The notes under the pieces: generated by a model
What the model saw: the letters and a program-made list of their open reading frames with translations, nothing else
Database searches by the model: none
What the model was told of the DNA's origin: nothing
DNA from: Haloplanus rubicundus
Lineage (GTDB): Archaea > Halobacteriota > Halobacteria > Halobacteriales > Haloferacaceae
Assembly (NCBI RefSeq): GCF_003342675.1
Contig: NZ_CP031149.1
Span: forward strand, 62,001-126,000
Reading direction: 5' to 3'
Length of the DNA stretch: 64,000 nt
Translations under genes and position numbers: made by a program
In this document: positions 1-64,000 of the stretch, piece after piece
Layout of the letters: each line of letters starts with the position of its first letter
Position numbering within the stretch: the first letter of the stretch is position 1

Positions 1-1268
1 GCTTTGGTGGGTCGCAGAAGGTGAATCCGATGGACATCTCAGCTCCAACGGGCGAGATCGGTGCGTCCGAGGATACCTACCCGCTCACGGTGCGGTCTGT
101 CGTTGAGATGATGAACACCCACTACGAAGACCGAGGCGGGCTCCCCGCTGCCGAAGAGGGCATGCTCATTCAGGCGACGCACTACGCGTACCTCTCGAAA
201 GGCATCATCCTTGGCGAGTACGACACGTACGCGAACGAACCACCCGTCATCGACCGCCTCATTGAGGGTGTAGAAATTATCACAGAGGGAGGCTTCATGG
301 AGGCACTCGACTCGGGCCTCGTCGACGAGGCGATGTTCGAGCATTTCCAGGGGTTGGATGTTCTTGACGAGGAGGGCAACCCCATCACGGAGACGTACAT
401 TTCAGTGCCGATGGCAGTGTTCCAGCCATCGGAGAAACATCAGGAGGTCGCGGAAGCCTTAGAACCGAAGTTCGAGTCTTTCAAGCCGGGTGGAATCAAC
501 GCGAACCTGAACGGCCAAACGAACCTCGAACTGAACTCGCGGCTCGTCGTGATGGATATGAGTTCGTTTGCGGACACCGGCGAGATGCCCCTGATTTTGC
601 ACGCGATGCTTCAGTGGGCGTATCTCGAGGCCAAGCGGTCGCCGGATCGTTTCGACGTGACCTTCGACGAGGCCCACTACCTCTTGGGGCGGGAGTCCAC
701 ACGGGACCTAATTAACCTATTCATCAGGCACGCACGCCACTACGACGCGGGCCTCACCCTGATGAGTCAGACCGCTCACGAGTTCCTACGGACTGACGCT
801 CGCCGTGAAATCTACGAGAACTGTGACATCAAGCTCCTGTTCTACGCCCAGTCGGTGGCAGACGCGACAAAGGAGTACTTCGATCTTTCACCGGCAGAGG
901 TGAAGTACCTCCAATCGGCCCCACGTGGACAGAACTCCGGGTACTCCGGGTGTCTGCTGTCGACGACAAAACATGGGCGACGCCGTCTCGAGATCCATTC
1001 TGGTGACTTCGAGCACTACATGATCGACGACGATCTCGACCCGTGGGACTACATTGAGGAAATTGAGGGATCGATGCGCCCCGATGACACTGATTCCGAT
1101 GTGGACCTCGATCTCGAGATGTCGGAAATGCCTGCGGTGTCGAACCGTGAGCTGGACATGGAGCTGTCAAGCGAATTTGCACAAGCCCGGACGACACAAG
1201 AGCAGTCCGAGAGTATCACTGACGACGACACGACGAACTCCTTGACATCCGGCTCTGGTGACCGTTGA
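1..1268 (+). CDS. VirB4-like conjugation ATPase, C-terminal part (gene enters from left edge)
   Basis: This is the C-terminal half of a VirB4/TraC/HerA-type ATPase that powers type IV secretion or conjugation at the membrane. The reading frame is open from base 3 with no start needed; its first residues (FGGSQKVNPMDIS) resemble the stretch after the central strands in archaeal VirB4 homologues. A Walker B box with a following His (VTFDEAHYL) lies near base 660, followed by an LMSQT sensor-like motif and the segment ENCDIKLLFYAQ that is typical of these proteins. The Walker A box must lie left of the window. The last 80 residues are an acidic tail. The stop overlaps the next gene by one base (TGATG), so the two are translated together. 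A downstream GTG at base 21 is unlikely to be the true start. Confidence 0.85.
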   Translation, partial: FGGSQKVNPMDISAPTGEIGASEDTYPLTVRSVVEMMNTHYEDRGGLPAAEEGMLIQATHYAYLSKGIILGEYDTYANEPPVIDRLIEGVEIITEGGFMEALDSGLVDEAMFEHFQGLDVLDEEGNPITETYISVPMAVFQPSEKHQEVAEALEPKFESFKPGGINANLNGQTNLELNSRLVVMDMSSFADTGEMPLILHAMLQWAYLEAKRSPDRFDVTFDEAHYLLGRESTRDLINLFIRHARHYDAGLTLMSQTAHEFLRTDARREIYENCDIKLLFYAQSVADATKEYFDLSPAEVKYLQSAPRGQNSGYSGCLLSTTKHGRRRLEIHSGDFEHYMIDDDLDPWDYIEEIEGSMRPDDTDSDVDLDLEMSEMPAVSNRELDMELSSEFAQARTTQEQSESITDDDTTNSLTSGSGDR

Positions 1269-3124
1269 TGGCGATGCCGATACCGGTCGAACCGCTTCTG
1301 CTGATGACGTTTGTCCGCCTCCAACTCGGGCTGGGTGACCTTCCTGAGGCGATAGCGGAGGCGCTCTTTGGGTGGATCGCGGACACGGCCGACGCGATTG
1401 CGACCGAACTATCGACGGCACTGACGGACGAACTCATCAAGGGTCTGCTGAAGGTCCCGAACCCGTATGACTCAGCGACGGCGGGCAACGCGTGGACTGG
1501 AATGTTCGAGATATCGCTCGTCTTGCTTCCGATAATGATCGCGCTCGCGCTCATCGCGTGGCCGTTCAGCGAAGACCGTGAATCCGGGTTGTTGGATCTC
1601 GTCGTCCGTGTCGTGATGATCTTGCTGTTTATTGGCATCTCCCAGCCTGCATGGGGGTTCGCGATTGATGCGACAAACGCTGTAACGGTTGCCATCTTGA
1701 ACCTTGACCCGGGTAGTGGTGTCAATTATGGGTACGAGAACGGGCTTGTTGGAGCTTCCACCACATTCGGTGTGTGGGTGCTGAAGTTCGTCGTCTCGAT
1801 AGTCGCCGCGATTCTCGCAATCCTAGCACTGTTACTGTCGATATTCTTCCTGCTCCTGCGCTGGTTCATGATCTGGATGGCCTACATCGGGACTCCGTTC
1901 TTCGCGGTTGTCTGGTTCGCAGGGCGCGGCCCGCTGAAGTCCGTCGGCAGCGTCGGCGCGACGTTCATGCGGATGGGTGTGTTTTCCCTGTTAGCTGGCC
2001 CTGTAATCGCCGTTATTGTGCTGACGTTCCAGGTCATTGAGCATGGCGCGATTCTCCAGACCGCAAAGAGTGGCATTATTGGGAATATTGGCCTTGTGTT
2101 CGCTGAACTTGCGCTAATGCTTCTCTTCCCAGTCCTGCTCATCGTGACGATCTGGAAGCTCATTTCGTGGGCCGGCCAGCCCATCGGGGCTGGTGAAGCC
2201 GCTTCGGTCGCGACATTGGCTGTCACGGCGGCCGTCGGTGGCGCCGTTGTCGGTGCAGCAGGCGGCAGTGCGTCCGCGGCCGGCAGTGCAGCAGGCGGTA
2301 GCGGCGGTAGTGGCGCCGCGGCCGGTGGAACTGCTGGTGGTGCATCGGGCGGTAGCGCGTCTGCGTCTGCCTCCGGTGCCGGCGCTGGAGGCGCCGGAAG
2401 TGCGAACGTAGGCGCTGGCGGGTCGGGCTTAGCAAGCCGGATGACGACCCGAGCGAAGGGTATGGTAGGGAATACAAAAAAGACCGCTGGCAAGAAGGCA
2501 GCCCAGCGGTTCGACCACGCCGGGACAACGAAGAAGCTCAATGAGGCCAGGTCCTCTCTGAACGAGGCGCAACAGGGGGAACAGGCGGCCGGTTCGCAGG
2601 TCAAGTTCATTCAGAACTCGATGGCGTCGCGCGACATGGATATGGCCGAGGCAAAAGAGCAGGGATTCCTTGATGCCGAGCCCGTGGAAGGACAGACGCC
2701 AAAATTCAAGACCGACCCCGACACGAATGACGTGAAGATGAGTTACGTGGGCACGGACGGGGCCCCTCGCGCCGTTAACCTCACACAGAAGTACAAGTCT
2801 GCGAAGGCTGAGCAGCGCGATGCCGGTCAGCGTGTCAAGGAAGCACAGTCGCAGGTTGACGCGACGTCGGTCCGGAAGCGCCGAGCCGACATGGGTAAGA
2901 CTGTGGGCAAAGCTGGCGTCAAGGCCGGGGCGTTCACGACGAGGACCGGCGTGGCCGCAATGACCGGTGGTGTCGGTGGGAACTCGTATCTCGCACACTC
3001 TATGGGTCGTCGGTCATCTCAGCCGATGATCACTTCGGAGTTCGGCCGGGCATCTGGCGGGAAGGCGTCCAAGCCCAACGAAATGGCTGATGAAGGTAAT
3101 AACGACGACGGCGGAGGGCTGTAG
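1268..3124 (+). CDS. VirB6/TrbL-like polytopic membrane protein
   Basis: 618 residues from ATG 1268. About six hydrophobic segments lie between residues 80 and 300, with a very long hydrophobic stretch around 168-215. A Gly/Ala/Ser-rich low-complexity linker (about 310-395) and a charged, partly coiled-coil C-terminal domain follow. This layout, directly after a VirB4-like gene and overlapping it, matches the inner-membrane channel component (VirB6/TrbL role) of archaeal conjugation systems. The family assignment rests on topology and context, not on a signature motif. The Gly/Ala run is encoded by GGC/GCG-type triplet repeats and may vary in length between strains. Confidence 0.7.
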   Translation: MAMPIPVEPLLLMTFVRLQLGLGDLPEAIAEALFGWIADTADAIATELSTALTDELIKGLLKVPNPYDSATAGNAWTGMFEISLVLLPIMIALALIAWPFSEDRESGLLDLVVRVVMILLFIGISQPAWGFAIDATNAVTVAILNLDPGSGVNYGYENGLVGASTTFGVWVLKFVVSIVAAILAILALLLSIFFLLLRWFMIWMAYIGTPFFAVVWFAGRGPLKSVGSVGATFMRMGVFSLLAGPVIAVIVLTFQVIEHGAILQTAKSGIIGNIGLVFAELALMLLFPVLLIVTIWKLISWAGQPIGAGEAASVATLAVTAAVGGAVVGAAGGSASAAGSAAGGSGGSGAAAGGTAGGASGGSASASASGAGAGGAGSANVGAGGSGLASRMTTRAKGMVGNTKKTAGKKAAQRFDHAGTTKKLNEARSSLNEAQQGEQAAGSQVKFIQNSMASRDMDMAEAKEQGFLDAEPVEGQTPKFKTDPDTNDVKMSYVGTDGAPRAVNLTQKYKSAKAEQRDAGQRVKEAQSQVDATSVRKRRADMGKTVGKAGVKAGAFTTRTGVAAMTGGVGGNSYLAHSMGRRSSQPMITSEFGRASGGKASKPNEMADEGNNDDGGGL

Positions 3125-3248
3125 CTTTAGCCCGCCGCTGGTTGTTTTGGAATGGATGTGTAGGACGTAAGCGACTTTGTCTTCATGTCCGAATCGTTTG
3201 GGTGTCTTAGACCCTTGTAAACAGCCTGCTGACGATCTGCTGACCGCA

Positions 3249-3313
3249 CGCAGGCTTATATACTACCACGGGATATAATATATGAGTCACTCTGTTCAAA
3301 TGTGAATTTCACA
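3249..3313 (+). promoter_or_regulatory. Promoter region with a near-perfect palindrome before the AAA+ ATPase gene
   Basis: The 277-base gap between the VirB6-like and AAA+ genes has two TATA-like stretches (cttatatac at 3255 and ggatataatatat at 3271). A 13-base inverted repeat at 3301-3313 has arms TGTGAA and TTCACA around one T. The start codon lies 90 bases further on. The palindrome sits where a repressor or activator could act on transcription from the second TATA box. No protein can be assigned to it. Confidence 0.45.
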
Positions 3314-3401
3314 CGGTTCACAGGCGTCTTCACTCGAAAAACGCCGAATCAACAATCGACCTCCCCACCCAAACAACGCACGACATCGCCGAAATCAACA
3401 C

Positions 3402-4994
3402 ATGTCACTATCCGCTGCCACAACTGCCTACATCGCTGCCGACGTCGTCTACGGACTCGTTCGAAAGCGTGACGGCTTTCCCACCTACGGTCGGCTTGGC
3501 CGCCTCATCGAAGCCTCGCTTATCACGGCTGTCGTAATGGGCTGGGCGTGGGCGGTCGCACCACTCGTCCTCGATCCCTTTTGGACGGGCGTCGCGGGAC
3601 TTGCGGTGTACGGCCTGCTGTTCATCCCCGGATTCGCCGCCCTTTGGCTCCTCAAGCGACCGCTGTACCCCCCGCTCGGGGTGAGCGGATTGCTGTTTTT
3701 CGTCATAGCGCTCTTGCTCGTTGGGGTGAACGCTTTCCTCCCGAGCACGCCCGGCGACGCCTACTCGGACGCGCTCACGGTTCCGCTTATCACGGGGAAT
3801 GTACTCGCCGTCATCGCCGGAACGTACGTTGCGACCACGCTGACGGACAAGCGGCGAAACGATCAGGAGAATGAGCGTGAGCGAGCACGAATCCCCTCCG
3901 GTCCAACTTCTCCCTCCTCGACCCGGAACACGAACATGGACAGGGATCCCAGTCCAAGCAGTCACGAGGTGAACGATGCTGTCGTCGCCCAGGACGTGTC
4001 TACCGACGGAACGCCGGGGACTCATTCCTTGACCGGGAGTAGCCCGTCCGAGGTACAGTTACGGAACTTGACGTACGACTGGCAGCATTCATCGGTGAGG
4101 TTCGAAGATATCGGCGGCTACGATGACGTGAAGGCCGATCTCGAACGCCGTGTTCTCGAGCCCCTCCTGGCGCATCGCGATGGGGATGACCGCTTCTCGC
4201 GGTTCAGTGTCGAACCTGAGAGCGGCATCATGTTGTATGGCCCGCCGGGAACGGGAAAGACGATGTTCGCGAGGGCGCTCGCTGGCGAACTCACTGTCCC
4301 GTTCGTCGAGCTCTCTCCAGCGGACGTGACGTCGATGTGGATCAACGAGAGCACTGACCGGGTAAAGACGCTGTTTGACGAGGCAAAACAGATTGGGCCG
4401 TGTGTCATCTTCCTCGACGAAGCCGAACACCTGTTCGGAGCGCGCGAATACTCAGGGAAGGGTTCGCATGCTGAGGACCGGAAGGTGACCAGCGAATTTC
4501 TCGCGCAGCTCACTCACGAGGACCGTGAGGCTATCGTGGTTGCGGCGACGAACCGACCGGGTGATATCGACCGGGCGATCCTTCGACCGGGACGGTTGGC
4601 TGCACACTTTGAGATTTGCCTCCCGGACAAGGAAGCCCGTACCGCTATCCTCCGGACGCATTTGACCGATGTGCCGTCGTCGCTCTCGGATGCCGAGTAC
4701 GCGAATCTCGCGACGCATACGGCTGGGATGACGGGAGCGGATCTCGCTGACCTCGTCGACGAGGCCCGACGGAACGCGGCTGACCGCGATGCTCGCGTTT
4801 TGACTCGTGACGACTTCCCATCGACTGAGGACCTCCAAGCAATAGCGACAGAGCTGGAACCCGAGACGGACGATCTCCCGACCGTCGACGACGGGGATAA
4901 CGACGAGGACGACCCTCGAGGTCGGGATGTCGCCGTCCGTTCGAAGGCAGATGATGACGGCGGGTCCGACGACTCGGCCATCGGCTACCAGTAG
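3402..4994 (+). CDS. Membrane-anchored AAA+ ATPase (CDC48/FtsH-like ATPase domain)
   Basis: 530 residues. The N-terminal 150 contain about four hydrophobic segments (around 35-55, 60-83, 93-113, 130-146), followed by a polar linker. A single AAA+ domain starts at FEDIGGYDDVK. Walker A is GPPGTGKT at about residues 280-287. Walker B is VIFLDEAEH, and the second region of homology reads ATNRPGDIDRAILRPGR, with Arg residues placed like arginine fingers. The C-terminal tail is acidic. No protease His-Glu-x-x-His is present, so it is not FtsH itself. A membrane-bound unfoldase or remodelling ATPase is the best reading; proximity to the VirB4/VirB6 genes suggests a role in conjugation or plasmid maintenance, which is inference. 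Confidence 0.8.
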   Translation: MSLSAATTAYIAADVVYGLVRKRDGFPTYGRLGRLIEASLITAVVMGWAWAVAPLVLDPFWTGVAGLAVYGLLFIPGFAALWLLKRPLYPPLGVSGLLFFVIALLLVGVNAFLPSTPGDAYSDALTVPLITGNVLAVIAGTYVATTLTDKRRNDQENERERARIPSGPTSPSSTRNTNMDRDPSPSSHEVNDAVVAQDVSTDGTPGTHSLTGSSPSEVQLRNLTYDWQHSSVRFEDIGGYDDVKADLERRVLEPLLAHRDGDDRFSRFSVEPESGIMLYGPPGTGKTMFARALAGELTVPFVELSPADVTSMWINESTDRVKTLFDEAKQIGPCVIFLDEAEHLFGAREYSGKGSHAEDRKVTSEFLAQLTHEDREAIVVAATNRPGDIDRAILRPGRLAAHFEICLPDKEARTAILRTHLTDVPSSLSDAEYANLATHTAGMTGADLADLVDEARRNAADRDARVLTRDDFPSTEDLQAIATELEPETDDLPTVDDGDNDEDDPRGRDVAVRSKADDDGGSDDSAIGYQ

Positions 4995-5429
4995 AAGCGC
5001 TTCTCACCCATCGGTCCTCTCCACTTCATCCCGTACTGCCCGGACCTCACAGCGTGAACGTGACCTCGCGAATTTCCCTACGTTACGCTTCGTATTGTAG
5101 TCGTACAGATTGCTACGTAGGACAGCAGTGACGCACTCATTCCCCTCGCGGTGCTGTGCATTGAGCGGTTGCGGTAGAGGGTCGACCTGTTCTCGACTGC
5201 GAGACGGCAGTCGAAGGTGGGACACCCCGCTATCGAAGTGTATTCTGCATCTACATTCACACCTCCACCCGTGTCTGGACGTTGTTTCAGTTGGTGGCGA
5301 CACGCCGGTAAGGTGACGTGTTGAAGAGTGGCGGGATTCCGGGGGTATCGGCCCAAAAAACAGCGCTGACACCCAAATTTGCTGGATTTCTTTATACTAC
5401 CAGAAAGCGTAGTTCAGGCCGTAGATCAC
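4995..5429. other. 435-base intergenic region with an 8-bp hairpin and the RPA promoter
   Basis: No convincing coding sequence is seen on either strand. The region holds one copy of the dispersed inverted-repeat site (5076-5122, listed separately) and a hairpin with perfect 8-bp arms TCGACTGC and GCAGTCGA at 5193-5200 and 5207-5214. A TATA box (tttatact, 5391-5398) lies 32-39 bases before the RPA start, consistent with a short-leader or leaderless transcript. Confidence 0.6.
5076..5122. repeat. Dispersed inverted-repeat site, copy A
   Basis: The arms CCCTACGTTAC (5076-5086) and GCTACGTAGGA (5112-5122) are imperfect inverted repeats separated by 25 bases that contain TTCGTA. Two further copies with the same arm sequences occur at 50784-50820 and 52982-53027. 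Copy A lies about 300 bases upstream of the RPA gene. It could be an operator for an element-wide regulator, or a site used in replication or partition; the sequence does not decide between these. Confidence 0.6.
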
Positions 5430-6515
5430 ATGAGCACCCTCCGAGAAGACGCGCAGTCACTCTATGAGCAATTGGCTCCCCATCTGCCAGATGACTGCGC
5501 TGATGAGTATGACATCGACGCGCTCGCGACGCTCTTCGACTCCTACGTCAACACGTATCGAGTGCCGAGGACCCAGGCGTTCGAGAGTGTTCGAGGCCAC
5601 GTTCTCAAAGAGGTGGGCATCGACACTGACGCGTTCTGGGCGGCTCAACGCGATAGTGAACGGGGAACGACCGACGATCCTCTCCCTCTTGCTGAGTGTA
5701 CCACCGATAACGAGTGGGTCACAATTCGCGCGAGGGTCATCGAACTCTGGGAACCGAAGCACGAGTCTATCCACCAGGTCGGACTCATCGGCGATGAGAG
5801 CGGACGGCTCAAGTTCACCGCGTGGGCAAAGTCGGACCCACCAGACATCGAGGAGGACACGACCTACACGTTCAAAGATGTCGTGGTTGAGGAGTACGAA
5901 GGTTCCTACTCGGTGAAAATCAACTCGCGTAGCGAGATTATCGAGCACGCGCATGATAGCGCGGAAGCCGTGACAGATGTCGGGACGATGACCACGACAC
6001 ACGAAGGATTCTTCGTCGCTATCCAGGGGCAGTCTGGACTCATCAAGCGGTGCTCGGCTTCCGATTGCACTCGCGTCGTCACGGGCGGTGAGTGCAGCGA
6101 ACACGGCGCCGTCGACGGCGAGTTCGACCTGCGTATCAAAGCGGTCATCGACGATGGGCACACGGCCCAGGAATGCCTGTTCACTCGTGGCGTCACCGAG
6201 GAGGTCACGGGGATCGACCTAGAGGAGGCCAAGGAGCTGGCAGCCGACGCGCTGGATTTCACCGTCGTCTCCGACCGGTTCACCAACCTTCTGATCGGGC
6301 GGCGGTTCACCGTCGAAGGACCCTTGCTTGGGCGGTATATCCTCGTCGAGGAAGTCGAAGAGATTCCGGAAAGAGCGTTCTCGGATGGCTACGAAGAAGC
6401 AGTCGTGGAACTGCTCGCAGAACACAACCACGATGGGCCGGGGCTCACGGCTGCGTCCATCGAGGATCTCCCGCGCTCGTATGATGCACACGGGAGTGGC
6501 ATTGGAGGCGACTGA
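5430..6515 (+). CDS. Replication protein A (single-stranded DNA-binding, OB fold plus zinc finger)
   Basis: 361 residues from ATG 5430. This start is preferred over an upstream in-frame TTG at 5379, because the TATA box at 5391 would lie inside that longer reading. An N-terminal helical region is followed by an OB fold (about residues 95-175, starting WVTIRARVIELWEP) and a C-terminal zinc-binding motif with Cys208, Cys213, Cys222 and His225. This is the layout of haloarchaeal RPA1-type proteins. They coat single-stranded DNA in replication, repair and recombination. The RPA-associated protein gene follows after four bases. Extra RPA genes are common on haloarchaeal plasmids; whether this copy serves the element or the host is not visible here. 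Confidence 0.88.
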   Translation: MSTLREDAQSLYEQLAPHLPDDCADEYDIDALATLFDSYVNTYRVPRTQAFESVRGHVLKEVGIDTDAFWAAQRDSERGTTDDPLPLAECTTDNEWVTIRARVIELWEPKHESIHQVGLIGDESGRLKFTAWAKSDPPDIEEDTTYTFKDVVVEEYEGSYSVKINSRSEIIEHAHDSAEAVTDVGTMTTTHEGFFVAIQGQSGLIKRCSASDCTRVVTGGECSEHGAVDGEFDLRIKAVIDDGHTAQECLFTRGVTEEVTGIDLEEAKELAADALDFTVVSDRFTNLLIGRRFTVEGPLLGRYILVEEVEEIPERAFSDGYEEAVVELLAEHNHDGPGLTAASIEDLPRSYDAHGSGIGGD

Positions 6516-6519
6516 AACC

Positions 6520-7239
6520 ATGGCAACAAGCGACTCTCAATCACAGCAGGGGGCAACAGTCCCAGATCGTGAGGTTGCGAAGCTCGTCTTCGCGGCCGAG
6601 GTGAACGAAGCGACATACACGTTCAAGACCTCGCAAGACGAGCGTGCCCCGGTTTACGTTGCGCTCCCTACCGGAGTGCGAGCGAACCGGGTGTGTGTTA
6701 TGGGAACGGTCACGGACGTCGAGGATGTCGGAACCGACGACCAGGAGTACCTTCGAGTGCGTGTCGTCGACCCGACTGGGACGTTCTGGGTGTACGCCGG
6801 GCAGTACCAGCATGAGGCACTCAAGAAATTAAAGAAGATTCAGCCACCCGAGTTCCTCGCGGTCATCGGCAAGCCCCGGACGTACAAGACCGACGACGGA
6901 ACGATTAATGTCTCCCTCGTACCCGAGGATGTCGGTATCGTCGACATCAGTACGCGCGATATCTGGGTATTCGAGGCAGCGCGGCGAACACTCGAGCGTG
7001 TCGAGTCGGCGCGGGAGACCTCCCCGAAGGTAGCCGCACTCGCTCGCGAACAGTACGGCCATGATGGGTCGTACTTCGCGCATGTCGCGGCGTTCGCGCT
7101 CCAGAACCTCCTCGATGGTGACGAATCTGCGACGGAGCTCGACGTGGAGACGATCGAGGAGCGTCTTGAGGAAGCCGAAGCCAAGGGTGAAGACGTCGAC
7201 GGCGAAGAGCTGGAACGGGAAACATTGATCGAGGACTAA
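6520..7239 (+). CDS. RPA-associated protein (COG3390-like)
   Basis: 239 residues from ATG 6520. The reading frame extends upstream into the RPA gene, but that part is out-of-frame RPA sequence. The N-terminal half has an OB-like beta region (RANRVCVMGTVTDVEDVG, then VRVVDPTGTFWVYAGQYQ). It is followed by a helical region with the segment WVFEAARRTLERVE and a very acidic C-terminus. This matches archaeal RPA-associated proteins, always encoded next to an RPA gene, which form a complex with it. The spacing of four bases to RPA and seven to the HNH gene indicates one transcript. Confidence 0.85.
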   Translation: MATSDSQSQQGATVPDREVAKLVFAAEVNEATYTFKTSQDERAPVYVALPTGVRANRVCVMGTVTDVEDVGTDDQEYLRVRVVDPTGTFWVYAGQYQHEALKKLKKIQPPEFLAVIGKPRTYKTDDGTINVSLVPEDVGIVDISTRDIWVFEAARRTLERVESARETSPKVAALAREQYGHDGSYFAHVAAFALQNLLDGDESATELDVETIEERLEEAEAKGEDVDGEELERETLIED

Positions 7240-7245
7240 CGAGTG

Positions 7246-7623
7246 ATGTTTGGGCGTCGTTCCGGAATCAACTCGAAATACGACGATCCCAGCAGTCACG
7301 ACGGGAAGTATCCGCCTGACTGGGACGCTCGCCGGAAGGCCGTCTACGAACGCGATAACTACACGTGTCAAGAGTGTGGGCGACGGAGTGGACCTCACGC
7401 CGGCGACGGCGGGGCGACTCTCCACGCGCACCACCTAACCTCACTCCGTGACGGCGGGTGGCATCATCTGGCGAACCTCGTGACGGTCTGTCAGTACTGT
7501 CACGACGGTATCCACGGCCACCCGACCGGTAGTCAGTACGATGAGGGCGAACACAATGCCCTGCGGGTCCTCCGAGTAGTCGGCAGAGTGACTCTCCGCA
7601 TTCTCAGGCGTGTGATTCGGTAG
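7246..7623 (+). CDS. HNH endonuclease
   Basis: 125 residues from ATG 7246 (GTG 7243 is also possible). The core has the HNH signature: YERDNYTCQECGRRSG, then LHAHHLTSLRDGG, then NLVTVCQYCHDGIHG. The two CxxC pairs bind a structural zinc, and the His-His and terminal His residues form the beta-beta-alpha metal nuclease site. The basic C-terminus may bind DNA. It is the third gene of the RPA operon. That position suggests DNA processing tied to single-stranded DNA on the element, but stand-alone HNH proteins also act in restriction or homing. Confidence 0.85.
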   Translation: MFGRRSGINSKYDDPSSHDGKYPPDWDARRKAVYERDNYTCQECGRRSGPHAGDGGATLHAHHLTSLRDGGWHHLANLVTVCQYCHDGIHGHPTGSQYDEGEHNALRVLRVVGRVTLRILRRVIR

Positions 7624-7671
7624 TCATGGGCGGATGAGTCTGTCTCCGCTCACCTACCTTATCAAATCGGA

Positions 7672-9264
7672 TTAGTTGTGCCTGATCGCGCCGGGGATCG
7701 GCGCCGAGTACGGCCCCGGTTCTTCCATCACGAGGTCGTCGTGGGGCGCTGCACGGACGGCGAGTGTCGGACTGGAGACAGAGTTAATCGTATGCATGAA
7801 TCCGGGTTCACTGCTGTAGATGCTGAAAGCGTCGATGACGACCCTGACGAGTTCAGCGCGAACGGCATCGGTGTCGATGCCAGCGATGAGCTTCTCCTCG
7901 GGCCCGGGTTCGGAGCCGGTGGGGTCGACCTCGATTCGGATGTCTTCCACTGGCGGTTGCGACGGTTCGGCCCACGGCGTGAGTGTGTAATGGTCGACTG
8001 GGCCGACAAATTCGGGCACGGCGTATCCCAGTGCATCCTCGAAGAGCGTTCGCACGTACGGTCCGCTCAGGAAGAGAATGTGACAGCACACTATTTTAGA
8101 CACGTCAACAGCGATGCCCCACGACCTGCTTCGACCCCACAAGGGTCCGTCTGAAACCCGGATATCGAAGACCGTCGCAAGGTAGGAGAGAATCCTCAGG
8201 GCACGCTCTCGAGTCGATTTCGGAGCCTCCTGCCACGAAGCGGGATCGAGTGTCAGCGTGATCGGAAGGATTCGATCGCGTTGGGCATGGTGTCTGAGTG
8301 GCCCGGCCACGAGCGCGTCCAGCCCGCTGTTGAGCGGATCTTGCCCGGTCCCGATGGCGGTGAGTGCCTCTCGACGTGCGTCGTGCCGTGCGTCGCTAGC
8401 AGCCGAGTCAGCCCGAGCGTGCGTCGCGAGGAGTGTGAAGTACTGTTGGGCGGCGGCGATCGCCTCCTGGTTGTCTCCAGCCGTAACGGCGATGGGGACG
8501 TCACAGGCATCAGCGAGCGCGGCGGCGTCGGAGCCGTCGTGTTCGTCTGCGATCTCTCGGGCGAGGTCGGCTGTACGAGGAAGCAGCTGTGTCCAGAGGT
8601 CGGGGAGCCAGTCACGCACCTGTGGGCCAACACGGGTGAGCTGAACGGCGTCGACGCGAGCTTGGCCCGGACGAGCGAGAGTGACCGACGCCTCCTCGAG
8701 GTCGATGTCGAAGATATCCTGGTCGACCTCCTCCGTGATGGCGTCGGCATAGCGCTGGTCGTCCCTCCCGAGGACGGCCTCGGCTTCTGCTTCGAGCCAA
8801 CGGTCCCGACGCGTGAGATAGGCTTCAGCGGCGGTTTCGAAGCGCTGAGATTTCTCCTCGAGGTACGCGTCAGCGAGTGCCTCGAACTGCTGGCCGTGCT
8901 CATCCAGCTGCGCCTCGGCGTCGGCGGCGAACAGCGCCTCCTGCTGGTCGAAATAGTCGGAGACCTGCTCCTCGAGGACGCCGTAGTCGTCGACGGCCGC
9001 GTAGCGATCGGCTTCATCGGCCTGATCAGCGAGGATTCGTGCCCGGAGTTCACAGGCGACGTCGAGATCATCGGCCTGAGCGTGTGGCTGAAGCCGGTCG
9101 GCCTGCCAGACTGCGCCGCAACTAGTACACTGCACCTGATCGTGGGTATTGAGATTCTCGACGAGCCAGCGACTCTGACAGCGCCGACAGCCGACGACCG
9201 AGTATCGCGGGTCGGAGTGGGGGCGAGCATCGCTCTCGGGGGAACCAGTAGGGTTGTCGTCCAT
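7672..9264 (-). CDS. Zinc-ribbon and coiled-coil protein (DUF5817-like N-terminus), unknown function
   Basis: 530 residues on the reverse strand. The N-terminus has a four-cysteine zinc ribbon (VVGCRRCQSRW, then VQCTSCGAVWQ) like that of DUF5817 proteins of haloarchaea. A long acidic, Ala/Glu-rich helical region (about residues 75-200) probably forms a coiled coil. The C-terminal half is globular with no recognised motif. The reverse-strand reading is chosen over a long forward open frame because its composition is acidic and haloarchaeal. It converges with the RPA operon, ending 49 bases from the HNH gene. Its role is unknown; large proteins of this build recur on haloarchaeal plasmids and proviruses. 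Confidence 0.7.
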   Translation of the reverse strand: MDDNPTGSPESDARPHSDPRYSVVGCRRCQSRWLVENLNTHDQVQCTSCGAVWQADRLQPHAQADDLDVACELRARILADQADEADRYAAVDDYGVLEEQVSDYFDQQEALFAADAEAQLDEHGQQFEALADAYLEEKSQRFETAAEAYLTRRDRWLEAEAEAVLGRDDQRYADAITEEVDQDIFDIDLEEASVTLARPGQARVDAVQLTRVGPQVRDWLPDLWTQLLPRTADLAREIADEHDGSDAAALADACDVPIAVTAGDNQEAIAAAQQYFTLLATHARADSAASDARHDARREALTAIGTGQDPLNSGLDALVAGPLRHHAQRDRILPITLTLDPASWQEAPKSTRERALRILSYLATVFDIRVSDGPLWGRSRSWGIAVDVSKIVCCHILFLSGPYVRTLFEDALGYAVPEFVGPVDHYTLTPWAEPSQPPVEDIRIEVDPTGSEPGPEEKLIAGIDTDAVRAELVRVVIDAFSIYSSEPGFMHTINSVSSPTLAVRAAPHDDLVMEEPGPYSAPIPGAIRHN

Positions 9265-9718
9265 CAGATCGCGAACGCCGACCTTGCGCGCTGACGGCTC
9301 GACGGGCCGTCCTACCCACGGGTACTCTCGTCCCCCTTACTGTCTCGAGCGGTGGCGCTGACGCTACGCGTCGCTCGCGACGAGGGGCAAACGTTTTGTC
9401 CATGGGTTGCGGAAGAAAGGGTACGGAGTCCAATCCTGCCCTTTCCCCAGTCCGAAGTGGGATTCGGACTGGGGTTCTTCCCCAACGCTGTGAGCGGTTA
9501 GCTTATTTTGTGCCTTGGACGATGAATCTCCTTGCCGCGTCTTAAAATCCCCGCCGGCGTCAGACGTTTTGACCACAGAATTTGTTCCTAGAATATAACA
9601 TACGGTGGCGGGGAAGGGTGATCTGGGTCGCGGTGCGATCATCCCTCAAACCCGTATATCACCGCAAGTTTCTCTGCCGACCACGCGCCGGCCGCGTCGG
9701 CGTGGTGCAGGGAGCCTG
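9265..9718. other. Intergenic region with a perfect 12-bp hairpin
   Basis: No coding sequence is supported in these 454 bases. The notable structure is a hairpin with 12-bp perfect arms, CCCCAGTCCGAA (9445-9456) and TTCGGACTGGGG (9463-9474), around a six-base loop GTGGGA. A TATA-like stretch (agaatataacata) lies near 9590. The hairpin could be part of a small RNA or a protein-binding palindrome; no U-rich tail follows it, so a bacterial-type terminator is not indicated. Confidence 0.55.
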
Positions 9719-9884
9719 TCATCGCGTATCCTGCTCCTCATGGAGTTCCCGAACCGCGGTGCGGACGAGTTCGCTCTTGCTCGCTAACTAGCCCTCGTTG
9801 ATGAACCTCGGCACGGAGATCGCCCGGCATCCGCACCGTTTCGCGACGCACCCGAGCGTCGTCAGGGTGGTTGGTGGTGCTCAC
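9719..9884 (-). pseudogene. Frameshifted ribbon-helix-helix (CopG-like) regulator
   Basis: From GTG 9884 the reverse strand reads MSTTNHPDDARVRRETVRMP then GDLRAEVHQRGL. One extra base near 9785 then shifts the frame, and the neighbouring frame continues SKSELVRTAVRELHEEQ to a stop at 9719. Joined by a one-base correction, this is a 54-residue ribbon-helix-helix protein: a basic beta-strand (RETVRMP), then two helices. Such proteins are antitoxins or plasmid copy-number and partition regulators. The shift either inactivates the gene or reflects a sequencing error. A partner gene is not apparent nearby. Confidence 0.6.
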
Positions 9885-10032
9885 CGGCGATCACCACCCC
9901 GGAACGACCCCGAGTCGTTCGATATATTCACACGCTAAGAGCATCTCTCATTCACCTTGTTTCTCAAATGGTGGAAGGTTGTGGCCAACCGGGGGAGGCT
10001 TAAACTCCCAGTGATCCGGCCTCATTTCCGGT

Positions 10033-10107
10033 TGTGCCCGGTGAGATTTGAACTCACGACCTTCCGGTTAACGGCCGGACACTCTGACCTGGCTGAGTTA
10101 CGGGCAG
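10033..10107 (-). tRNA. tRNA-Asn (GTT anticodon), unusual or degenerate
   Basis: The reverse strand folds into a cloverleaf: D stem ACTC/GAGT, anticodon stem TCCGG/CCGGA, and T stem GTGAG/CTCAC around TTCAAAT. The anticodon loop is CCGTTAA, giving anticodon GTT (Asn). Two features are abnormal: position 33 is C instead of the nearly invariant U, and the first acceptor pair is C-C, leaving six pairs. It may be a decaying copy captured from a chromosome, an extra plasmid tRNA, or a remnant of an integration site. No gene spans it. Confidence 0.65.
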
Positions 10108-10259
10108 ACAGTGAGTCCCTCAGCCGTATCGAAGCAAAATATGAAACTAATAAAAAATTGCGGTCGCTTCTAATAATCTGATTCGTTAGGATTGTCGCAG
10201 ATTTCTCAGACGCTTGGTGCGGCCGAACTGTGAGATTAACAAATTGAACTCGATGTCAA

Positions 10260-10877
10260 TCATGGTTCGGCTGTGCTTTCGTTGTGCCGTAGAGAGTAGA
10301 AGGTTCGAATCTCGCCATCGTCGACGTTCACAAAGATAGCTTCGCCTGGTAGTCTAAACAATCTGATCACGTTGTATAGGTCCTGCATCGAACCGGCAGT
10401 GTTCACGACCAGTATGAGTTTGACGTAGTAGATCACATCTCCAGAGAGCGGCAACAATAACGCGCCCAACGCGATTGCGTCGATCACAATCAAGGGTGCG
10501 ATGAGTGCTTTAATCATCTCATTCCGAGGAATCCGCTCCTGCAGAGTAACAACGTACGGTATCGGCTCTTTGAGCAACCAGAGCGTCTTCTGAAGTGTGA
10601 TTCCGAACTGCGGCGAGCGTCCCTGCCTCTTACTGACCAGGTAATGAATCCCTTCGTGGATCGCCGTCATTGCCACGAGAACACCCAGCTTAGGAGCGAT
10701 AATTAGTAGCAATTCACCCAAATCTCGACCAGCGTTTTCAACAAACCAGACCGTCACACCCGGGAAGAACAGTTCTCCCAAGACAACCAGAGTGATCAAC
10801 ACCACGAGGGGGATTTTCCGCTCAGGAATTGTGTACTCAATCCAGCCAGGATCATCGTTGAGTACTTCGAGATCCAT
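10260..10877 (-). CDS. DUF3267-like membrane zinc metalloprotease
   Basis: 205 residues. The hydrophobic segments are around 22-45, 55-75 and 125-160. A metalloprotease motif HEGIH (residues 74-78) lies at the end of a membrane helix, with conserved-looking polar residues after it. This is the layout of DUF3267 (putative zincin) proteins, probably embedded in the cytoplasmic membrane. A third zinc ligand cannot be fixed by eye. It is encoded 12 bases after a small membrane protein on the same strand, so the two are probably co-transcribed. The substrate is unknown. Confidence 0.7.
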   Translation of the reverse strand: MDLEVLNDDPGWIEYTIPERKIPLVVLITLVVLGELFFPGVTVWFVENAGRDLGELLLIIAPKLGVLVAMTAIHEGIHYLVSKRQGRSPQFGITLQKTLWLLKEPIPYVVTLQERIPRNEMIKALIAPLIVIDAIALGALLLPLSGDVIYYVKLILVVNTAGSMQDLYNVIRLFRLPGEAIFVNVDDGEIRTFYSLRHNESTAEP

Positions 10878-10889
10878 CGATGACCCTCC

Positions 10890-11150
10890 TCAGTCAAGCC
10901 CCAGCGTTGCCGCAATGATCGCTAGCACAAGCAAGGATGCGATGAGACCAGCCCATGCCCCTGAGAGTTGCGGGGTCGAGGACAGACTCGTTTGGAGCTG
11001 CGTCCAGATCTTGATCAACGGACCAGCGATCACGACAAGTATGAAGCCCCCTATCAGCAACTGCTGCGGTTCCAATTGCCCGCGTCTCTCACCCGAATCT
11101 GGGGACTCAATGCGGTGGTTCACTCCGGTGGGATCTCTAAACCATGACAT
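10890..11150 (-). CDS. Small two-helix membrane protein, unknown function
   Basis: 86 residues from ATG 11150 (an in-frame TTG lies six bases upstream). Two hydrophobic helices (LLIGGFILVVIAG and WAGLIASLLVLAIIAATLG) are separated by a polar loop; the N-terminus is charged and soluble. No family is recognised. It immediately precedes the DUF3267-like protease on the same strand and may be its partner, which is inferred from spacing only. Confidence 0.55.
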   Translation of the reverse strand: MSWFRDPTGVNHRIESPDSGERRGQLEPQQLLIGGFILVVIAGPLIKIWTQLQTSLSSTPQLSGAWAGLIASLLVLAIIAATLGLD

Positions 11151-11298
11151 CGCCAAGAGGAATCACAGCTGCAGAGGATAAAAGTGAATATGACGTTTTA
11201 CGGCCTTGATACGGACATTTACAGCAATCAAGGGGTTCCTTAATCGTGATCAATCCCTGGGTCAACTGCTTTATTTGATGAACCAGTGATATATTACC

Positions 11299-11871
11299 AT
11301 GACACGGTTACCGAATCGGTTTCAAGAGGAATTCGACGAAAAGGGAGACACGTTCTTCGAGATTGCCGAGTTCCTGTATACGAACCATGGCCATCAGTAC
11401 ACGCTCGACGATCTGACGGAGAACGTCGGTGTCACAAAGGCCCAAGTCAGCAATCTAGTCAATGATATGGCGGATGGGGAAGAAGAGTGGATCAACAAAA
11501 CAGAGGGTCAGATGACGATCATCTGGAATACAGAGACGTACAATCCAGCATCAACGGAGACCACACACGCCGTTCGCGGATTCTACCGAGACCTCTGGTT
11601 GCTGTTGAAAGCTCATCAAAGTACAGCTCCGGGTACATACGTGATTCTCGGCTTCTTTCTGTTTGCTACCTCGGTCGTGATGGCTAGTTTTTATATCGGC
11701 TTTTCGCTAAGTGCCCAGAATTCAGGTATCCCGCCGGGTACTTACGTCGTACTCACTGTTGGCTCACTCATTACCGGTGTCTTCGCCACGGCTATGTCGT
11801 GGATTCAGGCATACACTAATAGCGTCATCTGGCCCCGTCTTCCCTCGGATATATTCGAAAACGACGACTGA
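11299..11871 (+). CDS. Winged-helix protein with two C-terminal membrane helices
   Basis: 190 residues. The N-terminal 70 residues form a winged helix (FFEIAEFLYTNHGHQYTLDD, then VTKAQVSNLVNDM as recognition helix). Two transmembrane helices follow at about 112-135 and 148-170. This is a membrane-tethered DNA-binding architecture seen in haloarchaea. A TATA-like stretch (tttatttgatgaacc) lies about 25-30 bases before the start. It is divergent from the protease pair and convergent with the rhomboid gene. It may sense membrane state and control neighbouring genes, which is inference. Confidence 0.65.
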   Translation: MTRLPNRFQEEFDEKGDTFFEIAEFLYTNHGHQYTLDDLTENVGVTKAQVSNLVNDMADGEEEWINKTEGQMTIIWNTETYNPASTETTHAVRGFYRDLWLLLKAHQSTAPGTYVILGFFLFATSVVMASFYIGFSLSAQNSGIPPGTYVVLTVGSLITGVFATAMSWIQAYTNSVIWPRLPSDIFENDD

Positions 11872-11894
11872 TGCTCTTCAGCTAATACCCCCTG

Positions 11895-12728
11895 TCAGTC
11901 ATTATGGCTCGAAATAACACTCTGCTGTTTAACAACGGCCAAAGCAGCGGGAAAAAGAAGGCAAGATGGCACGATGAACATCAGTCCATAGAGCATCCCG
12001 AGCACGTGGACGAACCCATTCCCGTACCGGACTCCAGTCAGTATGCCTGCGGTCCAAGTCAGAAGAACGAGAGTCGCGATCAAACCAGAGCCACTGTGAC
12101 GTAGCCGCTGGAGGTGGCTTCGGTCGATCTTCCGGAGAGTCTGAAACCAAAATATCACTCCTGCGCCACCAAGCGCAGCCACCCAGATCAGTCGGAATCC
12201 ACCGACGTACAGCAATAAGAAACCAACCCCGAGAAATCCGACTGCATCCCACCTCGAGTACACGTCGCTCACGTGGTAGCGGAGATAATCAGAAAGCCCG
12301 ATTGGAACGTAGACGTACCAAGCGGACATGATTGCTGAAAATCCCTGGCCATTCGCCGGAAACGAGTTCGCTTGAAAACCGATAGAAACGGCGAAAGGGA
12401 CCAGAGTCAGGCACAAAGCTAGCGCGGCATAGAACCACCGTCGCCGTTCAGTTGCCGCAACGAGAGGAAACAGGAAGAGAACGAGCGCGGTGTAGGAGAC
12501 AAGGTTACTGAGCAGATGCATCCAGCTTTCGTGGATGAAATGAGGGATGTACAACATCCATCCGGATGCCTGCGGACTCAGAGTGAGGTCCGCTCTCTGG
12601 GATGGCGACAGGAGCATCAGGCCCACGAGAACCACGGGGATGCTCAGTAGAAGCAGTACTTCCCATCGGCTGGTGCGTTCAGCTGCGTCGTCGAAGGCTT
12701 GCCACTTTAGAGAGTCGCCGTCGACCAA
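11895..12728 (-). CDS. Rhomboid-like intramembrane serine protease
   Basis: 277 residues with at least six hydrophobic segments. The rhomboid signature is complete: HLLSN (residues 71-75, the H-x3-N motif), GFSA (nucleophile Ser131) and VHVLGMLYG with His241 as the other half of the dyad. Such proteases cut substrate helices inside the membrane. The first codon is TTG at 12728; a TATA element about 30 bases upstream (gatatttatcg in gene sense) supports a leaderless transcript starting there. The substrate cannot be told. It ends 23 bases from the convergent winged-helix gene. Confidence 0.8.
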   Translation of the reverse strand: MVDGDSLKWQAFDDAAERTSRWEVLLLLSIPVVLVGLMLLSPSQRADLTLSPQASGWMLYIPHFIHESWMHLLSNLVSYTALVLFLFPLVAATERRRWFYAALALCLTLVPFAVSIGFQANSFPANGQGFSAIMSAWYVYVPIGLSDYLRYHVSDVYSRWDAVGFLGVGFLLLYVGGFRLIWVAALGGAGVIFWFQTLRKIDRSHLQRLRHSGSGLIATLVLLTWTAGILTGVRYGNGFVHVLGMLYGLMFIVPSCLLFPAALAVVKQQSVISSHND

Positions 12729-12949
12729 GTTTGTCTGCTGTCGTGTATCGTACGATAAATATCTTTAGTGGGACTGTCTGGAAGCTCCGGTGACATTCCA
12801 TATGGAGGCAAGCAGACAGGGCCTTCGCTGGAAACGCCAATCTGATCACTTAATATATAGCTAAGAACAGGGTGGTTCAGCGTATTTTGAAGACCTCATC
12901 CCACTTTCTCCGGGCACCACCTCTCTGGGGCAGTTTCCGTTTGATTCAA

Positions 12950-15538
12950 TTACAGGATATCCTGGTTCTCTAGATGTCGCTCATAGAACGGCGGAATCAG
13001 TCCGCGATTCTGCCGTAGATACTCGACAGGGTCATCGATTCCCATTGGGAGCCCCAGATCCACAGCGACAGAACGATCTACACCTTCAGACATCAATTTA
13101 ATTTCAGAGATCTTCATCGAGCCCATGTCAAGCATTTGATCGAGCTGTAGAATCCAATTGGAAATATCATCCTCATTAACTATGTCCTCTAGGATAGTAG
13201 TTAGAGCGCCAAAATATTTGACCAAATAAAACGAAATATCGCGATCTACGATATCCATTACTTCACGGATAGATTCATCAATGGTCTCGCTTCGATCCCG
13301 CTCTTTGAGATAATCTTGACGGTTCTGTATTAGATCTTGATATGATTGTCCTCGAAGCCACTTAGCTGCATAGACAATTATTGGTTTCAGCTCCGGGCAC
13401 TCTGTTTCAGTATGGTTCGGAGTTACTCTATCGCCATCTCTGGTGAATTTGAAAATATAGTTCAATCTTTGAGCAACGCTAAGAAGATTTGAGTAAATAT
13501 CATCAAATCGGTCATCCGAAATGATCCATTTGTTTGGATCTTGTTTAACCGAATTATAGAGTTCACTCAGATTAACCGGATCTAGGGTGGGATTCTTGCG
13601 GAGAAGTTCTTCGGGGACGTCTACGCCACTCAGGGTATCTTGTAATGCTCTATGAACTTCTGCACGGTCTTCCGAATCCATATCTTTTGACTCAAGATAT
13701 GCCTCAACACTTTTGTCCTGTTTTAAATATCGGCCTCGAAGGAGAATGGCAGTATACCGGATTGCAGAGTCTTCTACCTCAGTCAAATCGCGTTTTTTCA
13801 AGGCGTCAATAAGCTTCTCAGACTTGTCAACAGCTTTCGATGTTGCGGGGTTGATTTTTTTCTCTTGGACACCCCCCAGTTTCTCATCTGCCCACTCATC
13901 CTCCTCAGTTTCTACGCAGTAGATCGCTCCGTAGAGCTTGGTGCTGATTCTCCCAACCCGTCCAATGAGGTTATTGAACTCAAAGTCTGTAAGGTCCTTA
14001 TTCCCCCGCTTAGCACCTACCAAGAAGATTTTTTCAGCAGGGAGGTTGACACCCTGCAACAGAGTTGGTGTGGTAACGATTGTATGCAAGTCACCGGTGT
14101 TGCTGTAAATGTTCTCAATAGCCTCTCGAGCTACCTTAGGCACGTTTCCATGATGGAATGCCACTCCACGCTCAAGACACTCAATAAGCGAATACTCGCT
14201 GTGGATGCTTCGAGATAAGAACTGCTTCAACTCCTCGACCTCGGGAGAGAGTGTTTGTTGCTCGTGGTTTTCCGCAATAAGGTTTGCTCGGTCCTCAGCG
14301 TAGTTCTTTTGTCCAGAATAAACCAGAGTCTTGCTATTTCCAGCAAACCGGTTAAGAATATCGGGTAGAGATTTTGTTTTGTTATTTTTTACTTTGCTAA
14401 AGGACAATTCATCAGGTTCTGGTACGCTAATTTGCTTTTTCTCTCCAGATGGAGAATGAATCTTTGCTGAGATGTCCCTATTATGTCCCTTCTGAAATTG
14501 GAGGCTGACGCGTAACTGTAGGACCGGAGTGAAGGCCGTTTGGACTTCTGCGACATCGTTGTTCGTCAGAGATTCAAGTGTATCCCGAGGATTTTCAAGA
14601 TAAGGTCCAGCAGCGACGATCTGTGAGTCCGGATAAAATTCATTGAGAGATTTTACGATTCCCTCAAATAGAACCCCACGACTCTCATCTTCGATGTTTT
14701 GGACTTCATCAAAAAACACCAATCCAGGGTTGATTTCACTCCTAACCTGCGGGTTAATTAGCTTCCGGCAGCGCTCCGGAGTGACAACTAAGAATGTATT
14801 TTCTTCATCATCTTTATTCTCTTCTGATTCATCAAAATGAGCACCGTTCCGGATCGATATTCCATCAATTTCTGATAGTTCTCGGCTTACTTCTGAAATG
14901 AGTGCTCTCGTGGGAACAACATATATACCTTCAAATTCGCCCTCGGACTGTATCTTGTGTTCAATGTATTTTTTCAGGATGAACGATTTCCCAGAAGAGG
15001 TAGGACCTGAAATGGCTACGTCCCTGCCCTGTATGAGATGCTCATAGATATCTCTCTGGAATCTGGAAAGTGTTGGACCAAGTTCGATATCGAATTCCTG
15101 TTTCGTCGTTTCTAATTCTAATCCCAAAACAGAGTCAACAGAGTTCACCAACTGGTCCTTAAACGTAGCTCCAGTCTCAGTTGGATCAACATTCTTGAAG
15201 GCCGGGAGATTTCCTAATCGTGAGAGGATAATGTATAGGTACCGCCGATAGATATCTTCCTGAGAGGTTTCCTCAAAACGGGTGTAGCTTAAAATACTAA
15301 ATGCGAGGGCCTTTCGGCGATGCTCATCATCACCGCTTGAGGCTAGAAGGGACGCCACCCAAGCACATTTTTTCAGTTCCGCTTCGTCAACAGAACCGAC
15401 CTCACCGCCCTGGCCAAAGTCGCCCAGGGTCTGGCCGTGAGTCTCAACATCTAAATCGTCTTTGACCAATTCAACGGTGAGATCATCTAGACAGTCGTTG
15501 AAAAAATCGAGATCGGATGCGTTGTTATATGTAGACAT
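12950..15538 (-). CDS. hamB: HamB: superfamily 2 helicase of a Hachiman-type defence system
   Basis: 862 residues. After a helical N-terminal region, the helicase core starts at RFQRDIYEHLIQGRDVAISG. Walker A is GPTSSGKS (178-185), the DEAD-box position reads FFDEVQ (Asp277, Glu278), and motif VI is IGRVGRI. It resembles the Ski2-like helicases paired with DUF1837 proteins. In Hachiman systems HamB senses or unwinds DNA and restrains the nuclease HamA until infection. The gene starts eight bases after hamA ends. Codons are clearly AT-richer than in neighbouring genes, pointing to recent transfer of the pair. Confidence 0.85.
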   Translation of the reverse strand: MSTYNNASDLDFFNDCLDDLTVELVKDDLDVETHGQTLGDFGQGGEVGSVDEAELKKCAWVASLLASSGDDEHRRKALAFSILSYTRFEETSQEDIYRRYLYIILSRLGNLPAFKNVDPTETGATFKDQLVNSVDSVLGLELETTKQEFDIELGPTLSRFQRDIYEHLIQGRDVAISGPTSSGKSFILKKYIEHKIQSEGEFEGIYVVPTRALISEVSRELSEIDGISIRNGAHFDESEENKDDEENTFLVVTPERCRKLINPQVRSEINPGLVFFDEVQNIEDESRGVLFEGIVKSLNEFYPDSQIVAAGPYLENPRDTLESLTNNDVAEVQTAFTPVLQLRVSLQFQKGHNRDISAKIHSPSGEKKQISVPEPDELSFSKVKNNKTKSLPDILNRFAGNSKTLVYSGQKNYAEDRANLIAENHEQQTLSPEVEELKQFLSRSIHSEYSLIECLERGVAFHHGNVPKVAREAIENIYSNTGDLHTIVTTPTLLQGVNLPAEKIFLVGAKRGNKDLTDFEFNNLIGRVGRISTKLYGAIYCVETEEDEWADEKLGGVQEKKINPATSKAVDKSEKLIDALKKRDLTEVEDSAIRYTAILLRGRYLKQDKSVEAYLESKDMDSEDRAEVHRALQDTLSGVDVPEELLRKNPTLDPVNLSELYNSVKQDPNKWIISDDRFDDIYSNLLSVAQRLNYIFKFTRDGDRVTPNHTETECPELKPIIVYAAKWLRGQSYQDLIQNRQDYLKERDRSETIDESIREVMDIVDRDISFYLVKYFGALTTILEDIVNEDDISNWILQLDQMLDMGSMKISEIKLMSEGVDRSVAVDLGLPMGIDDPVEYLRQNRGLIPPFYERHLENQDIL

Positions 15539-15546
15539 TGCTGGGA

Positions 15547-16452
15547 CTAAGCGTGAGGGAAAATTGCCTGCTGTAGCTGATCCCGAAATTCATCCACATC
15601 TTCCATTGGTAAGAGGAAAAATACCAACCACTCTGTTCTGAGGGTGTCAAATTCTGTTTCGACTTTCTGCTGAATATACGACATAGGATCAAGATCAGCA
15701 ATTCGTGATCGAATTTTCTCTTTCAATTCATCTGGCTCTGTGCATTCGGCTTGGAGGTCTTCCAGCCATTTTTCCTCGCAACCGACGAAAATTGGATGAA
15801 TCAACCGGTGCTGAGTGGGGTCTGAAGATAGTACTTCTATAATCCGTTCCAGTTCCTCTTCGGTAAGATCATCACTCAGGCTCCTTGCTGCAACATCTAG
15901 TTCAAGCTGCCGTTTTGTATGGCTATCTGAACCGTGGAAACGCTCTGTACTATCAAGTGCATCACGAATACCTGATGTTCGTTCCTTGTAGATTTTGGCC
16001 TCTCCAATGCCTAAAGCATCGTATTCGCCAAACTCACCAAAAAAGAGGCCATCCGAACCCTTTACTTCTTGAACAGGGTCATATCGCTGTGACATTTTAT
16101 GGCAGATCAACGGAAGGTTCAAAATCGCATCAACTAACACAAATAGGATTAGTTCACCCAGCTTCCCACTATGACTCGGGTCATTATCAAAATCAGCCAT
16201 TTTCAGGGCATCTTTTCCGGGCCATTCCCTGCGCTCGATCTCGGTCTCTGAGAAGACGAAGTAGGGGTATTTTTTCTCCAAGAAATTTATAAAGTCAGCC
16301 ATGTCAAGCCGGTCGACCCGAGGCCTCACACAATAAGTATCAACTTGCAGCTTTCCTTCCTCCCATGATCCCACATTGAAGAGAAAGTCTTCCAGTTCCT
16401 CTCGATCGATATTTGTATGTTTTTCCCAAGAGGAACTATCTGATGTCGTCAT
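15547..16452 (-). CDS. hamA: HamA: DUF1837 nuclease of a Hachiman-type defence system
   Basis: 301 residues. The DUF1837 core lies at about residues 95-180: GKLGELILFVLV, then KGSDGLFF with Asp134, then GIGEAKIYKE with Glu151 and Lys153. This Asp...Glu-x-Lys arrangement is the PD-(D/E)xK nuclease site of HamA, the effector that degrades DNA when activated. All catalytic positions appear intact. It is the first gene of the two-gene operon with hamB. Together they are expected to act as an anti-virus system, causing DNA loss or growth arrest of infected cells. The base composition matches hamB. Confidence 0.85.
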   Translation of the reverse strand: MTTSDSSSWEKHTNIDREELEDFLFNVGSWEEGKLQVDTYCVRPRVDRLDMADFINFLEKKYPYFVFSETEIERREWPGKDALKMADFDNDPSHSGKLGELILFVLVDAILNLPLICHKMSQRYDPVQEVKGSDGLFFGEFGEYDALGIGEAKIYKERTSGIRDALDSTERFHGSDSHTKRQLELDVAARSLSDDLTEEELERIIEVLSSDPTQHRLIHPIFVGCEEKWLEDLQAECTEPDELKEKIRSRIADLDPMSYIQQKVETEFDTLRTEWLVFFLLPMEDVDEFRDQLQQAIFPHA

Positions 16453-16603
16453 GAGATGTATTTGTACGACAGTACAGGTTATTCCAACAACATTAATAAG
16501 GCTTTTTAGTTATCTGACTGAACATTGTTCTCCAAGCAGCCACCTCAGTAACTTCAATCCTTGTCTCGGTTAACCTATGGAGTACGTAGACGATCTCGTC
16601 AGA

Positions 16604-16858
16604 CTATATCACATCTTCCGGCCAGCAGTCGTCGCACATCTCAATATCAGCATCGTCGGTGAAATCGTGTTTTGGACCGCTTTTCTGTACCCGATCATTG
16701 GAGAACAGGGAGTCTTCCAGACGAACCCCACATTCGGTAGCCGAGTAGGAATGTCCACTCTCATCATATTCGGAAATGATGGCGTGGCATACATTTCCGA
16801 TGACAGCGGAAGTATGGCCGTCAAGCTCAGGGTCAAATTCAGGCGGATCAACGGTCAC
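16604..16858 (-). CDS. Small zinc-binding-type haloarchaeal protein
   Basis: 84 residues from GTG 16858. It is very acidic. Its C-terminal part (ECGVRLEDS, then EMCDDCWPED) places Cys residues as in the small zinc-finger proteins common on haloarchaeal plasmids. No ATG start is present at the expected length, so the GTG is a choice. It lies 33 bases after another small Cys-containing gene on the same strand, probably one transcript. The function is unknown. Confidence 0.5.
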   Translation of the reverse strand: MTVDPPEFDPELDGHTSAVIGNVCHAIISEYDESGHSYSATECGVRLEDSLFSNDRVQKSGPKHDFTDDADIEMCDDCWPEDVI

Positions 16859-16891
16859 ACAGTAGTATCGAATGTGTGCTCGTAAATAGAT

Positions 16892-17044
16892 TCAGTACTC
16901 ACAGATGCTACAATCGCACGACTCAGACACATCCCAATCACGAGGACGGAACAGCGAGCCACCCCTTCTGCTTGGGAGCAGATAGAAGCTATCATCATCG
17001 ATATGTTTTGATTCATGACGGCCTCCCCGGGGGGTTGACTCCAT
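16892..17044 (-). CDS. 50-residue CxC...CxxC-type small protein
   Basis: A short reverse-strand gene from ATG 17044 reads MESTPRGGRHESKHIDDDSF and ends with DVSESCDCSICEY. The terminal CDCSIC cysteine pairs resemble those of other tiny haloarchaeal zinc proteins. Acidic composition and position just upstream of the 84-residue zinc-type gene support coding. At 50 residues the call rests on composition and motif only. Confidence 0.5.
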   Translation of the reverse strand: MESTPRGGRHESKHIDDDSFYLLPSRRGGSLFRPRDWDVSESCDCSICEY

Positions 17045-17286
17045 TACTGGATTTACGCGCGTGCGTAATCGGCTGAAGAATCGAAGAGAGAAATTCTCGC
17101 TACTATCGCAGAGAGACGGCCTGTACCCCGAAGAATCTGAACGGTTTCAGCCGAGAACGGTCAGAATGATAGAGATATACATTATCCGGTAGTTGTGGGC
17201 GCTCGAAGTATAGAGTGGCCACGACAGTCACCGCTGTTCGAATACTACTCAAGCAGTGATCCAGCTAAGAAATTGAATTACAGAGC

Positions 17287-17598
17287 CTATCCGGTACTAG
17301 CCGCTTCATCCCAGGTGACGCCGTCGACAGCGGTTAGACGTCCGAAGCAAGAGGGATTCGAACAGAGCGAAAATCGTCGAGTTTTCACGGCCAATCGCAG
17401 TCGAGCTCGCATGTAATCATCCGGATCGTCGGAGATGTTGCTCCCGGGATCTTCGTTACAGACGCACGCGGGAAGAGGTTGAGCTGAATCGGCTGGATCC
17501 GGATCAGGGTACCGATGCAGGGCTGTTGAGACGGTGCTACGGCCCCGAAGTCCATACGCCGGGAGACTCTGAACGGGAATCGGAATCGTCTCGCGCAT
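17287..17598 (-). CDS. Hypothetical protein with four cysteines
   Basis: 103 residues. The start codon overlaps the stop of the preceding gene by one base (TGATG), a strong sign of translational coupling. It contains two Cys pairs (ACVCNED and SLCSNPSCFG) that could bind a metal, separated by a basic helix (DYMRARLRLAVKTRR). No family is recognised. Pairing with an AbrB-like small protein suggests a two-gene unit, perhaps toxin-antitoxin-like, which is inference. Confidence 0.55.
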   Translation of the reverse strand: MRETIPIPVQSLPAYGLRGRSTVSTALHRYPDPDPADSAQPLPACVCNEDPGSNISDDPDDYMRARLRLAVKTRRFSLCSNPSCFGRLTAVDGVTWDEAASTG

Positions 17599-17882
17599 CA
17601 GTCTGCCTCTTCGAGAACTGCGCGTTCACCCGCGCTCAGTTCGTCTTTACTCGGTTTTGGTTCAGGGATCTCGGCCGGTTCATCCGGGAGATGGATTTCG
17701 ATGATTCGCTCGTCAGGATCGTACTCAAGGAACACCATGGGATCGTCGTGTACCAGGTGCGTCTCCGAGAGGGTGGCATCCTCGACCTCCCTAGCGATGA
17801 GATTGGATGCCTCCATGATCCGTCCCGGGATGGTGATCGTATAATTTTCGTTGCGGTCAAGCAGTTTCACGCAATCTCTCAT
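17598..17882 (-). CDS. AbrB-like small acidic protein
   Basis: 94 residues. The N-terminal segment NENYTITIPGRIMEASNL resembles the swapped-hairpin DNA-binding region of AbrB/SpoVT proteins (beta-strand, TIP, then a helix). The C-terminus is acidic and rich in Pro and Glu. Antitoxins and regulators often have this build. It is the first gene of a coupled pair with the four-cysteine protein that follows. Confidence 0.5.
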   Translation of the reverse strand: MRDCVKLLDRNENYTITIPGRIMEASNLIAREVEDATLSETHLVHDDPMVFLEYDPDERIIEIHLPDEPAEIPEPKPSKDELSAGERAVLEEAD

Positions 17883-18046
17883 CGGTACTCACCCTGACCA
17901 GTACTTGCAACAAGTCGCATGTACGCTGGCATGGGATTATCTGCGAGTGGAAGGGCCATGAAGACGGAATACTGTACGAGGTTTCAGGGGGATCTCTTGG
18001 AAACTCATGTCTTAACAGCCATCAAGTCCACCCTGAATAGGTGGCA

Positions 18047-18237
18047 ATGGCACAGCCATCCACAGAACTGTTCGCCGATACCAGATCCGTACAAGCAGCG
18101 AACGGCAGCTACACCGTCACTATTCCCGTGGGATCGTCGAACGGTACAACATTGAGGCTGGTGACGACGTCCTCTGGTACGACGATGCCGAGAGTGAGGA
18201 ACCCCATTTCCTTCCTCCGAACGCTCGGGAGCCATAG
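18047..18237 (+). pseudogene. Frameshifted AbrB-family regulator or antitoxin
   Basis: From ATG 18047 the frame reads to VQAANGSYTVTIP, the first half of an AbrB hairpin. It then runs out of frame. The neighbouring frame continues RGIVERYNIEAGDDVLWYDD and stops at 18237. Restoring one base at the run of C near 18134 joins the halves into a normal AbrB domain of about 63 residues. So this is a single-base deletion in an otherwise intact gene, either a recent pseudogene or a sequencing error. Confidence 0.65.
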
Positions 18238-18301
18238 CGTCTGGATTCCGATTTGCTCTGTTACCCCACAAATTGATTTTCGATGCGCCTGTGGGGTAAC
18301 C

Positions 18302-18679
18302 ATGACAGAGAGCCCTGAGAGACCAACAGCACCAGAGCTACCGCAATATGTTCTCGACCCACTGGACCGGCAGTCTCCCGAACGGCTGGAAGCAATTGCC
18401 GCCTATGCAGAGGCTTTAGCCGACTGGAAGCGGTCACAGCGCGAAGAAGACGTGGCTGTAACACGTGCGGCCGAGGAGGTCGACGAGGAGGCCATCGAAG
18501 ACCTCGAGGAGCGTGGCTTCGAAACTGATCCCAAAGCCTACGAGGACGTACCGTCGAAGGCGTACATCACCGTCAAGGAGACAAAGCCCGGATATCACTA
18601 CTACTACTGGCAGTGGCGTGAGGGCGACAGCTGGGCGAACGAGTATATTGGGCCAGTCACGTCGGAGAACGATTCGTAG
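18302..18679 (+). CDS. Hypothetical protein, DUF6788-like C-terminus
   Basis: 125 residues from ATG 18302. The N-terminal two-thirds is an acidic helical region. The C-terminal segment (AYITVKETKPGYHYYYWQWR, then YIGPV) resembles the ending of DUF6788 proteins, which carry a small beta-sheet with a terminal Y-x-G. The usual cysteines of that family are missing here, unlike the second relative at 50827. Upstream frame extension belongs to the AbrB pseudogene. The function is unknown. Confidence 0.5.
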   Translation: MTESPERPTAPELPQYVLDPLDRQSPERLEAIAAYAEALADWKRSQREEDVAVTRAAEEVDEEAIEDLEERGFETDPKAYEDVPSKAYITVKETKPGYHYYYWQWREGDSWANEYIGPVTSENDS

Positions 18680-18722
18680 ATCGTCATCGGTCACAAAGCA
18701 CGCGACGAGTTCTTGTTCAAAC

Positions 18723-18747
18723 GACCATGGCCCAATGGGCCATGGTC
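18723..18747. terminator. Perfect 11-bp palindrome between convergent genes
   Basis: Arms GACCATGGCCC (18723-18733) and GGGCCATGGTC (18737-18747) surround AAT. It sits between a forward gene ending at 18679 and a reverse gene ending at 18763, so it may limit read-through both ways. Protein binding is the alternative. Confidence 0.5.
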
Positions 18748-18762
18748 ATTCCAAGCAGCGAA

Positions 18763-19110
18763 TCAAACCAGAGGTTCGACGACAATATGCTCTTGAACCA
18801 GCCGCGGACTCTTCGAACGGCCGTCGGTGTCGTAGGTAATGATGCTGTGCTCGGCAAGAGCTTGGAGGTCTCGACTGACCTGCGCCTTATCGCGATCAAG
18901 GCGACGGGCGAGGGCCCGAACGGAGTCGACATCTTCGCGGCTGAGCAGGTCGACGATCTCGTAGCGTTTGGGAGTGAGCACCTCTTGGGCCGTCTCCAAG
19001 CTCAGAACTTGGACGCCCTCCATACCCCCGCGGGCGAGGGCCCGGGCCATTTCTGAACGTCGGTCGATACGATCTTCCTCGCTGGCGGCTTTGAATTGAA
19101 TGCTCGACAT
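18763..19110 (-). CDS. HVO_A0114-like winged-helix regulator (probable antitoxin)
   Basis: 115 residues from ATG 19110; an upstream in-frame extension to 19146 would run through the promoter and operator. The core is a winged helix: TAQEVLTPKRYEIVDLLSRE, then SVRALARRLDRDKAQVSRDL as the recognition unit, then a wing ending ITYDTDGRSKSP. It matches the HVO_A0114 family of haloarchaeal DNA-binding proteins that are often paired with a small partner in toxin-antitoxin-like loci. Here the partner is the divergent gene at 19296. A perfect inverted repeat lies 15 bases upstream of the start, consistent with self-repression. Confidence 0.75.
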   Translation of the reverse strand: MSSIQFKAASEEDRIDRRSEMARALARGGMEGVQVLSLETAQEVLTPKRYEIVDLLSREDVDSVRALARRLDRDKAQVSRDLQALAEHSIITYDTDGRSKSPRLVQEHIVVEPLV

Positions 19111-19124
19111 ACTATATTTTCTCT

Positions 19125-19208
19125 TATCGTTGTGTAGATACCACAACGATATAAGTATTGTCTTACGGTCGGCTGAGCACCCTTCGGAGAGAATTTCTTA
19201 CCACAACG
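19125..19208. promoter_or_regulatory. Operator region: 10-bp inverted repeat plus direct repeat 60 bases apart
   Basis: Arms TATCGTTGTG (19125-19134) and CACAACGATA (19142-19151) form a perfect inverted repeat. The right half-site, taccacaacg, recurs at 19199-19208, exactly 60 bases on. The pair lies between the divergent regulator and its partner. The first site covers the regulator promoter; the second is next to the partner's promoter (TATA-like gggatataatgtat near 19235). This suits binding by the HVO_A0114-like protein. Confidence 0.65.
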
Positions 19209-19295
19209 GTCAGAATCGAAACATTTAAGTTCGTGGGGATATAATGTATATATGAGGAGCGTGTGCTTTGCTTCTCATATTGTAAGAATTTGAAT

Positions 19296-19661
19296 ATGTC
19301 TCAGAGTGATTTCAGCTACGGGTATGAAGTGACGACGTTTCGCGGACGGAAGTACAGCATCGGGGCTCGACTGGATCCCAGCATCAACAACGTAGAGTCG
19401 TTTGCCATTCTCCTCTACTTCCAGTTGGCAGACGGGACACGCGTCGAAGTGGCGAAAGTCGATGATTCGCCTCACGAGGAGGGCGACATCCACGTCGACC
19501 GCTACTACCGGGAGGTGGGCGCTGAGGTCAAGGACTTCGACACCGACATTGAGGACTGGACGGACGCGGAGGACTACCTCAAAGAGAATGGGCAACGGTT
19601 CGCGCGACTCTACCACGAGAACCACGGCACGGAGGTGAGAGCAGACGGCGCAAACGGCTGA
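19296..19661 (+). CDS. Partner of the HVO_A0114-like regulator (probable toxin, DUF7718/TumE-like)
   Basis: 121 residues from ATG 19296. It is an acidic alpha/beta protein with the pattern FAILLYFQLADGTRVEVAKV, then DIHVDRYYREVGAEVKDFD, typical of the small partners of HVO_A0114-type regulators. These are annotated as TumE-like or DUF7718 proteins and are predicted toxins. No catalytic site can be assigned. It is divergently arranged with the regulator, sharing the operator region, unlike the usual co-directional layout. Confidence 0.6.
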   Translation: MSQSDFSYGYEVTTFRGRKYSIGARLDPSINNVESFAILLYFQLADGTRVEVAKVDDSPHEEGDIHVDRYYREVGAEVKDFDTDIEDWTDAEDYLKENGQRFARLYHENHGTEVRADGANG

Positions 19662-19971
19662 TCGCGTCGTCCTTGTTACGATATAGTTGTCCGCCAAAGA
19701 AAAAACATTGAATGTAGGAGTATACACACAAATTCCCACATTCAAGTGGGAGCTAGCCCTGTTTGTTTTTAAGTAGAGGTTCAGTCGATGGCCCCAATCT
19801 GAGGATTCCAACATTCGTGCCAGATAGGAGTTTAAACGTCTCAATACCAGCGAGTCAGGGTGGATCAATCCCAGGAATAGGTTGGAGCTGAATCCGTACC
19901 AGTCGACGAGTTCAGCCAACTTAGTCTAAGTAAAGGTTATATTGTTTCCGTAAGCCAGACAAAACATCCGG
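19662..19971. other. 310-base gap with nested small inverted repeats
   Basis: No gene is called. A hairpin TCCCAC/GTGGGA (19734-19751) overlaps a wider inverted pair TTGAATGT (19708-19715) and ACATTCAA (19738-19745), and may end the upstream transcript. A TATA-like ggttatattg around 19936-19945 precedes the next operon by about 30 bases. Confidence 0.45.
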
Positions 19972-20184
19972 ATGACTCGTAAACAGATAGGGAAAAACAC
20001 GGGGAGGTCTGGGCGAGTAAATCTGTCCGGGCCTGAACTCGATAAGTTCGATGCGGAGGTGGGCGAGCCAATCAAAATCGACATCGCTGAGTCGAAAGAG
20101 ATCGCTCACGCACTCATCAACAACAGCGACCGTGGAGAGTTCATCATCGTCTCCAAACCGGGGCAACAGGAGGTTGATTCATGA
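19972..20184 (+). CDS. Small AbrB-like protein at the head of the DUF499/DUF1156 operon
   Basis: 70 residues. GRSGRVNLSGPELDKFDAEV followed by EPIKIDIAES resembles a small AbrB/MazE-type swapped hairpin. Its stop overlaps the start of the DUF499 gene (ATGA), and a TATA box lies about 30 bases upstream, so it is the first gene of the defence operon. It may regulate the operon or be a structural accessory; the sequence does not settle which. Confidence 0.6.
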   Translation: MTRKQIGKNTGRSGRVNLSGPELDKFDAEVGEPIKIDIAESKEIAHALINNSDRGEFIIVSKPGQQEVDS

Positions 20185-23100
20185 GTAGCTCGGACTATCC
20201 GAGTCTGTTTGAGGCGTGTACTCCTCGAGGAGATGTCCTCGACGGGACGCTGCAGGAGGATCAGTTCGCAGCTAGCTTGGCGACTGTCGCTCATTCGCCG
20301 GATGACTCCGCTCCGGTCTATCGGAATGCGACGCAGTTCTTCGATATGACGTACCCGACTGACGGGCTGCGAACGCTCCTGAGTAATCTCACGGGACGGT
20401 TCCTCGCCGCTGACGGATACGACAGCGGCGGTTATTCCAGCAGTATTCTGTGTCTGGACACCCGCTTCGGTGGGGGCAAGACGCACGACCTCATCGCCTC
20501 GTACCATCTCGCGAATCATCCGACTGATATTGGCGATCTCAGTCGCCATCTCGTAGAGGGTGAGGACGACCTCGGTGCTGCCTACCTAGATGCGGTAGAT
20601 CAGGGTCTTGATGTCGATACCTCCGTCTTCGTCGGAGGACACGTCGACGCCCGAAATGCCCGGAGCGATCGGTCAGACCCGAACGCTCCGAACACGCGGA
20701 CGATGTGGGGCGAAATCGCCTACCAGCTATACGGCCTCGATGGCTACGAATATATCAAAGAGTACGACCAGGACCGGAACGCACCTGGCGGGAATACGCT
20801 GAAGGGGCTGTTCGAGCTTGGTGATGGTCCTGCCCTCATCCTCATCGACGAGATTGCAGCCTACCTCGAGGCGGCGTCCGCGGTCGAAGTCGGGAACGCG
20901 ACGTTAGCCAGTCAGACCCTGAGCTTCGTTCTCTCACTCCTCGAAACCGCGTCAGAGGTCGACGAGGTCACGGTCGTATACAGTATCGCAGACACTGCTT
21001 TCGAGGAAGAAGCTGAGGAAGTCCGTTCCCTTATCGACGAACTCAATCAGATTGGTCGTCGGCAACACAAGACGGTCACCCCGACCTCAGAGAACGAGGT
21101 AGGACAGGTTCTCCAGCACCGGCTCTTCGAGGACATCGAACGGGGGCAGGCCGAGAGACTCGCGGAGTCATACTTCCAGTACTACGCTGACAGCGACCGA
21201 CAGTTCCCGCAGGAGGCGACGGACGCCAGCTTCGTGGACCGGCTGGAACGCGAGTACCCGTTCCATCCGACGATCATCGATACACTCACCGAGAAGATCG
21301 ATACGATCCCCAAGTTCCAGCGAACTCGGGGCGCGCTGAAGCTCCTCGCACGAGCAGTCTACTACCTCTGGAACCATCAGCCCAACCACTACGACCGCCA
21401 CTGGATTCGACTCTACGACCTCACGCCCGCCGACAACGCTCCCGACGGGAGTATCGACTCGACGCTTCGTGAGACGCTGTTCGAATTCGTCGACCTGAGC
21501 GCGGCTGTCTCGGCCGACATATACAGCGAAGATAACACTGCCCACGCTCAGCTCGAAGACCGCAAGTGGACAGAGAAAGGGATTCCACCGCTCGGCGGCC
21601 ATCTGACGACAACTGTCCTCTGGCATAGCCTCGCCTACGGGGAGCAGGCAACCGGACTCACGCGTGCGGAGATGAACGCCGCACTCGGCCACCCCGACAT
21701 CCGTTTCGACAACTACGATTCGGCGTTGGAGGCGCTGTCTGGCGGGGACATGAACGTCGCGTGTTACTACCTCTACGACGAGGAGCGAGTTCGGTTCAAG
21801 TCCGATCCGAATCTCATCCGTATCATCGACCAGCGGGTGGACAACACGCCCGATGCGCAGGCCCGGAATCGGTTCGAATCGCGGTTGGAGAACTCCGAGA
21901 TCGGAACTGGCGGCTTCAAGACCGTCGTCTTCCCGGAGTCACCGGCCGACCTCCCAGACAAGGTCTCCAAACCACAGCTCGCGGTGATGCACATGGATAC
22001 CGCTCCCGTCTCCGATGGCGGGAGTGAGACTCCGGAGAAAATCCAGACGCTGTACCAGAAATCCGCTTCCAAGCACGGCGGCGAGACCCAGAGCCGGGTC
22101 TACAAGAACTACGTCCTCTTCCTCGCCCCTGACAAGGAACGAATCCAAGGTGCAATCGACGAGGCCCGTCAGCTGGAAGCCATCGAGGCACTTCTCGACG
22201 ATTCCCAACAGACAGCCGACCTCTCCAACGAGCAGATCGAAGAGCTCCGTGAGCGCCGTGACCAGACGCACGGACTCTTGGGTGAACTCGTCCGCGGGGT
22301 TTACCGTCACCTGTACTACGTCGACCGAGACGGCCTGACGCATCTAGCGATCAACGCCACGGAGGCGAATGGTGGCACGACGCTCGTGAACGCCGTCGAG
22401 GAAACACTCGAAGACCGGCTGATTCGCGCCGACGCGGGACCGAAGGGAGTCGCGTTCTTCAAACAGAAGCTCTGGCAGCAGACCCAGGACAGCATGACCA
22501 CCGAACAGCTGGTCACGCAGTTCGCGAAGAAGCCTGGGCTTCCGTACCTCCTCAACACCAAGCCGCTTCGGAAGACGATAGCGAAGATGGTAGACGATGC
22601 GGGCTACACCTACTGGGACAGCACCGCCGGCGAAAACGGCCTCGCGTACTGGGACGGCGACGAGGACGATCATCCTGAGAACTGGCGGAAGGCCAATCCG
22701 CTCTCCGGGTCGCCGGATGTCCGCACGAGCATTCGTGATTCGGACGTCAAGATCGGCGACGAGTACGTCGTCTACACCGATGTCAACGCGCTCCTCGACG
22801 TCCACCACGACATCATCCGACCCCCAGAGACCGAAGAGACGACGTGTGCAGAGCCGGAGTGCGAGGTCGAAGTCGACGAAGAGGGAGAGTACTGCTCGCA
22901 GCACGAGCCGGATGACCTCGAGTGTTCCAACTGCGGGAAGACGGTCGCGAGTCAGAACGAGCTGAATCCACGCGGTCTCTGTGCCGAGTGTGCGCAGCCG
23001 CAAGACTGGGAGCAGTCGACGAGCGTGATGGCGGCCTCCCGAGCCTTCAACGAGGTCCGGACGCATGCCCTGGGGAAATCCTCCTCGGGGAGCGACCCGG

Positions 23101-23489
23101 GAATCGATCGCATCACCATCGAAGTCAGTGGCGACGATCAGCTGTCGAAAGGGTCGTTCATCGCCCAACGCCAAGCGTTCAAGGACCGGGCAGACAACGT
23201 CTCGGTACGGATGCGGTACAAGACGGAGTCGTCAACCGGGGCGTCGTACCAGGCCGACTTCACCGGCGGTATCGACGAGTTCTCCCGCGTGACGAACCAG
23301 CCGGACCCGTTCGACGGTGCGTCCCTCGTCGAACTGAAGTTCCGCGTCGACTTGAGCGACCCTGAACCGATAACGAACGCGGAGGACGATCTGCTCGCGG
23401 AGCTCCAGGACGAACTCGGGTCGACGAACATCGACGTGAAGGTTCAAGGACGAGGACCGGTCGAAGTGCCCGCAGAGGTTCAGCAATGA
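20181..23489 (+). CDS. DUF499 P-loop ATPase (COG1483/PglY-BrxC-like)
   Basis: 1102 residues. The N-terminal ATPase domain has a Walker A variant RFGGGKTH (Lys100) and Walker B ALILIDEIAAY (Asp223, Glu224), the typical form of DUF499. A sensor-like region (VVYSIADTAFEEE) and a conserved FHPTIIDTL segment follow. Near residues 890-935 there are Cys-rich motifs (TTCAEPECEVEV, EYCSQH, LECSNCGKT, LCAEC) that probably bind zinc. DUF499 ATPases occur with DUF1156 methylases in BREX-type and related antiviral systems. This gene overlaps both neighbours by four bases. It probably provides the energy-using or sensing component of the complex. Confidence 0.85.
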   Translation: MSSSDYPSLFEACTPRGDVLDGTLQEDQFAASLATVAHSPDDSAPVYRNATQFFDMTYPTDGLRTLLSNLTGRFLAADGYDSGGYSSSILCLDTRFGGGKTHDLIASYHLANHPTDIGDLSRHLVEGEDDLGAAYLDAVDQGLDVDTSVFVGGHVDARNARSDRSDPNAPNTRTMWGEIAYQLYGLDGYEYIKEYDQDRNAPGGNTLKGLFELGDGPALILIDEIAAYLEAASAVEVGNATLASQTLSFVLSLLETASEVDEVTVVYSIADTAFEEEAEEVRSLIDELNQIGRRQHKTVTPTSENEVGQVLQHRLFEDIERGQAERLAESYFQYYADSDRQFPQEATDASFVDRLEREYPFHPTIIDTLTEKIDTIPKFQRTRGALKLLARAVYYLWNHQPNHYDRHWIRLYDLTPADNAPDGSIDSTLRETLFEFVDLSAAVSADIYSEDNTAHAQLEDRKWTEKGIPPLGGHLTTTVLWHSLAYGEQATGLTRAEMNAALGHPDIRFDNYDSALEALSGGDMNVACYYLYDEERVRFKSDPNLIRIIDQRVDNTPDAQARNRFESRLENSEIGTGGFKTVVFPESPADLPDKVSKPQLAVMHMDTAPVSDGGSETPEKIQTLYQKSASKHGGETQSRVYKNYVLFLAPDKERIQGAIDEARQLEAIEALLDDSQQTADLSNEQIEELRERRDQTHGLLGELVRGVYRHLYYVDRDGLTHLAINATEANGGTTLVNAVEETLEDRLIRADAGPKGVAFFKQKLWQQTQDSMTTEQLVTQFAKKPGLPYLLNTKPLRKTIAKMVDDAGYTYWDSTAGENGLAYWDGDEDDHPENWRKANPLSGSPDVRTSIRDSDVKIGDEYVVYTDVNALLDVHHDIIRPPETEETTCAEPECEVEVDEEGEYCSQHEPDDLECSNCGKTVASQNELNPRGLCAECAQPQDWEQSTSVMAASRAFNEVRTHALGKSSSGSDPGIDRITIEVSGDDQLSKGSFIAQRQAFKDRADNVSVRMRYKTESSTGASYQADFTGGIDEFSRVTNQPDPFDGASLVELKFRVDLSDPEPITNAEDDLLAELQDELGSTNIDVKVQGRGPVEVPAEVQQ

Positions 23490-24127
23490 CGTCCCACCCT
23501 ACCCCTGACGCAGACGCGACACCACCACTCGGACCCGAGGAAGAGACGATCGGGACAGACCACTTCGGCAGCAGCGTCTATGGGGGCCGCCCGACCTTCG
23601 CACTCGTCCGTCGCGACGACGCCGACGGAGCATTGCTGACACTGTACGAGCTGTTGCCCGAGGCGCAGGCTTCCGCTCGTTCTGACCGTCTCCAGCGTGG
23701 CAACCCCAACAGGGGCCTCGTCGTGGAATCGTTCGAATCGGTCTTCGGAGAGTCAGCGGATCCGGAGGTCGACAGATGGGAGTGGGACGACTGGACCGCG
23801 GTGAAGGTCACACGACTGTCTGAGAGTCGACTGCGCTCCATTCTCCCGCTCGTCCGGGAGACGCTTCGCGGAGCAGATTTAGAGGAGTCTGTCCTCACCG
23901 CTGGCGGTGCTGTCGAGGTGTTCCTCCCGGAGACGGTCGGCGTTCGACTAGCATTGGGCTTCCTCGGTGTGAAGCCTATCCAGAGGGTAGACCGGATGCG
24001 GGCGTTCTGTCGTGGTATCGCGCGAATGAGTGACGAAGAGTGCTACTACTGGCACGCGAAGTGTCGATCTCCGTCAACTCCGAATGGCGAGAAGGCACTG
24101 CGAACACTGCTGACTAATCATATCTAA
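23486..24127 (+). CDS. Small conserved partner of DUF499/DUF1156 systems
   Basis: 213 residues, with the start overlapping the DUF499 stop (ATGA). An N-terminal Pro/Thr-rich tail precedes an alpha/beta domain. The C-terminal segment is characteristic: ETVGVRLALGFLGVKPIQRV, then ARMSDEECYYWHAKC. A Glu-Glu-x-x-Tyr-Trp-x-Ala-Lys motif recurs in the small proteins encoded between DUF499 and DUF1156 genes (DUF3780/DUF7680-like). I cannot say which DUF applies. It is probably a structural subunit; no enzymatic motif is seen. Confidence 0.6.
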   Translation: MTSHPTPDADATPPLGPEEETIGTDHFGSSVYGGRPTFALVRRDDADGALLTLYELLPEAQASARSDRLQRGNPNRGLVVESFESVFGESADPEVDRWEWDDWTAVKVTRLSESRLRSILPLVRETLRGADLEESVLTAGGAVEVFLPETVGVRLALGFLGVKPIQRVDRMRAFCRGIARMSDEECYYWHAKCRSPSTPNGEKALRTLLTNHI

Positions 24128-24129
24128 CT

Positions 24130-27012
24130 ATGAGTGAAAATCCGATTCAAGATACTGACGAGAAATCGTTGAAACCACTCGCTATTGAGGGTAAATTACC
24201 CCTGAAAGCGGTTGGGATCGAGAACCTCCGTGAGGCGAACCCACAATACCTTCCGCCTCATCGCTACCTTCACCCTTGGTTTGCAAGGCGGCCAACACCT
24301 GCGTCACGTTTAGCGATTCTTGCTTCAGTTCTACCAAAGGATACAGACTCAGATAATCTGCTCCGGTGGATGCAGATCGGTCCAAACAAGGACATTAGCG
24401 GGAGTCTGAGTGACTACGTTGAAAGAAAGAAAGCTACGGAGACCGAACGAGATGGGAATTTAGAGAGTCACTATGGGTATCCCCGCCCGTTCACGAAGTC
24501 ACCGACATCCTCAGAGCGGTCAGAGATACACGATATCCTCCGGGAACACTGGGATGGTGATTTACCGACCGTACTGGACCCGACCGCGGGCGGTGGTGTT
24601 ATTCCATACGAGTCCCTCCGATATGGCTTCCCAACTTGTGCTAACGAGTTGAATCCAGTGCCATCTCTGATGCTAAAAGTGATGCTGGAATATGCTCCAA
24701 GTGTTGGTGATATTGAGTCGCTTGTAATGCATTGGGGAAAGAAGGTAGATGAACGTGCCAGCCGAGACATTCAGAGATATTTCCCGAGTGAGTCAGACAG
24801 CCAAACACCCGACAACTATGTCAGCACATACCATATTCAGTGTAACTCTTGTGGAGCAGATATTCCATTAGTCCCAAAGTGGTGGATACGGACCCGTAGC
24901 GATGGTATTCGGGTTGTTGTTCGTCCTGAGATACTGGATGATGGCAGAATTGAGTATGACGTAATTGTAGACCCAACAGAACAAGACCTTGAGGGGTTTT
25001 CTCCTGATGATGGGCCAGTTTCGCGAGGAGGAGATGTTGAATGTTTGCAGTGTGGAGTAGTTACTGAAGATGATGAGGTCCAGAAGCGATTCGTTGAAAA
25101 TGAATTCGAATATACGGTTTATTGTGTCAGGTATATAAAAGGTGATGGAAGTCATGGATTTCGTTCACCAAACCAGAAAGACGTCGAAGCTATTGAGAAA
25201 GCAAGACAGCAAATCGAATCTGACTTCGAACTAGCTACCTTCCTAACAACTGAAATTCCAGATGGACAGGAGACAACCAGAACAAATAGGCATGGGATGA
25301 CTCAATGGCGGGACCTCTTTTCTCCTCGCCAGCTAGTTTGTAATTATCAATATATTGAATCAATTCAATACTATTCTGAGGAGATACTGGCAGAGTACGA
25401 TCAACAGACAGCAGAAGGCATCCTTACACTCCTCACTCTATCCATCAGCAAACTTATCGACCGCAATTCTAGACTGACCCCTTGGGACACGAGCAAGGGG
25501 TATCCCAGTCAGATGTTCAAATCACAAGACCTTGGATTCAAGAGGATATTTGTAGATACGAATATCTCAATTGGTGGTGTTGATTTCCTATCATATTTAG
25601 AGAAGATATACGATTCGTATGAGGAATTAGTTAATTACCTGCCAGAAGAAAGCGACCCGGCTAAAGTTACTGTTGATGACGCTGCCTCTCTCACTTACGA
25701 AGATGAGAGTATCGAAGCAGTAGTGGTTGATCCTCCCTATTATAGTAGTATAATATATTCCGAGTTATCTGACGTTTTCTACGTCTGGATGAGAGAAGCG
25801 CTAAAAGACACTTTCCCAGACATATTCAGTCAAGAACTGACTGACAAAAATAACGAAGCGGTAGCTAACCCTAACCGGTTCAAATCAGTGGCGGGTGATG
25901 AAACGTCCAAGCGGGAACTTGCAAGGGATTTCTATGAGCAGAAGATGAGTGACATCTTCTCTGAACTCTACAGAGTTCTTGAACCAGGCGGGGTTATGAC
26001 TGTAATGTTCACTCACAAAGAGACAGACGCGTGGGACACGCTGACAATGTCTTTAATTAAATCTGGGTTCATAGTCACATCAACTCATCCGATCACCAGC
26101 GAAATGCCTCAACGTGCCGGTATGAGGGAAACGGCTTCAGCAGACAGTACTCTCCTTCTCACCGGAAGGAAACCACACGGGGACCGTAATCCAAAGAATG
26201 CGGTTCCAACTCTGTGGAGTGACGTCAAGTCAGATACTCGGACCGCAGCAAAGAACGCCGCTCGCGAACTCATTAATTCGGGCCTGAGCCTTACGAAGAC
26301 TGACGTCATCATTAGCGCCTTCGGTCCGACATTGAGGGTCTTCGCCGATGCATATCCTGTAGTTGACGACGAAGACAACGAGGTTCCTCCACGACGAGCA
26401 CTTGAGCAAGCCCGAGAAGCAGTCACCCAGGTGCTCGTTGACGAATATCTGGAGGCGGAAGGTATCGGCGAACTGGACGATATCACGGAATGGTACGTAC
26501 TCTGCTGGCTAGTCCACGAATCCCAGACGTTCTCGTACGATGAGGGTCGACAACTTGGATTGGGTATCGGTGTTGACGTCGACGAGATCAAGCGTAGCAC
26601 GAAGACTTGGCGTAAGAGTCGCGGAGATATGAAGCTCCGAGGACACGCAGACCGTGTACAGAATGTTGAAGAGAAAGAGGAGAACCGATCCAGTCGTATC
26701 CCGGTGAATCCTGACGACCTCTCGTTCGGACTCGCTCTGGACAAGGTTCACGCCGCGATGCATATCTACGACGTTAAGGGAGAGAGCGCCTGCTGCGACT
26801 GGCTGCGTGAACGGAACTTTGACTCCGATTCGACGTTCAAAGCGACACTTCAGGCTCTCCTTCAAGTTCTCCCACACGACCACGAAGACTGGGAACTTGC
26901 TCGCGATCTCGCTGTCGGGCGGACGCGAGACGTCCTTGATTTGGACTTCAGCCCGAACGTCTTCGCCGAGAACAGCGAGCAAACTCAGCAAACAGGGATC
27001 GACGACTACTAG
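24130..27012 (+). CDS. DUF1156 adenine-specific DNA methyltransferase (COG1743, PglX-like)
   Basis: 960 residues, starting two bases after the preceding stop. The N-terminus is the DUF1156 region (LPPHRYLHPWFARRPTPASR). SAM-binding motif I reads LDPTAGGG (Asp150-Gly156). Catalytic motif IV is DPPY at 534-537 (VVVDPPYYSSIIYSEL), the form of N6-adenine methylases. Zinc-like Cys pairs (CNSCGAD; CLQCGVV) lie between the two. The enzyme would mark host DNA and so allow the other subunits to recognise unmodified viral DNA. Codon use is strikingly AT-rich from about 24150 to 26200 and then GC-rich to the end, as if the specificity-bearing part had been exchanged. Confidence 0.85.
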   Translation: MSENPIQDTDEKSLKPLAIEGKLPLKAVGIENLREANPQYLPPHRYLHPWFARRPTPASRLAILASVLPKDTDSDNLLRWMQIGPNKDISGSLSDYVERKKATETERDGNLESHYGYPRPFTKSPTSSERSEIHDILREHWDGDLPTVLDPTAGGGVIPYESLRYGFPTCANELNPVPSLMLKVMLEYAPSVGDIESLVMHWGKKVDERASRDIQRYFPSESDSQTPDNYVSTYHIQCNSCGADIPLVPKWWIRTRSDGIRVVVRPEILDDGRIEYDVIVDPTEQDLEGFSPDDGPVSRGGDVECLQCGVVTEDDEVQKRFVENEFEYTVYCVRYIKGDGSHGFRSPNQKDVEAIEKARQQIESDFELATFLTTEIPDGQETTRTNRHGMTQWRDLFSPRQLVCNYQYIESIQYYSEEILAEYDQQTAEGILTLLTLSISKLIDRNSRLTPWDTSKGYPSQMFKSQDLGFKRIFVDTNISIGGVDFLSYLEKIYDSYEELVNYLPEESDPAKVTVDDAASLTYEDESIEAVVVDPPYYSSIIYSELSDVFYVWMREALKDTFPDIFSQELTDKNNEAVANPNRFKSVAGDETSKRELARDFYEQKMSDIFSELYRVLEPGGVMTVMFTHKETDAWDTLTMSLIKSGFIVTSTHPITSEMPQRAGMRETASADSTLLLTGRKPHGDRNPKNAVPTLWSDVKSDTRTAAKNAARELINSGLSLTKTDVIISAFGPTLRVFADAYPVVDDEDNEVPPRRALEQAREAVTQVLVDEYLEAEGIGELDDITEWYVLCWLVHESQTFSYDEGRQLGLGIGVDVDEIKRSTKTWRKSRGDMKLRGHADRVQNVEEKEENRSSRIPVNPDDLSFGLALDKVHAAMHIYDVKGESACCDWLRERNFDSDSTFKATLQALLQVLPHDHEDWELARDLAVGRTRDVLDLDFSPNVFAENSEQTQQTGIDDY

Positions 27013-27079
27013 ATGGTTACAGCACCGGGCAACGCGCCACCCACAGTACTAATATAATATATAGACAAGCCTACGAGAG

Positions 27080-28375
27080 ATGGAATTGCCCGACGAACAG
27101 GAGTTCCACGAATTTATTGGCGAGGCACTTCAGGTCGCTGTGGTTGAGCTGGCAGCAGCATTTCCTGACCAACGTCATCTCGAAATCTCGTGGGACACGA
27201 TTGAGACCTATAACTCTGAATGGTCTCGTACACTTCGCTCGAATCCTGATGCATTCTTGCGGGCGTTTGAACAGGCGCTGACGACGTATCCGGCGATTCC
27301 GCCGTACGGACAGATTTCCTTCTATGATGGTACAACCAATCGTGCCGACCCACCATTCATTCGATTGACCGATGTCCCTTTCGAGACACCCATCGCCGAA
27401 GCGCCGAATCGTGTTGGAGAATTAGTGCGCGTGATCGGGTACGTTGAATCGCTTGATGACCCCGAGGTTCGCGTGGCCAAGGCAGTATATGAGTGTTCAC
27501 ACTGTGAACACACTCATCGTATGACAGTTATCGGTCCAGAGTCCGTATCCTTGTCTGCATGCCCGGAGTGTGGTTTCAAAGACGGCTACCAGTTTGACGG
27601 GTTGCGGTCACAAATGATGGATGCACAAAAAGGTCGTATTCATCCGCTCGATGTAACTGAGGAAACCACTGTCGACATCGAGCTTCAATATAGTCTGATT
27701 GATTCAGTCTCGCTGTATGAACCGATCGCACTGACGGGCCAAATGTACGTAGAAGGAGAAACCCACCAGCGATCGCAGTTGTGCCTGCTGGTGAATAATA
27801 TCGAATCAACCGACCAAACGGTTCATCGGCCTAATGTTGAGGCCGCAGAAACGTACCTCAGCGCATACGTTGCGGAGCCCGAACATTTCACTGCTGACCT
27901 TCGTGAGTGGATGCTCCGGAGCACGACCGTCCTCAGTACGCAATCACTCACGGAGGAAGAAGCGCAAGCTAAAATCATTACTCCCTTACTCCACAAACTC
28001 GGCTGGAACGTGTATTCAAATAACGTCCGGATCGAGTATTCTGAACCTGGTGGCGGAGGGACTGTCGATTATATGCTCACTGATGGGTCAAATAGGCCGC
28101 TTATTCCAATTGAGGCGAAGGCTCCGAATATCGATCTCGGAAGTGCAGTCGATCAACTTGAACGATATATGCAGAGGTTTTCATGCGAGATTGGACTTCT
28201 GGCAAACGGGCGAGAGTACCGTTTGTATGACCTTCCACCAGATACACAGGAGATACGACACCGCTGGACCCTCGATGTCCGCGAACTCCCCGTTAATACA
28301 GCCGCTCTTACTGGTCTTCGATACGATGTCGCGGTCGCTGAAGATTCGCTTCGTGCCATCTACGCGGCTCACTAG
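27080..28375 (+). CDS. MCM N-terminal domain fused to an HsdR-type nuclease
   Basis: 431 residues with its own TATA box (ctaatataatatata) about 30 bases upstream. Residues 1-255 follow the archaeal MCM N-terminal domain: helical A subdomain, then PNRVGELVRVIGYVESLD, zinc ribbon Cys139, Cys142, Cys161, Cys164 (YECSHCEHTH, ACPECGF), a SQMMDAQKGRI segment and the closing OB strands. The AAA+ helicase is absent. Instead residues 300-431 carry a type I restriction HsdR-N-like nuclease fold with Asp330 (GTVDYML) and Glu345-Ala-Lys347 (IPIEAK). Position inside the DUF499/DUF1156 locus implies the restriction or effector nuclease. It could bind single-stranded or forked DNA through the MCM part. Confidence 0.75.
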   Translation: MELPDEQEFHEFIGEALQVAVVELAAAFPDQRHLEISWDTIETYNSEWSRTLRSNPDAFLRAFEQALTTYPAIPPYGQISFYDGTTNRADPPFIRLTDVPFETPIAEAPNRVGELVRVIGYVESLDDPEVRVAKAVYECSHCEHTHRMTVIGPESVSLSACPECGFKDGYQFDGLRSQMMDAQKGRIHPLDVTEETTVDIELQYSLIDSVSLYEPIALTGQMYVEGETHQRSQLCLLVNNIESTDQTVHRPNVEAAETYLSAYVAEPEHFTADLREWMLRSTTVLSTQSLTEEEAQAKIITPLLHKLGWNVYSNNVRIEYSEPGGGGTVDYMLTDGSNRPLIPIEAKAPNIDLGSAVDQLERYMQRFSCEIGLLANGREYRLYDLPPDTQEIRHRWTLDVRELPVNTAALTGLRYDVAVAEDSLRAIYAAH

Positions 28376-28545
28376 CGAGAAGTCAGATGACCGTCGACAT
28401 TATTCGGAACGTGACGACTCCGACCACCGAGTTGACAGGGCGGGAGAATCCCGAACAGCGGCACTGAGTGCGTGAGGCAGTACTAGCGCCATCCATATGC
28501 CAGAGAATTAAGTGAGCACCTCGATAATCGAAACTAACTCGATGG

Positions 28546-31500
28546 ATGGCTGATCTTACAAACGAGACGTGGCGCTCGATATACGAGAGCCAGCCGGGTG
28601 GCTCCAGTTCGTATCTCGTCGATGAATTCTATGTCCCCGCACTTGAACGGTCGATTCGATATGATCGAATCGCTGGCTACTTTTCTAGCAGCGCACTCGC
28701 GGTCGCGTCTCGCGGAATCGACGCCCTCCTCGAGAACGACGGCGAGATGCGGCTCGTCGTTGGCACCGAACTCTACTCTACCGACCGTCCGGTCTTCGAG
28801 GCACTCACTGACGAACTGACCGACTCGTTGAAAGAACTGGAAGACGAGCAGCTGGACGCACAACTTCAGCTCCTCGCCCGGCTCCTCCGGGAAGGCCGTC
28901 TGCACATCAAGGTCGCCGTCCCCCGCGAAGGATCCTGGCGTATCTTCCACCCGAAGATGGGTATCTTCCACGACGACGATGGGAACGCACTCTCGTTCGA
29001 AGGGAGCGTGAACGAGACCGTCGGCGGGTGGAAGAACAACTACGAGCGATTCAAAGTCCACCGCTCGTGGGTCGACAAGCAGTCGTCCTACGTCGACGGC
29101 GACATCGATACCTTCGACCGCCTCTGGGAGAACGAGCATCCCTACGTCGAGGTGTACGACCTCCCAGAGGCCATCGAGAAGGAACTCATCGACTGGAAGG
29201 ATCCGGACTCGCAGACGAAACTCGAGGAGGCGATTCAGATCGCCCGGGGGGAGGCACCGCCGACGGAGCGCGACAAAGCGAACATCATCGCCGACGGGCA
29301 TCTCTCCCCCGGGGGACTTGCGCTCGCAGAGGAAGGCAGCACGATCACGCCCTGGCCTCACCAGCGCGTCGTCTCCGACACACTGATCAACACCTATCCG
29401 AACAGCTTCCTGCTCTGTGACGAGGTCGGCCTCGGGAAGACGATCGAAGCTGGCCTGACACTCTCCCGCCTTGGGCTGACTGACGAGCTCGAGACAGGGC
29501 TACTGCTCGTCCCAGCGAGCCTCACTGTTCAGTGGCAGGAAGAGATGTGGGAGAAGTTCAATCTGAACACCTACCGGTACGAGCGAGGGAGCAACTACGA
29601 GTACGCATTCATCGATGCGTTCGGACGCGAACATTCTCCGCCCGGCCCATCCGAACTTGACCTCCGCGGGCAGGAACGAGAACAGGCCTGGGTGGAAAGC
29701 CCAATCTGGCGGTTCCTGCACGAACAGCAGGAGGGAGACGATAACACCGGCCCCGCGATAGTCATCATGTCCTGGCATACTGCGCGACTGCGGGATCGAT
29801 GGGACCAGGTAGCACCCAAGGATGGTGGCCAGACGCGAACGCGAGACGACGTACCTGCGAGTTGTCGTGGCCGACAAACATCCAATCGAGAAGGTGTCTG
29901 GGACGCCGTCATCGTCGACGAGGCTCACAACGGACGCAAGGGGAGCAGCTTCTACTCGATGCTGGAACGCCTTCGCGACCACACGCAGGCGTACTATCTC
30001 CTCACCGCGACACCCATGCAACTTCATGCAGGCGAACTCTACGATCTGATGTCCTTGCTCGACCTCCCTGGTGAGTGGGACAATCAAGACGAGTTCGTCG
30101 AGTTCTTCGAGACCCGCCGTGCGCTCACGAAAGCGCTTGACAAGGAGTTAGCTGGGAATCGCACTGCGGACGACGAGTCGTGGTCCGCACAGGCTACGCT
30201 CACCGAAAGTCGGTATCAGGACCGGCTCCCAGGCGAACGGAGCCTCTCCGACCGCGTGTTCGACGCTGTTGGCACCGAACTAGACGTAGGAGACGACCAG
30301 CAGGCCCGGTCTATCGCCAAGCAACGCGTACTTCGAGCCTGTGACCTCGCCAGCGACTACGGCGAGCACTACGATGGGTACATCGATGCGTTCGAATCCG
30401 CGATGGACGAGCACGATGTCGACCCATTCGACGCCAAAGAGGACGAGAAGCTGAAATACCTCCTGTATCCCTCGTGGAAAGCAGATGATGAGTGGCTGAC
30501 GTTCTCGCGAAATGAGCGACTTGCAGCACTCGACGAGCTCTCGGAATCAGGCTGGAAAGTCGTACAGGATGTCCTCGGAGAGTCGACCCCTGTCGATGCG
30601 CTCATCCATCGGAATACCCGCGACACCCTTCGCAAGTACGAACGTGTGGGGCTTCTCGACGCGACGGTTCCTGACCGGAATCCCGAACAGCACAAGATAG
30701 AGCTCACGGACGAAACGCGCCGCGTGTACGACCGCATCGACGATTACACGAGAAAGTTCTACAAGCTCGCGCAGCAGTCTGACGAGGCTGAGTCCCGGGC
30801 AATTGGGTTCGTGATGACGACGTATCGTCAGCGACTCACAAGCAGCGTCTATGCGATTTCGCAGAGTCTCCAGAACCGTCTCAAGAAGCTCCGTGGTCAA
30901 CGGACAGTGCTGAAGGGTAAACAGCGTGCTCAGGAGGCGGGTTCGGGTGGCTCTCGCCAAGTGGTGATGGAGACGCTCTCCGAGTACGATCTTGAGGACG
31001 TCGAGGCGCTAGAGGAACTGGAGGGCGACTTGGAAGATGCCGACCTCGCTGAGATCATCCCTAACGTTACTGACGAGGGACTTCATCTCTTAGACCAGGA
31101 GATCGAGGAGTTGGAGTCGTTCGTCGACGAACTGGCGGAGATAGACCAGGATCCCAAAATTGGTCAACTCATCGACGATCTCAACGAGCTGGACCACGAG
31201 GGACACAACCGGGCGATTATCTTCACACAGTACGCCGATACGATGGATTTCATCCGTCAGAGCCTCGTGTCGATCCACGGGGAGACGGTCGCGACTTACT
31301 CTGGCCGCGGCGGCGAGATGTACGAGAGCGATTCTGGATCGTGGACACACGTCGGGAAGGAACGTGTGAAGCGCGAATTCGCGGCTGACGATGGAAGAGT
31401 GGACATACTCGTCTGTACGGACTCTGCGAGTGAGGGACTGAACCTTCAGGAGTGTGGCGCACTCATCAACTACGACTTACCGTGGAATCCGATGCGGGTC

Positions 31501-32463
31501 GAACAGCGTATCGGGCGTATTGACCGTATCGGACAGCGGTACGACGAGGTGACAATTCTCAATTACAGTTACCAGGACACGGTTGAGACGGACATCTACG
31601 AGCGACTAGACGCACGGATCGGCCTTTTCGAGAACGTTGTTGGCGATATGCAACCGATTCTCTCCGGTGTCAGCAGCCAGATTCGATCCGCGACACTAGA
31701 GACGGAGCGGGACGAAAGCCGGGATGCGGTTGAGCGAGCCGATCAGGAGTTCTCTGACCAGATTGAGAAGCAGGAAGAGAGCGACAGAGTCGATGTCGGC
31801 GAATCACTGGACGACATCGATGAACCGCTCGCGCAAGACGTAATTGACGAAGCGAAGCTCGATGCTTGGGAATCGTTCAAACATCCAGATATCCTCGATG
31901 TCGGTGCTGACGACTACGACACAGAGAGGCCGTTTACTGTGCAATCTCTCGAGTCGGTCTTGACGAGGAGTGAAGCTCTCGTAGAGGCGGGAATCCAATT
32001 CACGAGTGTCGACGAACTCGGGCTGGATGTGACGGACACCGAATACGGGGATGGCTTTGACTTCGGGGAGTGCACGTACCGACTGGAAGTCAGCGACATA
32101 GAGTCTATCCCAGAGTTAGACACAGAGGGAACACTGGCCTCCGTGATTGCTCCGGAGGAAAAGACGGTCGCGGTGACGTTCTCGGACGAATGTGCGGAGG
32201 AGTTCCCGTCGCTCCATTATTTGGCACCTAGAAATCCGTTGCTGCGACACCTCATCCACACCTGGAAGAATACTTCAGATAAATCTGAGCGGCTGATTAA
32301 ATACACCGAATCCGATCAACAGTTGTCTCGTCCAATCGTCTGTGGGTGGGGTAGAGATCGCACCATCAGCGTGATTTCGGACGATGGGACTGTCACAGGA
32401 GCGACCTCTGTGGATGAGCTGTCTAAATGGTGCGAGAATTTTGTAGCCAACCGAAAACAGTGA
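28546..32463 (+). CDS. PLD-domain SNF2-family helicase of the defence system
   Basis: 1305 residues. The N-terminal phospholipase-D-like domain has a single HxK half-site, FHPKMGIF (His135, Lys137), followed by SFEGSVNET. The SNF2-type motor follows: Walker A DEVGLGKT (292-299), DEAH box VDEAHNG (458-461), and C-terminal motifs IIFTQYADTMDF and TDSASEGLNLQ, ending RIGRIDRIGQR. This is the COG0553-type enzyme found with DUF499 and DUF1156 genes. It probably moves along DNA and brings nuclease activity to unmodified targets. A separate promoter is possible in the 170-base gap upstream. Full length, no frameshift. Confidence 0.85.
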   Translation: MADLTNETWRSIYESQPGGSSSYLVDEFYVPALERSIRYDRIAGYFSSSALAVASRGIDALLENDGEMRLVVGTELYSTDRPVFEALTDELTDSLKELEDEQLDAQLQLLARLLREGRLHIKVAVPREGSWRIFHPKMGIFHDDDGNALSFEGSVNETVGGWKNNYERFKVHRSWVDKQSSYVDGDIDTFDRLWENEHPYVEVYDLPEAIEKELIDWKDPDSQTKLEEAIQIARGEAPPTERDKANIIADGHLSPGGLALAEEGSTITPWPHQRVVSDTLINTYPNSFLLCDEVGLGKTIEAGLTLSRLGLTDELETGLLLVPASLTVQWQEEMWEKFNLNTYRYERGSNYEYAFIDAFGREHSPPGPSELDLRGQEREQAWVESPIWRFLHEQQEGDDNTGPAIVIMSWHTARLRDRWDQVAPKDGGQTRTRDDVPASCRGRQTSNREGVWDAVIVDEAHNGRKGSSFYSMLERLRDHTQAYYLLTATPMQLHAGELYDLMSLLDLPGEWDNQDEFVEFFETRRALTKALDKELAGNRTADDESWSAQATLTESRYQDRLPGERSLSDRVFDAVGTELDVGDDQQARSIAKQRVLRACDLASDYGEHYDGYIDAFESAMDEHDVDPFDAKEDEKLKYLLYPSWKADDEWLTFSRNERLAALDELSESGWKVVQDVLGESTPVDALIHRNTRDTLRKYERVGLLDATVPDRNPEQHKIELTDETRRVYDRIDDYTRKFYKLAQQSDEAESRAIGFVMTTYRQRLTSSVYAISQSLQNRLKKLRGQRTVLKGKQRAQEAGSGGSRQVVMETLSEYDLEDVEALEELEGDLEDADLAEIIPNVTDEGLHLLDQEIEELESFVDELAEIDQDPKIGQLIDDLNELDHEGHNRAIIFTQYADTMDFIRQSLVSIHGETVATYSGRGGEMYESDSGSWTHVGKERVKREFAADDGRVDILVCTDSASEGLNLQECGALINYDLPWNPMRVEQRIGRIDRIGQRYDEVTILNYSYQDTVETDIYERLDARIGLFENVVGDMQPILSGVSSQIRSATLETERDESRDAVERADQEFSDQIEKQEESDRVDVGESLDDIDEPLAQDVIDEAKLDAWESFKHPDILDVGADDYDTERPFTVQSLESVLTRSEALVEAGIQFTSVDELGLDVTDTEYGDGFDFGECTYRLEVSDIESIPELDTEGTLASVIAPEEKTVAVTFSDECAEEFPSLHYLAPRNPLLRHLIHTWKNTSDKSERLIKYTESDQQLSRPIVCGWGRDRTISVISDDGTVTGATSVDELSKWCENFVANRKQ

Positions 32464-32743
32464 AATCATCGGCGATAATAATCCGGACCGGTCACGCTGG
32501 ATAGAGAACTAGCGCGTTCTTAGGCCACACCAATGGCCAAACCTACCAGTTCCGGGATGTATTTTGCGGATTATTTTGCTGGTTGATTGGTGTGATTGCC
32601 GCCGAGAGACAGAAACCCGACGCCGTCATGCGATCTCTCACAGCCTAGATTCACAAATAACAAACCTTATTTCTAATAGTAGTACCACCAGCCTCAGATT
32701 GGTACGGGCGACCCCAGTTGGCAGCGACCACCTCGTCTTGGAC

Positions 32744-33440
32744 CTTCGTGTTTAGTTAAGCGTAAAAAGTGAGGCGGGTGAACTTCTTGCTGGTCTATGG
32801 CAGAAATCACACGCCTCAGCGGGAATAACGACTGGATTGATTTGGATTTTGTGGAGCGAGAGCGGACACCCGAGTCGGCGATGAAGCTCGGTATTCAGAT
32901 GCATCTGGCTGGACTATCACTTTCGAATACCGTCTCTGCGCTTGATAATTTGGGTGTCAAACGTTCTCGAAAAGCGGTTCACGACTGGGTACAGAAGGCC
33001 GATCTACAGCCGGTCAGCGGGAAGGCTCCGAATCAGGTTGCGGTTGACGAAACCGTGATTCGCATCGACGACCAGCAGTTCTGGCTGTACGCCGCCGCGG
33101 AGCCACAGACGAACGAATTGCTCCATTTACGGCTGTTTTCGACCACTGTAACCGCTCTCACTGAACTCTTTCTCAACGAACTGCGGGAGAAACACGATGT
33201 CGAATCCGCCCTGTTTCTCGTCGATGGCGCCAAACATCTCCAAACTGCACTCGACCGATCAGGGCTCCGATTTCAGACAGAACGCCACGGAAATCGGAAT
33301 GCCATCGAACGTATATTTAGAGAAGTAAAGCGACGAATCTCTTCGTTTTCAAACTGTTTCAGCTACGTCGACCCAGCAACAGCTGAAAACTGGTTGCAGA
33401 GTTTCGTTCGCTGGCACAATGCTCCAAACTAAACACGAAG
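32744..33440 (+). mobile_element. IS6-family insertion sequence, complete
   Basis: A 697-base element bounded by perfect 14-bp terminal inverted repeats: CTTCGTGTTTAGTT at 32744-32757 and its complement at 33427-33440. It carries one transposase gene. The flanking eight bases (tcttggac, agagcgtg) do not match, so no target duplication remains, as expected after replicon fusion or a rearrangement by an IS6-type element. Confidence 0.85.
32797..33432 (+). CDS. IS6-family DDE transposase
   Basis: 211 residues. The N-terminal helix-turn-helix (LSLSNTVSALDNLGVKRS) precedes the DDE catalytic core: AVDETVIRIDDQQFWLYAA, then ALFLVDGAKHLQTAL, then NAIERIFREVKRRISSFSN. Asp, Asp and Glu are placed as in IS6-family enzymes. 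The gene appears intact and ends inside the right terminal repeat. It is slightly shorter than bacterial IS6 transposases, as is normal for haloarchaeal versions. Confidence 0.88.
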   Translation: MAEITRLSGNNDWIDLDFVERERTPESAMKLGIQMHLAGLSLSNTVSALDNLGVKRSRKAVHDWVQKADLQPVSGKAPNQVAVDETVIRIDDQQFWLYAAAEPQTNELLHLRLFSTTVTALTELFLNELREKHDVESALFLVDGAKHLQTALDRSGLRFQTERHGNRNAIERIFREVKRRISSFSNCFSYVDPATAENWLQSFVRWHNAPN

Positions 33441-33575
33441 AGAGCGTGCGGCAGATGACGCGTGAGATTCTATCCAGATACTGACGCTGGCGGACCCATG
33501 GAACGGCCCAGGCTTTCCTAGGCTAGTTTAAGAGTAGTTGGAATAGAAGGAGTTGGACGACCCGCGCCGACGGGG

Positions 33576-33858
33576 TTGTTACGACGAACTATATCCGAGC
33601 GGCTCACCCGGCCGGAACGGCTGTTCATGTCGGCTGTCGCACCGCGTGGCATTGTCCCTGCAAGCGTCGCAACGCTGTTTGCCATCGAACTGACGCTCGC
33701 AGGGGACCCGGCCGCGGCACAGACGCTGCTCGGTGCTGTGTTTGTAGTCATTTTTGTGACGGTGATCGCTGAAGCTGGACTCGCGCGACAGATAGCGGAC
33801 CTGCTTGGAGTCTCACCAATGCGAACAATAATTATCGGGGGCGGTCGGGTCGGCCGAA
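33576..33858 (+). pseudogene. Fragment of an NhaP-type Na+/H+ antiporter with the start of a TrkA domain
   Basis: The forward frame encodes SERLTRPERLFMSAVAPRGI and two membrane helices (LLGAVFVVIFVTVIAEAG), then DLLGVSPMRTIIIGGGRVG. This is the last part of a CPA1-type antiporter running into a C-terminal TrkA-N nucleotide-binding domain. Everything before it is missing, and the TrkA part is cut after the first glycine loop, where sequence of the next pseudogene begins. It lies about 140 bases after the IS6 element, which probably caused the left truncation. Confidence 0.65.
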
Positions 33859-34524
33859 CGCCTCGGCTACGACGCGGACGACGTCGCGTCGGTCGCCGAC
33901 GGTGCAGACCTCGGCCTCGGGTGTGGGAATCCGAAGGCGTTCGCTGAGATGACGCCTGGTGAGACAGTACTCGACCTTGGCTCCGGTGCGGGCTTCGACT
34001 GCTTCCTCGCTGCACAGGAGGTCGGCCCAGACGGGGATGTCATTGGTGTCGACATGACACCGGAGATGATCTCAAAAGCGAGAGAGAACGTGACGAAGAA
34101 CGACGCCGACAACGTTGAGTTTCGTCTCGGCGAGATTAGTCATCTCCCCGTTGCTGACGCAACCGTCGATGTCGTCATCTCGAACTGCGTTGTCAATCTT
34201 GCTCCCGAAAAACAGCGTGTGTTTGATGACGCTTACCGGGTCCTCAAGCCCGGCGGCCGTGTCGCCATTTCAGACGTTGTCCAAACCGCGCCGTTCCTGG
34301 ACGATGTCAAGATGGATCCAGACTCGCTGACCGGCTGCGTCGCTGGGGCCTCAACAGTCGACGCCCTCAAAACGATACTTGACAATGCCGGCTTCGAAGC
34401 AATCGAGATAGAGCCCAAGGACGAAAGCACCGAGTTCATCAGTGACTGGGACGCTAACCGGGACCTCAGTGACTACCTCGTGTCTGCAACCATCGAGGCC
34501 CGGAAACCCCCTTGCGACGCCTGA
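33850..34524 (+). pseudogene. arsM: Arsenite methyltransferase ArsM, N-terminally truncated
   Basis: From base 33850 the frame reads SAERLGYDADDVASVADGAD then LGLGCGNPKAFAEMTPGETV, LDLGSGAGFDCFLAA and VIGVDMTPEM: the SAM-dependent methyltransferase core of ArsM. The usual N-terminal region with the paired Cys for arsenic binding is lost, because the gene is joined to the antiporter fragment. An internal ATG at 33949 could start a 191-residue product lacking those cysteines; Cys in ISNCVVNL and LTGCVAGA remain. It is probably non-functional. A regulator of the ArsR type lies 240 bases further on. Confidence 0.7.
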
Positions 34525-34759
34525 CCTACCCCGAGTACTGGTGGTCTCGACCACTCAAGCATTCCTGCAGGTGGATTGACCGAACCCCTACGAATCATCA
34601 ACCACAATCTCGGAAGATGGAAATGATGTGCCTTCTGTTCGATCTATCTGTTCTGAACTGAAATAGAAATCTATCTCTCTTGTCGGCCTTGCGCTGGTTA
34701 CGCTTCCAGAATATCTTGGATGTCGAGCTCTCTGTCCGGCAAAAACGTACGCTCCAAGG

Positions 34760-35197
34760 TTAATTTGGGCTCCGTCCGTCCGGCCGCTCAACGGCTTCGG
34801 CGGCCTCGATTTCATCCGTTTTCTCGACTTCGGCGAACATCGCTCGATACGCGTCAGACTCAAAGAGGTTGTTCCGGTCGAACAACTCGCGGGCGACGTC
34901 GGTGAGCTGGAAGAACCGGTACGGTTGGCCTCGTTCGAGCCCCTCACGGTCCCGTTCGACAACCTCGATTAGCCCTACCTCCTCCAGCCGGGCGAGATGG
35001 TCGGTGAGCGTCGAGGCGGCGACGCTCGGGTTGTAGTATTCGAGTTCCTTCTTCGAGGGCGCACCCTTGGGATGGCCGACGATCGTCCCGATGATGTTCG
35101 CGCGAGTCGTGTCATCGAGAGCACTCAGCGCTTCGATCGGGTCAAGGCCGGTTGTGTCCTCCGCGGGGGTAAACGCGGAAGCGTCGGGCCGGGACAT
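34760..35197 (-). CDS. ArsR-family winged-helix regulator
   Basis: 145 residues from ATG 35197. The winged helix (ALDDTTRANIIGTIVGHPKG, then VAASTLTDHLARLEEVGLIE, then a wing with RGQPYRFFQLT) is of the ArsR type found next to arsenic and metal genes in haloarchaea. No obvious metal-binding Cys is present, so the signal is unclear. It is divergent from the gene at 35330. A perfect inverted repeat lies 31 bases upstream of its start and probably is its operator. Confidence 0.75.
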   Translation of the reverse strand: MSRPDASAFTPAEDTTGLDPIEALSALDDTTRANIIGTIVGHPKGAPSKKELEYYNPSVAASTLTDHLARLEEVGLIEVVERDREGLERGQPYRFFQLTDVARELFDRNNLFESDAYRAMFAEVEKTDEIEAAEAVERPDGRSPN

Positions 35198-35227
35198 CGT
35201 GTGTACACGTTCGAGGCCGCGCCGGAT

Positions 35228-35255
35228 AACCATTTCGGTGAAAATCGAAATGGTT
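35228..35255. promoter_or_regulatory. Perfect 10-bp inverted-repeat operator between divergent genes
   Basis: Arms AACCATTTCG (35228-35237) and CGAAATGGTT (35246-35255) are separated by eight bases. The site lies between the ArsR-type gene (start 35197) and the gene at 35330, a natural place for the regulator to control both. The TTTCG...CGAAA core is a typical ArsR-type dyad. Confidence 0.65.
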
Positions 35256-35329
35256 GGACAACACCTTCACGATTCCACTTTCGGTCTCGTTTCCGTACTG
35301 TTAGGTGGCGATGGTGTCTCTTCGACAAT

Positions 35330-35905
35330 ATGAATGAGGACGACAGTACCCGGACGGCCATCGACAAACTGGGCGCACAACCCGGTGAGGCACTCACACC
35401 CGAACGAGTTGAGGCGATCCAGACGGGGATGCACGAGAACCTCGGGCGGTTCATCAATACGACATCCTACTTTGTGTTGGGCTCCTACGGCGAGGACGAA
35501 CGGCCGCGTCTTGAGGCTGTCCGGGACCACTTGGCGACCGAGGCCACTACATCTGATAAAGACGATGACGTCGATGCGTTTCTGATGGACGAAATCCTCG
35601 ATATCACCGAGTTCTTTACCTCGAAATTCAAGCTCTTGGTGAGCTACGCCGACCACATTGTCGGTATCTACGAACACTCTCACGGCGGGCATGCTTGGGA
35701 GGCTGGCTACATCGATCAACCAGGCTACCGAGAGCGGACGAGGACGTTTTACCGGACCTACGAGAGCGATGAGGACCAGTACGAGGCATACGACGGGATG
35801 TTCGCGCACTACTTGCTGTCGATGGAGCGCGTCGACCGTGCGCACACATGGACGACCACAGACGAACTCCTTGAGGAGGTGCAGGCCGCGTCTGACGGAG
35901 ATTAA
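35330..35905 (+). CDS. Putative Rossmann-like sensor/effector protein (NDT/TIR-like), unknown function
   Basis: 191 residues from ATG 35330. After an acidic lead it shows the pattern TSYFVLGSYGEDERPRLEAV (first strand and helix), FKLLVSYADHIVGIYE (strand after a helix) and HGGHAWEAGYID. The last segment resembles the nucleotide-binding E-x-G-Y loop of nucleoside deoxyribosyltransferases and TIR-like proteins. No family name is certain. It is divergent from the ArsR-type regulator and shares its operator. A role in nucleotide or NAD cleavage is possible but is inference from fold pattern alone. Confidence 0.5.
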   Translation: MNEDDSTRTAIDKLGAQPGEALTPERVEAIQTGMHENLGRFINTTSYFVLGSYGEDERPRLEAVRDHLATEATTSDKDDDVDAFLMDEILDITEFFTSKFKLLVSYADHIVGIYEHSHGGHAWEAGYIDQPGYRERTRTFYRTYESDEDQYEAYDGMFAHYLLSMERVDRAHTWTTTDELLEEVQAASDGD

Positions 35906-36027
35906 GGGCCAACTATCGAACTTCCAACGAACCGTGCGACCGTCTGAGACTCAAAGGATCGATGACCACCGTCTCCAATACCGCGATCGCCGTTTACATT
36001 TATATCTGAGTATAGCGTGTGTGAGCT

Positions 36028-36351
36028 ATGAGTTTCGAGATCGTGGGGTTTGAATCGGAACTTGGTACGGATGCGGCGCTGCCGCCCGACTGTGAGAGCG
36101 ACGATCACATCGTACCGATTAGTTTCGAGGCGTTCTTTCCGAGTTCGTTTATGCGACTCTATACGGACGCAGAGACGTTTGCTGAATTTATGCAGGACAG
36201 CCCGTGGCGTGTCACGACGCTGGCCGAGTTCGAGATGATCCCGGAACCGGATCTCGATGTCTACGTCGACGATCGGACGGAGTTCAGGTCGTGGACGGAG
36301 ATGCTCAGAGCAGCGGGTCCGGACTTCATCGAGCGGGTACAGAACCACTAG
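36028..36351 (+). CDS. Hypothetical acidic haloarchaeal protein
   Basis: 107 residues. A TATA-like tttatatctg lies about 30 bases before ATG 36028, suggesting a leaderless transcript. The protein is acidic and mixed alpha/beta (MSFEIVGFESELG, then FPSSFMRLYTDAETFAEFM), with no recognised motif or membrane segment. It stands alone between the ArsR-linked gene and the amphi-Trp gene. Confidence 0.55.
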   Translation: MSFEIVGFESELGTDAALPPDCESDDHIVPISFEAFFPSSFMRLYTDAETFAEFMQDSPWRVTTLAEFEMIPEPDLDVYVDDRTEFRSWTEMLRAAGPDFIERVQNH

Positions 36352-36473
36352 ACTCTCTCACAGACCAGGAGTTTCAGAAATCCGACTTGATTTTGATCTA
36401 ATACCGGTGATCGATTCCTCCGGGTAGGGAATTTCCCCCTTTGTTTATCGAGACTTCTCGCGTACTCGTACGT

Positions 36474-36761
36474 ATGGGAGAACTCGAAACTGAAGCGGAG
36501 AAAACGCGGTCCGAAATTGCATCGTACCTCCGCGAACTGGCCGAGCAACTCGACGGCGACGGCGCTGTGACGCTCGAACTCGGCGGGAAGCAGGTTCAGT
36601 TGGACCCGACGAACCCGGTGACGTTCAAGCTGGAAGGCGAGTCGGACTGGTCCGAAGGGGATACCGAGGCAAAACAGAGTATCGAGTTCGAGTTAGTCTG
36701 GTGGTGTGAGGCACAGACAGCAGAAGAAGGAGTATTGGATATCACTACTGAAGGCCAGTAG
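36474..36761 (+). CDS. Amphi-Trp domain protein
   Basis: 95 residues from ATG 36474. The layout is that of amphi-Trp proteins: an N-terminal helix (TRSEIASYLRELAEQLDG), then strands (GAVTLELGGKQVQLDP, VTFKLEGESDW) and a final strand with paired tryptophans (SIEFELVWWCE). Family members are common and uncharacterised in haloarchaea. A single-gene unit. Confidence 0.75.
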   Translation: MGELETEAEKTRSEIASYLRELAEQLDGDGAVTLELGGKQVQLDPTNPVTFKLEGESDWSEGDTEAKQSIEFELVWWCEAQTAEEGVLDITTEGQ

Positions 36762-36800
36762 TAGCCATTCCTCTCCTCAGGCTGTCTGTATTGAGTCACC

Positions 36801-36884
36801 TTACTGCGGTTGCATGCACTGCCTCAGAGCCTGTTTGGTGTTGTAGGCGGCACCCATCAGAGCGATTTCCCTAAATTCACGGGA
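36801..36884 (-). pseudogene. C-terminal remnant of an IS5-type transposase
   Basis: The reverse strand reads SREFREIALMGAAYNTKQA then LRQCMQPQ and a stop at 36801. This is the conserved tail of haloarchaeal IS5-group transposases. Nothing upstream in the frame matches the rest of the gene. The remaining 400 bases up to the TnpB gene hold no supported gene; a Lys/Asp-rich short reading around 36890-36975 may be another remnant. Confidence 0.5.
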
Positions 36885-37289
36885 TCAAGAACTCTCCCGT
36901 ACGGCGAGCCGATCGAGCGCTTCACGGCCGAGTTCACTGTCTTTGTCATCGAGCGCTGGTTGTGACGCCATGTGTATTCTCGCGTTGTGTGCCTGATCGG
37001 ATGGCGCGAAGATGCGGTCCTGAACCCACCAGCGGCCGGATCGTGAACAAGATTTAGTCTGAATGGCACGCAACGACACAGCCAACTGGAGCCGGTTGAA
37101 GCCAGTGACGACACTAAGCAGGCCGTTTCAGCTTCGCGGTAGCGCGGAGCCCCCTTCCTCAAGGAGCAAACGACACGAAGAGGAGTGAGCGAGTAGGGAG
37201 GGGAGGAGCGCGTGACGAAGCAAAGCACATACGCACTCTCAGACGACTCAACCGCTTTGGTTAAATGGCGTCTCACACTCTCTGAAGGT

Positions 37290-38540
37290 ATGGACGTGCG
37301 TCGAACAGCTGTCGTGAAACTCGACCTTTCTGACGAGCACCGCGACGCACTCCACCGAACCGCCGACCAATACCTGTCCTGCGCGAACCGAACCAGCGAC
37401 TACTGCTGGTCCAACACCTCCTACACCGAGTGTAAAACCAACAAACGAGAGGTCCGAGATGCGCTCTACGCCGAACTCCGCGATGATACAGACCTTCCTG
37501 CACAGCTCGTCCAAGCCGCCATCAAACGCGCCGTCGAAGCCGTCAAAGCGTGCGTCGAACGCTGGAAGAAGCGACAGCGCGTCTCTTGCCCCACGTTCAC
37601 CGCCGAAACAATGGACTACGACACGCGCAGCGCAACCTTCTACCGCAACAACGTATCGCTGGCAACTGTCGAGGGCCGGGTCGAACCATCGTTCGTACTT
37701 CCAGCGGACAGCCCGACGCCGTACGAGCGGTACGTACTCTCCGAGAACCACGAGTTCCGCGAGAGTACACTCCGGTACGATGCGGTGGACGATGAGTTCT
37801 ACACTCACGTTTCGACGCGGCGGGTAGACGGCGACGACACAGAGGTTTCGAGAGATACCGGGCACCCCGACCACACGGTCCTCGGGATCGACCTCGGCGT
37901 CAACAGTCTCGCCGTCTCTTCAACCGGCACGTTCTGGCAGGGAGACGACTACGACCACTGGTGTCGCGAGTTCAAGAAGCGACGCAGCGAGATGCAACAG
38001 CGCGAAACGCAAGCCGCGCACAACGCCTTGCTTCGACTCGGGAATCGTGAGAGAGCGTGGCGAAAGCAGTACATCCACACTGTTGCGAACGAACTCGTCA
38101 CAGAAGCCGTCGAACACGACTGCGACGTGATCGCGTTCGAGGATTTGACCGACATTCGCGAGCGGCTTCCACACGCGACGTGGCACCACGTCTGGGCGTT
38201 TCGACGCCTCTACGAGTACGTCTCGTACAAGGCTCCTGACCACGATGTCTCCGTGGAGCACGTCGAACCGGAATACACGTCCCAACGCTGTTCACGAACG
38301 GACTGTGGGTTCACGCATAAAGACAATCGTCACGGAGAACGCTTCTGTTGCCAGAAGTGTGGGTACGAGGTGAACGCTGATTACAACGGCGCGAAGAATG
38401 TCGGGTTGCGGTACGCTCGAAAGCAGATACACAGACTCCGTTCCTCGCCCATGTCGGGGAGCGGAGACGCAGAAGTAGACCTGCGTGTGAATGGTGGGAC
38501 GGTGAACGGCGACGGGTCCCGGCGTATTGCTGGTGCGTGA
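37290..38540 (+). CDS. tnpB: TnpB-type RNA-guided nuclease (IS200/IS605, IS1341 group)
   Basis: 416 residues from ATG 37290; an upstream extension to 37212 is not expected for the family. The RuvC-like catalytic residues are intact: Asp201 (GIDLGVNS), Glu284 (AFEDLTDI) and Asp364 (NADYNGAKN). A zinc finger at 334-357 (CSRTDCGF, CCQKCGY) lies between the last two. TnpB cuts DNA under guidance of an RNA made from the element's right end, which helps such elements persist. No TnpA transposase is encoded, so the element depends on a partner elsewhere. Confidence 0.9.
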   Translation: MDVRRTAVVKLDLSDEHRDALHRTADQYLSCANRTSDYCWSNTSYTECKTNKREVRDALYAELRDDTDLPAQLVQAAIKRAVEAVKACVERWKKRQRVSCPTFTAETMDYDTRSATFYRNNVSLATVEGRVEPSFVLPADSPTPYERYVLSENHEFRESTLRYDAVDDEFYTHVSTRRVDGDDTEVSRDTGHPDHTVLGIDLGVNSLAVSSTGTFWQGDDYDHWCREFKKRRSEMQQRETQAAHNALLRLGNRERAWRKQYIHTVANELVTEAVEHDCDVIAFEDLTDIRERLPHATWHHVWAFRRLYEYVSYKAPDHDVSVEHVEPEYTSQRCSRTDCGFTHKDNRHGERFCCQKCGYEVNADYNGAKNVGLRYARKQIHRLRSSPMSGSGDAEVDLRVNGGTVNGDGSRRIAGA

Positions 38541-38616
38541 GTGCCGGGAGTCCACATCAAAGCCCCACCCTCAACGAACCGAGGCGCGTCTGCGCCGAGG
38601 GAGGAGGGTGGGGTGG
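38480..38616 (+). ncRNA. Predicted omega RNA (reRNA) of the TnpB element
   Basis: Just after the tnpB stop, nested stems form: outer CCCCACCCTC (38563-38572) with GAGGGTGGGG (38604-38613), and inner GGCGC/GCGCC (38583-38596) around GTCT. Such a right-end hairpin overlapping the 3' end of tnpB is the omega RNA scaffold, and the guide would be the bases directly following the element's end (around 38614-38640). The 5' limit is a guess. Confidence 0.6.
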
Positions 38617-38682
38617 TTTACACTGGCACTACTGGCTCGACCGATAACATCACCAGCGTCGATGCAAAATAGCTCCACAAAT

Positions 38683-39147
38683 ATGGCGACCTACCGTTTC
38701 CGCGTCAAGTACGAGCACGATCCCCGGTCGCTGTGGCGGGACATCATCGTCGGGGCGGACCGAACCCTGGACGAGTTCCAGTCGGTGCTCAACAGCGCGG
38801 TCGGACTGAACCAGGATCATCTCTGGTTCTTCGGAACTGACCAAGACTACTGGGACAGCGACGTCCAGTACAAGCGCCCTGGAGAGATCGAACAATCCCC
38901 AGACGGAATGTTGCGCGGTGGCGAGGAGTATGACGCGGGCGAGACGACGGTCGGTCAGATGGCCCGTCAGTTGGACTTAGACGAACGCGACCGGATTTGC
39001 TACCTCTTCGACTACGGTGACGAATGGCGCTTCTATGCCATCCTCAAGGAGATCAACGAGGGCGGAACCAGCGATACAGAGCCGGAAGTCGTTAAAAAGA
39101 AAGGCGAGCCTGTCGAGCAGTATCCGCCGCCCGGCGAAGGCTGGTAG
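38683..39147 (+). CDS. Plasmid pRiA4b ORF-3-like protein
   Basis: 154 residues from ATG 38683 (ATG 38662 is also in frame). It contains the family hallmarks: MATYRFRVKYEHDPRSLWRD, TLDEFQSVLNSAVGLNQDHL, and YLFDYGDEWRFYAIL near the end. These plasmid-associated proteins (also called IS1096 passenger TnpR-like) are common on mobile elements and of unknown function. The fold is predicted alpha/beta; no catalytic motif is known. Confidence 0.8.
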   Translation: MATYRFRVKYEHDPRSLWRDIIVGADRTLDEFQSVLNSAVGLNQDHLWFFGTDQDYWDSDVQYKRPGEIEQSPDGMLRGGEEYDAGETTVGQMARQLDLDERDRICYLFDYGDEWRFYAILKEINEGGTSDTEPEVVKKKGEPVEQYPPPGEGW

Positions 39148-39183
39148 TCATCCTGAGGAATATCTGGGGCGAAGCGGCCCCGG

Positions 39184-40542
39184 TCAGTGTCGGTGATCAG
39201 GGGCGCGTCCGTCGATGGCGTGCGCCTCTGCCAACTCCACCACATCGTAGACGTGAATCCCTGATTTGAACCAGAGAACGCGGTCTCTCGCCTCCTCAAA
39301 ATCGTCCGCTGAGCACTCTAACCGCTCCGACACTGCGACAAGCAAGTGGTCGAGATCGGCCCCTCGAATTTTCGCTAGCTTCTCATTGAGGTACTCGGGT
39401 GTCCAGAAGCCCACGATTTCGAAGATTGCTCGTCGTCCGTCCGGATGTTCGATCGCGAAGTCGGGGATCATCACTTCGGCACCGAGATCGAAGACATCGT
39501 CTTCTCGGACAAGTTCCCACTCCGTATTCGCTCGTTCCCACTTGTTGGCGAGCGTCCGTTCGACATCGCTATCGAAGCGGTTGCCAGCGCTGTAATGGGA
39601 ATCGAGGCCCTCAGTATGGTCGAGCATGAACTGACGTGTCTCACCGGAGGTTTCGTCGACGAGAATCGTCGCGGTCATCTCCCACCGATCACAGAGGGGT
39701 AACGCCGGCAGGAAGTTCGCCATGCGAATCCCGTACTTCTGCGATTGGGAGAACAGCGACGCGGGCCCGTCCAGTACGGCCTCGTAGCCGGCGGCTTGGT
39801 CGGTACTCGGGACGCGTTCACCGTCGGCGTTGATCGGATAGATCCGGTGCATCAACCCGAACAGCTTCACGTAGCTGAACACCGTTCCGAAGTGATCCCA
39901 GACGCGAATTCGCATCTCCGTCGCATCGTAGAGCACCGCTTGGGCCAGCGCGAGGTTGTACCGGGTCAACAACCAGTCCACGGTGAGATCCGTGTGTTCG
40001 TACTCCGCGTCGCTGCTGCCGGTCAGGTTGGTCGTCGACGTCGATGTATCATCATCACTGGCGTACTGGTCGGCCGTCCGCGTCCCGATTCGGACGAGTC
40101 GCTTGTTGTCCTCGAGATCGGCGTACATCCCGCGATAACACTCTTCGAGCGACAGTCCGAGGTCGTCGGCGACCGCGCTGTACACCTCCAGTTTCTGTGT
40201 ATCCTCGCCGAGGGTGGGCTGGCGGACGATCGGATAGCGCTCGTTAGCTTTCTCGAAGAGTTGCTGGCGGATCTCGCGCGGTTCGACGGAGGCGACGACC
40301 TTGAATTCGGACTCGTCTTTGAGGAGCTTCGCAAGCCCCTGAACGATCTTGTAGTCGGTATCCGCGACAGTCAACTCGTCAATCGCGTCCTCAAGATCGC
40401 CTTTCGGCTCGCCGAGATGGGCCTCGAACAACTGGAGCAATTCCCGAGCAGTCTTTCGGTAGCGCTCCTCATCAGGATCGATGAACAGCGGCGTAGTCAT
40501 CTCGTCAGTCGTGCGCGAGCGTGCGAGGTCAGCCGTCAGCAT
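39184..40542 (-). CDS. Bax1-like nuclease (DUF790), partner of XPB
   Basis: 452 residues. It is translated from an ATG overlapping the XPB stop by 14 bases. The N-terminal helical DUF790 region (ERYRKTARELLQLFEAHLGE, DLEDAIDEL) leads to a C-terminal PD-(D/E)xK-like site: AEVMIPDFAIEHP, then AIFEIVGFWTPEYL. Bax1 and XPB form a helicase-nuclease machine in archaea that opens and cuts damaged DNA. A chromosomal pair normally exists; this one is likely an accessory copy. Confidence 0.82.
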   Translation of the reverse strand: MLTADLARSRTTDEMTTPLFIDPDEERYRKTARELLQLFEAHLGEPKGDLEDAIDELTVADTDYKIVQGLAKLLKDESEFKVVASVEPREIRQQLFEKANERYPIVRQPTLGEDTQKLEVYSAVADDLGLSLEECYRGMYADLEDNKRLVRIGTRTADQYASDDDTSTSTTNLTGSSDAEYEHTDLTVDWLLTRYNLALAQAVLYDATEMRIRVWDHFGTVFSYVKLFGLMHRIYPINADGERVPSTDQAAGYEAVLDGPASLFSQSQKYGIRMANFLPALPLCDRWEMTATILVDETSGETRQFMLDHTEGLDSHYSAGNRFDSDVERTLANKWERANTEWELVREDDVFDLGAEVMIPDFAIEHPDGRRAIFEIVGFWTPEYLNEKLAKIRGADLDHLLVAVSERLECSADDFEEARDRVLWFKSGIHVYDVVELAEAHAIDGRAPDHRH

Positions 40543-41887
40543 TAGTTGTCACCCCCTCACGGCGTCGCTGGGAGACGTACGTCTCCATCGTATCCTCGGT
40601 GATGATTTCGTAGAGACGGGCGGGCTGGCGGTCGTCAGTGGGCCGCAGGATGCGCCCGAGCCGTTGCGCGTACTGGCGTTTCGAGGCGCTCCCGGAAAGG
40701 ATGATACCAACGTTTGCCGCCGGGACGTCGATGCCTTCGTCGAGGACTTGGGACGTCACGAGCATCGAGTAGTCGCCCGTGCGGAACCGCTCGAGGATCT
40801 CGGTGCGTTCGTCGGTCTTCGTCTGGTGGGTGATACAGGGGACGATGAACTCCTGGGAGATGTCGTAGGCAAAGTCGTTGTTGGCGGTGAAAATGATGGC
40901 GCGGTCGTCGTGATGGCGCTTGATGAGATTGTCGAGCGTGTCGAGTTTCTTCTCGGCGGTGCGGGCGATTCGTTCGGCCCGTTGCTTGGCGATGAGTGCC
41001 CGCCGGCCTTGCGGGTCGTAGGACGTGCGTTTGAGAAACTCCGCATAACCCTCCTCCTTCCAGAGGTTGAACTTGTGACTGTCGACGTAGTCGCGATAGA
41101 TCTGGTACTCCTCGTCGTATTGTTGGCGCTCGTCGGGCGTGAGCTCGACCGACATGTGGATCGTCTCGTATTTGCTGAGGTATTCGCCAGCGAGTTCGTC
41201 GACGTCCTCACGGTAGACGACCGGGCCGAGGAGGTCCTCGAGGAGTTCGTGCTTGCCGTCGGGCCGCTCGTAGGTTGCAGTCAACCCGAGGCGATATGGC
41301 GCGATCATCATCTCGGGGATCTGCCGGTAGGTCGGGGCTGGCAAGTGGTGTTCCTCGTCGACGACGAGCAGGCCGAACCGGTCGCCGTACTCGTTGACGT
41401 AGCGGTAGGCGCTGTCGTAGGTGGTGACGGTGATCGCGGTGACGTCGTGGCTGCCGCCACCGAGGACGCCGACCGGCTCTGTAAGTTGGTCGCCGAAGGC
41501 GTTGGTGAGCGTGGCGTGCCACTGGTTCATCAGGTCGATCGTCGGCGTCACGACGAGCGCGCTGACGCTGGCGTCGGCGATGGCCTGCAGCCCGAGGAAC
41601 GTCTTCCCGCTGCCCGTCGGGAGGACGACACTCCCTCGGCGCCCGTGGTTGATCCAGGCGTCGAGGGCGGCCTGTTGGTAGTCACGCGGTTCGATGTGAA
41701 GTGCCGGCGTAAGTTCGAGGTCGGGGTAGCCCCGGGCAGCATCCTCGCAGGCTGCACCGAATCCATCGCGCAGCGTGGCTTGGTCGTCGCTGCCCGTCCA
41801 TTTGCCGGCCCATTCGAGGAGGGTTCGATACCGATAGGCCTGTGTGCGATGCTCGTCGACGCGGTCGTCCCACTCCGCATGGGGCAC
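40529..41887 (-). CDS. XPB-like DNA helicase
   Basis: 452 residues from GTG 41887. Walker A is LPTGSGKT (89-96), the DEAD-box position is VVDEEHH (Asp177, Glu178), then LGLTATYERPDGKH, and motif VI is QRLGRILRP. This is the Q-motif-less XPB type, paired with Bax1. Homologous sequence continues about 19 codons upstream of the GTG (RIRIEFDDGTLLLRD), but is cut by an in-frame TAG at about 41948 and has no ATG. So the N-terminus has been shortened, and translation must begin at the GTG or at an unusual codon. Confidence 0.82.
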   Translation of the reverse strand: MPHAEWDDRVDEHRTQAYRYRTLLEWAGKWTGSDDQATLRDGFGAACEDAARGYPDLELTPALHIEPRDYQQAALDAWINHGRRGSVVLPTGSGKTFLGLQAIADASVSALVVTPTIDLMNQWHATLTNAFGDQLTEPVGVLGGGSHDVTAITVTTYDSAYRYVNEYGDRFGLLVVDEEHHLPAPTYRQIPEMMIAPYRLGLTATYERPDGKHELLEDLLGPVVYREDVDELAGEYLSKYETIHMSVELTPDERQQYDEEYQIYRDYVDSHKFNLWKEEGYAEFLKRTSYDPQGRRALIAKQRAERIARTAEKKLDTLDNLIKRHHDDRAIIFTANNDFAYDISQEFIVPCITHQTKTDERTEILERFRTGDYSMLVTSQVLDEGIDVPAANVGIILSGSASKRQYAQRLGRILRPTDDRQPARLYEIITEDTMETYVSQRRREGVTTNADG

Positions 41888-42094
41888 ATTCTCGGGTGCG
41901 TCACGGAGTAGGAGGGTTCCGTCGTCGAATTCGATCCGAATTCGCTATGTAGATACATGCGACCGGTCGGATTCAATCTGTGGGTCGCGTTTGAGTGGTT
42001 CCTGTGACTCGACGTGGGGGCGTCGGTGCTTCATACTCTTCGTTCGAAACTAGTGCTCGGTCAATCGCCAATTATCGAAGTTGCAAGGCTAAAA

Positions 42095-42113
42095 CCCCGC
42101 CTTCAGTACGGGG
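42095..42113. repeat. IS200/IS605-type end remnant
   Basis: A small hairpin CCCCG...CGGGG with context aaggctaaaaccccgcc resembles the subterminal hairpin of haloarchaeal IS200/IS605 elements. No transposase accompanies it. The rest of the 350-base gap (41888-42238) shows no gene. Confidence 0.4.
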
Positions 42114-42238
42114 AGAATGTCAAGACACTCTCGGATATACGTACGTGAACGGTTGGGCGAGCAACGCTCACCAGATTGATTTGACGACGACCATCTCCCA
42201 GACAGCAGGCTTTACCGTGCGCCACGCATTTTAAAAGT

Positions 42239-42892
42239 ATGACTTCCAGTAGTCACATGGTGATCGCTGGCGGCGGACGCGTCGGATTCCGGGTCGCAGA
42301 GTTCTTCAAACAACGTGGACACAGCGTGACAGTTATCGAGCAAGATCCGGACCGAGCGCACGAGCAGGACTCGGACGATATTGAAATCGTGATAGACGAC
42401 GCGACACATCCGTCCGTGTTATCAAACGTTATCACGGAGGAGACGACCGTCATCGGTGCCCTAACAGACAGTGACAGCACCAATCTCGCGGTCTGCCTAG
42501 CTGCGAAAACGTTCCAGCCGGACATCCGAACGGTCGCACGTATCACCAATGCCGACGACGAGGAGTTCGAACAACTCGTCGACGAAGTCGTGTTCCCGGA
42601 GCGTGCAAGCGTCAAAACCGCAGTGAACGCACTCAGCGGGAGCGACGTGCGAACGTTCGAGGACGTCACCGGTAAGATGGAGGTGTTCGACATCCGCGTC
42701 GCCCCCGAGTCGCCGATCGCAGGACAGCTTCTCGACGACGCTGACCTTCCGGAGGGGAGCCTCGTGATCTCCGGGGCGGGGGGAGAGCGGACAGCTACCT
42801 CCGAAACGCGACTGGAAGCCGGCGAACGGTATATTATCGCAGCCGATCCTGCTGCCGCAGATAGCGTTATCTCGGCGTTCCGTGGGGAATGA
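42239..42892 (+). CDS. TrkA-N/TrkA-C domain protein (K+ channel or transporter regulator)
   Basis: 217 residues. The N-terminal Rossmann domain has the NAD(H)-binding loop VIAGGGRVGFRVAEFF and an acidic residue ending the second strand (VTVIEQDPDRA). The C-terminal 75 residues form an RCK-C domain (FDIRVAPESPIAGQLLDDAD). Such proteins gate potassium or cation transport with nucleotide ligands. No transporter gene is adjacent; the antiporter fragment at 33576 ended in a similar domain but belongs to a different gene. Flanking insertion-sequence debris suggests the gene was left by a rearrangement. Confidence 0.82.
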   Translation: MTSSSHMVIAGGGRVGFRVAEFFKQRGHSVTVIEQDPDRAHEQDSDDIEIVIDDATHPSVLSNVITEETTVIGALTDSDSTNLAVCLAAKTFQPDIRTVARITNADDEEFEQLVDEVVFPERASVKTAVNALSGSDVRTFEDVTGKMEVFDIRVAPESPIAGQLLDDADLPEGSLVISGAGGERTATSETRLEAGERYIIAADPAAADSVISAFRGE

Positions 42893-42910
42893 GAGACGGC
42901 GGGAGCGCTG

Positions 42911-43213
42911 GTGTTCAAATTTGCGACCCTCTCGATCATCGGGCAGAATATCCGGTCGATTCTTACTGAGTACGGCTATCGCTGGGAGATCGAGAGTGGG
43001 TACAGGTCGATCAAACGGTTCATGGCAGCGACGACGTCGAAGGATTTCGGGCTTCGATTCTTCTACTTCGCGTTTGCGTGTCTGCTGTACTCTATCTGGC
43101 GAGCGGTCGATCTGCTCGTGCAGGTTGAGTTGACCGATGAGTACGAGTACTCGCCTATTGTGACGGCCGACAATACGCTGACGCTGCTGAAGAAGGAGAC
43201 TGGAATCGGGTAG
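42911..43213 (+). pseudogene. C-terminal fragment of an ISH3/IS4-type transposase
   Basis: About 100 codons read TEYGYRWEIESGYRSIKRFM then SKDFGLRFFYFAFACLLYSI, the C-terminal catalytic part (YRxRW-E) of haloarchaeal ISH3/IS4-like transposases. The N-terminal two-thirds is missing; the frame begins at the GTG or ATG just after the TrkA gene. Inactive. The 450 bases that follow hold no further gene. Confidence 0.65.
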
Positions 43214-43671
43214 TGAGGAACTCTATTCGAGTTAGCGTGCCGCTGAGTGGCTACGCTGCTGGAAGTCTCGAAAGATTACCCATATGATTGAGTGTTTGAC
43301 AGGAATAGCTGCTTGGAAAGCAATCTGGATCAGTTTCCGCTGACCGAATCTGTCAAATTCACGCATCACAGCCCCGCTAAACCCGCTGTAGTCTCAACTT
43401 CCACCACGTTCCTTTCGATATATCACTATACAGTTTATTAACTACATCTGAATCCCTAAAGCACGGTATTTCTGCTTTAGAGCCTCTGTATCGCGCGTTT
43501 ACTGAGTTGCATTTTCGAGAGTCGAGTGAGTACTCTTACTTCGATAAGAGTACGTACTTTCAAGCAGGTGGCCGCCGTCTACCAAAGCGAATCCCATGAC
43601 TCCACCTGACATCCCAAGTATTCCCGCTCAGATAGCCCTCGAAGCACGGTTCCACGGAGGCGGTGAGTGAG
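43214..43671. other. Intergenic region with a 9-bp hairpin before the integrase
   Basis: No gene is seen. The main structure is an inverted repeat with perfect arms GTACTCTTA (43530-43538) and TAAGAGTAC (43545-43553), 110 bases before the integrase start. It could be an operator or a recombinase arm-type site. Confidence 0.45.
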
Positions 43672-44913
43672 ATGAGTTCTTCTGGCAACGGCGAGGGCCA
43701 CACGGACGGCCAGGATGATCGGCCGGTCGAGATCGCGGACGTCGTCAAGGATTACCTCACGGACAAGGGCAAAGGAGCGGAAGGAAAGAGCGGGACGTAC
43801 CGCCGGGATGCAAAACGCGAACTCGGCCGCTTTTTCACTTTCCTCGAAGATGAGCGCCCGCGTTCGCCTACGACATTCGAGGAGCTGACTATCCGGGATA
43901 TCCGCCAATACGCTCGCCATCTCGCGACACAGGATTGGACTGAAAGCACGAAGCAGAACTATTACGCCCACATTTCGGCGTTCTGCGGATGGGCGGTACG
44001 CGAGGGATATCTGGACGAGAATCCTGCGTTGAAATCACGGGCAAAAGAGCCACTTCCAGAAGACGACGGACGGAAGACCGAACGCCAACAGGCGTGGTCA
44101 CCCGAGCAGCGAACAGCACTCTTAGAGTACGTCGACGAACAGGCACACGAAGCCATCGACGAAGTGGGCGAGAACCGCTACGAGGCGATCAAAGCGTGTC
44201 GCGACCGAGCGCTCGTCTATCTCCTGTGCTTCTCGGGTGTTCGCGGCGCGGAAGTCCTGGCCGATGTCGCCGACGCCCGACGAGGTCGTGATGGGCTTCG
44301 CTGGTCGGACGTTTCCCTCGAGGACAACACAATCACCGTCCTCGGGAAGAAGGGTGAATGGAGCGATAGGGCTGTCCCACCGTCTGCGATCCCGTCACTC
44401 GAACGCCTCCGGTCAGTACTGAACCCATCGAGTGACGACTGGCCCGTGTTCACGACGCTGTCGTATCCAACCCTCGTCGAGACGTTCAAAGACGAACTCG
44501 TTGAGCAGGACTATACGCGCAAAGAGGCTGAGAGTCTGCATCGCGAGCAGGTGAACGATGGGGACGTCTCGATGATCGAACTCTGCGTCGAGTACGATGT
44601 CGACCCTCCGGCGTTGACGACCCACAGCGCACGGCGGATTTTGCAGCGACTCACAGAGGAAGCAGACATCGACTTGGATGACGACAAACACGGCTATCTT
44701 GCCCCGCACGGCGCTCGTCGGGGAGCTGGCGAAGTGATGGTTCGGGAGTTCGGGTACACGGAGGCGGCACGGCACCTGGATAACTCCGAGGAGGTTGTTC
44801 GCGAGCACTACTCACATATCGAGGCGAGTGAACGCGCTCAGATGGCTGAGACGGCGTTTCAGAATCAGCGACCTAGCCAGAAAGATGTGCCCGACCAGGA
44901 CTCCGACGGGTAG
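43672..44913 (+). CDS. Tyrosine recombinase / integrase (XerC-like)
   Basis: 413 residues from ATG 43672 (GTG 43663 is possible). An N-terminal SAM-like DNA-binding domain (TYRRDAKRELGRFFTFL, then IRQYARHLATQ) precedes the catalytic domain. Catalytic residues appear intact: Arg191 (FSGVRGAEV), Lys near 226 (VLGKKGEWS), His346-x2-Arg349 (PHGARR), His368 (ARHLDNS) and nucleophile Tyr380 (REHYSHI). It can excise, integrate or resolve dimers of the element. Its position before the ParA operon suits multimer resolution of a plasmid. A short attachment site could not be recognised. Confidence 0.88.
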   Translation: MSSSGNGEGHTDGQDDRPVEIADVVKDYLTDKGKGAEGKSGTYRRDAKRELGRFFTFLEDERPRSPTTFEELTIRDIRQYARHLATQDWTESTKQNYYAHISAFCGWAVREGYLDENPALKSRAKEPLPEDDGRKTERQQAWSPEQRTALLEYVDEQAHEAIDEVGENRYEAIKACRDRALVYLLCFSGVRGAEVLADVADARRGRDGLRWSDVSLEDNTITVLGKKGEWSDRAVPPSAIPSLERLRSVLNPSSDDWPVFTTLSYPTLVETFKDELVEQDYTRKEAESLHREQVNDGDVSMIELCVEYDVDPPALTTHSARRILQRLTEEADIDLDDDKHGYLAPHGARRGAGEVMVREFGYTEAARHLDNSEEVVREHYSHIEASERAQMAETAFQNQRPSQKDVPDQDSDG

Positions 44914-44999
44914 CACTCAGCTATCCACTGTGCCCCAGTCAGTAGCGGTCTTAATTTCCGTCATAGTAGTGCTAACATGTTGAATGTTCAAAATGTAGT

Positions 45000-45275
45000 T
45001 ACCGTGAATAATGGAAATAGTGTAACAAATAGTACTAACAGCAACAGCTTTTTTAACAGTAACATCGCTAATAACGGTACTACTGACTATAGTAGTAATA
45101 ATGGTAATACCGCATATACTGTTAAAATCGGTATTACCGTTATTATTGCCGCATTAGTATAGGCCCTACATAGGTTAAAATGCCGAATTGGAGGAATAGA
45201 AGCAGATCAATAATATTATTATTAACGGTAGTACCGTTCTGAACGGTAATCGTCTGACGAACAATTATAACGGTA
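45000..45275. repeat. AT-rich iteron-like array before parA (candidate centromere or operator)
   Basis: The AT-rich 380-base gap between integrase and parA contains ACGGTA or its complement TACCGT at least seven times: 45000, 45074, 45135, 45225, 45232, 45243 and 45270. Two copies form the palindrome AACGGTAgTACCGTT (45224-45238), another CGGTATTACCG (45129-45139). Such arrays upstream of parA usually bind the partition partner protein. A small Asn-rich open frame across this stretch is probably not coding. Confidence 0.65.
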
Positions 45276-45297
45276 TGAAATCAATTTGAGGGTAGTT

Positions 45298-46182
45298 ATG
45301 ACCGACACCTACCCAGAAGTACTCGCCATCTCGTTTCAGAAGGGTGGCACTGGCAAAACATTCACCTCGTTGAATATTGCGGGTGGTCTTGCAGCTCGCG
45401 GCTTCAACGTGCTTGCCATCGACCTTGACCCACAGGGCACTCTCACCGCAAACCTTGGGAAGCGAGACCTCTACAAAGACCTAGACGCGCTCTCACTGGA
45501 TGAAATCCTTTTAGATCCGAAAAGTTGGGATAATGTGAACGAACTCGTTCTCACCGATCACGAAGAGTTCGATCTTATCCCCAGCAACCAGACTTTCAAC
45601 GGGAACAAGACGCCTCTGGACTCGGCTGATGCCGGCGAGAACCGACTGGGGCGGCTCTTACAACGGCTTGAAGACGATTATCATTACATCGTGTGTGATT
45701 GCCCACCGGATTTCTCACCATACGCGAAAAACGCAGTCACGGCCGGTGAGAAGATTGTCGTGCCGATGGAGCCAGAGACGGAGATGCCACATTCGACGGA
45801 CCTGTTGTTCGATCAATACGAGGTTCTTGGAATGATGCACGATCTCGAGATTCAGTATCTCGCCTTCCTGATGACGGTGAACTCGACGAAGATGACCAAC
45901 GAGAACAAGCGAATTGTCGAGTGGTTCAACGAAACTTTCGACGAGAAAGGCGTCACTACTGATCATCGGGCGGCGTTCGCGAGGGCGAAAAAGAGCCAGC
46001 AGTCAATCTACGCTCACCCAGAATCGCTCCGGAACGACGAAATCGAACGATACGACGAACTCCTTCAATTGATTCTTAAGCAGACATCACCCCCCACGCT
46101 CGGATTGGATGTTGAAGCGGCAAAGGCGATGACCGTCGAAGATATTCGCGCTGCGGCGGCCGACCGGGAGGTGGAAGCATGA
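45298..46182 (+). CDS. parA: ParA partition ATPase
   Basis: 294 residues from ATG 45298. The deviant Walker A box is KGGTGKT (15-21), with the signature Lys15. Walker A' lies at VLAIDLDPQGTLT and motif B at HYIVCDCPPDFSP. These define ParA/Soj ATPases, which move plasmids by binding the nucleoid and interacting with a DNA-bound partner. The gene has 23 bases after the last repeat of the array. Its stop overlaps the start of the next gene (ATGA), the likely partner. No separate N-terminal helix-turn-helix is present. Confidence 0.9.
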   Translation: MTDTYPEVLAISFQKGGTGKTFTSLNIAGGLAARGFNVLAIDLDPQGTLTANLGKRDLYKDLDALSLDEILLDPKSWDNVNELVLTDHEEFDLIPSNQTFNGNKTPLDSADAGENRLGRLLQRLEDDYHYIVCDCPPDFSPYAKNAVTAGEKIVVPMEPETEMPHSTDLLFDQYEVLGMMHDLEIQYLAFLMTVNSTKMTNENKRIVEWFNETFDEKGVTTDHRAAFARAKKSQQSIYAHPESLRNDEIERYDELLQLILKQTSPPTLGLDVEAAKAMTVEDIRAAAADREVEA

Positions 46183-46661
46183 GTGACGATTCCTCTGAAG
46201 ACGACTTTGAGGCACAGATGAGCGATGTTTCAGAGCGGGCACAGAAACTCGGAGTCTCCGGTTCGGACCCAAGCTCGAGTTCGGGCGCTGAATCGTTGTC
46301 CGAAAATACCACGGGTGACACTGAGGAGAGAGCCGAAGTGGATTCTGATGATCCATCGGCTGCTCAGCAGGCAGTTGAACAAGAGTCACGCACGACTGGA
46401 GGACCTGATACCCACGAATACCCGAACCCAGATAGGGAGCTGGGAGCACTCACTGATGTATACAGGAATAATAACGTATTCCTCTCACCCGAGGTCGTCG
46501 ACGCCGTTGAGGGTCTCTGGGATGACATCGAGTACGAATGGAAGAAGTCTCACGATACGGAACTCAACAAGAACTGGGACTTCTACATGGCCTGCTTCCG
46601 AGTCATCTTAGACAATCCCGATCTCGTCCGTGACGAACTTGATATGGATACTGAGTCGTAG
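46179..46661 (+). CDS. Probable ParB-like partition partner
   Basis: 160 residues, translationally coupled to parA by a four-base overlap. The first 90 residues are acidic and disordered (Ser/Glu/Asp-rich). The C-terminal 70 residues form a compact domain (NNVFLSPEVVDAVEGLWDDI, then FYMACFRVILDNPDLV) that may bind DNA as a dimer. No classical ParB nuclease-like domain is present. The call as partition partner is from position alone; the array upstream of parA would be its target. Confidence 0.6.
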   Translation: MSDDSSEDDFEAQMSDVSERAQKLGVSGSDPSSSSGAESLSENTTGDTEERAEVDSDDPSAAQQAVEQESRTTGGPDTHEYPNPDRELGALTDVYRNNNVFLSPEVVDAVEGLWDDIEYEWKKSHDTELNKNWDFYMACFRVILDNPDLVRDELDMDTES

Positions 46662-46792
46662 TTTCGGTATCTCCGAGGACAGATTTTCAACTCTTAGCTT
46701 AGTTTAGATAGTGAAGGACGTCTAATGTAAAGACATCAATTTAGCATGTTGATCTCCTTTCGACCCTCCTGTGGGCTGTCGATTTAGACAAA

Positions 46793-46817
46793 GGATATAT
46801 ATCACGTCGATATATCC
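46793..46817. promoter_or_regulatory. TATA-type 8-bp inverted repeat before the structured element
   Basis: GGATATAT (46793-46800) and ATATATCC (46810-46817) form a perfect inverted repeat with a nine-base spacer. Either arm could serve as a TATA box. In the forward direction it would start a transcript near 46822-46845, just before the large structured element. Confidence 0.5.
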
Positions 46818-46845
46818 CCACGGGACAGGCTACGACACCCGGACA

Positions 46846-46978
46846 GGACGTCTACGCGGATAAGTAACGAAACGAGCCCGCTTCGTGGGCTAGTAGCGTT
46901 ACTCGGGCACTTCTTGGAGGGTGTTTCCCCTGTGATCTGTACTTTTGGAGTAGTACAGGTCACTACGCGTAGACGTCC
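46846..46978 (+). ncRNA. Candidate 133-base structured RNA, closed by a perfect 13-bp stem
   Basis: GGACGTCTACGCG (46846-46858) pairs perfectly with CGCGTAGACGTCC (46966-46978), enclosing further stems: GTAACG/CGTTAC (46864-46869/46897-46902) topped by AGCCC/GGGCT (46875-46879/46887-46891), and an 11-bp stem at 46932-46942/46953-46963 containing one pair that is U-G only in forward-strand RNA. No open frame fits. A multi-branched RNA is the best reading; a replication origin or cruciform-binding site is the alternative. Confidence 0.5.
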
Positions 46979-47133
46979 ACGGAATGCGCCGTAGTCCAAG
47001 CAGACCAGTTGAGCCCTCCCCTTGCCTGACTCACGTTGTTGCTGACTGTCGACTGATCCACACCATCGGTAGCGCTGCCCGTGTCCACCCTTCTCCTGGC
47101 TGGAGAGGCCAATGTATTTTCCTCGAGACTGCC

Positions 47134-47616
47134 TCATTCTGAACCGCCAATCTCTAAGAGAACCTCGACGAGGAACTCGAGGTCGTGAATTTCCTGATCG
47201 AGCTGAGCGCGTTCGAGTTCACGAGTGAGGAGCGCATCGAGAAGGCGCTGCTTGAGCAGGATCGCCTCTGCCGACCGAATCGCATCTATCTCTTCGTCGA
47301 CTAGTGTTGGTTGAGTGGCGTCGGGAAGTTTTCCGTCTGGTCGGGGCACGAGTCCTGCTCGAATGTCGGTACGAACGCGTCTGTAGTGTTTACACCCCCC
47401 TTCCGGCGGGTCATCAGGGCACGTACAGGTTCGTTGGAGTGCGTCGACCTCGTAGACGCTCCCGGACGCCGATCTGACCTCATATACGCCGCCCTGTTGG
47501 AGCAGCGCGACATCCATCTCCTGGGTCTGCGCCCGGCCCTCACGTCGGATTGCGGCGTTCTCAAGCGACTGTGCCAATACTTCTGCTAGGTTGGAATCGG
47601 ATGCTGCTGTTGCCAT
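47134..47616 (-). CDS. SWIM zinc-finger protein
   Basis: 160 residues from ATG 47616 (ATG 47634 adds six). A SWIM motif CxCx(n)CxH is evident: RTCTCPDDPPEGGCKHYRRV. It is followed by a long helical, coiled-coil-like C-terminus (AEAILLKQRLLDALLTRELE). SWIM domains bind DNA or proteins and are common in small regulators of haloarchaeal plasmids. It is transcribed from a promoter near 47740 with the shared TTTGTCG leader, placing it in the leader-motif gene set. Confidence 0.75.
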   Translation of the reverse strand: MATAASDSNLAEVLAQSLENAAIRREGRAQTQEMDVALLQQGGVYEVRSASGSVYEVDALQRTCTCPDDPPEGGCKHYRRVRTDIRAGLVPRPDGKLPDATQPTLVDEEIDAIRSAEAILLKQRLLDALLTRELERAQLDQEIHDLEFLVEVLLEIGGSE

Positions 47617-47696
47617 CGGGATATCGGTCTCCACGGGGTGACGGCGCTTCGAGATGCTGTACGCGGCCCACGGTTGCCTCTAGCGCTGCCCCTCTA

Positions 47697-47726
47697 CACC
47701 CGCCGGGGGCGACAAATCGGCGGGTG
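47697..47726 (-). promoter_or_regulatory. TTTGTCG leader, copy 1 (9-bp hairpin)
   Basis: In gene sense, CACCCGCCG and CGGCGGGTG pair perfectly around a loop that contains TTTGTCGCCCC. It lies about 80-110 bases before the SWIM gene start, with a TATA-like gcatatatc just upstream. Confidence 0.55.
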
Positions 47727-47860
47727 GGTCCTGATATATGCGGCGAATAGGCGGGGTTTCGGGGGTCTAAGGGTTGAATTGCCGAATCTTACATATCGAC
47801 ATCGCACGTATTAGGACGCGAGCGACTACCCGCGCAAACACCTCGCTATCAATTCCCTCC

Positions 47861-49081
47861 ATGCCATACCTCGCGATGCGGCCGAACGGTGACCGGGTGA
47901 TCTCGTTAGATGTTGATGGCTCCGATGAAATTCTCTGTCCACTGTGTGAAGGACCGCTGTTCCTCCGACGATCACACTACAACAGTGGGCGATTCGTCTC
48001 GAAGCACTTTGTGCACCATTCAGGGTCCGAGTGTTCTGGCGAATCAAACCTCCACGCCAAACTCAAAACCATCGCGGCGATGAAACTCCGCGAGGTCTTC
48101 GAGTCAGCAACTGTTGATCACGAGCAGTCTATCCCGGGGACTAACCGAATTGCGGATGTGGTCGCGACGTTTTCTGAAGAGATACATCCGTTCGGGAAGG
48201 GCGTCATCGTCGAGATTCAGCACAAGCACGACGGCAAGAAGATTGGTTCAGTTTTGCGGGACTACCTGAAGGCGGGGTACTCGGTGTTCTGGGCGTACCA
48301 GTCGGATTTCAAAGGGCACGACATGAACTTCGTCGAACATCGTGTAACGCAACCCTGGCCCCACGCCGTGCCAATCGTTGAGGGGCTCGATGGCTACTCC
48401 GAGAGTGTACAGCGATTGATGGACCCGCCGGAACGGCCCAAAGTGATGATGGAGATCCCGTTCCCAAGGGAGTATCTGCGAGCCCACGCGCTCGAAGCGA
48501 TTCCGCCGCTTCGAGGATACTACGATGAGGGTGTTTCACCCGAGGGATGGAGGAAGATCGACGCAATCTCGCTTCATGGAAATGGGCGTGGGCGGGCGTG
48601 GATCAACGTTCTCTACTCGCCGTCAAATCACATCTTTCTCGAATGGTGGAAGAAGGATACTGAGCAGGGCAATTCGGAGTACATGATCGTCCACATTGGG
48701 AGTGAGTTTCCCGAGAGATTTGAGACGTTCATGGAAGACACAAAAGGGTGGTTCGACTCGGGGAATGCTGATCAGCAGGTTTCACACTGGGTGGGCGGGG
48801 CATCGCTGAATTTCCGAGGAACGAAGTTGTGTGGGAGTTGGGTCTCCATCGCCAAAGTGCCGTATGGTCCGGTGAAAATTGTGGTCGCCCGACGCGACAA
48901 GAAGGGAAACACGCGGACGTGGGCAGTGAACTACCGGAAGGGAGATCTTGGACGGCTGGCAGCGCTGCGCCACCCGATTCGACGGCTCTTCGGCGAGTCG
49001 GAGATGGAGACAGAAGCGACGAAGCCGTCGTCGGACAGCAAGCGGGGGACGAGCAACCTACCCGAGATATGGTGGGACTAG
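47861..49081 (+). CDS. CoiA-like nuclease-domain protein
   Basis: 406 residues from ATG 47861. The N-terminal zinc part (LCPLCEGPLFLR, KHFVHHSGSECSGESNLHA) resembles CoiA-family proteins. It is followed by a PD-(D/E)xK-type core: NRIADVVATFSEE with an Asp, then VIVEIQHKHDGKK with Glu-x-Gln. CoiA proteins take part in DNA uptake and recombination in bacteria; archaeal relatives are uncharacterised and sit on plasmids. The C-terminal half (Trp-rich, with RGYYDEGVSPEGWRK) has no known match. It is the only long forward gene in this part, convergent with the NrdJ-like gene. Confidence 0.65.
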   Translation: MPYLAMRPNGDRVISLDVDGSDEILCPLCEGPLFLRRSHYNSGRFVSKHFVHHSGSECSGESNLHAKLKTIAAMKLREVFESATVDHEQSIPGTNRIADVVATFSEEIHPFGKGVIVEIQHKHDGKKIGSVLRDYLKAGYSVFWAYQSDFKGHDMNFVEHRVTQPWPHAVPIVEGLDGYSESVQRLMDPPERPKVMMEIPFPREYLRAHALEAIPPLRGYYDEGVSPEGWRKIDAISLHGNGRGRAWINVLYSPSNHIFLEWWKKDTEQGNSEYMIVHIGSEFPERFETFMEDTKGWFDSGNADQQVSHWVGGASLNFRGTKLCGSWVSIAKVPYGPVKIVVARRDKKGNTRTWAVNYRKGDLGRLAALRHPIRRLFGESEMETEATKPSSDSKRGTSNLPEIWWD

Positions 49082-49117
49082 CGAGAACCAGACAGACAGA
49101 CTGTTTAGCTCATGATG

Positions 49118-49798
49118 CTAACATTCTGACCAGCCACAGGCCCGGCAGGTCTTACATCCTTCCGAGTAGTACAGGGACATTGACCCGCAGTCTGCACATT
49201 CGGGAGATTCGCCAGCCTCGAGGAGTGCAGCAGTTGCGTCTTCTTTGTTACCTTCCCCACCTTCGTGACTGTTACCGTCCACGTTCGGGCTAACCTCCTG
49301 GTCGGTGATCGTACCGCCATCAGATTTGTGTTCGGCTGTGGCGTCTTCTCCGATTGCTTCTGCGAGATTCTGCTGAGGAGGGTAGTCAAGATCGGGGTCA
49401 TCCCCAAGATATCGCGTCATCGCGAGACCGATGGCGTCCGGAATGGACTGCGTCTTGTCGCCTTTATTCCACCCAACCTTCGGTGAGCGGATACCTCGGA
49501 GTTCACTGGCAATCTCCTCGGGGTCGACACTTGATCGGAGCCCGGTTGAGACTATTTTTGCGAGCGCCTCGGTGAAGGAGGCGGTGAATCCGCCTGAACT
49601 CCCAATATTCGCGAAGAGTTCAAACGCCCGGCCATCGCTGTCTTCGTTGATCGTGACGTAGAGCTTGCCGTGGTCGGTTTGGATACGCTGCGTGACTCCG
49701 GTGAGAACATCTGGACGTGGTCGCTTTTTCGCCAGCTGCTCAGGACACTGGGAGTCGCTTTCGGCTGGATCTTGGCTGTCAACTTGGTTGTGATTCAT
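49118..49798 (-). CDS. Stand-alone C-terminal (TSCPD-type) domain of B12-dependent ribonucleotide reductase
   Basis: 226 residues from ATG 49798. RPDVLTGVTQRIQTDHGKLY, then VTINEDSDGRAFELFANIGS and SIPDAIGLAMTRYLG, match the TSCPD domain at the end of class II (NrdJ) ribonucleotide reductases. The tail CADCGSMSLYYSEGCKTCRA then CGWSEC is their zinc and redox-Cys region. The catalytic barrel is absent. It may be the detached NrdJb subunit or a regulator of host dNTP synthesis. A TTTGTCG leader lies 61 bases before the start. Confidence 0.72.
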   Translation of the reverse strand: MNHNQVDSQDPAESDSQCPEQLAKKRPRPDVLTGVTQRIQTDHGKLYVTINEDSDGRAFELFANIGSSGGFTASFTEALAKIVSTGLRSSVDPEEIASELRGIRSPKVGWNKGDKTQSIPDAIGLAMTRYLGDDPDLDYPPQQNLAEAIGEDATAEHKSDGGTITDQEVSPNVDGNSHEGGEGNKEDATAALLEAGESPECADCGSMSLYYSEGCKTCRACGWSEC

Positions 49799-49858
49799 GA
49801 AGATATCTTCTGTGTTCGATCTGTGGGTCGTCTGATGATGCCTCGTTCTGACGGCAGC

Positions 49859-49865
49859 CGACAAA
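49859..49865 (-). promoter_or_regulatory. TTTGTCG leader, copy 2
   Basis: In gene sense ATTTGTCGGCTGCCG precedes the NrdJ-like gene by 61 bases. A related sequence, CGTTTGTCACCCCCCC, occurs at 49976-49982, just after the end of the preceding gene. Confidence 0.45.
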
Positions 49866-49988
49866 TCTCACTGTTCGACTAGACAGAGATACGGACGGAG
49901 TGCGATTAAGCACATACGCAGATATCTCTGGATAGAACGGTTCTACGTGCGTATCCCTACGGGAAACCGGGGGGGTGACAAACGAGAG

Positions 49989-50387
49989 TCAGAGCTCATC
50001 CCACGTGGGCGGCGCGGGAGACGAAGCGATCTTCTTGCCTGACTTACCCTCAAGATCGTGGATGTGCGCAAGCAGCTCTTCCGGTGGCGACACCGGTAGG
50101 ACCGGTTCGACGTCGTCGGCGGAAATCTCGTCTCCTTGCTGTTCGTCTTCCGGCTCCTGTTCGTCGGGCGGGATCTCGCCGGTTTCCTCGACGATGGCGT
50201 CGATTTGCTCGGTGAGATGACTGATGATGCCCGCTCGGTCACGGTTCGCCCGCTCGTGCTTGAGGTATCGCTCAACGGTCTCGATTTCTACCATCATCTC
50301 GATTGCGGGCGTGATGACCTGCGTATTCCGCGTATCGAGGAGCTTCTCGGGGGGGAGCTGTTTGAGGAGCGATTCGTCGTCACTCAT
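49989..50387 (-). CDS. Hypothetical acidic helical protein
   Basis: 132 residues. The start ATG overlaps the stop of the preceding gene (ATGA at 50384-50387), so translation is coupled. It contains a helical segment (AIEMMVEIETVERYLKHE, AGIISHLTEQIDAIVEETGE) and an acidic linker, then SPPEELLAHIHDLEGK. Coiled-coil-like; no family is recognised. The pair with the 114-residue upstream gene recurs as one transcript from the copy 3 leader. Confidence 0.6.
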   Translation of the reverse strand: MSDDESLLKQLPPEKLLDTRNTQVITPAIEMMVEIETVERYLKHERANRDRAGIISHLTEQIDAIVEETGEIPPDEQEPEDEQQGDEISADDVEPVLPVSPPEELLAHIHDLEGKSGKKIASSPAPPTWDEL

Positions 50388-50728
50388 CCTTGGCCGGGGA
50401 GTGCCGGTTGCTCGAGGCGGTCCCACGCATCGAGATGAGAGCAGATATCTGCGACGACGTATTCGATGGCTTCCGCCGTCGACGAGTCGGCGGGAGGTGT
50501 CTCGATGAGTACAGCGAGTTCAAGAGCGTCGTCGAATCGGATGTGAGGATGGGCGCCGTAGAGTGCTTTGACGACGGCCTTCGCAAGTGTGTCTTCATCA
50601 AGCGTTCTGGGATCCTCGATAGCGTCTCGGGCGACAGCAGTGAGGTGTTGCACTCGGCGGGTGGCGGCGATACTGGCGTCGATGTCGCTGCTGGTAGAGA
50701 TGCGCTGTGCGGTCGTGATAGTGTTCAT
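50384..50728 (-). CDS. Hypothetical helical protein, first gene of a coupled pair
   Basis: 114 residues from ATG 50728, chosen over an upstream GTG at 50764 because that one lies inside the leader hairpin. Mostly helical (ASIAATRRVQHLTAVARDAI, TLAKAVVKALYG) with an acidic tail. No family match. It is translationally coupled to the following gene. The leader has TTTGTCG at 50759-50765, a run of C, and GGAGGG 12 bases before ATG. Confidence 0.6.
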   Translation of the reverse strand: MNTITTAQRISTSSDIDASIAATRRVQHLTAVARDAIEDPRTLDEDTLAKAVVKALYGAHPHIRFDDALELAVLIETPPADSSTAEAIEYVVADICSHLDAWDRLEQPALPGQG

Positions 50729-50739
50729 CGGAATGAGTC

Positions 50740-50765
50740 CCTCCACCGAAGCGGGGGACGACAAA
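50740..50765 (-). promoter_or_regulatory. TTTGTCG leader, copy 3, with Shine-Dalgarno-masking hairpin
   Basis: In gene sense the leader reads TTTGTCG, TCCCCCGC, TTCG, GTGGAGGG. The C-rich tract can pair with GTGGAGG across a UUCG loop with one mismatch, covering the GGAGG that lies 12 bases before the start at 50728. Confidence 0.55.
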
Positions 50766-50783
50766 CGAGGAGTGGTGATTCGG

Positions 50784-50820
50784 CCCTACGTTACATTATT
50801 AGTACGAAGGTAGCGTAGGA
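50784..50820. repeat. Dispersed inverted-repeat site, copy B, between divergent genes
   Basis: Arms CCCTACGTTAC (50784-50794) and GTAGCGTAGGA (50810-50820) surround 15 bases with TACGAA. The left arm is identical to that of copy A at 5076. It lies between the reverse gene starting at 50728 and the forward gene at 50827, so a bound protein could control both. Confidence 0.65.
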
Positions 50821-50826
50821 TGATAC

Positions 50827-51303
50827 ATGCCCGAACCTGACCCCGACGCTGGCGCTCCCACCAGCCCTGAAGAAAGGGGCGCAGAGATGCCTACACCCCC
50901 GGAAGGGCTGGCAAAGCGCGTATGGGAGCCTCTGCAGGCACAGACTGTGTACGATCTAGAGCGAGTCATCGACTACTGCGAAGAACTTATGAAGCACAAG
51001 GAACGGCCGGTGTCTCCGAGTGAGACGGCCGGAGAGGGTGAAGTCGCAGACAAGAAACCACCGCAGAACCTCTCTCGTGAGGAGCAGCGTGCAGCGAAAG
51101 AAGAGCTCGAAGAAATGAGTACGGACGAGATGAAGGAACTCTCAAAGGATGAACTGACCCGATATGGACACGTACAGATACGGAAGCTCCCGTGTGGGCC
51201 AGGATGCGATGGTTGCCCCCATGGACCCTATAGGTACATCGTCTATCGAGATAGCCGAGGGAAGGTGACCTCGAAGTATGCGGGGAAGGCTGATGGGGGG
51301 TAG
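50827..51303 (+). CDS. DUF6788-like protein
   Basis: 158 residues. A helical N-terminal region (LAKRVWEPLQAQTVYDLERV, then a Glu/Lys-rich coil) leads to the DUF6788 ending: LPCGPGCDGCPHGPYRYIVY then KVTSKYAGKA. The Cys-x3-Cys-x2-Cys cluster and HGPY motif suggest metal and nucleic-acid binding. It follows copy B of the dispersed site with only six bases between site and start. A more degenerate relative is at 18302. Confidence 0.65.
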   Translation: MPEPDPDAGAPTSPEERGAEMPTPPEGLAKRVWEPLQAQTVYDLERVIDYCEELMKHKERPVSPSETAGEGEVADKKPPQNLSREEQRAAKEELEEMSTDEMKELSKDELTRYGHVQIRKLPCGPGCDGCPHGPYRYIVYRDSRGKVTSKYAGKADGG

Positions 51304-51348
51304 CACGATCACCGTACGGAACCCACGGAAGACGAGAATCCTATAGAG

Positions 51349-51939
51349 TCACCCGTGGTTTGCAGTCTCGACGACGCACCCGGAATCACGACACGCGGCG
51401 AGCCACCCATTCTGGTAGCCGATCCCCGCAAGGTCGTCGAATGGAAACCGGATCGTCACGTGCTCAGGAGTGACGTCGGGAAGTTGTACACGGAGCGCGT
51501 TGCCGTCCTGGTCGGCGGCCTCAAGATAGCCACTCCCAGCGAGTGCATAAAGTTCCCAGACGATGTCCCGACCGTCCTTGGTCGTCTTGGGCCACTCCAC
51601 ATTAGAGAGCGCCGTGCGGACGTCCTCGACCCACTGAGCGGTGTCCACATCGTCGTCGGTGATGGCGACGTCGTAATCGTCGGTGACGCGGTCGGGATCA
51701 AGCAGTCCGAATTTCGCAGAAAGGATCCACCAGCGAGCACAGAGTGTCTCAGCGAAATCGCGCTTGAGGCCAAAGTATGTCGAACGGTATTTTTCGCGAG
51801 CAGGGAGCAAGCCGTCGTGTTTCGCGTCGCCACACCCGACGAGGGCAGTTCGGCGAACGAGGAGACTACTTCGAGTACTATCCTCGCAGCCTCCACCGTC
51901 AGTCTGAACGGTCTCGATTGTGGTCTGTCTCGTTGGCAT
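51349..51939 (-). CDS. DUF6884-like protein
   Basis: 196 residues from ATG 51939 (a GTG at 51966 is also open). The core pattern RTALVGCGDAKHDGLLPARE, then RWWILSAKFGLLDPDRVTDD and YDVAI, is that of DUF6884/YaaA-like proteins. These occur in phages and plasmids near tRNA-guanine-transglycosylase-like DpdA genes for 7-deazaguanine DNA modification. The C-terminus (DDLAGIGYQNGWLAACRDSG) is family-specific. Here two TGT-like genes lie 1 and 10 kb away on the same strand, so a joint role is plausible. The biochemical role of DUF6884 itself I cannot state. Confidence 0.6.
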   Translation of the reverse strand: MPTRQTTIETVQTDGGGCEDSTRSSLLVRRTALVGCGDAKHDGLLPAREKYRSTYFGLKRDFAETLCARWWILSAKFGLLDPDRVTDDYDVAITDDDVDTAQWVEDVRTALSNVEWPKTTKDGRDIVWELYALAGSGYLEAADQDGNALRVQLPDVTPEHVTIRFPFDDLAGIGYQNGWLAACRDSGCVVETANHG

Positions 51940-52107
51940 CTGTCGTCTCGGAGCGGCGTGAGTCACCCCCGCTGCGAACCTGTGTGCATCAGTTGGTGAG
52001 ATTTTGATAGCCGTTAGGGATGAATCGGCCTCCGCGAGCCACTCAACGTCATAGATAATCGGGCAACTGTGATAGGAACCATGATTCGTTTGACAGGGGA
52101 GAGGGGA

Positions 52108-52695
52108 CTAGTAGTGGACGTCGACGGGCGTCAGGTGAAACGAGGTCTCGTCGTTACCTGTATCATCGGTCGCAATCTTGTCGAGAAGTTGTTCGTATTC
52201 GGCTTGGCTCCGAATCGCGGTTCCGTATTCGTTGTAGAGGTAGTAGACCGGGCCGGCGTATTCACCGACAGAGTACATCGCATACCGGACGTCGATTGAG
52301 TAGGAGTCGATGAACTCCTCTTCGCTTCGGATGGGCCCGAGAGGGTTCCACGGTTCGACGTCGGCTTCAATACGGGGGCTTTCGAGGAGTTCCTTGTCCG
52401 TGTACTCTTCGAGTCCCTTGCGGATGACGGCCATTCTTCGAGCGAGTTCGCGAGTGGTGGATTCCCAGGCGCCCTCGAGGAGTTCGTTCCCAATCTCGGA
52501 GTCGGCACGAGCGGAGCCCTCTCGACGGAAGATGTCGGGAAGTGACTGACTCCAGCGGCCACCTTCGGTCATGAGTGTGCCGTAGTCGAACGTCGGGTAG
52601 AGCGGCGCGTCAACGCCCTCAAAGAGGCCGTGGGCGATGCCGGTCGCGTCTTCGGCGTCGTAGGCTTCGGAGACGACTCTGATGAGCATGTGCAT
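52108..52695 (-). CDS. Hypothetical haloarchaeal plasmid protein
   Basis: 195 residues, 11 bases after the preceding small gene. It is acidic and alpha/beta in pattern (MLIRVVSEAYDAEDATGIAH at the start). A segment near the C-terminus, VYYLYNEYGTAIRSQ, has a close parallel (DVYLYDEDGTAICRA) in the protein at 59047, so the two may share a domain. No catalytic motif is recognised. It is the second gene of the transcript that begins with the copy 4 leader. Confidence 0.6.
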   Translation of the reverse strand: MHMLIRVVSEAYDAEDATGIAHGLFEGVDAPLYPTFDYGTLMTEGGRWSQSLPDIFRREGSARADSEIGNELLEGAWESTTRELARRMAVIRKGLEEYTDKELLESPRIEADVEPWNPLGPIRSEEEFIDSYSIDVRYAMYSVGEYAGPVYYLYNEYGTAIRSQAEYEQLLDKIATDDTGNDETSFHLTPVDVHY

Positions 52696-52706
52696 GATGA
52701 ATTTGG

Positions 52707-52940
52707 TCAGGGGTAGAGGGCAAACGCAGTATCGTCGGCGTCGATGCCGAATATTGTGCCAGGAGCGTTCCCTTCGGGATCAGCCGACGGGTAGAGGATC
52801 GTCCCGGACTTGAGTTCGAGAACGACTGTCGATTGCCAATCGTGGGCTTGCCAGCCTTCGCGTTCAAGTTCTTCGTTGGTCATTTCACGGACCTCGACGA
52901 TGCGCTGTCCGGCGATATTGTCGTCTGTGGTGGATTCCAT
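52707..52940 (-). CDS. Small conserved haloarchaeal protein
   Basis: 77 residues. The sequence VREMTNEELEREGWQAHDWQ then STVVLELKSGTILYPSADPE and GNAPGTIFGI is a recurring small haloarchaeal family (beta-strand-rich, LYPSxDPEGN motif). The function is unknown. A TTTGTC leader lies 30 bases before the ATG with GGAGG 12 bases before it, and copy C of the dispersed site lies about 40 bases upstream of the start. Confidence 0.65.
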   Translation of the reverse strand: MESTTDDNIAGQRIVEVREMTNEELEREGWQAHDWQSTVVLELKSGTILYPSADPEGNAPGTIFGIDADDTAFALYP

Positions 52941-52950
52941 TTTGAGTGGG

Positions 52951-52976
52951 CCTCCACCGCGCGGGGGCCAGACAAA
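52951..52976 (-). promoter_or_regulatory. TTTGTC leader, copy 4, with Shine-Dalgarno-masking hairpin
   Basis: In gene sense TTTGTCTGGCCCCCGC is followed by GCGGTGGAGGCC. GGCC and CCGC can pair with GGTGG and GGCC, hiding GGAGG. The start at 52940 is 12 bases after GGAGG. Confidence 0.55.
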
Positions 52977-52981
52977 TCGAG

Positions 52982-53027
52982 TCCTACACTACATTCGGAT
53001 ACCAACAATTCGTACTGTTACGTAGGA
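52982..53027. repeat. Dispersed inverted-repeat site, copy C
   Basis: Arms TCCTACACTAC (52982-52992) and GTTACGTAGGA (53017-53027) surround 24 bases with TTCGTA near the right arm. The arms match copies A and B. In gene sense the copy 4 TTTGTC leader begins about six bases after it. Confidence 0.65.
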
Positions 53028-53039
53028 CTAAGTCGGCCG

Positions 53040-54242
53040 TCACGTCCGTTTATCCGCGATCTTGCCCCTGAGCCCTTCATGATATTCGACGTAGTCGCGC
53101 TCTGTCTGAGTTCGATATGCAAGTGTGCGCCCGCCTTCGTATGTGACGACGATGGCCTGCTCGATGGGGTAGGGCCCGTCTTCGTCCGCGTAGTCGACAA
53201 GTTCTGCCCACTCATCGGGTGACCCAAGCGGATCGGGATCGCTGAGATCCCCTCCGTTGGCAGCCCAGATCGGGTCGTCCGGTTCTTTGACGGCGGGCTC
53301 GAGGCGTTCGATTGGCGTCTTCCCCTCGGCCGGCCACACTCCACGTTCCTCCCAGAATGCTCGCATCTCACGGAGGCTTCGACGGACAGTCCCACGGATG
53401 CTGAGGAAGTCAGCGTCTTGCCACCCGTCGCGTGACCAGGATTCGCCTTTGTAGGCGATACCCTGCGGGCCGTTCCAATCGAGACCGATGATGTCCGCAG
53501 GCGGGTCCGCTGTGAGATTCGGTTGGGTGAGCTCCTGGATGACGCGCCATTGCTTCGTCGGGCTGGCTCCAAGGAGATGCACACGGTGACCGCGCCAGTT
53601 GGCGATATCCGAGAAGTGCCACGCTTTGATGTTTGAACGCCCCATCGCGTATCCGAGGACGAGCGATTCCCCGGGGATATCAGCGTTGGCGACGATATCG
53701 ATGGCCTCGCGACACTTCGGGACGATGATGATGGTCGCGTCTGGGTAGTCAGATTTGAGTTCGCGGGCGGCGTCGACAAACGTGTGTGCTTCCTCAGGAG
53801 TGCGGGCATCGCCAACGACACCGATTTCGGGGTCAACCTCACGGAAGCGGGTGAGATACCGATCGAGGTCGGGCCGATTGAAGTCGTTGTCGAGCATGAG
53901 GATCGGGACGTCAACGTTGCGGAGATGTCTATCCTGAATCCGACAGTCCTCGCGAGCGCCGGTAACGAATCCGAGGGCGTATGCCTCAGTCGCAAACGGG
54001 GCTCGATGAAGGAACCCGATGTACTCGGCACGACGAGCGACTTCGATAGGAAGCGCGTCCTCTTCGCGTTCTCGTTCGGTGTTGCTGTCGGCCTCGATCT
54101 CGGTCCGGTGGTCGGAATGCTCGCCTCCCGAGGCCCGGTGTCTGTCCTCGAGTGTGTCAAGAGTCGCCGGCGAGAGGTACGTGGAGAGGTCGAGTTGGCC
54201 GTGGCCGATGCTCTCGACTGAACTGGTATTGGAACTCACCAT
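53040..54242 (-). CDS. DUF6610-like protein with tRNA-guanine-transglycosylase-like barrel
   Basis: 400 residues. An acidic N-terminal region leads to an alpha/beta barrel pattern: VPILMLDNDFNRPDLDRYLT, then PDATIIIVPKCREAIDIV, ESLVLGYAMGR, HRVHLLGASPTKQWRVIQ and PADIIGLDWNG. The HLLGASP and I-x-x-LDWNG segments resemble those of phage DpdA-type relatives of tRNA-guanine transglycosylase. Classical zinc ligands are not obvious, so it is a divergent member. DpdA enzymes exchange guanine for a 7-deazaguanine base in DNA. A TTTGTCG leader lies 49 bases before the start. A role in nucleic-acid base exchange is inference. Confidence 0.55.
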   Translation of the reverse strand: MVSSNTSSVESIGHGQLDLSTYLSPATLDTLEDRHRASGGEHSDHRTEIEADSNTEREREEDALPIEVARRAEYIGFLHRAPFATEAYALGFVTGAREDCRIQDRHLRNVDVPILMLDNDFNRPDLDRYLTRFREVDPEIGVVGDARTPEEAHTFVDAARELKSDYPDATIIIVPKCREAIDIVANADIPGESLVLGYAMGRSNIKAWHFSDIANWRGHRVHLLGASPTKQWRVIQELTQPNLTADPPADIIGLDWNGPQGIAYKGESWSRDGWQDADFLSIRGTVRRSLREMRAFWEERGVWPAEGKTPIERLEPAVKEPDDPIWAANGGDLSDPDPLGSPDEWAELVDYADEDGPYPIEQAIVVTYEGGRTLAYRTQTERDYVEYHEGLRGKIADKRT

Positions 54243-54270
54243 AGGAAGTGGCCGTCAGGATGGTCAGCTG

Positions 54271-54297
54271 GCGGCGCACGGCTCCGCCGCCGACAAA
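54271..54297 (-). promoter_or_regulatory. TTTGTCG leader, copy 5
   Basis: In gene sense TTTTTGTCGGCGGCGGAGCC precedes the DUF6610-like gene by 49 bases. The C-rich tract is replaced by GGCGGCGG, with complementary GCGCCGCC following. Confidence 0.45.
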
Positions 54298-54318
54298 AAC
54301 TGGCGGACGAAATCTCGC

Positions 54319-55719
54319 CTACGCGGAAGACACAGAAGGGGAGCTCGACGACGAGGATGCTCGTTCGGATGGCTCCACGGATGGGTCACGAAGATGGTCG
54401 TAGTCGATCTCGAGGCCAGCGATTCCCTCGACTGCGGCGGTCGCGACGTTCCCGGTGAGGTAGTTCTCGACAGTCGCGTAGCCGTGGAGCCGAGCCCACT
54501 CACAGGCGTCGGCGATGAGTCCCCGAAGCACGTTCACCGGGTAAGCGAGGGCGTCGGTCTGGACGCTCGCAGTGGACAGCGTGACGGCTTCGGTGTTGTC
54601 CCGGGGGTTCTGCTCCCCGGAGTGGTCTCGAAGGCAGAGTACGGCAACCAGGGAGTCTTCTGGCGTCCGGTAGGCGAAGCACGCGACGAGCGGTGCGGTG
54701 TCGTCAGATTCGCCACAGTCGTACTCATCGAGGAACGCCCGGGCGTCGGTGATGAGGGTGGTTTCTCGACGAGCCAGGCGCTCCTCCCGGGTCTGGACGA
54801 GTTCCCCCTGGACAAGCGTGCGGGCAGAGGCACACGCAGGTCCGGCTGGTGTGTTCTGGTCGGTGAGGCGGGCCTGATCGGGACTGACGCGACCGGCGGG
54901 CCGTCGGGCCTCGATCGAATGACTGGCGAGGACGTATCTGTAGCGCCATTTCCGGTACCTTCCACCCCCAGCACGGCCCTCACGAGAGTGCCAGTCACTC
55001 CGGTCGGCTATCGTCGTCCCGAGAAGCTCGAACCCAGCGGCCTGGTACATCGTCCCCACGTTGTTGTTCTGGACACCGGCGTACGTAAGCAGGCGATCGT
55101 ATCCTTCCAGGCGACTCCACGCACAACAGCGTGAGAGGAGCCACGGGCCGGTATTCGCGGGCCGGTCAGGGTGGGCAGCGAAGCGATACAGTTCGACCGT
55201 CCGACCGTCGGCGTTGTGTCGCCCCCGCGGGCGTCCGAGGACCGCCATCGCAACCTCTCGGTCCTGGTAGGTGGCAGTGAGTGCGATTCGGAAGGGCGTG
55301 GTCACTGGGTCGTGCTGATACGCGACGTCGGGGTGCTTCAGGAAGCCGTTGACACGCTCACGGACTCTGGACCCACGCTCAGCGCGGAGCGATAGGTGCC
55401 CCGTTGACGACGCACCACCGGGCGAGACGAGACGGGGGTCACAGTCGCGGTATGTCCGATAGGCGTGGTAGGCGGCAAGGGAGTCGAATTCCGTCTCGAG
55501 TATGACGATCTCCCCGGAGTCGATCATCGCATCGGTCTCGTCTTGGTTGGGGAGGCGACCGATACTGAGTGGGCCCCCTGGCGGGACATACCAGTTGAAG
55601 GATCCGATGGAGTCGTCTCCAGTGCATCGCCCGATAGCGTTGAGATATGGGAACGCGATGATGTCGCCGGCGCGAAGCGGCCGTATCACTCTGGACGAGG
55701 GGTGGTGATGAGTACTCAC
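54319..55719 (-). CDS. GNAT-like protein (XF1762-type), two acetyltransferase-like halves
   Basis: 466 residues from GTG 55719. The central part (AMAVLGRPRGRHNADGRTVE, LYRFAAHPDRPANTGPWLLS, GYDRLLTYAGVQNNNVGTMY, QAAGFELLGTT) is an XF1762-like GNAT fold as found in phages. A second, weaker GNAT-like unit lies at the C-terminus (LVACFAYRTPEDSLVAVLCL, then NVLRGLIADACEWARLHGYA). Phage relatives include enzymes that modify DNA bases. Position in the same gene set as the TGT-like proteins makes a DNA-modifying role worth testing. No start ATG is available near the expected position. Confidence 0.6.
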   Translation of the reverse strand: MSTHHHPSSRVIRPLRAGDIIAFPYLNAIGRCTGDDSIGSFNWYVPPGGPLSIGRLPNQDETDAMIDSGEIVILETEFDSLAAYHAYRTYRDCDPRLVSPGGASSTGHLSLRAERGSRVRERVNGFLKHPDVAYQHDPVTTPFRIALTATYQDREVAMAVLGRPRGRHNADGRTVELYRFAAHPDRPANTGPWLLSRCCAWSRLEGYDRLLTYAGVQNNNVGTMYQAAGFELLGTTIADRSDWHSREGRAGGGRYRKWRYRYVLASHSIEARRPAGRVSPDQARLTDQNTPAGPACASARTLVQGELVQTREERLARRETTLITDARAFLDEYDCGESDDTAPLVACFAYRTPEDSLVAVLCLRDHSGEQNPRDNTEAVTLSTASVQTDALAYPVNVLRGLIADACEWARLHGYATVENYLTGNVATAAVEGIAGLEIDYDHLRDPSVEPSERASSSSSSPSVSSA

Positions 55720-55734
55720 GGGAAAGGAGAGGCG

Positions 55735-56031
55735 TTAGGCGGATGCCCAGCCAAAGAACAGGTACGTGTCTTCTTCGACGTGAATACATCCAGCAGGGCC
55801 CCACTTGCTGTCGATTCGAGAGTCCTGTTCGTCGATAAGCTGGCTGGCGTACTCGGCGGGGTCGGTGTCGCCTACTTCGTCGTCGGGAATACGGGTGAAC
55901 GAGGTTTTCTCCGCGATGGTTCCGGTGTATCTACCTGGGCCATGGTGGTACTGGGCGTCCTCGACGGCGTCGCTAAACGCGCTCTTGGCGTCCTCGCCGT
56001 TCGCTCGGGTGAAAAACGTGTGAGCGCCAAT
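55735..56031 (-). CDS. Small conserved protein, start at a non-standard codon
   Basis: 98 residues on the reverse strand, ending DTYLFFGWASA at 55735. It reads IGAHTFFTRANGEDAKSAFS then GRYTGTIAEKTSFTRIPDDE, typical of small haloarchaeal proteins. In frame there is no ATG, GTG or TTG: the open stretch begins after a stop with ATT AGA GGG AGA CCG CTG ATT GGC. The second ATT (56031-56029) overlaps the previous stop as TGATT, exactly where TGATG would be expected. So an ATT start by coupled translation is likely. It lies between the zinc-ribbon gene and the GNAT-like gene. Confidence 0.65.
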   Translation of the reverse strand: MGAHTFFTRANGEDAKSAFSDAVEDAQYHHGPGRYTGTIAEKTSFTRIPDDEVGDTDPAEYASQLIDEQDSRIDSKWGPAGCIHVEEDTYLFFGWASA

Positions 56032-56306
56032 CAGCGGTCTCCCTCTAATTCGTCTTCACTAAGGTGAACCGCCTCGGCGTCGTCTGGAACAAGTTCCTCA
56101 TAGGTTCGGAATTCCTGGCAATCGACACAGAAGACTCCGTTCTCACCGATATCGGAGTCGGTGATGGGGCCATTCTTTGTCACTTCGACATCGATATGTC
56201 CGTTCGCAAAGCGATGCACAGCTCCGAACTGTACTTGATGGATGATCCACGAGAACCGTCCGTTTCCACAATCTGGACAGACAAGCAACTCCGATTCGGA
56301 GTTCAT
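56031..56306 (-). CDS. Small zinc-ribbon protein
   Basis: 91 residues. Two Cys pairs (LLVCPDCGNGRFSW; GVFCVDCQEFRTYE) define a zinc ribbon. The start codon overlaps the stop of a 17-codon leader gene (ATGA), and its own stop overlaps the start of the next gene, so at least three genes are translated in chain. The function is unknown. Confidence 0.65.
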   Translation of the reverse strand: MNSESELLVCPDCGNGRFSWIIHQVQFGAVHRFANGHIDVEVTKNGPITDSDIGENGVFCVDCQEFRTYEELVPDDAEAVHLSEDELEGDR

Positions 56307-56356
56307 CTAACGACCTCGTATATTCGCCGGTTTGTACTGCGGCTGGTGGTTGCCAT
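56303..56356 (-). CDS. 17-residue leader peptide gene
   Basis: ATG 56356 opens MATTSRSTNRRIYEVVR and stops at 56303, overlapping the zinc-ribbon start by four bases. A TTTGTGG-type leader with CCCCCC and GGTGGAGG lies just upstream, GGAGG 13 bases before ATG. This is the first start codon after the leader, so ribosomes would enter here. The peptide is basic and polar. It may couple translation or act as a small product. Confidence 0.6.
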   Translation of the reverse strand: MATTSRSTNRRIYEVVR

Positions 56357-56368
56357 CTTGTTTGGACT

Positions 56369-56394
56369 CCTCCACCGTCTCGGGGGGCCACAAA
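56369..56394 (-). promoter_or_regulatory. TTTGTGG leader, copy 6, with Shine-Dalgarno-masking hairpin
   Basis: In gene sense TTTGTGGCCCCCCGAGAC is followed by GGTGGAGG. It matches copies 3 and 4 except for G in place of C at the sixth position. It lies 32 bases before the 17-residue gene. Confidence 0.5.
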
Positions 56395-56642
56395 CAGGGT
56401 AAAATCGATCTCGTATGTGAAGGGAGTCATAGAATCGTTCACAGCCGATTTACTGCGGTGCAAGCGGTAGAAAATGTTGAATCATATATACTTACAGAAG
56501 CCGCTGCAAGATACAGAGGATACATACAGCACGTCGGCTTCTTATTTTGATGCTGGAGACGTTGAACCACCCACTCAGTAAGCCCCTGGAGTGTCACTTC
56601 CGTGAAACCGAAAACCGAGATCGACAACGGGAATTAGAAGAG

Positions 56643-57389
56643 TTATACGAAACTTCGGAACGCGTTGACTGCTTCCCGGCCGTCATCGGTCAGCTCTACG
56701 CGCTTGCTTCGGCCTTCCTTTGATAGTTTGATGTAGCCTGCTTCTTTCAGTGGGTTGACTATCTCCCGATCAAGGATTCGATACTGACCTTTATCTTTCA
56801 CATCATGTTCGGTGATGAAGGGAAGTTCCATTTCCTCGCCTGCGTCAATTAGGTCTCCCTTTGTCACTACCTCTCCTTTATCGGAATGTCGCTGAATCAG
56901 AATCATCAACTTAATCAATTGATCGTCTGGCGCTTTGATATCATACTTTGGTAGCTCAACGATATCCTTGATTTCCGACGGGGCGTCTTCATACTTCCCT
57001 GCTCGGACATAATACGGAGTGGCTTCAAAAACCATGCAAGCGATCATCCCCGCGATGGCGGTGACCTTGCTTCCGGTAGAGAGATTCACGTAGACATCTT
57101 CATTCTCATATTCTCTGATTTTATCGGCAAATTTCCCGAGAGAATTGTATAGATCGAATAGATCGCAGTGAGTGAGTTCAATTTCGATGCCTCTCTTATC
57201 CAGTTCGGCTCTGACCACCTTGAGATACTCTGTCTCTTCTTCATCACCTTCGTGAGTCAGTAGGATCACTTTGTCTGCTTTGAGCCGTTCTGCACTTTCG
57301 TACACTCTTTCCTCTTCAAATCCGAGAGGCATTATGTGGATTCGACTAGCTATCTCTCGCTCCATCTCAGTTAGCATCCCCGATTCCAT
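56643..57389 (-). CDS. HFX_2341/DUF6293-like CARF-type transcriptional regulator
   Basis: 248 residues from ATG 57389 (ATG 57365 and TTG 57410 are also in frame). The N-terminal CARF-like domain reads ASRIHIMPLGFEEERVYESA, then DKVILLTHEGDEEE, and the ligand-loop motif VYVNLSTGSKVTAIAGMIAC. The C-terminal winged helix (YRILDREIVNPLKEAGYIKL, EGRSKRVELTDDG) binds DNA. Relatives in haloarchaea regulate genes in response to nucleotide signals or accompany CRISPR loci. None is present here. A perfect 20-bp palindrome lies 90 bases upstream of the start (57479-57498). Confidence 0.78.
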   Translation of the reverse strand: MESGMLTEMEREIASRIHIMPLGFEEERVYESAERLKADKVILLTHEGDEEETEYLKVVRAELDKRGIEIELTHCDLFDLYNSLGKFADKIREYENEDVYVNLSTGSKVTAIAGMIACMVFEATPYYVRAGKYEDAPSEIKDIVELPKYDIKAPDDQLIKLMILIQRHSDKGEVVTKGDLIDAGEEMELPFITEHDVKDKGQYRILDREIVNPLKEAGYIKLSKEGRSKRVELTDDGREAVNAFRSFV

Positions 57390-57774
57390 GGGACAGGTAA
57401 CGTTCTCCAATAACGAGATAGTTTCGATTTCGCATACTATCCATACTATACGCCTAGAAGGTGTCCTGTAGCCGGTATTTTCTAGGCTAGCCTAGAAATA
57501 CTCTCCATGAGTGCGAAAGTCTGCTACTGTCGCGACAATTTTTTAAGTCAACATACCGTACTATCAGTTAGCACGATAGGACAATGTACAACTCAACGAT
57601 AGTGTGGTTCAACCCATGCGCTGGGGCACTAAACCAAGCGAACATGGGTCGGAACGATACCGTACTGATGGTGGGTTGTGGGAGCCGTGAGAGCTCAGCC
57701 GCAAGTACTGGCTCTTGGGATTTGAAACTTGCCTATCATTCCAGGGCGGGTTGCCGAGAATGGAGGTGATACAC
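57390..57774. other. Intergenic region with a 20-bp perfect palindrome
   Basis: TTTCTAGGCT/AGCCTAGAAA at 57479-57498 is a perfect palindrome without a spacer. It lies between the CARF-type regulator and the forward wHTH gene. A TATA-like tatagtatgg (gene sense) near 57445 serves the regulator. A similar CTAGG motif at 57451 (cgcctagaag) suggests a second half-site. Confidence 0.55.
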
Positions 57775-58137
57775 ATGGCAACCATACACAAGGAGGTCAA
57801 GGACTTCCTGGACGACAACGGTCGGTCGACGACTGGAGATATGTCCAGCGAACTCGGGTACACCACTCGGCAGGTTCGGAAGGCTTGCAAGGACCTCCTC
57901 GCTGACGACGAGATCGAAGGCTCAAAGTCTAAGCGCATTCCCGCGTACATAATCAACGGTGAGTACGTCGTTGTGACTGAGAGTCGAGGTCAACTCTTGG
58001 AGATCGTCAAGAAGCATCGACCCAGCGCTCATTCGCGAGCAAAGGCGATGTCGACGGACGAACTCCAGAGTTTCGTCCGTGGCGATATCGCGGACGACGT
58101 CGTCGGAGGACCCGAAATCTGGGAGTTCTGGCAGTAG
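57775..58137 (+). CDS. Winged-helix protein
   Basis: 120 residues from ATG 57775. A perfect Shine-Dalgarno sequence, GGAGGTGAT, lies three bases before the start, so the choice is secure. A winged helix occupies the N-terminal part (VKDFLDDNGRSTTGDMSSEL, then YTTRQVRKACKDLLADDEIE). The C-terminal half (AHSRAKAMSTDELQSFVRGD) is specific to this family and unknown. It may regulate the neighbouring genes. Confidence 0.7.
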   Translation: MATIHKEVKDFLDDNGRSTTGDMSSELGYTTRQVRKACKDLLADDEIEGSKSKRIPAYIINGEYVVVTESRGQLLEIVKKHRPSAHSRAKAMSTDELQSFVRGDIADDVVGGPEIWEFWQ

Positions 58138-58163
58138 GCCAGTCCCAGTGGTTGTATAGTGCG

Positions 58164-58559
58164 CTAGCTGTTTTCGCGTCCGTGGCAGACGGCTACTTCG
58201 ATATCAGTAAACGGCGAGTCCTCTGGGCGGATGTAATCAATTCTGTCTGCGTGAGCGAACAAGCGTTGTATGTTCTTCTCGTCGATGCTGGCCGGACGAT
58301 TTTCCGGACCATGAGGACCAGAATAAACAGCTTGGAACTTTCCGTCACCTCTATGCAACACGTAGTGTCCGCCCTCTGCAGACTCGAATCTCACACAAAT
58401 TGAACTCTCAGAGTTCTGGAGGTCGACGATAAATTCCTCAAAGGACAATTCTAGATCGTGAGTATCGTCCTTGATCGTGTAATACTCGTCAATTTGTTTT
58501 CCTCGTGACTCGATTGGCGGCTCCTGTTTCCCCGGTCGGCGTGTGAGATTTCTACTCAT
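58164..58559 (-). CDS. Hypothetical protein
   Basis: 131 residues from ATG 58559. A basic N-terminus (SRNLTRRPGKQEPPI) is followed by alpha/beta sequence (LELSFEEFIVDLQNSESSIC, GGHYVLHRGDGKFQAVYSGP). It looks like a compact soluble protein, with no known family. The preceding 480 bases upstream (58560-59046) contain no clear gene, though a short hydrophobic stretch (LVATFVLVGIPIVILTAG, reverse strand near 58760) may be a remnant of a small membrane protein. Confidence 0.55.
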   Translation of the reverse strand: MSRNLTRRPGKQEPPIESRGKQIDEYYTIKDDTHDLELSFEEFIVDLQNSESSICVRFESAEGGHYVLHRGDGKFQAVYSGPHGPENRPASIDEKNIQRLFAHADRIDYIRPEDSPFTDIEVAVCHGRENS

Positions 58560-58951
58560 TATTGACCCCACCTACCTTGTGAATCAGGCAGCAGGATTGT
58601 ATAACCGGGGGATGAGCGAAATGCTTGATGGCCGACGATGAATACCATATTAGAGCCAATTCACTTTCTCACGATCTCGTCGCTGGGCCTTCGGCGGCGC
58701 CTCGCGTGCGAACTGTTCAAAAGAATTTCTCGAATATTTGTCCTGCAGTTAAAATCACAATCGGAATACCGACCAACACAAAGGTAGCCACGAGGAACTC
58801 GCTGAGACTCTCCGAACCAACGCCACCGTACTAGAAAAGTACCCACATCTGGTCCTGCCCGTCTATTATTTCACGTCAGTATACCTATTGTGTTGCTGCC
58901 TGTCTCCACTATCTCGAGTGCTTCTCTTCGCCCGCTATTTAAGCAGATTGC

Positions 58952-58999
58952 CGTGCAAGATACGCGCGCTGTATCTTGCACGCGAGTCTTGACAAGACT
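58952..58999 (-). terminator. Tandem hairpins downstream of the gene at 59047
   Basis: CGTGCAAGATAC (58952-58963) and GTATCTTGCACG (58971-58982) form a perfect 12-bp stem with a seven-base loop; AGTCTT-GAC-AAGACT follows at 58985-58999. They lie 48-95 bases after the stop of the reverse gene, where transcription would end. Protein binding to either palindrome is possible. Confidence 0.5.
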
Positions 59000-59046
59000 T
59001 GGATAGACAGAGAGCGCAGAGCTTTCTATGACAGGCTCTCTCGTAA

Positions 59047-59811
59047 TCAACCGACGGTAGTGGGATGCACACTCAGGGTGAATGCCGGGACGATCCACAG
59101 TTCCTCGTCGGCGCTGCCGTACTCGGGGTGAGTGTAGTTGCTGGGGTCATCGGGGACATTGTAGCCGTCGATGAGGTTCATGAACTGCCCGGCCCGACAG
59201 ATCGCGGTTCCGTCCTCGTCGTAGAGGTAAACGTCGGGTTCGGGGTCGAGGTCAGCTTCAGAGCCTTTCGAGAGGCGATCGCACCAATCGGTGCGGTTGT
59301 GGGCTTTGTTAAACAGTTCAAGACCACGTTCGCTCGCGACGGGGACGGCCTCAGGAAGTGCGCCCCAGTCAATATTGAACGGACGAACGTCTGACTCGTC
59401 GGCTTCATGGAGAAGTTCAAACGATCGTCCATCGTAGCCGGCGGGCTTCTTTGGGGCGTTCTCTTGAGCGTCGAATGCGAGGGTGGCCTTAACGATCGCC
59501 TCAAAGCGAGACCTCGCCGGCACGACGGTGAACGCCAGATCGTCGATACGTTTCTCGTAGGTCACGGAGAGGTCGTCGTGGAGGGGTGCATAGGGATCCT
59601 CCGATTCAACTTCCTCGTCGCGATCACACTCCTTACAGAGATTCCGATCAGGGTCAACGGGGCGGTCACACTGTGCACATCGCGGGGCTTCGTCGACTGG
59701 GGAATCGCCAGGATCGCTGGGGCCGTAGTGCTCGTTTTCGTAAGACGTCCCTCTGAAGTCGTCTTCGTCATAGAATCTGCGGTCGTCATCCCAAGGGCTG
59801 TCGATGGTCAT
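59047..59811 (-). CDS. Zinc-ribbon-containing hypothetical plasmid protein
   Basis: 254 residues from ATG 59811. A four-Cys zinc ribbon lies near the N-terminus (PRCAQCDRPVDPDRNLCKEC). Acidic alpha/beta sequence follows (DDLSVTYEKRIDDLAFTVVP, FEAIVKATLAFDAQ). Near the C-terminus DVYLYDEDGTAICRA parallels the protein at 52108. The function is unknown; such proteins recur in haloarchaeal plasmids and proviruses. Confidence 0.6.
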   Translation of the reverse strand: MTIDSPWDDDRRFYDEDDFRGTSYENEHYGPSDPGDSPVDEAPRCAQCDRPVDPDRNLCKECDRDEEVESEDPYAPLHDDLSVTYEKRIDDLAFTVVPARSRFEAIVKATLAFDAQENAPKKPAGYDGRSFELLHEADESDVRPFNIDWGALPEAVPVASERGLELFNKAHNRTDWCDRLSKGSEADLDPEPDVYLYDEDGTAICRAGQFMNLIDGYNVPDDPSNYTHPEYGSADEELWIVPAFTLSVHPTTVG

Positions 59812-59943
59812 TGAGAGGCTCCCTACTCCACAATATGCCATCATCTCTTATAAACGAGCGCGAGCACCGATGACGATCTAGTAGCAAAAGCGGGGTCACT
59901 GAGAGCGGGCCCGAGATGTGGCCTGATCGCGAGAATCGGCTTC

Positions 59944-60375
59944 TTAGCGGCGCTGGCCGTTCTCGAACAAAAAGAGGGTGTTGGCCTCCTTCCCGCCGAG
60001 GGTCCGCTGATCGGTGGCAGTATCCGCAAACAGCGTCCCCTGGAGGCCGGACGCGTCCTCGGGGACCGTCCTCTCACCGTTCTGAGCGCGGATGGCCGCG
60101 GGAGGACGGTCGTCGATGAACTCGTCGGAGCCACCGGTCTCAATTCGAGAGGAGCGCTCTCCAGTGTCAACGTCGACTCCGTGGTGAAAGAGTGTGGTCT
60201 CGAAGGGTTCGTCGTTGAGAGCAAGCAAACCCGCCTCGTCGACGGTCTTCGTCTCGGGGGTTTCAGAGTCGTCCTGGGCCTCACTTTCGGCTGTCACGAA
60301 AACAGACTGGTGATGTACACTGAACGAGGGGTGTTGAGTCGGTGCGCTGGTGCTGGTGTCGGTATCGTCAGTCAT
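59944..60375 (-). CDS. Hypothetical acidic protein
   Basis: 143 residues from ATG 60375. Very rich in Asp, Glu, Thr and Ser. Its central part reads DEAGLLALNDEPFETTLFHH and its C-terminus GKEANTLFLFENGQRR. No motif is recognised. A TTTGTCG leader lies 57 bases before the start. Confidence 0.55.
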   Translation of the reverse strand: MTDDTDTSTSAPTQHPSFSVHHQSVFVTAESEAQDDSETPETKTVDEAGLLALNDEPFETTLFHHGVDVDTGERSSRIETGGSDEFIDDRPPAAIRAQNGERTVPEDASGLQGTLFADTATDQRTLGGKEANTLFLFENGQRR

Positions 60376-60407
60376 GGGTCGTGTGGGCTAGTGATGCAGA
60401 TGGGACA

Positions 60408-60438
60408 GGCGTTCCCGCACCGCGTCGGGGGCGACAAA
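60408..60438 (-). promoter_or_regulatory. TTTGTCG leader, copy 7
   Basis: In gene sense TTTGTCGCCCCCGACGC is followed by GGTGCGGGAACG. The CCCCCG tract can pair with GGTGCGGG. It precedes the gene at 60375 by 57 bases. Confidence 0.5.
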
Positions 60439-60500
60439 TGAGCAGGCGGTAGGCGGGCCGGGGGTGAACTGGCACTGATAGATGCAGGCCTGCCGGGGCA

Positions 60501-61361
60501 CTAGACCTCGAATTCCAATGTATGGTCGGACGTGGAGCCGTCGAAGTTTGTATTCCCATTGAGGAGGGAGATACGGAGCGTATCGAAGTCTCCATCGAGG
60601 GTTCCTGTCATCAAAATAGGCCCGTACCAGAACCCTGCTCCGTCGCGAATCTTGCTCTCGGAGCAGCTAGGGTCGTGGCTGTATCCGAGCGAGATTGTCG
60701 CGGTCGATCCCCGGACGTAGAGATGGTTTACGCCGAAGAAGCCGCATTTGTCTCGGTAGTGGAGACCCCCCGTCGCCGTGAACACTCTATTGTCGTCGAC
60801 GGTGAGTTCGAGACTGTCCATCCGGTAGTTCGTGCCGGGCGGGCTCACGACCCAGTCCTCAATGGTCGAGTTGTGGACGGTCACGTCAGCGAGTGCTTTC
60901 CCGGGCTCGGGATCGTTGTAATACGGGTTCCACTCGTTCGTGGGTGGTGAGGTGATCGGCCCGACGTAGGCACGATTTAGCGGGTTGAATCGATGATGAA
61001 ATCTGACCCGTGATGGAGAGAGGTCGCCAGGCATCACACCAGGACCTTTCGGCAGTCCCTTCGGTCCGTCTACGTCAGGGTCAGAGTCGGAGATTGATTC
61101 GGGGGTTCTCTCGCTGGTGTCGGGTTGGATCGTCGCCGTGGGCGTTCTCGCAGGAGTCTGCTCGCCACCGGTTTCAGTTTCGTCTTCGTCAGTCGTGTTC
61201 TGCTCGGCATTAACGGGGTCTGCGCCGAAGACGCTGAGACATCCAGCGAGGCTGGCGAGCCCAACTGTCCCAATACTGCCGAGGGCAGCCCGACGGGGTA
61301 CTTTTTGAGTATCACTGTGAGTGGCTGTCTTCGAGCGGGAGGGCGGATTATGAGCGGGCAT
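60501..61361 (-). CDS. Tat-exported lipoprotein
   Basis: 286 residues from ATG 61361. The signal peptide has the twin-arginine motif (KVPRRAALGS) and a lipobox (GLASLAGC), so the protein is exported folded and anchored to the outer face of the membrane by a lipid on Cys. A Thr/Glu-rich linker follows, typical of haloarchaeal lipoproteins. The mature domain (about 150 residues) is beta-rich: LADVTVHNSTIEDWVVSPPG, LELTVDDNRVFTATGGLHYR and TGTLDGDFDTLRISLL. No enzyme family is recognised. A surface-binding or exclusion role is possible. Confidence 0.75.
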   Translation of the reverse strand: MPAHNPPSRSKTATHSDTQKVPRRAALGSIGTVGLASLAGCLSVFGADPVNAEQNTTDEDETETGGEQTPARTPTATIQPDTSERTPESISDSDPDVDGPKGLPKGPGVMPGDLSPSRVRFHHRFNPLNRAYVGPITSPPTNEWNPYYNDPEPGKALADVTVHNSTIEDWVVSPPGTNYRMDSLELTVDDNRVFTATGGLHYRDKCGFFGVNHLYVRGSTATISLGYSHDPSCSESKIRDGAGFWYGPILMTGTLDGDFDTLRISLLNGNTNFDGSTSDHTLEFEV

Positions 61362-61380
61362 CGTGAGAGCGGTCCTATTC

Positions 61381-61725
61381 CTACACCTGCTCGCGTTCGT
61401 CGCTGGACCGGTCTGCCTCCAGTGCTCGTTTCGCCCGGAGCTGTCGGGCCTCACATTCGGTAAGGGCCTCTTCGGGGACGCTGAGGTAATCGAGCGCCCA
61501 GTCTTCGATTTCGGGGAGCGTCATCGGGTAAGGGAGTTCGTGATGCCCGACGGGACGGGCGAGGAAGGAGCCATCATCGTCGCGAATGTCTTTATTATAG
61601 AATCCAAGGAAGTATCGCTCGAGGCCGTCCACTCCTGGACCATCCATAATGGTGATCATGGTGAAGGAGCCCGGTTCAAACAGTGATTCGAGGCTGAGGG
61701 TTGGGTATGTGGAGGTGATGTTCAC
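61381..61725 (-). CDS. Hypothetical protein
   Basis: 114 residues. Beta-strands at the start (LSLESLFEPGSFTMITIMDG) and a C-terminal helix rich in Arg and Glu (ECEARQLRAKRALEADRSSD). No family is recognised. It lies 19 bases upstream of the lipoprotein gene on the same strand, so both are probably on one transcript. Confidence 0.55.
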   Translation of the reverse strand: MNITSTYPTLSLESLFEPGSFTMITIMDGPGVDGLERYFLGFYNKDIRDDDGSFLARPVGHHELPYPMTLPEIEDWALDYLSVPEEALTECEARQLRAKRALEADRSSDEREQV

Positions 61726-61783
61726 AAGTACAGTCGGAGCGGGCTTGGTAATAAGCGAGACCGAATTACATCAAATGTGGCGG

Positions 61784-63001
61784 CTACAGCACTTGTGAGG
61801 GGCATGTCTCGTCTGTCTTGACCCCGTTGGTATCGTCCACACAGAACTGCCTATTCCACAAGTCGATCTGGAGTCGTTCGCAGAACCGACACCAGGCGGT
61901 GTTTTCCTCGTATGGATGTCGATTCGGATCGAGCAGGTTTCCACAGATACACTCAATCAACGGGTCGGCAACGTCAGGACGGCTCGACTCCCCGGCACCG
62001 AACGCGCTGAGGGGAACGACCCGCGAGCGCTCGGGTTCGGCCGCTGGGTCTGCCGCCTCGTCGGCGTAGGCAGCTGCGATGAGTTCGTCGACGGCATCAC
62101 CGTAGTCCATGTACGCTTGGAGAGTGCGAATCCACGCAGGGACGCGGTCTGCCCACTCGGGATCAGTCACCCGAGCATAAGCGGCTTTTGAGTGCCAGGA
62201 CGTCGTATCGGCCGAATCGAGTGCCCGGAGGGTCCCGGCGTCTTCAAGAACGGTCTTCGAGATTCCGAACCCGTGGAGCGCATACTTCGAGGGGATGGCG
62301 TCGCGCAACTCCCGAATGATCGCCCGAACTTCGCTTGTTTTGTTCGGGCGAAGAATTGACCCGATGCCAAGCGTTGGTGAGGCGAGGCCGTGCTCTTTGA
62401 GGTAGTCGAACGACCACAGATACCCTTCGATATCGTGCCCCTGCAAGACGGCAACGGGTTCGGCGGTGAGACCGGCGTCCTCCGCAGCTTCCAAGCAGTA
62501 GACGTGGTCGCGTATTGACCACTCCTGGTGGGTGCGGATATCCCGGTCGGCGTCGCGAAGAAGATCGAGGGCACACGCCCAATCCCGGAGCGTGTACTTT
62601 TCGATTTGATCGTCGTACTCGCTCAAGTAGGCAACATAGTCGTCGATGCTCGTCGGATAATGGTTGAACTTCTTCTGAACGCTGTACCCGCCGGAATCGA
62701 TGAACCAGTTCGGCCCCTCGAAAGGGCGATTGTCCCGGCGAGCGTAGGATATCATCGCGTATCCGGGGTGTGGGATGGCGTTGAGGTCGACACCAGCAGC
62801 GAGAAGCGCTTCCAGGTCGTCGAGATCGAGTGCGTCGGGATTTGTGGCGGCAAGTGCAGCCGTCCCGATGGCTTTTCGCGATGATCCGGACCCGACCGTG
62901 TAGTGGAACTTGAACCGCACACTCTCCTGTACTCCGGGCGATAGCGATTCACCGTGAGAAGGCGATTGCTGACCGGGACTGGCGGGTGCTTCTGAGGACA
63001 T
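61784..63001 (-). CDS. tRNA-guanine transglycosylase-like protein (DpdA-type)
   Basis: 405 residues from ATG 63001. The TGT barrel pattern is clear: PNWFIDSGGYSVQKKF (Asp102, the DSGG motif), then VAVLQGHDIEGYLWSFDYLK, LGIGSILRPNKTSEV, ALHGFGISKTVLEDAG and LDSADTTSWHSKAAYARV with Asp262 or Asp265 as candidate nucleophile. A C-terminal zinc cluster (CICGN, WCRFCERL) follows. TGT-like DpdA proteins insert a 7-deazaguanine into DNA; true tRNA enzymes have different zinc spacing and length. Archaea make the precursor preQ0 for archaeosine, so no biosynthesis gene is needed on the element. A TTTGTCG leader lies 31 bases upstream. Confidence 0.65.
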   Translation of the reverse strand: MSSEAPASPGQQSPSHGESLSPGVQESVRFKFHYTVGSGSSRKAIGTAALAATNPDALDLDDLEALLAAGVDLNAIPHPGYAMISYARRDNRPFEGPNWFIDSGGYSVQKKFNHYPTSIDDYVAYLSEYDDQIEKYTLRDWACALDLLRDADRDIRTHQEWSIRDHVYCLEAAEDAGLTAEPVAVLQGHDIEGYLWSFDYLKEHGLASPTLGIGSILRPNKTSEVRAIIRELRDAIPSKYALHGFGISKTVLEDAGTLRALDSADTTSWHSKAAYARVTDPEWADRVPAWIRTLQAYMDYGDAVDELIAAAYADEAADPAAEPERSRVVPLSAFGAGESSRPDVADPLIECICGNLLDPNRHPYEENTAWCRFCERLQIDLWNRQFCVDDTNGVKTDETCPSQVL

Positions 63002-63019
63002 CGTCTCTGATCTCGCGCA

Positions 63020-63038
63020 CCCTCCAGCGAGCGACAAA
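63020..63038 (-). promoter_or_regulatory. TTTGTCG leader, copy 8
   Basis: In gene sense CGTTTGTCGCTCGCTGGAGGG lies 31 bases before the DpdA-like start at 63001. The C-rich tract is shorter than in copies 3 and 4; GGAGG is followed by 20 bases to ATG. Confidence 0.5.
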
Positions 63039-63124
63039 CGGAGGCAGTCGGGTGGCTTGGCGACCGAGCAATTCGGGGTTAACGAGATGCACAGTTTGTC
63101 GCAGATTGAATCGGAGTCGAAATC

Positions 63125-63238
63125 TCAGCTATTTGATTCGTCCAGGAGTTCGATGGTGACGACCGCCTCAAGATGATGCCACAGTAGACCAGACCGAAAC
63201 GTCTCAGTAAGGGTTGTTGCACAATCACAGCGTGTCAT
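63125..63238 (-). CDS. 37-residue cysteine-containing small protein
   Basis: ATG 63238 opens MTRCDCATTLTETFRSGLLW then HHLEAVVTIELLDESNS and stops at 63125. It is too short for a firm call by composition alone, but a TTTGTCG sequence occurs 40 bases upstream (63278-63284), as before the other genes of this set. The CxC at positions 4-6 may bind metal. Probably a real small gene. Confidence 0.5.
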   Translation of the reverse strand: MTRCDCATTLTETFRSGLLWHHLEAVVTIELLDESNS

Positions 63239-63277
63239 AGAATTAGTCTCAGCCGGTTAGCAGGACTGCGCACTGAG

Positions 63278-63284
63278 CGACAAA
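63278..63284 (-). promoter_or_regulatory. TTTGTCG leader, copy 9
   Basis: In gene sense TTTGTCGCTCAGTGCG precedes the 37-residue gene by 40 bases. No C-rich tract follows. Confidence 0.4.
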
Positions 63285-63416
63285 GGAACTACTAGACACG
63301 ATTGATATCTAAAGTGGTATACAAGATATAGAGCGTGAGTTCAGCAGAAGAATTGATCTTCGACTCTAAGTATTAGACGACTAAAATATTTGTAAGAAGG
63401 GCTGCATGCTGCCACT

Positions 63417-64000
63417 ATGTCGGAGAAGCCTCAGGTTCGGACCCTCATTAAGAACCCGAATAGGTTCAACGAAATCTCAAGTCAGTATGATAATGACGTA
63501 GACTGCTATGAGAACCTTCTCAGACAGGCTAAACGCTCACTGGAGACATTTGAAGAATATGCTGAATTCCACTCGATTTGTCTTGAACACGGACCGACGT
63601 CATACGTTAAAGAACAGCTTGAAGCGAACGCTGTCCGATCATTAAAAAATATGGTGTTACAAACGAGTACCGCCGGTAAACGGTTCCCGATTCACACAGC
63701 AGCGCAGTTCCGTCACCGTGTAGAATTATACCGTGATTTAGGTATTGAATCGGTGACCCAACGCTCGGCTGCTTTTACACTGCTTGAATATATTTTCGAT
63801 GCTGTCGAAGATCAAGCTCGTGACAAAGACGAAGGATACGGCTACAAAGTCCTCAGCCGACTGTTGTGTGAACAACCCACTCCTGCAGGCGACCTTACTG
63901 CAATTTTGGTCCGCGCTCGATTCGTTGTTGGCGCGTTGACAGCGGGTCGGCAGATGTCGCTGGATACGTTTGCTGGTGAGATGATTGCAAACTTGCCAGA
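63417..64000 (+). CDS. Hypothetical protein, left part (gene runs off the right edge)
   Basis: At least 194 residues from ATG 63417, open to the end of the window. A TATA-like aaaatattt lies 26-34 bases before the start, suggesting a leaderless transcript. The sequence (MSEKPQVRTLIKNPNRFNEI, then YENLLRQAKRSLETFEEYAE, KNMVLQTSTAGKRFPIHTAA) is mostly helical, with codons AT-richer than its neighbours. No family is recognised from this part. Confidence 0.6.
   Translation, partial: MSEKPQVRTLIKNPNRFNEISSQYDNDVDCYENLLRQAKRSLETFEEYAEFHSICLEHGPTSYVKEQLEANAVRSLKNMVLQTSTAGKRFPIHTAAQFRHRVELYRDLGIESVTQRSAAFTLLEYIFDAVEDQARDKDEGYGYKVLSRLLCEQPTPAGDLTAILVRARFVVGALTAGRQMSLDTFAGEMIANLP

Follow-up and report, generated by a model that had tools for sequence, protein, structure and literature searches.

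A putative haloarchaeal ParA-type partition locus with a phased 9-bp candidate centromere and a new family of putative centromere-binding proteins

The combination of a Type Ib-like ParA with a ribbon-helix-helix partner is typified by ParFGH of TP228 and delta-omega of pSM19035. Among archaea, SegAB of the Sulfolobales couples a ParA homologue with SegB, a small, site-specific ribbon-helix-helix protein whose sites lie upstream of the operon, and the SegB motif is given there as one 13-bp palindrome, TCTAGASTCTAGA, with copies dispersed along the chromosome (PMC12284271). On pNOB8, according to a 2016 review, AspA binds a 23-bp palindrome and spreads from an upstream site over more than 200 bp; what archaeal plasmid centromeres are is a question that the review counts among those still to be answered (PMC5120986). 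The literature covered by full-text search, with most subscription journals outside it, yielded no account that we recognised of the array described below, or of its partner protein as a DNA-binding protein.

Here we analyse a 64-kb window (C3:62001-126000) of the 147,062-base replicon C3 of Haloplanus rubicundus, whose 3.77-Mb genome comprises three contigs. We propose, with a probability of roughly 0.8, that the window contains the operon of a haloarchaeal ParA-type partition system together with its cis-acting site, the partner representing a new family of putative centromere-binding proteins and the centromere being phased at 9 bp; binding, segregation and autoregulation by the partner are predicted from sequence patterns. 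The operon comprises the following:

45298..46182, + strand: parA, coding for a Walker-type ATPase of 294 aa with a P-loop KGGTGKT at aa 15-21
46179..46661, + strand: partner gene, coding for 160 aa and joined to parA by an ATGA overlap
46461..46640, + strand: C-terminal domain of the partner (about aa 95-154), with an extended NNNVFLSPE stretch and three helices behind it, of which the first two are long and the last is short

The parA product matches PF13614 (E 5.9e-31) and phrog_164 (E 6.8e-41), and its AAA_31/ParA domain places it with the ParA/Soj ATPases; it has no N-terminal DNA-binding extension and a small partner directly behind it, the arrangement of a Type Ib-like ParABS system. 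The short ParA, the small adjoining partner gene with its flexible N-terminus, and the short repeats that lie upstream of the operon and overlap the promoter are all likenesses to ParFGH and delta-omega. Unlike those systems, the locus has a 9-bp period with a 6-bp box and a partner family without sequence match to theirs; the first helix of the C-terminal domain is 22 residues long, the domain has a motif of the K-N/H-x-x-F/Y type, and in other members of the family the array may extend into the partner gene. With SegAB it shares an archaeal ParA homologue and a small partner with sites upstream of the operon; SegB-type sites were searched for and rejected as the repeats of this locus, none being found with up to three mismatches in 44977-45297 and 7 against 14.7 expected in the window. 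It resembles the AspA-ParB-ParA system of pNOB8 as a putative archaeal plasmid partition locus whose protein would likewise cover a long stretch of DNA, but has two genes with parA first and a 9-bp array in place of the three-gene aspA-parB-parA cassette with a winged-HTH AspA and a 23-bp palindrome; no such cassette was found at the window locus. A preliminary description of this DNA had seen in the repeats the form in which an archaeal centromere is expected: the array is centromere-like, but the described forms are the 23-bp AspA and 13-bp SegB palindromes, and the word "expected" has to be dropped.

The partner is composed of an N-terminal helix, a disordered acidic linker and the C-terminal domain. 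Within the helix R20-A21 is invariant (8/8 in A3), and this helix is presumed to contact ParA, while the protein as a whole is presumed to be the centromere-binding protein. The partner matches PHROG 26668 both as a whole (E 1.7e-5) and with its C-terminal domain (E 6.5e-7), and among 40 diverse C-terminal domains 37 hit the same family (best E 9.5e-50), for which the listed function is none known. That the partner is without a known ParB fold, as proposed earlier, agrees with the absence of a meaningful family match in Pfam, NCBIfam or the PDB: no ParB-type (ParBc) family was recovered at E up to 1 in Pfam or NCBIfam with the partner, nor with sets of 9 and 40 relatives, and profile searches of the PDB with the partner family gave nothing credible. 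The structure prediction of the C-terminal domain that had been suggested resulted in a confident AF2 model (11 sequences; pLDDT 83.8, pTM 0.68), with helices at 21-42, 48-62 and 64-70 following NNNVFLSPE, and in no credible library match to its fold; the full-length model was poor (mean pLDDT 55). Foldseek searches with both models returned no credible match and no ribbon-helix-helix entry, VIA gave a best Z of 2.0 to an antiterminator and likewise no ribbon-helix-helix entry, and Pfam RHH_5 was hit weakly (E 0.1) in 2 of 40 family members. The strand of ribbon-helix-helix proteins pairs in the dimer only, and the modelled order of elements is that of a ribbon-helix-helix monomer; we therefore describe the predicted fold only as ribbon-helix-helix-like.

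The DNA in front of parA is organised as follows:

44983..45150, no strand assigned: distal array block of about 18 units of 9 bp, its outer limits set by eye, with AATGTT at 44983, AATAGT at 45028, AACAGT at 45055, AACGGT at 45073, AATGGT at 45100, ACTGTT at 45118, ATCGGT at 45127 and ACCGTT at 45136, every one of them in a single 9-bp phase
45224..45275, no strand assigned: promoter-proximal array block with AACGGT at 45224, ACCGTT at 45233, AACGGT at 45242 and AACGGT at 45269, in phase
45252..45270, + strand: predicted parA promoter, with GTCTGAC at 45252-45258, 6 nt, and TTATAA at 45265-45270

At least seven copies of ACGGTA or its complement, two of them as palindromes, had been noted here in an AT-rich stretch before parA. 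We count exactly seven ACGGTA/TACCGT sites in 44977-45297 (+ strand at 45074, 45225, 45243 and 45270; - strand at 45000, 45135 and 45232), with inverted pairs at 45224-45238 and 45232-45248, and the GC content of 44914-45297 is 36% in a window mostly above 50%. Dinucleotide shuffles of 44977-45297 contained 0.46 such sites on average and 4 at most (n=2000), and other 321-nt stretches of the window hold at most two each. Over the full 64 kb ACGGTA occurs about as often as expected (26 against 22.8), and the array is thus local. The repeat unit proved to be a different one from ACGGTA, namely a 9-bp phased box that accounts for more of the region. Autocorrelation of 44914-45297 is headed by lags 18, 9, 27 and 36, and the 9-nt periodicity of the region (0.23) is the highest in the 64 kb (next best 0.14; mean 0.017, sd 0.029). 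The unit consists of a near-palindromic 6-bp box, AMYRKT, which is its own reverse complement and here mostly reads AACGGT or ACCGTT, and a 3-bp spacer, as in AACGGT AGT ACCGTT CTG AACGGT. Eleven of 13 AMYRKT boxes fall into two phases, a result reached by none of 2000 dinucleotide shuffles in a test that joins count and phase, the shuffles being also poorer in boxes (3.15 on average). The boxes at 44983-45141 share one position modulo 9, except one at 45016, and those at 45224-45274 share another. Within this degenerate array of 9-bp period, the seven ACGGTA/TACCGT sites are the units of greatest regularity. In the proximal block the slots at 45251 (CGTCTG) and 45260 (AACAAT) are occupied by the promoter element. 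This block is nearly invariant among six aligned close relatives, that of Halarchaeum (L018) being the most divergent. Since the array is degenerate, the four-box AMYRKT pattern has no exact match in its own genome.

A small ORF at 44977..45162 (+ strand) was considered as a gene and rejected: a 1-nt insertion breaks its frame in one relative (L016), it is absent from the Halarchaeum locus, and it stays open because a 9-bp repeat is also a 3-codon repeat. Directly upstream of the array lies a tyrosine recombinase gene (window 43663-44913), and three related loci (L003-L005) have a phage-integrase-type gene in the same place.

An AT-rich, repetitive, intergenic stretch might also be an iteron or ORB-like replication origin, and in two relatives (L007, L008) orc1/cdc6 is found just behind the par operon. 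We rejected an origin at the array as very improbable, since the Orc1/Cdc6 gene of this replicon (C3:28307-29419) is about 78 kb off; in addition, the gene tables of L003-L006 and L009-L013, which are incomplete, list no orc beside the operon, and 9-bp units that recur in coding sequence with a changing motif are unlike ORBs, which are longer.

In the record of the virus phiH the start of a constitutive transcript lies 5 nt before parA, and 41 nt separate the first base of GTCTGAC from this start; by analogy, transcription of the window's parA would begin near 45293. The proximal array block overlaps the predicted promoter. GTCTGAC followed by 6 nt and a TATA-like TTTA/TTATA was found in 60 of 85 upstream regions, with 25 of 85 devoid of GTCTGAC, and in 45 of those 60 its distance to the parA start that was chosen is 41-60 nt. 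More widely, GTCTGACNNANNNTTA is present in 39 of 40 related genomes and exceeds its reversed control in 37 of 40. One of its copies in the genome of the window stands before a gene that we take to be cdrS (L142). Members of this GTCTGAC-N6-TATA promoter class (window 45252-45267; L136-L144) precede parA genes, an Era-like-looking GTPase and the presumed cdrS, and the class may mark cell-cycle genes in haloarchaea. CdrS loss is reported to alter expression of plasmid soj (parA) genes in Halobacterium salinarum (PMC7439475), and CdrS sites are described at variable distances from the transcription start, mostly -41 to -110 (PMC8406309). Compared by spacing alone, GTCTGAC was not retained as a CdrS box, its spacing to the TATA element being fixed whereas the distances of CdrS sites vary; it is just as likely that a basal factor or one particular TFB recognises it as that CdrS does. 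The second ParA of the genome (G000:C1:77881-78645; 28% identity) also has GTCTGAC and TAGCTATAC-like repeats upstream, and no partner of the 46179 family was found for it.

A profile of the partner recovered relatives in 123 of 391 Halobacteria genomes, and the family also occurs in the viruses phiCh1 and phiH, which would provide a concrete candidate centromere and binder for haloarchaea in about a third of the sampled genomes and for both viruses. In the examined loci, which are partly redundant, 117 of 129 partner matches adjoin ParA and the other 12 have no ParA found beside them; as loci were collected with ParA and partner profiles, this adjacency is measured among partner matches only. 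The sample consisted of the 30 best-ranked loci and 80 of the next 81, the one skipped being a 54-aa open frame; 86 of 116 parsed pairs were kept after dropping C-terminal domains more than 95% alike, and 84 of these had enough upstream DNA. In PLSDB the partner is encoded on eleven plasmids, including pR1SE of Halorubrum lacusprofundi (L012), and in GTDB genomes a close ParA was recovered in ten loci. The ParA search of viral_contigs gave no relative, two of three partner scans of that collection gave no useful result, and the phages collection gave none with either the window partner or that of L087. Like the window, phiCh1 (ORF46-ORF47) and phiH (gp54 and neighbours) combine a ParA with the same partner family behind a GTCTGAC promoter; their records annotate the partner as uncharacterised or as an HNH endonuclease and annotate no centromere, and in phiCh1, unlike the window, the 9-nt array is in the linker and not upstream. 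The phiH gene with the matching C-terminal domain (L174:1875-2710, annotated as HNH endonuclease) has an HNH-like segment, an extra small gene separates it from parA, and L049 contains an HNH-like stretch similar to that of phiH.

The 9-nt series leads the autocorrelation in 11 of 11 parA upstream regions of the close family (the window and ten others). Across the 84 non-redundant upstreams a 9-nt period is significant against shuffles in 52 (p<0.05; p<0.01 in 37), while lags 7, 8, 10 and 11 are significant in 4, 9, 7 and 6; some of the 32 upstreams without a significant 9-nt period have it in the linker. The array unit varies by family (examples are CAGATACNN, TCAAAGACN, CTGAAACGN, GCCGAACCG and GATAATACG), and the extended stretch of the C-terminal domain tracks it, HNVNVYLY, for instance, going with CAGATACNN and WNGRTIYLP with CTGAAACGN. 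Unit similarity correlates with that of the strand at constant helices (partial r 0.298, Mantel p 0.001) and with that of the helices at constant strand slightly more (0.375); as the helices track the unit even a little better, recognition by the strand is not isolated by this comparison.

A natural domain swap bears on the relation of the array to the partner. In Halostagnicola sp. A56 (L019) and four further loci of the same genus (L159-L162), a close ParA and the partner N-terminus are retained, and a CheW domain (PF01584, E 3.7e-14 to 5.4e-15) stands in place of the C-terminal domain:

L019:4989-7045: ParA and the fusion of the partner N-terminus with CheW

The 9-nt signal upstream of parA is lost in 5 of 5 CheW loci (-0.027 to 0.004, against 0.122 in L001 of the window's subfamily), and GTCTGAC is missing at the promoter, with one copy at -224 in L161. 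The N-terminus therefore goes with ParA, and the C-terminal domain with the array. In close relatives with the C-terminal domain, by comparison, the phased boxes before and across the operon promoter are kept. That array and C-terminal domain belong together is hence supported by comparative evidence, both by their joint loss in this swap and by a motif common to upstream region and linker (see below). In the Vibrio ParC-ParP system a ParA-like and a CheW-like protein reportedly work together, and the CheW loci suggest that in one genus the same ParA machine has been re-aimed from plasmids to chemotaxis arrays.

The partner linkers of many relatives are built of 3-residue repeats. When each linker's own synonymous codons were permuted, the 9-nt period exceeded what the protein demands in 55 of 86 loci (p<0.01 in 37). 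The linker motif fits its own upstream region better than those of unrelated loci (KS p 2.6e-11; 23 of 84 linkers passed the threshold of 6 bits, with rank p<0.05 in 9 of the 23), and in 27 of the 52 loci with a significant upstream period the linker codons are chosen to suit the motif upstream of the same locus (p<0.01 in 20). In a controlled rerun the own motif scored in 26 of 52 cases and unrelated motifs in 60 of 312 (Mann-Whitney p 1.9e-7); that the latter exceeds 5% is probably due to the likeness between units of different families. The 52 loci are related, forming 15 clusters of C-terminal domains at 50% identity and 24 at 60%, with at least one codon-tuned locus in 10 of 15 and 12 of 24, respectively. 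Judged by these codon statistics, the 9-bp array appears to run on through the partner's own gene in many relatives. In the window's subfamily it is upstream only, with none in the linker (p 0.83, 0.77 and 0.62 in L001, L016 and L018).

We are inclined, if with reserve, towards a broader proposal in which the centromere of haloarchaeal plasmids and temperate viruses is partly encoded within its binder's gene, extending from the parA promoter into the codons of the disordered linker; the DNA motif would give rise to linker repeats such as TET, SDT and SKT as a side effect, and would change in step with the DNA-binding domain into many mutually distinct specificities. If the array truly enters the linker codons, a DNA signal would here have shaped a disordered protein segment, which is unusual, and the family would offer a large supply of orthogonal specificities for partition. 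The 9-nt, 3-residue repeats are also what replication slippage would keep in coding DNA, and acidic Ser/Thr-rich linkers are common in halophiles. However, functionless slippage in AT-rich, low-complexity DNA is the least probable explanation that we considered: the window array is non-coding, its boxes are scattered but phased with a strictness that none of the 2000 shuffles above attained, its copies are degenerate rather than fresh duplicates, upstream region and linker of one locus carry the same motif, and the 9-nt period disappears with the CheW swap.

Under the partition reading, each box would take up a dimer of the C-terminal domain, and neighbouring dimers, spaced by almost a full turn of the helix, would line up as a continuous filament over the array; MetJ, omega and ParG bind their short repeats in such a filament-like, side-by-side manner. 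The N-terminal helix of the partner would stimulate the ParA ATPase via its invariant arginine, and nucleoid-bound ParA would then pull or position the plasmid. An occupied proximal block, which overlaps the TATA region, would repress the operon, and in many other family members the partner would find the array also along the disordered-linker codons of its own gene.

A search of the 3.77-Mb genome with AMCGKT-N3-AMCGKT-N3-AMCGKT, allowing at most one mismatch, found two places, both on C3, and none with the reversed control. The second of these is outside the window:

G000:C3:7736-7759 (L158): second three-box array, AACGGTAATACCGTTATGAACGGT, before the plasmid PCNA gene

The gene behind it is recognised as PCNA by PF00705 (E 4.7e-12), and the second site precedes the same PCNA gene in 3 of 3 related plasmids. 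This array, the overlap of the proximal block with the predicted promoter, and the fact that ribbon-helix-helix-like proteins are often repressors would all fit an operator by which the partner represses its own operon and the plasmid PCNA gene, the array having no role in segregation. We hold such a purely regulatory role to be rather unlikely, as the distal block, with some 18 units ahead of the promoter, and the arrays inside the partner gene of relatives exceed the needs of an operator, the partner is frequently paired with ParA, and the CheW swap keeps ParA and loses the array, as expected if the C-terminal domain recognises a DNA cargo. Autoregulation is itself compatible with segregation, and within a partition system the partner may bridge the two places on the plasmid or regulate the clamp gene. 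One of the related plasmids, from Halobellus (L172, NZ_CP134948.1 near 170,399), contains a second copy of the par locus.

Follow-up and report, generated by a model that had tools for sequence, protein, structure and literature searches.

The window, by which we mean the whole 64,000-nucleotide stretch of DNA analysed here, carries beside a parA gene a structured element that very probably represents a new family of structured RNAs found on haloarchaeal plasmids. Our preferred reading, held with moderate confidence, is that of a plasmid-encoded antisense RNA acting in trans by pairing with the translation starts of plasmid genes. Its more ambitious form, in which this undescribed archaeal plasmid RNA family would, as a master regulator acting by antisense pairing in trans, govern a regulon for conjugation and replication (the starts of a pilin gene, of a replication-factor-A-like gene, hereafter RPA, and of others), has in our estimate an even chance of being right and, if true, would mean RNA control of plasmid transfer in Archaea. 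Many archaeal sRNAs are known, few of them with known targets, and the control of megaplasmid transfer and replication in haloarchaea is largely open. Here the RNA is compact, its seed is explicit, and its conserved sites can be named, so that single and compensating mutations could test for a trans regulon.

First, the element is a real, strongly folded structure. The initial annotation had described 133 bases closed by a perfect 13-bp stem with further stems inside; both the closing stem and the inner stems are present, and the element itself stands, but its extent had been drawn too tightly. Comparison with relatives reveals two conserved additions outside the 13-bp arms, a CTACG...CGTAG helix and a CGG/CCG block, so that the structure reaches outward to 165 nt in the subtype found here (subtype A). 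Its architecture is that of a four-way junction: a long helix closes the element and carries three hairpins. The parts are as follows:

46830..46994, plus strand: the whole structured RNA, subtype A, a four-way junction (homologues by covariance model, double-sided covariation, fold)
46846..46858, plus strand: 5′ arm of the 13-bp closing helix (fold)
46863..46903, plus strand: hairpin P2, the fastest evolving, with double-sided changes in its base and tip
46905..46929, plus strand: hairpin P3, more conserved than any other part of the RNA (alignment, independent folds)
46916..46923, plus strand: proposed seed GGAGGGUG in P3, invariant in subtypes A–D
46932..46963, plus strand: hairpin P4 (alignment, fold)
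46966..46978, plus strand: 3′ arm of the 13-bp closing helix (fold)

When the plus strand of the 133-nt core was folded against dinucleotide shuffles, as had been recommended, it reached −71.2 kcal/mol compared with −42.0 ± 3.5 (z −8.5), and none of 200 shuffles was as stable. The minus strand folds just as well (z −8.9), and folding energy therefore cannot tell which strand is used. The consensus fold does prefer the plus strand, with a conservation index of 0.90 versus 0.66. A strand call from G-U versus A-C departures at Watson–Crick-majority pairs was discarded, the counts being even (28 vs. 27).

Second, the structure is conserved across plasmids and its stems covary. About 18 haloarchaeal genomes or plasmids have homologues next to parA, and these sequences form four subtypes, A–D. 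BLAST matched the element on plasmids of Halorientalis, Halobellus, Haloplanus, and Halorarius, and a subtype C query added plasmids of Salinirubellus, Salinigranum, and Haloplanus GDY1; Haloglomus irregulare and Halonotius pteroides came from a DNA pattern search. The covariance model gave 7 strong matches in 392 genomes of the order, one more (G037) in a second genome draw, and no other match in 295 genomes drawn from the phylum. Subtype D, comprising G377, G329, and Haloarcula pelagica, scores merely 12–13 bits with this model in G377 and G329; its sequence is almost unrelated, yet it shares the gene context, the four-way fold (z −4.0), and the P3 core. In a 12-sequence alignment that had been fitted to the covariance model, 22 of 65 pairs show changes in both partners, compared with 12.0 ± 2.2 after shuffling (0 of 500 shuffles reached the observed count), and 92.7% of the paired cells can pair, a proportion that drops to 35–50% when the structure is slid along the alignment. 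Independent folds of the sequences return near-identical architecture in all except one or two. Within P3, subtypes A and B are identical except for one U, and the 5′ end of the seed is predicted to be unpaired in A, C, and D and mostly paired in B. Part of the seed is base-paired in the predicted folds, in subtype B more than in the others. The homologues and compensating stem changes called for by the earlier claim thus exist, and its statement that no gene explains the element holds as well: a small ORF within the element was considered and ruled out, none being common across the subtypes. No further copies were found elsewhere in the genome at the DNA level, and no viral carriers were found. 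Covariance models of Rfam 15 gave no match at the gathering score for subtypes A, C, and D, and a literature search returned no description of this RNA.

Third, the element comes with a promoter-like sequence of its own, placed so as to predict a transcription start at about 46822, directly ahead of the closing helix:

46788..46803, plus strand: BRE/TATA-like promoter acaaaGGATATATATC, with a GATATA-type box upstream in all subtypes
46793..46817, no strand assigned: palindrome GGATATAT-N9-ATATATCC over the TATA and −10 region, 0 expected by chance

The GATATA box lies 30–43 nt ahead of the first stem in all subtypes (TTATAT in Halorarius) and is preceded in most of them by CAAAG or CGAAA (CGAAA or CCAAA in C and B), where the haloarchaeal consensus has CGAAA as BRE and WW as −10 element (PMC4983044). 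The palindrome corresponds to the TATA-type inverted repeat that had been noticed ahead of the element; relatives have weaker forms, and we propose that it serves as a −10 element or an operator. In its near-perfect form it occurs nowhere else in the window, and it could be the operator for some regulator. The direct repeat of the outer-arm core, AGGACGTCTA, likewise exists at 46715–46724; 0.16 matches to this 10-mer are expected in shuffles, none was seen upstream of the relatives' elements, and it is probably due to chance.

What do the neighboring genes say about the function of the element? The flanking genes in the window are:

43663..44913, plus strand: tyrosine integrase gene, conserved beside parA (PF13102, PHROG integrase; synteny)
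45286..46182, plus strand: ParA ATPase gene, the upstream neighbor (Pfam AAA_31, 6e-31)
46179..46661, plus strand: parX, a small ParA partner gene (ParA–parX pairs occur on other plasmids too)
47134..47634, minus strand: SWIM-type gene, convergent with the element, in subtypes A and B only
47861..49081, plus strand: CoiA-like gene, the downstream neighbor (weak PF25164)

Subtypes A, B, and D keep the order integrase, parA, parX, RNA, whereas C has parA in the reverse orientation; the one parA homologue found in Haloglomus is distant and about 5 kb off. Membership in a general ParA–parX system was ruled out, as other plasmids with the pair lack the RNA. On the 3′ side follow the convergent SWIM gene (A, B) and/or the CoiA-like gene, and then a conserved block ending in DUF6610. 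Since the CoiA-like gene of C and D has the same orientation as the element and begins about 150 nt beyond it, the element might be read as the cis-acting leader or riboswitch of that gene, which we consider very improbable: the SWIM gene intervenes in A and part of B, no CoiA-like gene follows in Halorientalis, Halobellus, Halonotius, and G005, and in subtype D the gene is split or fragmented. The RNA is intact where the CoiA-like gene is missing or broken and is thus independent of it; a constant 5′-UTR position is not found, and the gene order rules one out. As observations in their own right, the plasmids of Halobellus DFY28 and H. pelagica each carry two copies of the parA–parX–RNA module (in H. 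pelagica with the integrase included), Haloplanus HW8-1 has a TnpB-family gene between parX and an intact RNA (L007 4602–5906), and a parX homologue lies without the RNA (L075 3240–3770) on pR1SE of Halorubrum lacusprofundi R1S1, known as the plasmid-vesicle plasmid.

The adjacent integrase, parA, and parX, together with inverted repeats that fold equally on both strands, could also point to a DNA element, namely a single-strand or cruciform replication origin, a centromere, or a recombination site. We regard this as improbable, considering the conserved promoter, the consensus fold that favors one strand, and the ParA–parX pairs that occur on other plasmids without the element. A replication origin in particular, raised in the initial annotation as an alternative to a regulatory RNA, did not survive closer inspection. 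An orc1/cdc6 gene is located on the same contig at about 28.2–29.5 kb, flanked on both sides by inverted ORB-like repeat arrays of the type CCATTCACACCGAGGGG (G000:C3 ~27.7–29.9 kb; L084 1734–3842), and this locus is probably the replication origin of the plasmid. The element, at 108.8 kb, is about 80 kb away and lacks iterons, and there are plasmids with a close Orc1 homologue on which no element was found. The adjacent orc1 and repeated ORBs that would mark an Orc1/Cdc6 origin are both located at about 28–30 kb.

Finally, the most conserved hairpin has complementary sites at gene starts on the same plasmids. P3 was chosen as the candidate interaction site for its conservation and scanned against whole plasmids; the target motif was found only after P3 had been inspected. 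The complement of the seed GGAGGGUG, CACCCUCC, is found repeatedly in sense orientation where genes of these plasmids begin to be translated. These are the RPA gene (window 5430), a pilin gene of related plasmids that is VirB2/TrbC-like (Pfam TrbC/VirB2 30.1 bits vs. a cut-off of 27.9), and a gene whose product begins MPEIQVDW; a small gene has the complement in its leader. In the window the proposed target is:

5430..6515, plus strand: replication-factor-A-like gene (MSTLREDAQ...), proposed target ("replication factor A" annotation in relatives)
5433..5442, plus strand: proposed target site AGCACCCTCC, codons 2–5 of that gene (duplex scan)

The motif A[AG]CACCCTCC has 27 sites in five plasmids, 16 of them at a start codon, a count that rests on mechanically called ORFs and on plasmids of shared ancestry, so that the 16 are not independent and represent about six gene families. 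By comparison, 292 shuffled motifs averaged 3.0 sites and 0.15 at starts, with a maximum of 2. The segment CUUCUUGGAGGGUGUU can pair with the RPA start over 16 nt (14 Watson–Crick and 2 G-U pairs); this start is the best non-self duplex plasmid-wide in G005 and Salinigranum and ties for best across the whole 147-kb window contig, whereas in GDY1 it falls outside the top eight. In the RPA and pilin genes the site overlaps codons 2–5 (ATG-A(A/G)C-ACC-CTC-C); in the MPEIQVDW gene, and in two others in subtype C, it lies just before the AUG, as A(A/G)CACCCTCC-N-ATG; in the small gene divergent from the pilin gene it is located 34–40 nt upstream, in the leader. In the RPA, pilin, and MPEIQVDW families the position of the site is kept while the proteins diverge, and the small-gene leader site is kept in every one of six plasmids examined, among them that of subtype D, where protein identity is 53%. 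The site-bearing MPEIQVDW start occurs in 7 of 392 genomes, exactly the seven with strong RNA matches and on the same contigs, a coincidence that mainly reflects shared plasmid ancestry, as the search pattern contained site and gene together. The correspondence is not complete: pilin genes in A and D and homologues of the MLVL gene in A and B lack the site, and the plasmid of Haloplanus rallus has the RPA site but the RNA was not found on it. On the window contig the sites are 41–55 kb from the element. Long matches between other parts of the RNA and the contig gave nothing consistent. The sequence ATGAACACCCTCC occurs once on another contig (G000:C1:137094–137106, minus strand), either a target outside the plasmid or a chance match.

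These same sites admit another interpretation, in which the structured RNA belongs to the plasmid maintenance module and acts via a bound protein, the CACCCTCC sites are DNA operators of a transcription factor, and the P3 complement is itself an operator or an accident. UUGGAG occurs in P3 and a second time in the P4 loop region of A, B, and D, offering possible protein sites, and the gene-start sites often lie shortly 3′ of a TATA-like box, a position from which an operator could work. Moreover, when P3 was swapped between subtypes, cognate pairs were not systematically the best; the 8-nt core varies neither in the RNA nor in the sites. We nevertheless consider this interpretation unlikely, as the sites show a consistent orientation with respect to the gene (16 in the sense orientation, only 3 near starts in the opposite one), can fall within codons 2–5, which is odd for an operator, and match a strand of the RNA's most conserved hairpin.

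Returning to the trans-acting antisense RNA, the marks of such an sRNA are found here: a BRE/TATA upstream in all subtypes, no common ORF, a conserved structure, and a conserved seed complementary to the translation starts of unlinked genes. With covariation, promoter, lack of a conserved ORF, and gene-start complementarity all in its favor, the earlier suggestion of a plasmid regulatory RNA is well supported. The computed observations are the structure and its conservation, the match to a promoter, the excess of target sites, and the presence of RNA and site-bearing gene together on the same contigs. From them we infer transcription and physical pairing, the direction of regulation, and a biological role, as follows. 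A non-coding RNA gene of about 165–177 nt (shorter in D) would be transcribed rightward from its own archaeal promoter, and its four-way junction would hold up the nearly invariant hairpin P3, whose strand GGAGGGUG(UU) would pair with A(A/G)CACCCUCC at the starts of several genes of the same plasmid. As haloarchaeal mRNAs are mostly leaderless or short-leadered, pairing at the starts should block initiation by the ribosome. Judging from the identities of the targets, the transfer and replication functions of the plasmid may thereby be held back in trans.

How does this compare with known regulatory RNAs? FinP of F and RNA I of ColE1 are plasmid antisense RNAs that restrain transfer or replication via loop pairing, and the element resembles them as a plasmid-encoded, structured RNA with a proposed restraint of this kind. 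They are, however, antisense to a single target, whereas the element would have several, tens of kb away; a cis-antisense copy-number RNA of the RNA I or FinP type was rejected, as the element overlaps neither an annotated nor a conserved gene. RNAIII of Staphylococcus is a bacterial multi-target sRNA with a loop seed and is similar by general description, with one invariant hairpin loop directed at the translation starts of several mRNAs; by the same description, the element differs in being archaeal, in belonging to a plasmid family, and in having no known helper protein. Haloarchaeal trans sRNAs (for example Haloferax sRNA132, PMC6560208; s479, PMC8155600) are likewise intergenic, have their own promoters, and are proposed to act on mRNAs encoded elsewhere. 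Compared by features, the element differs from them in being plasmid-borne, mobile, larger, and highly structured around a four-way junction, with its seed in a hairpin and its targets on the same plasmid.

The RNA is carried by a family of 120–560 kb haloarchaeal plasmids, and the 147-kb contig containing the window (C3) is probably a plasmid as well. The target list hints that plasmids classed as non-mobilizable by typing tools possess a VirB2-like transfer apparatus; the presence there of the TrbC/VirB2-like pilin gene (L122 3876–4220, minus strand) suggests that this apparatus has gone unrecognised. Elsewhere in the window, the minus strand at 8128–8157 holds an isolated CRISPR repeat (Rfam CRISPR-DR24, 48 bits); the window was not reported to contain another. 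On a plasmid, such a lone repeat might be a relic or serve as a CRISPR decoy.
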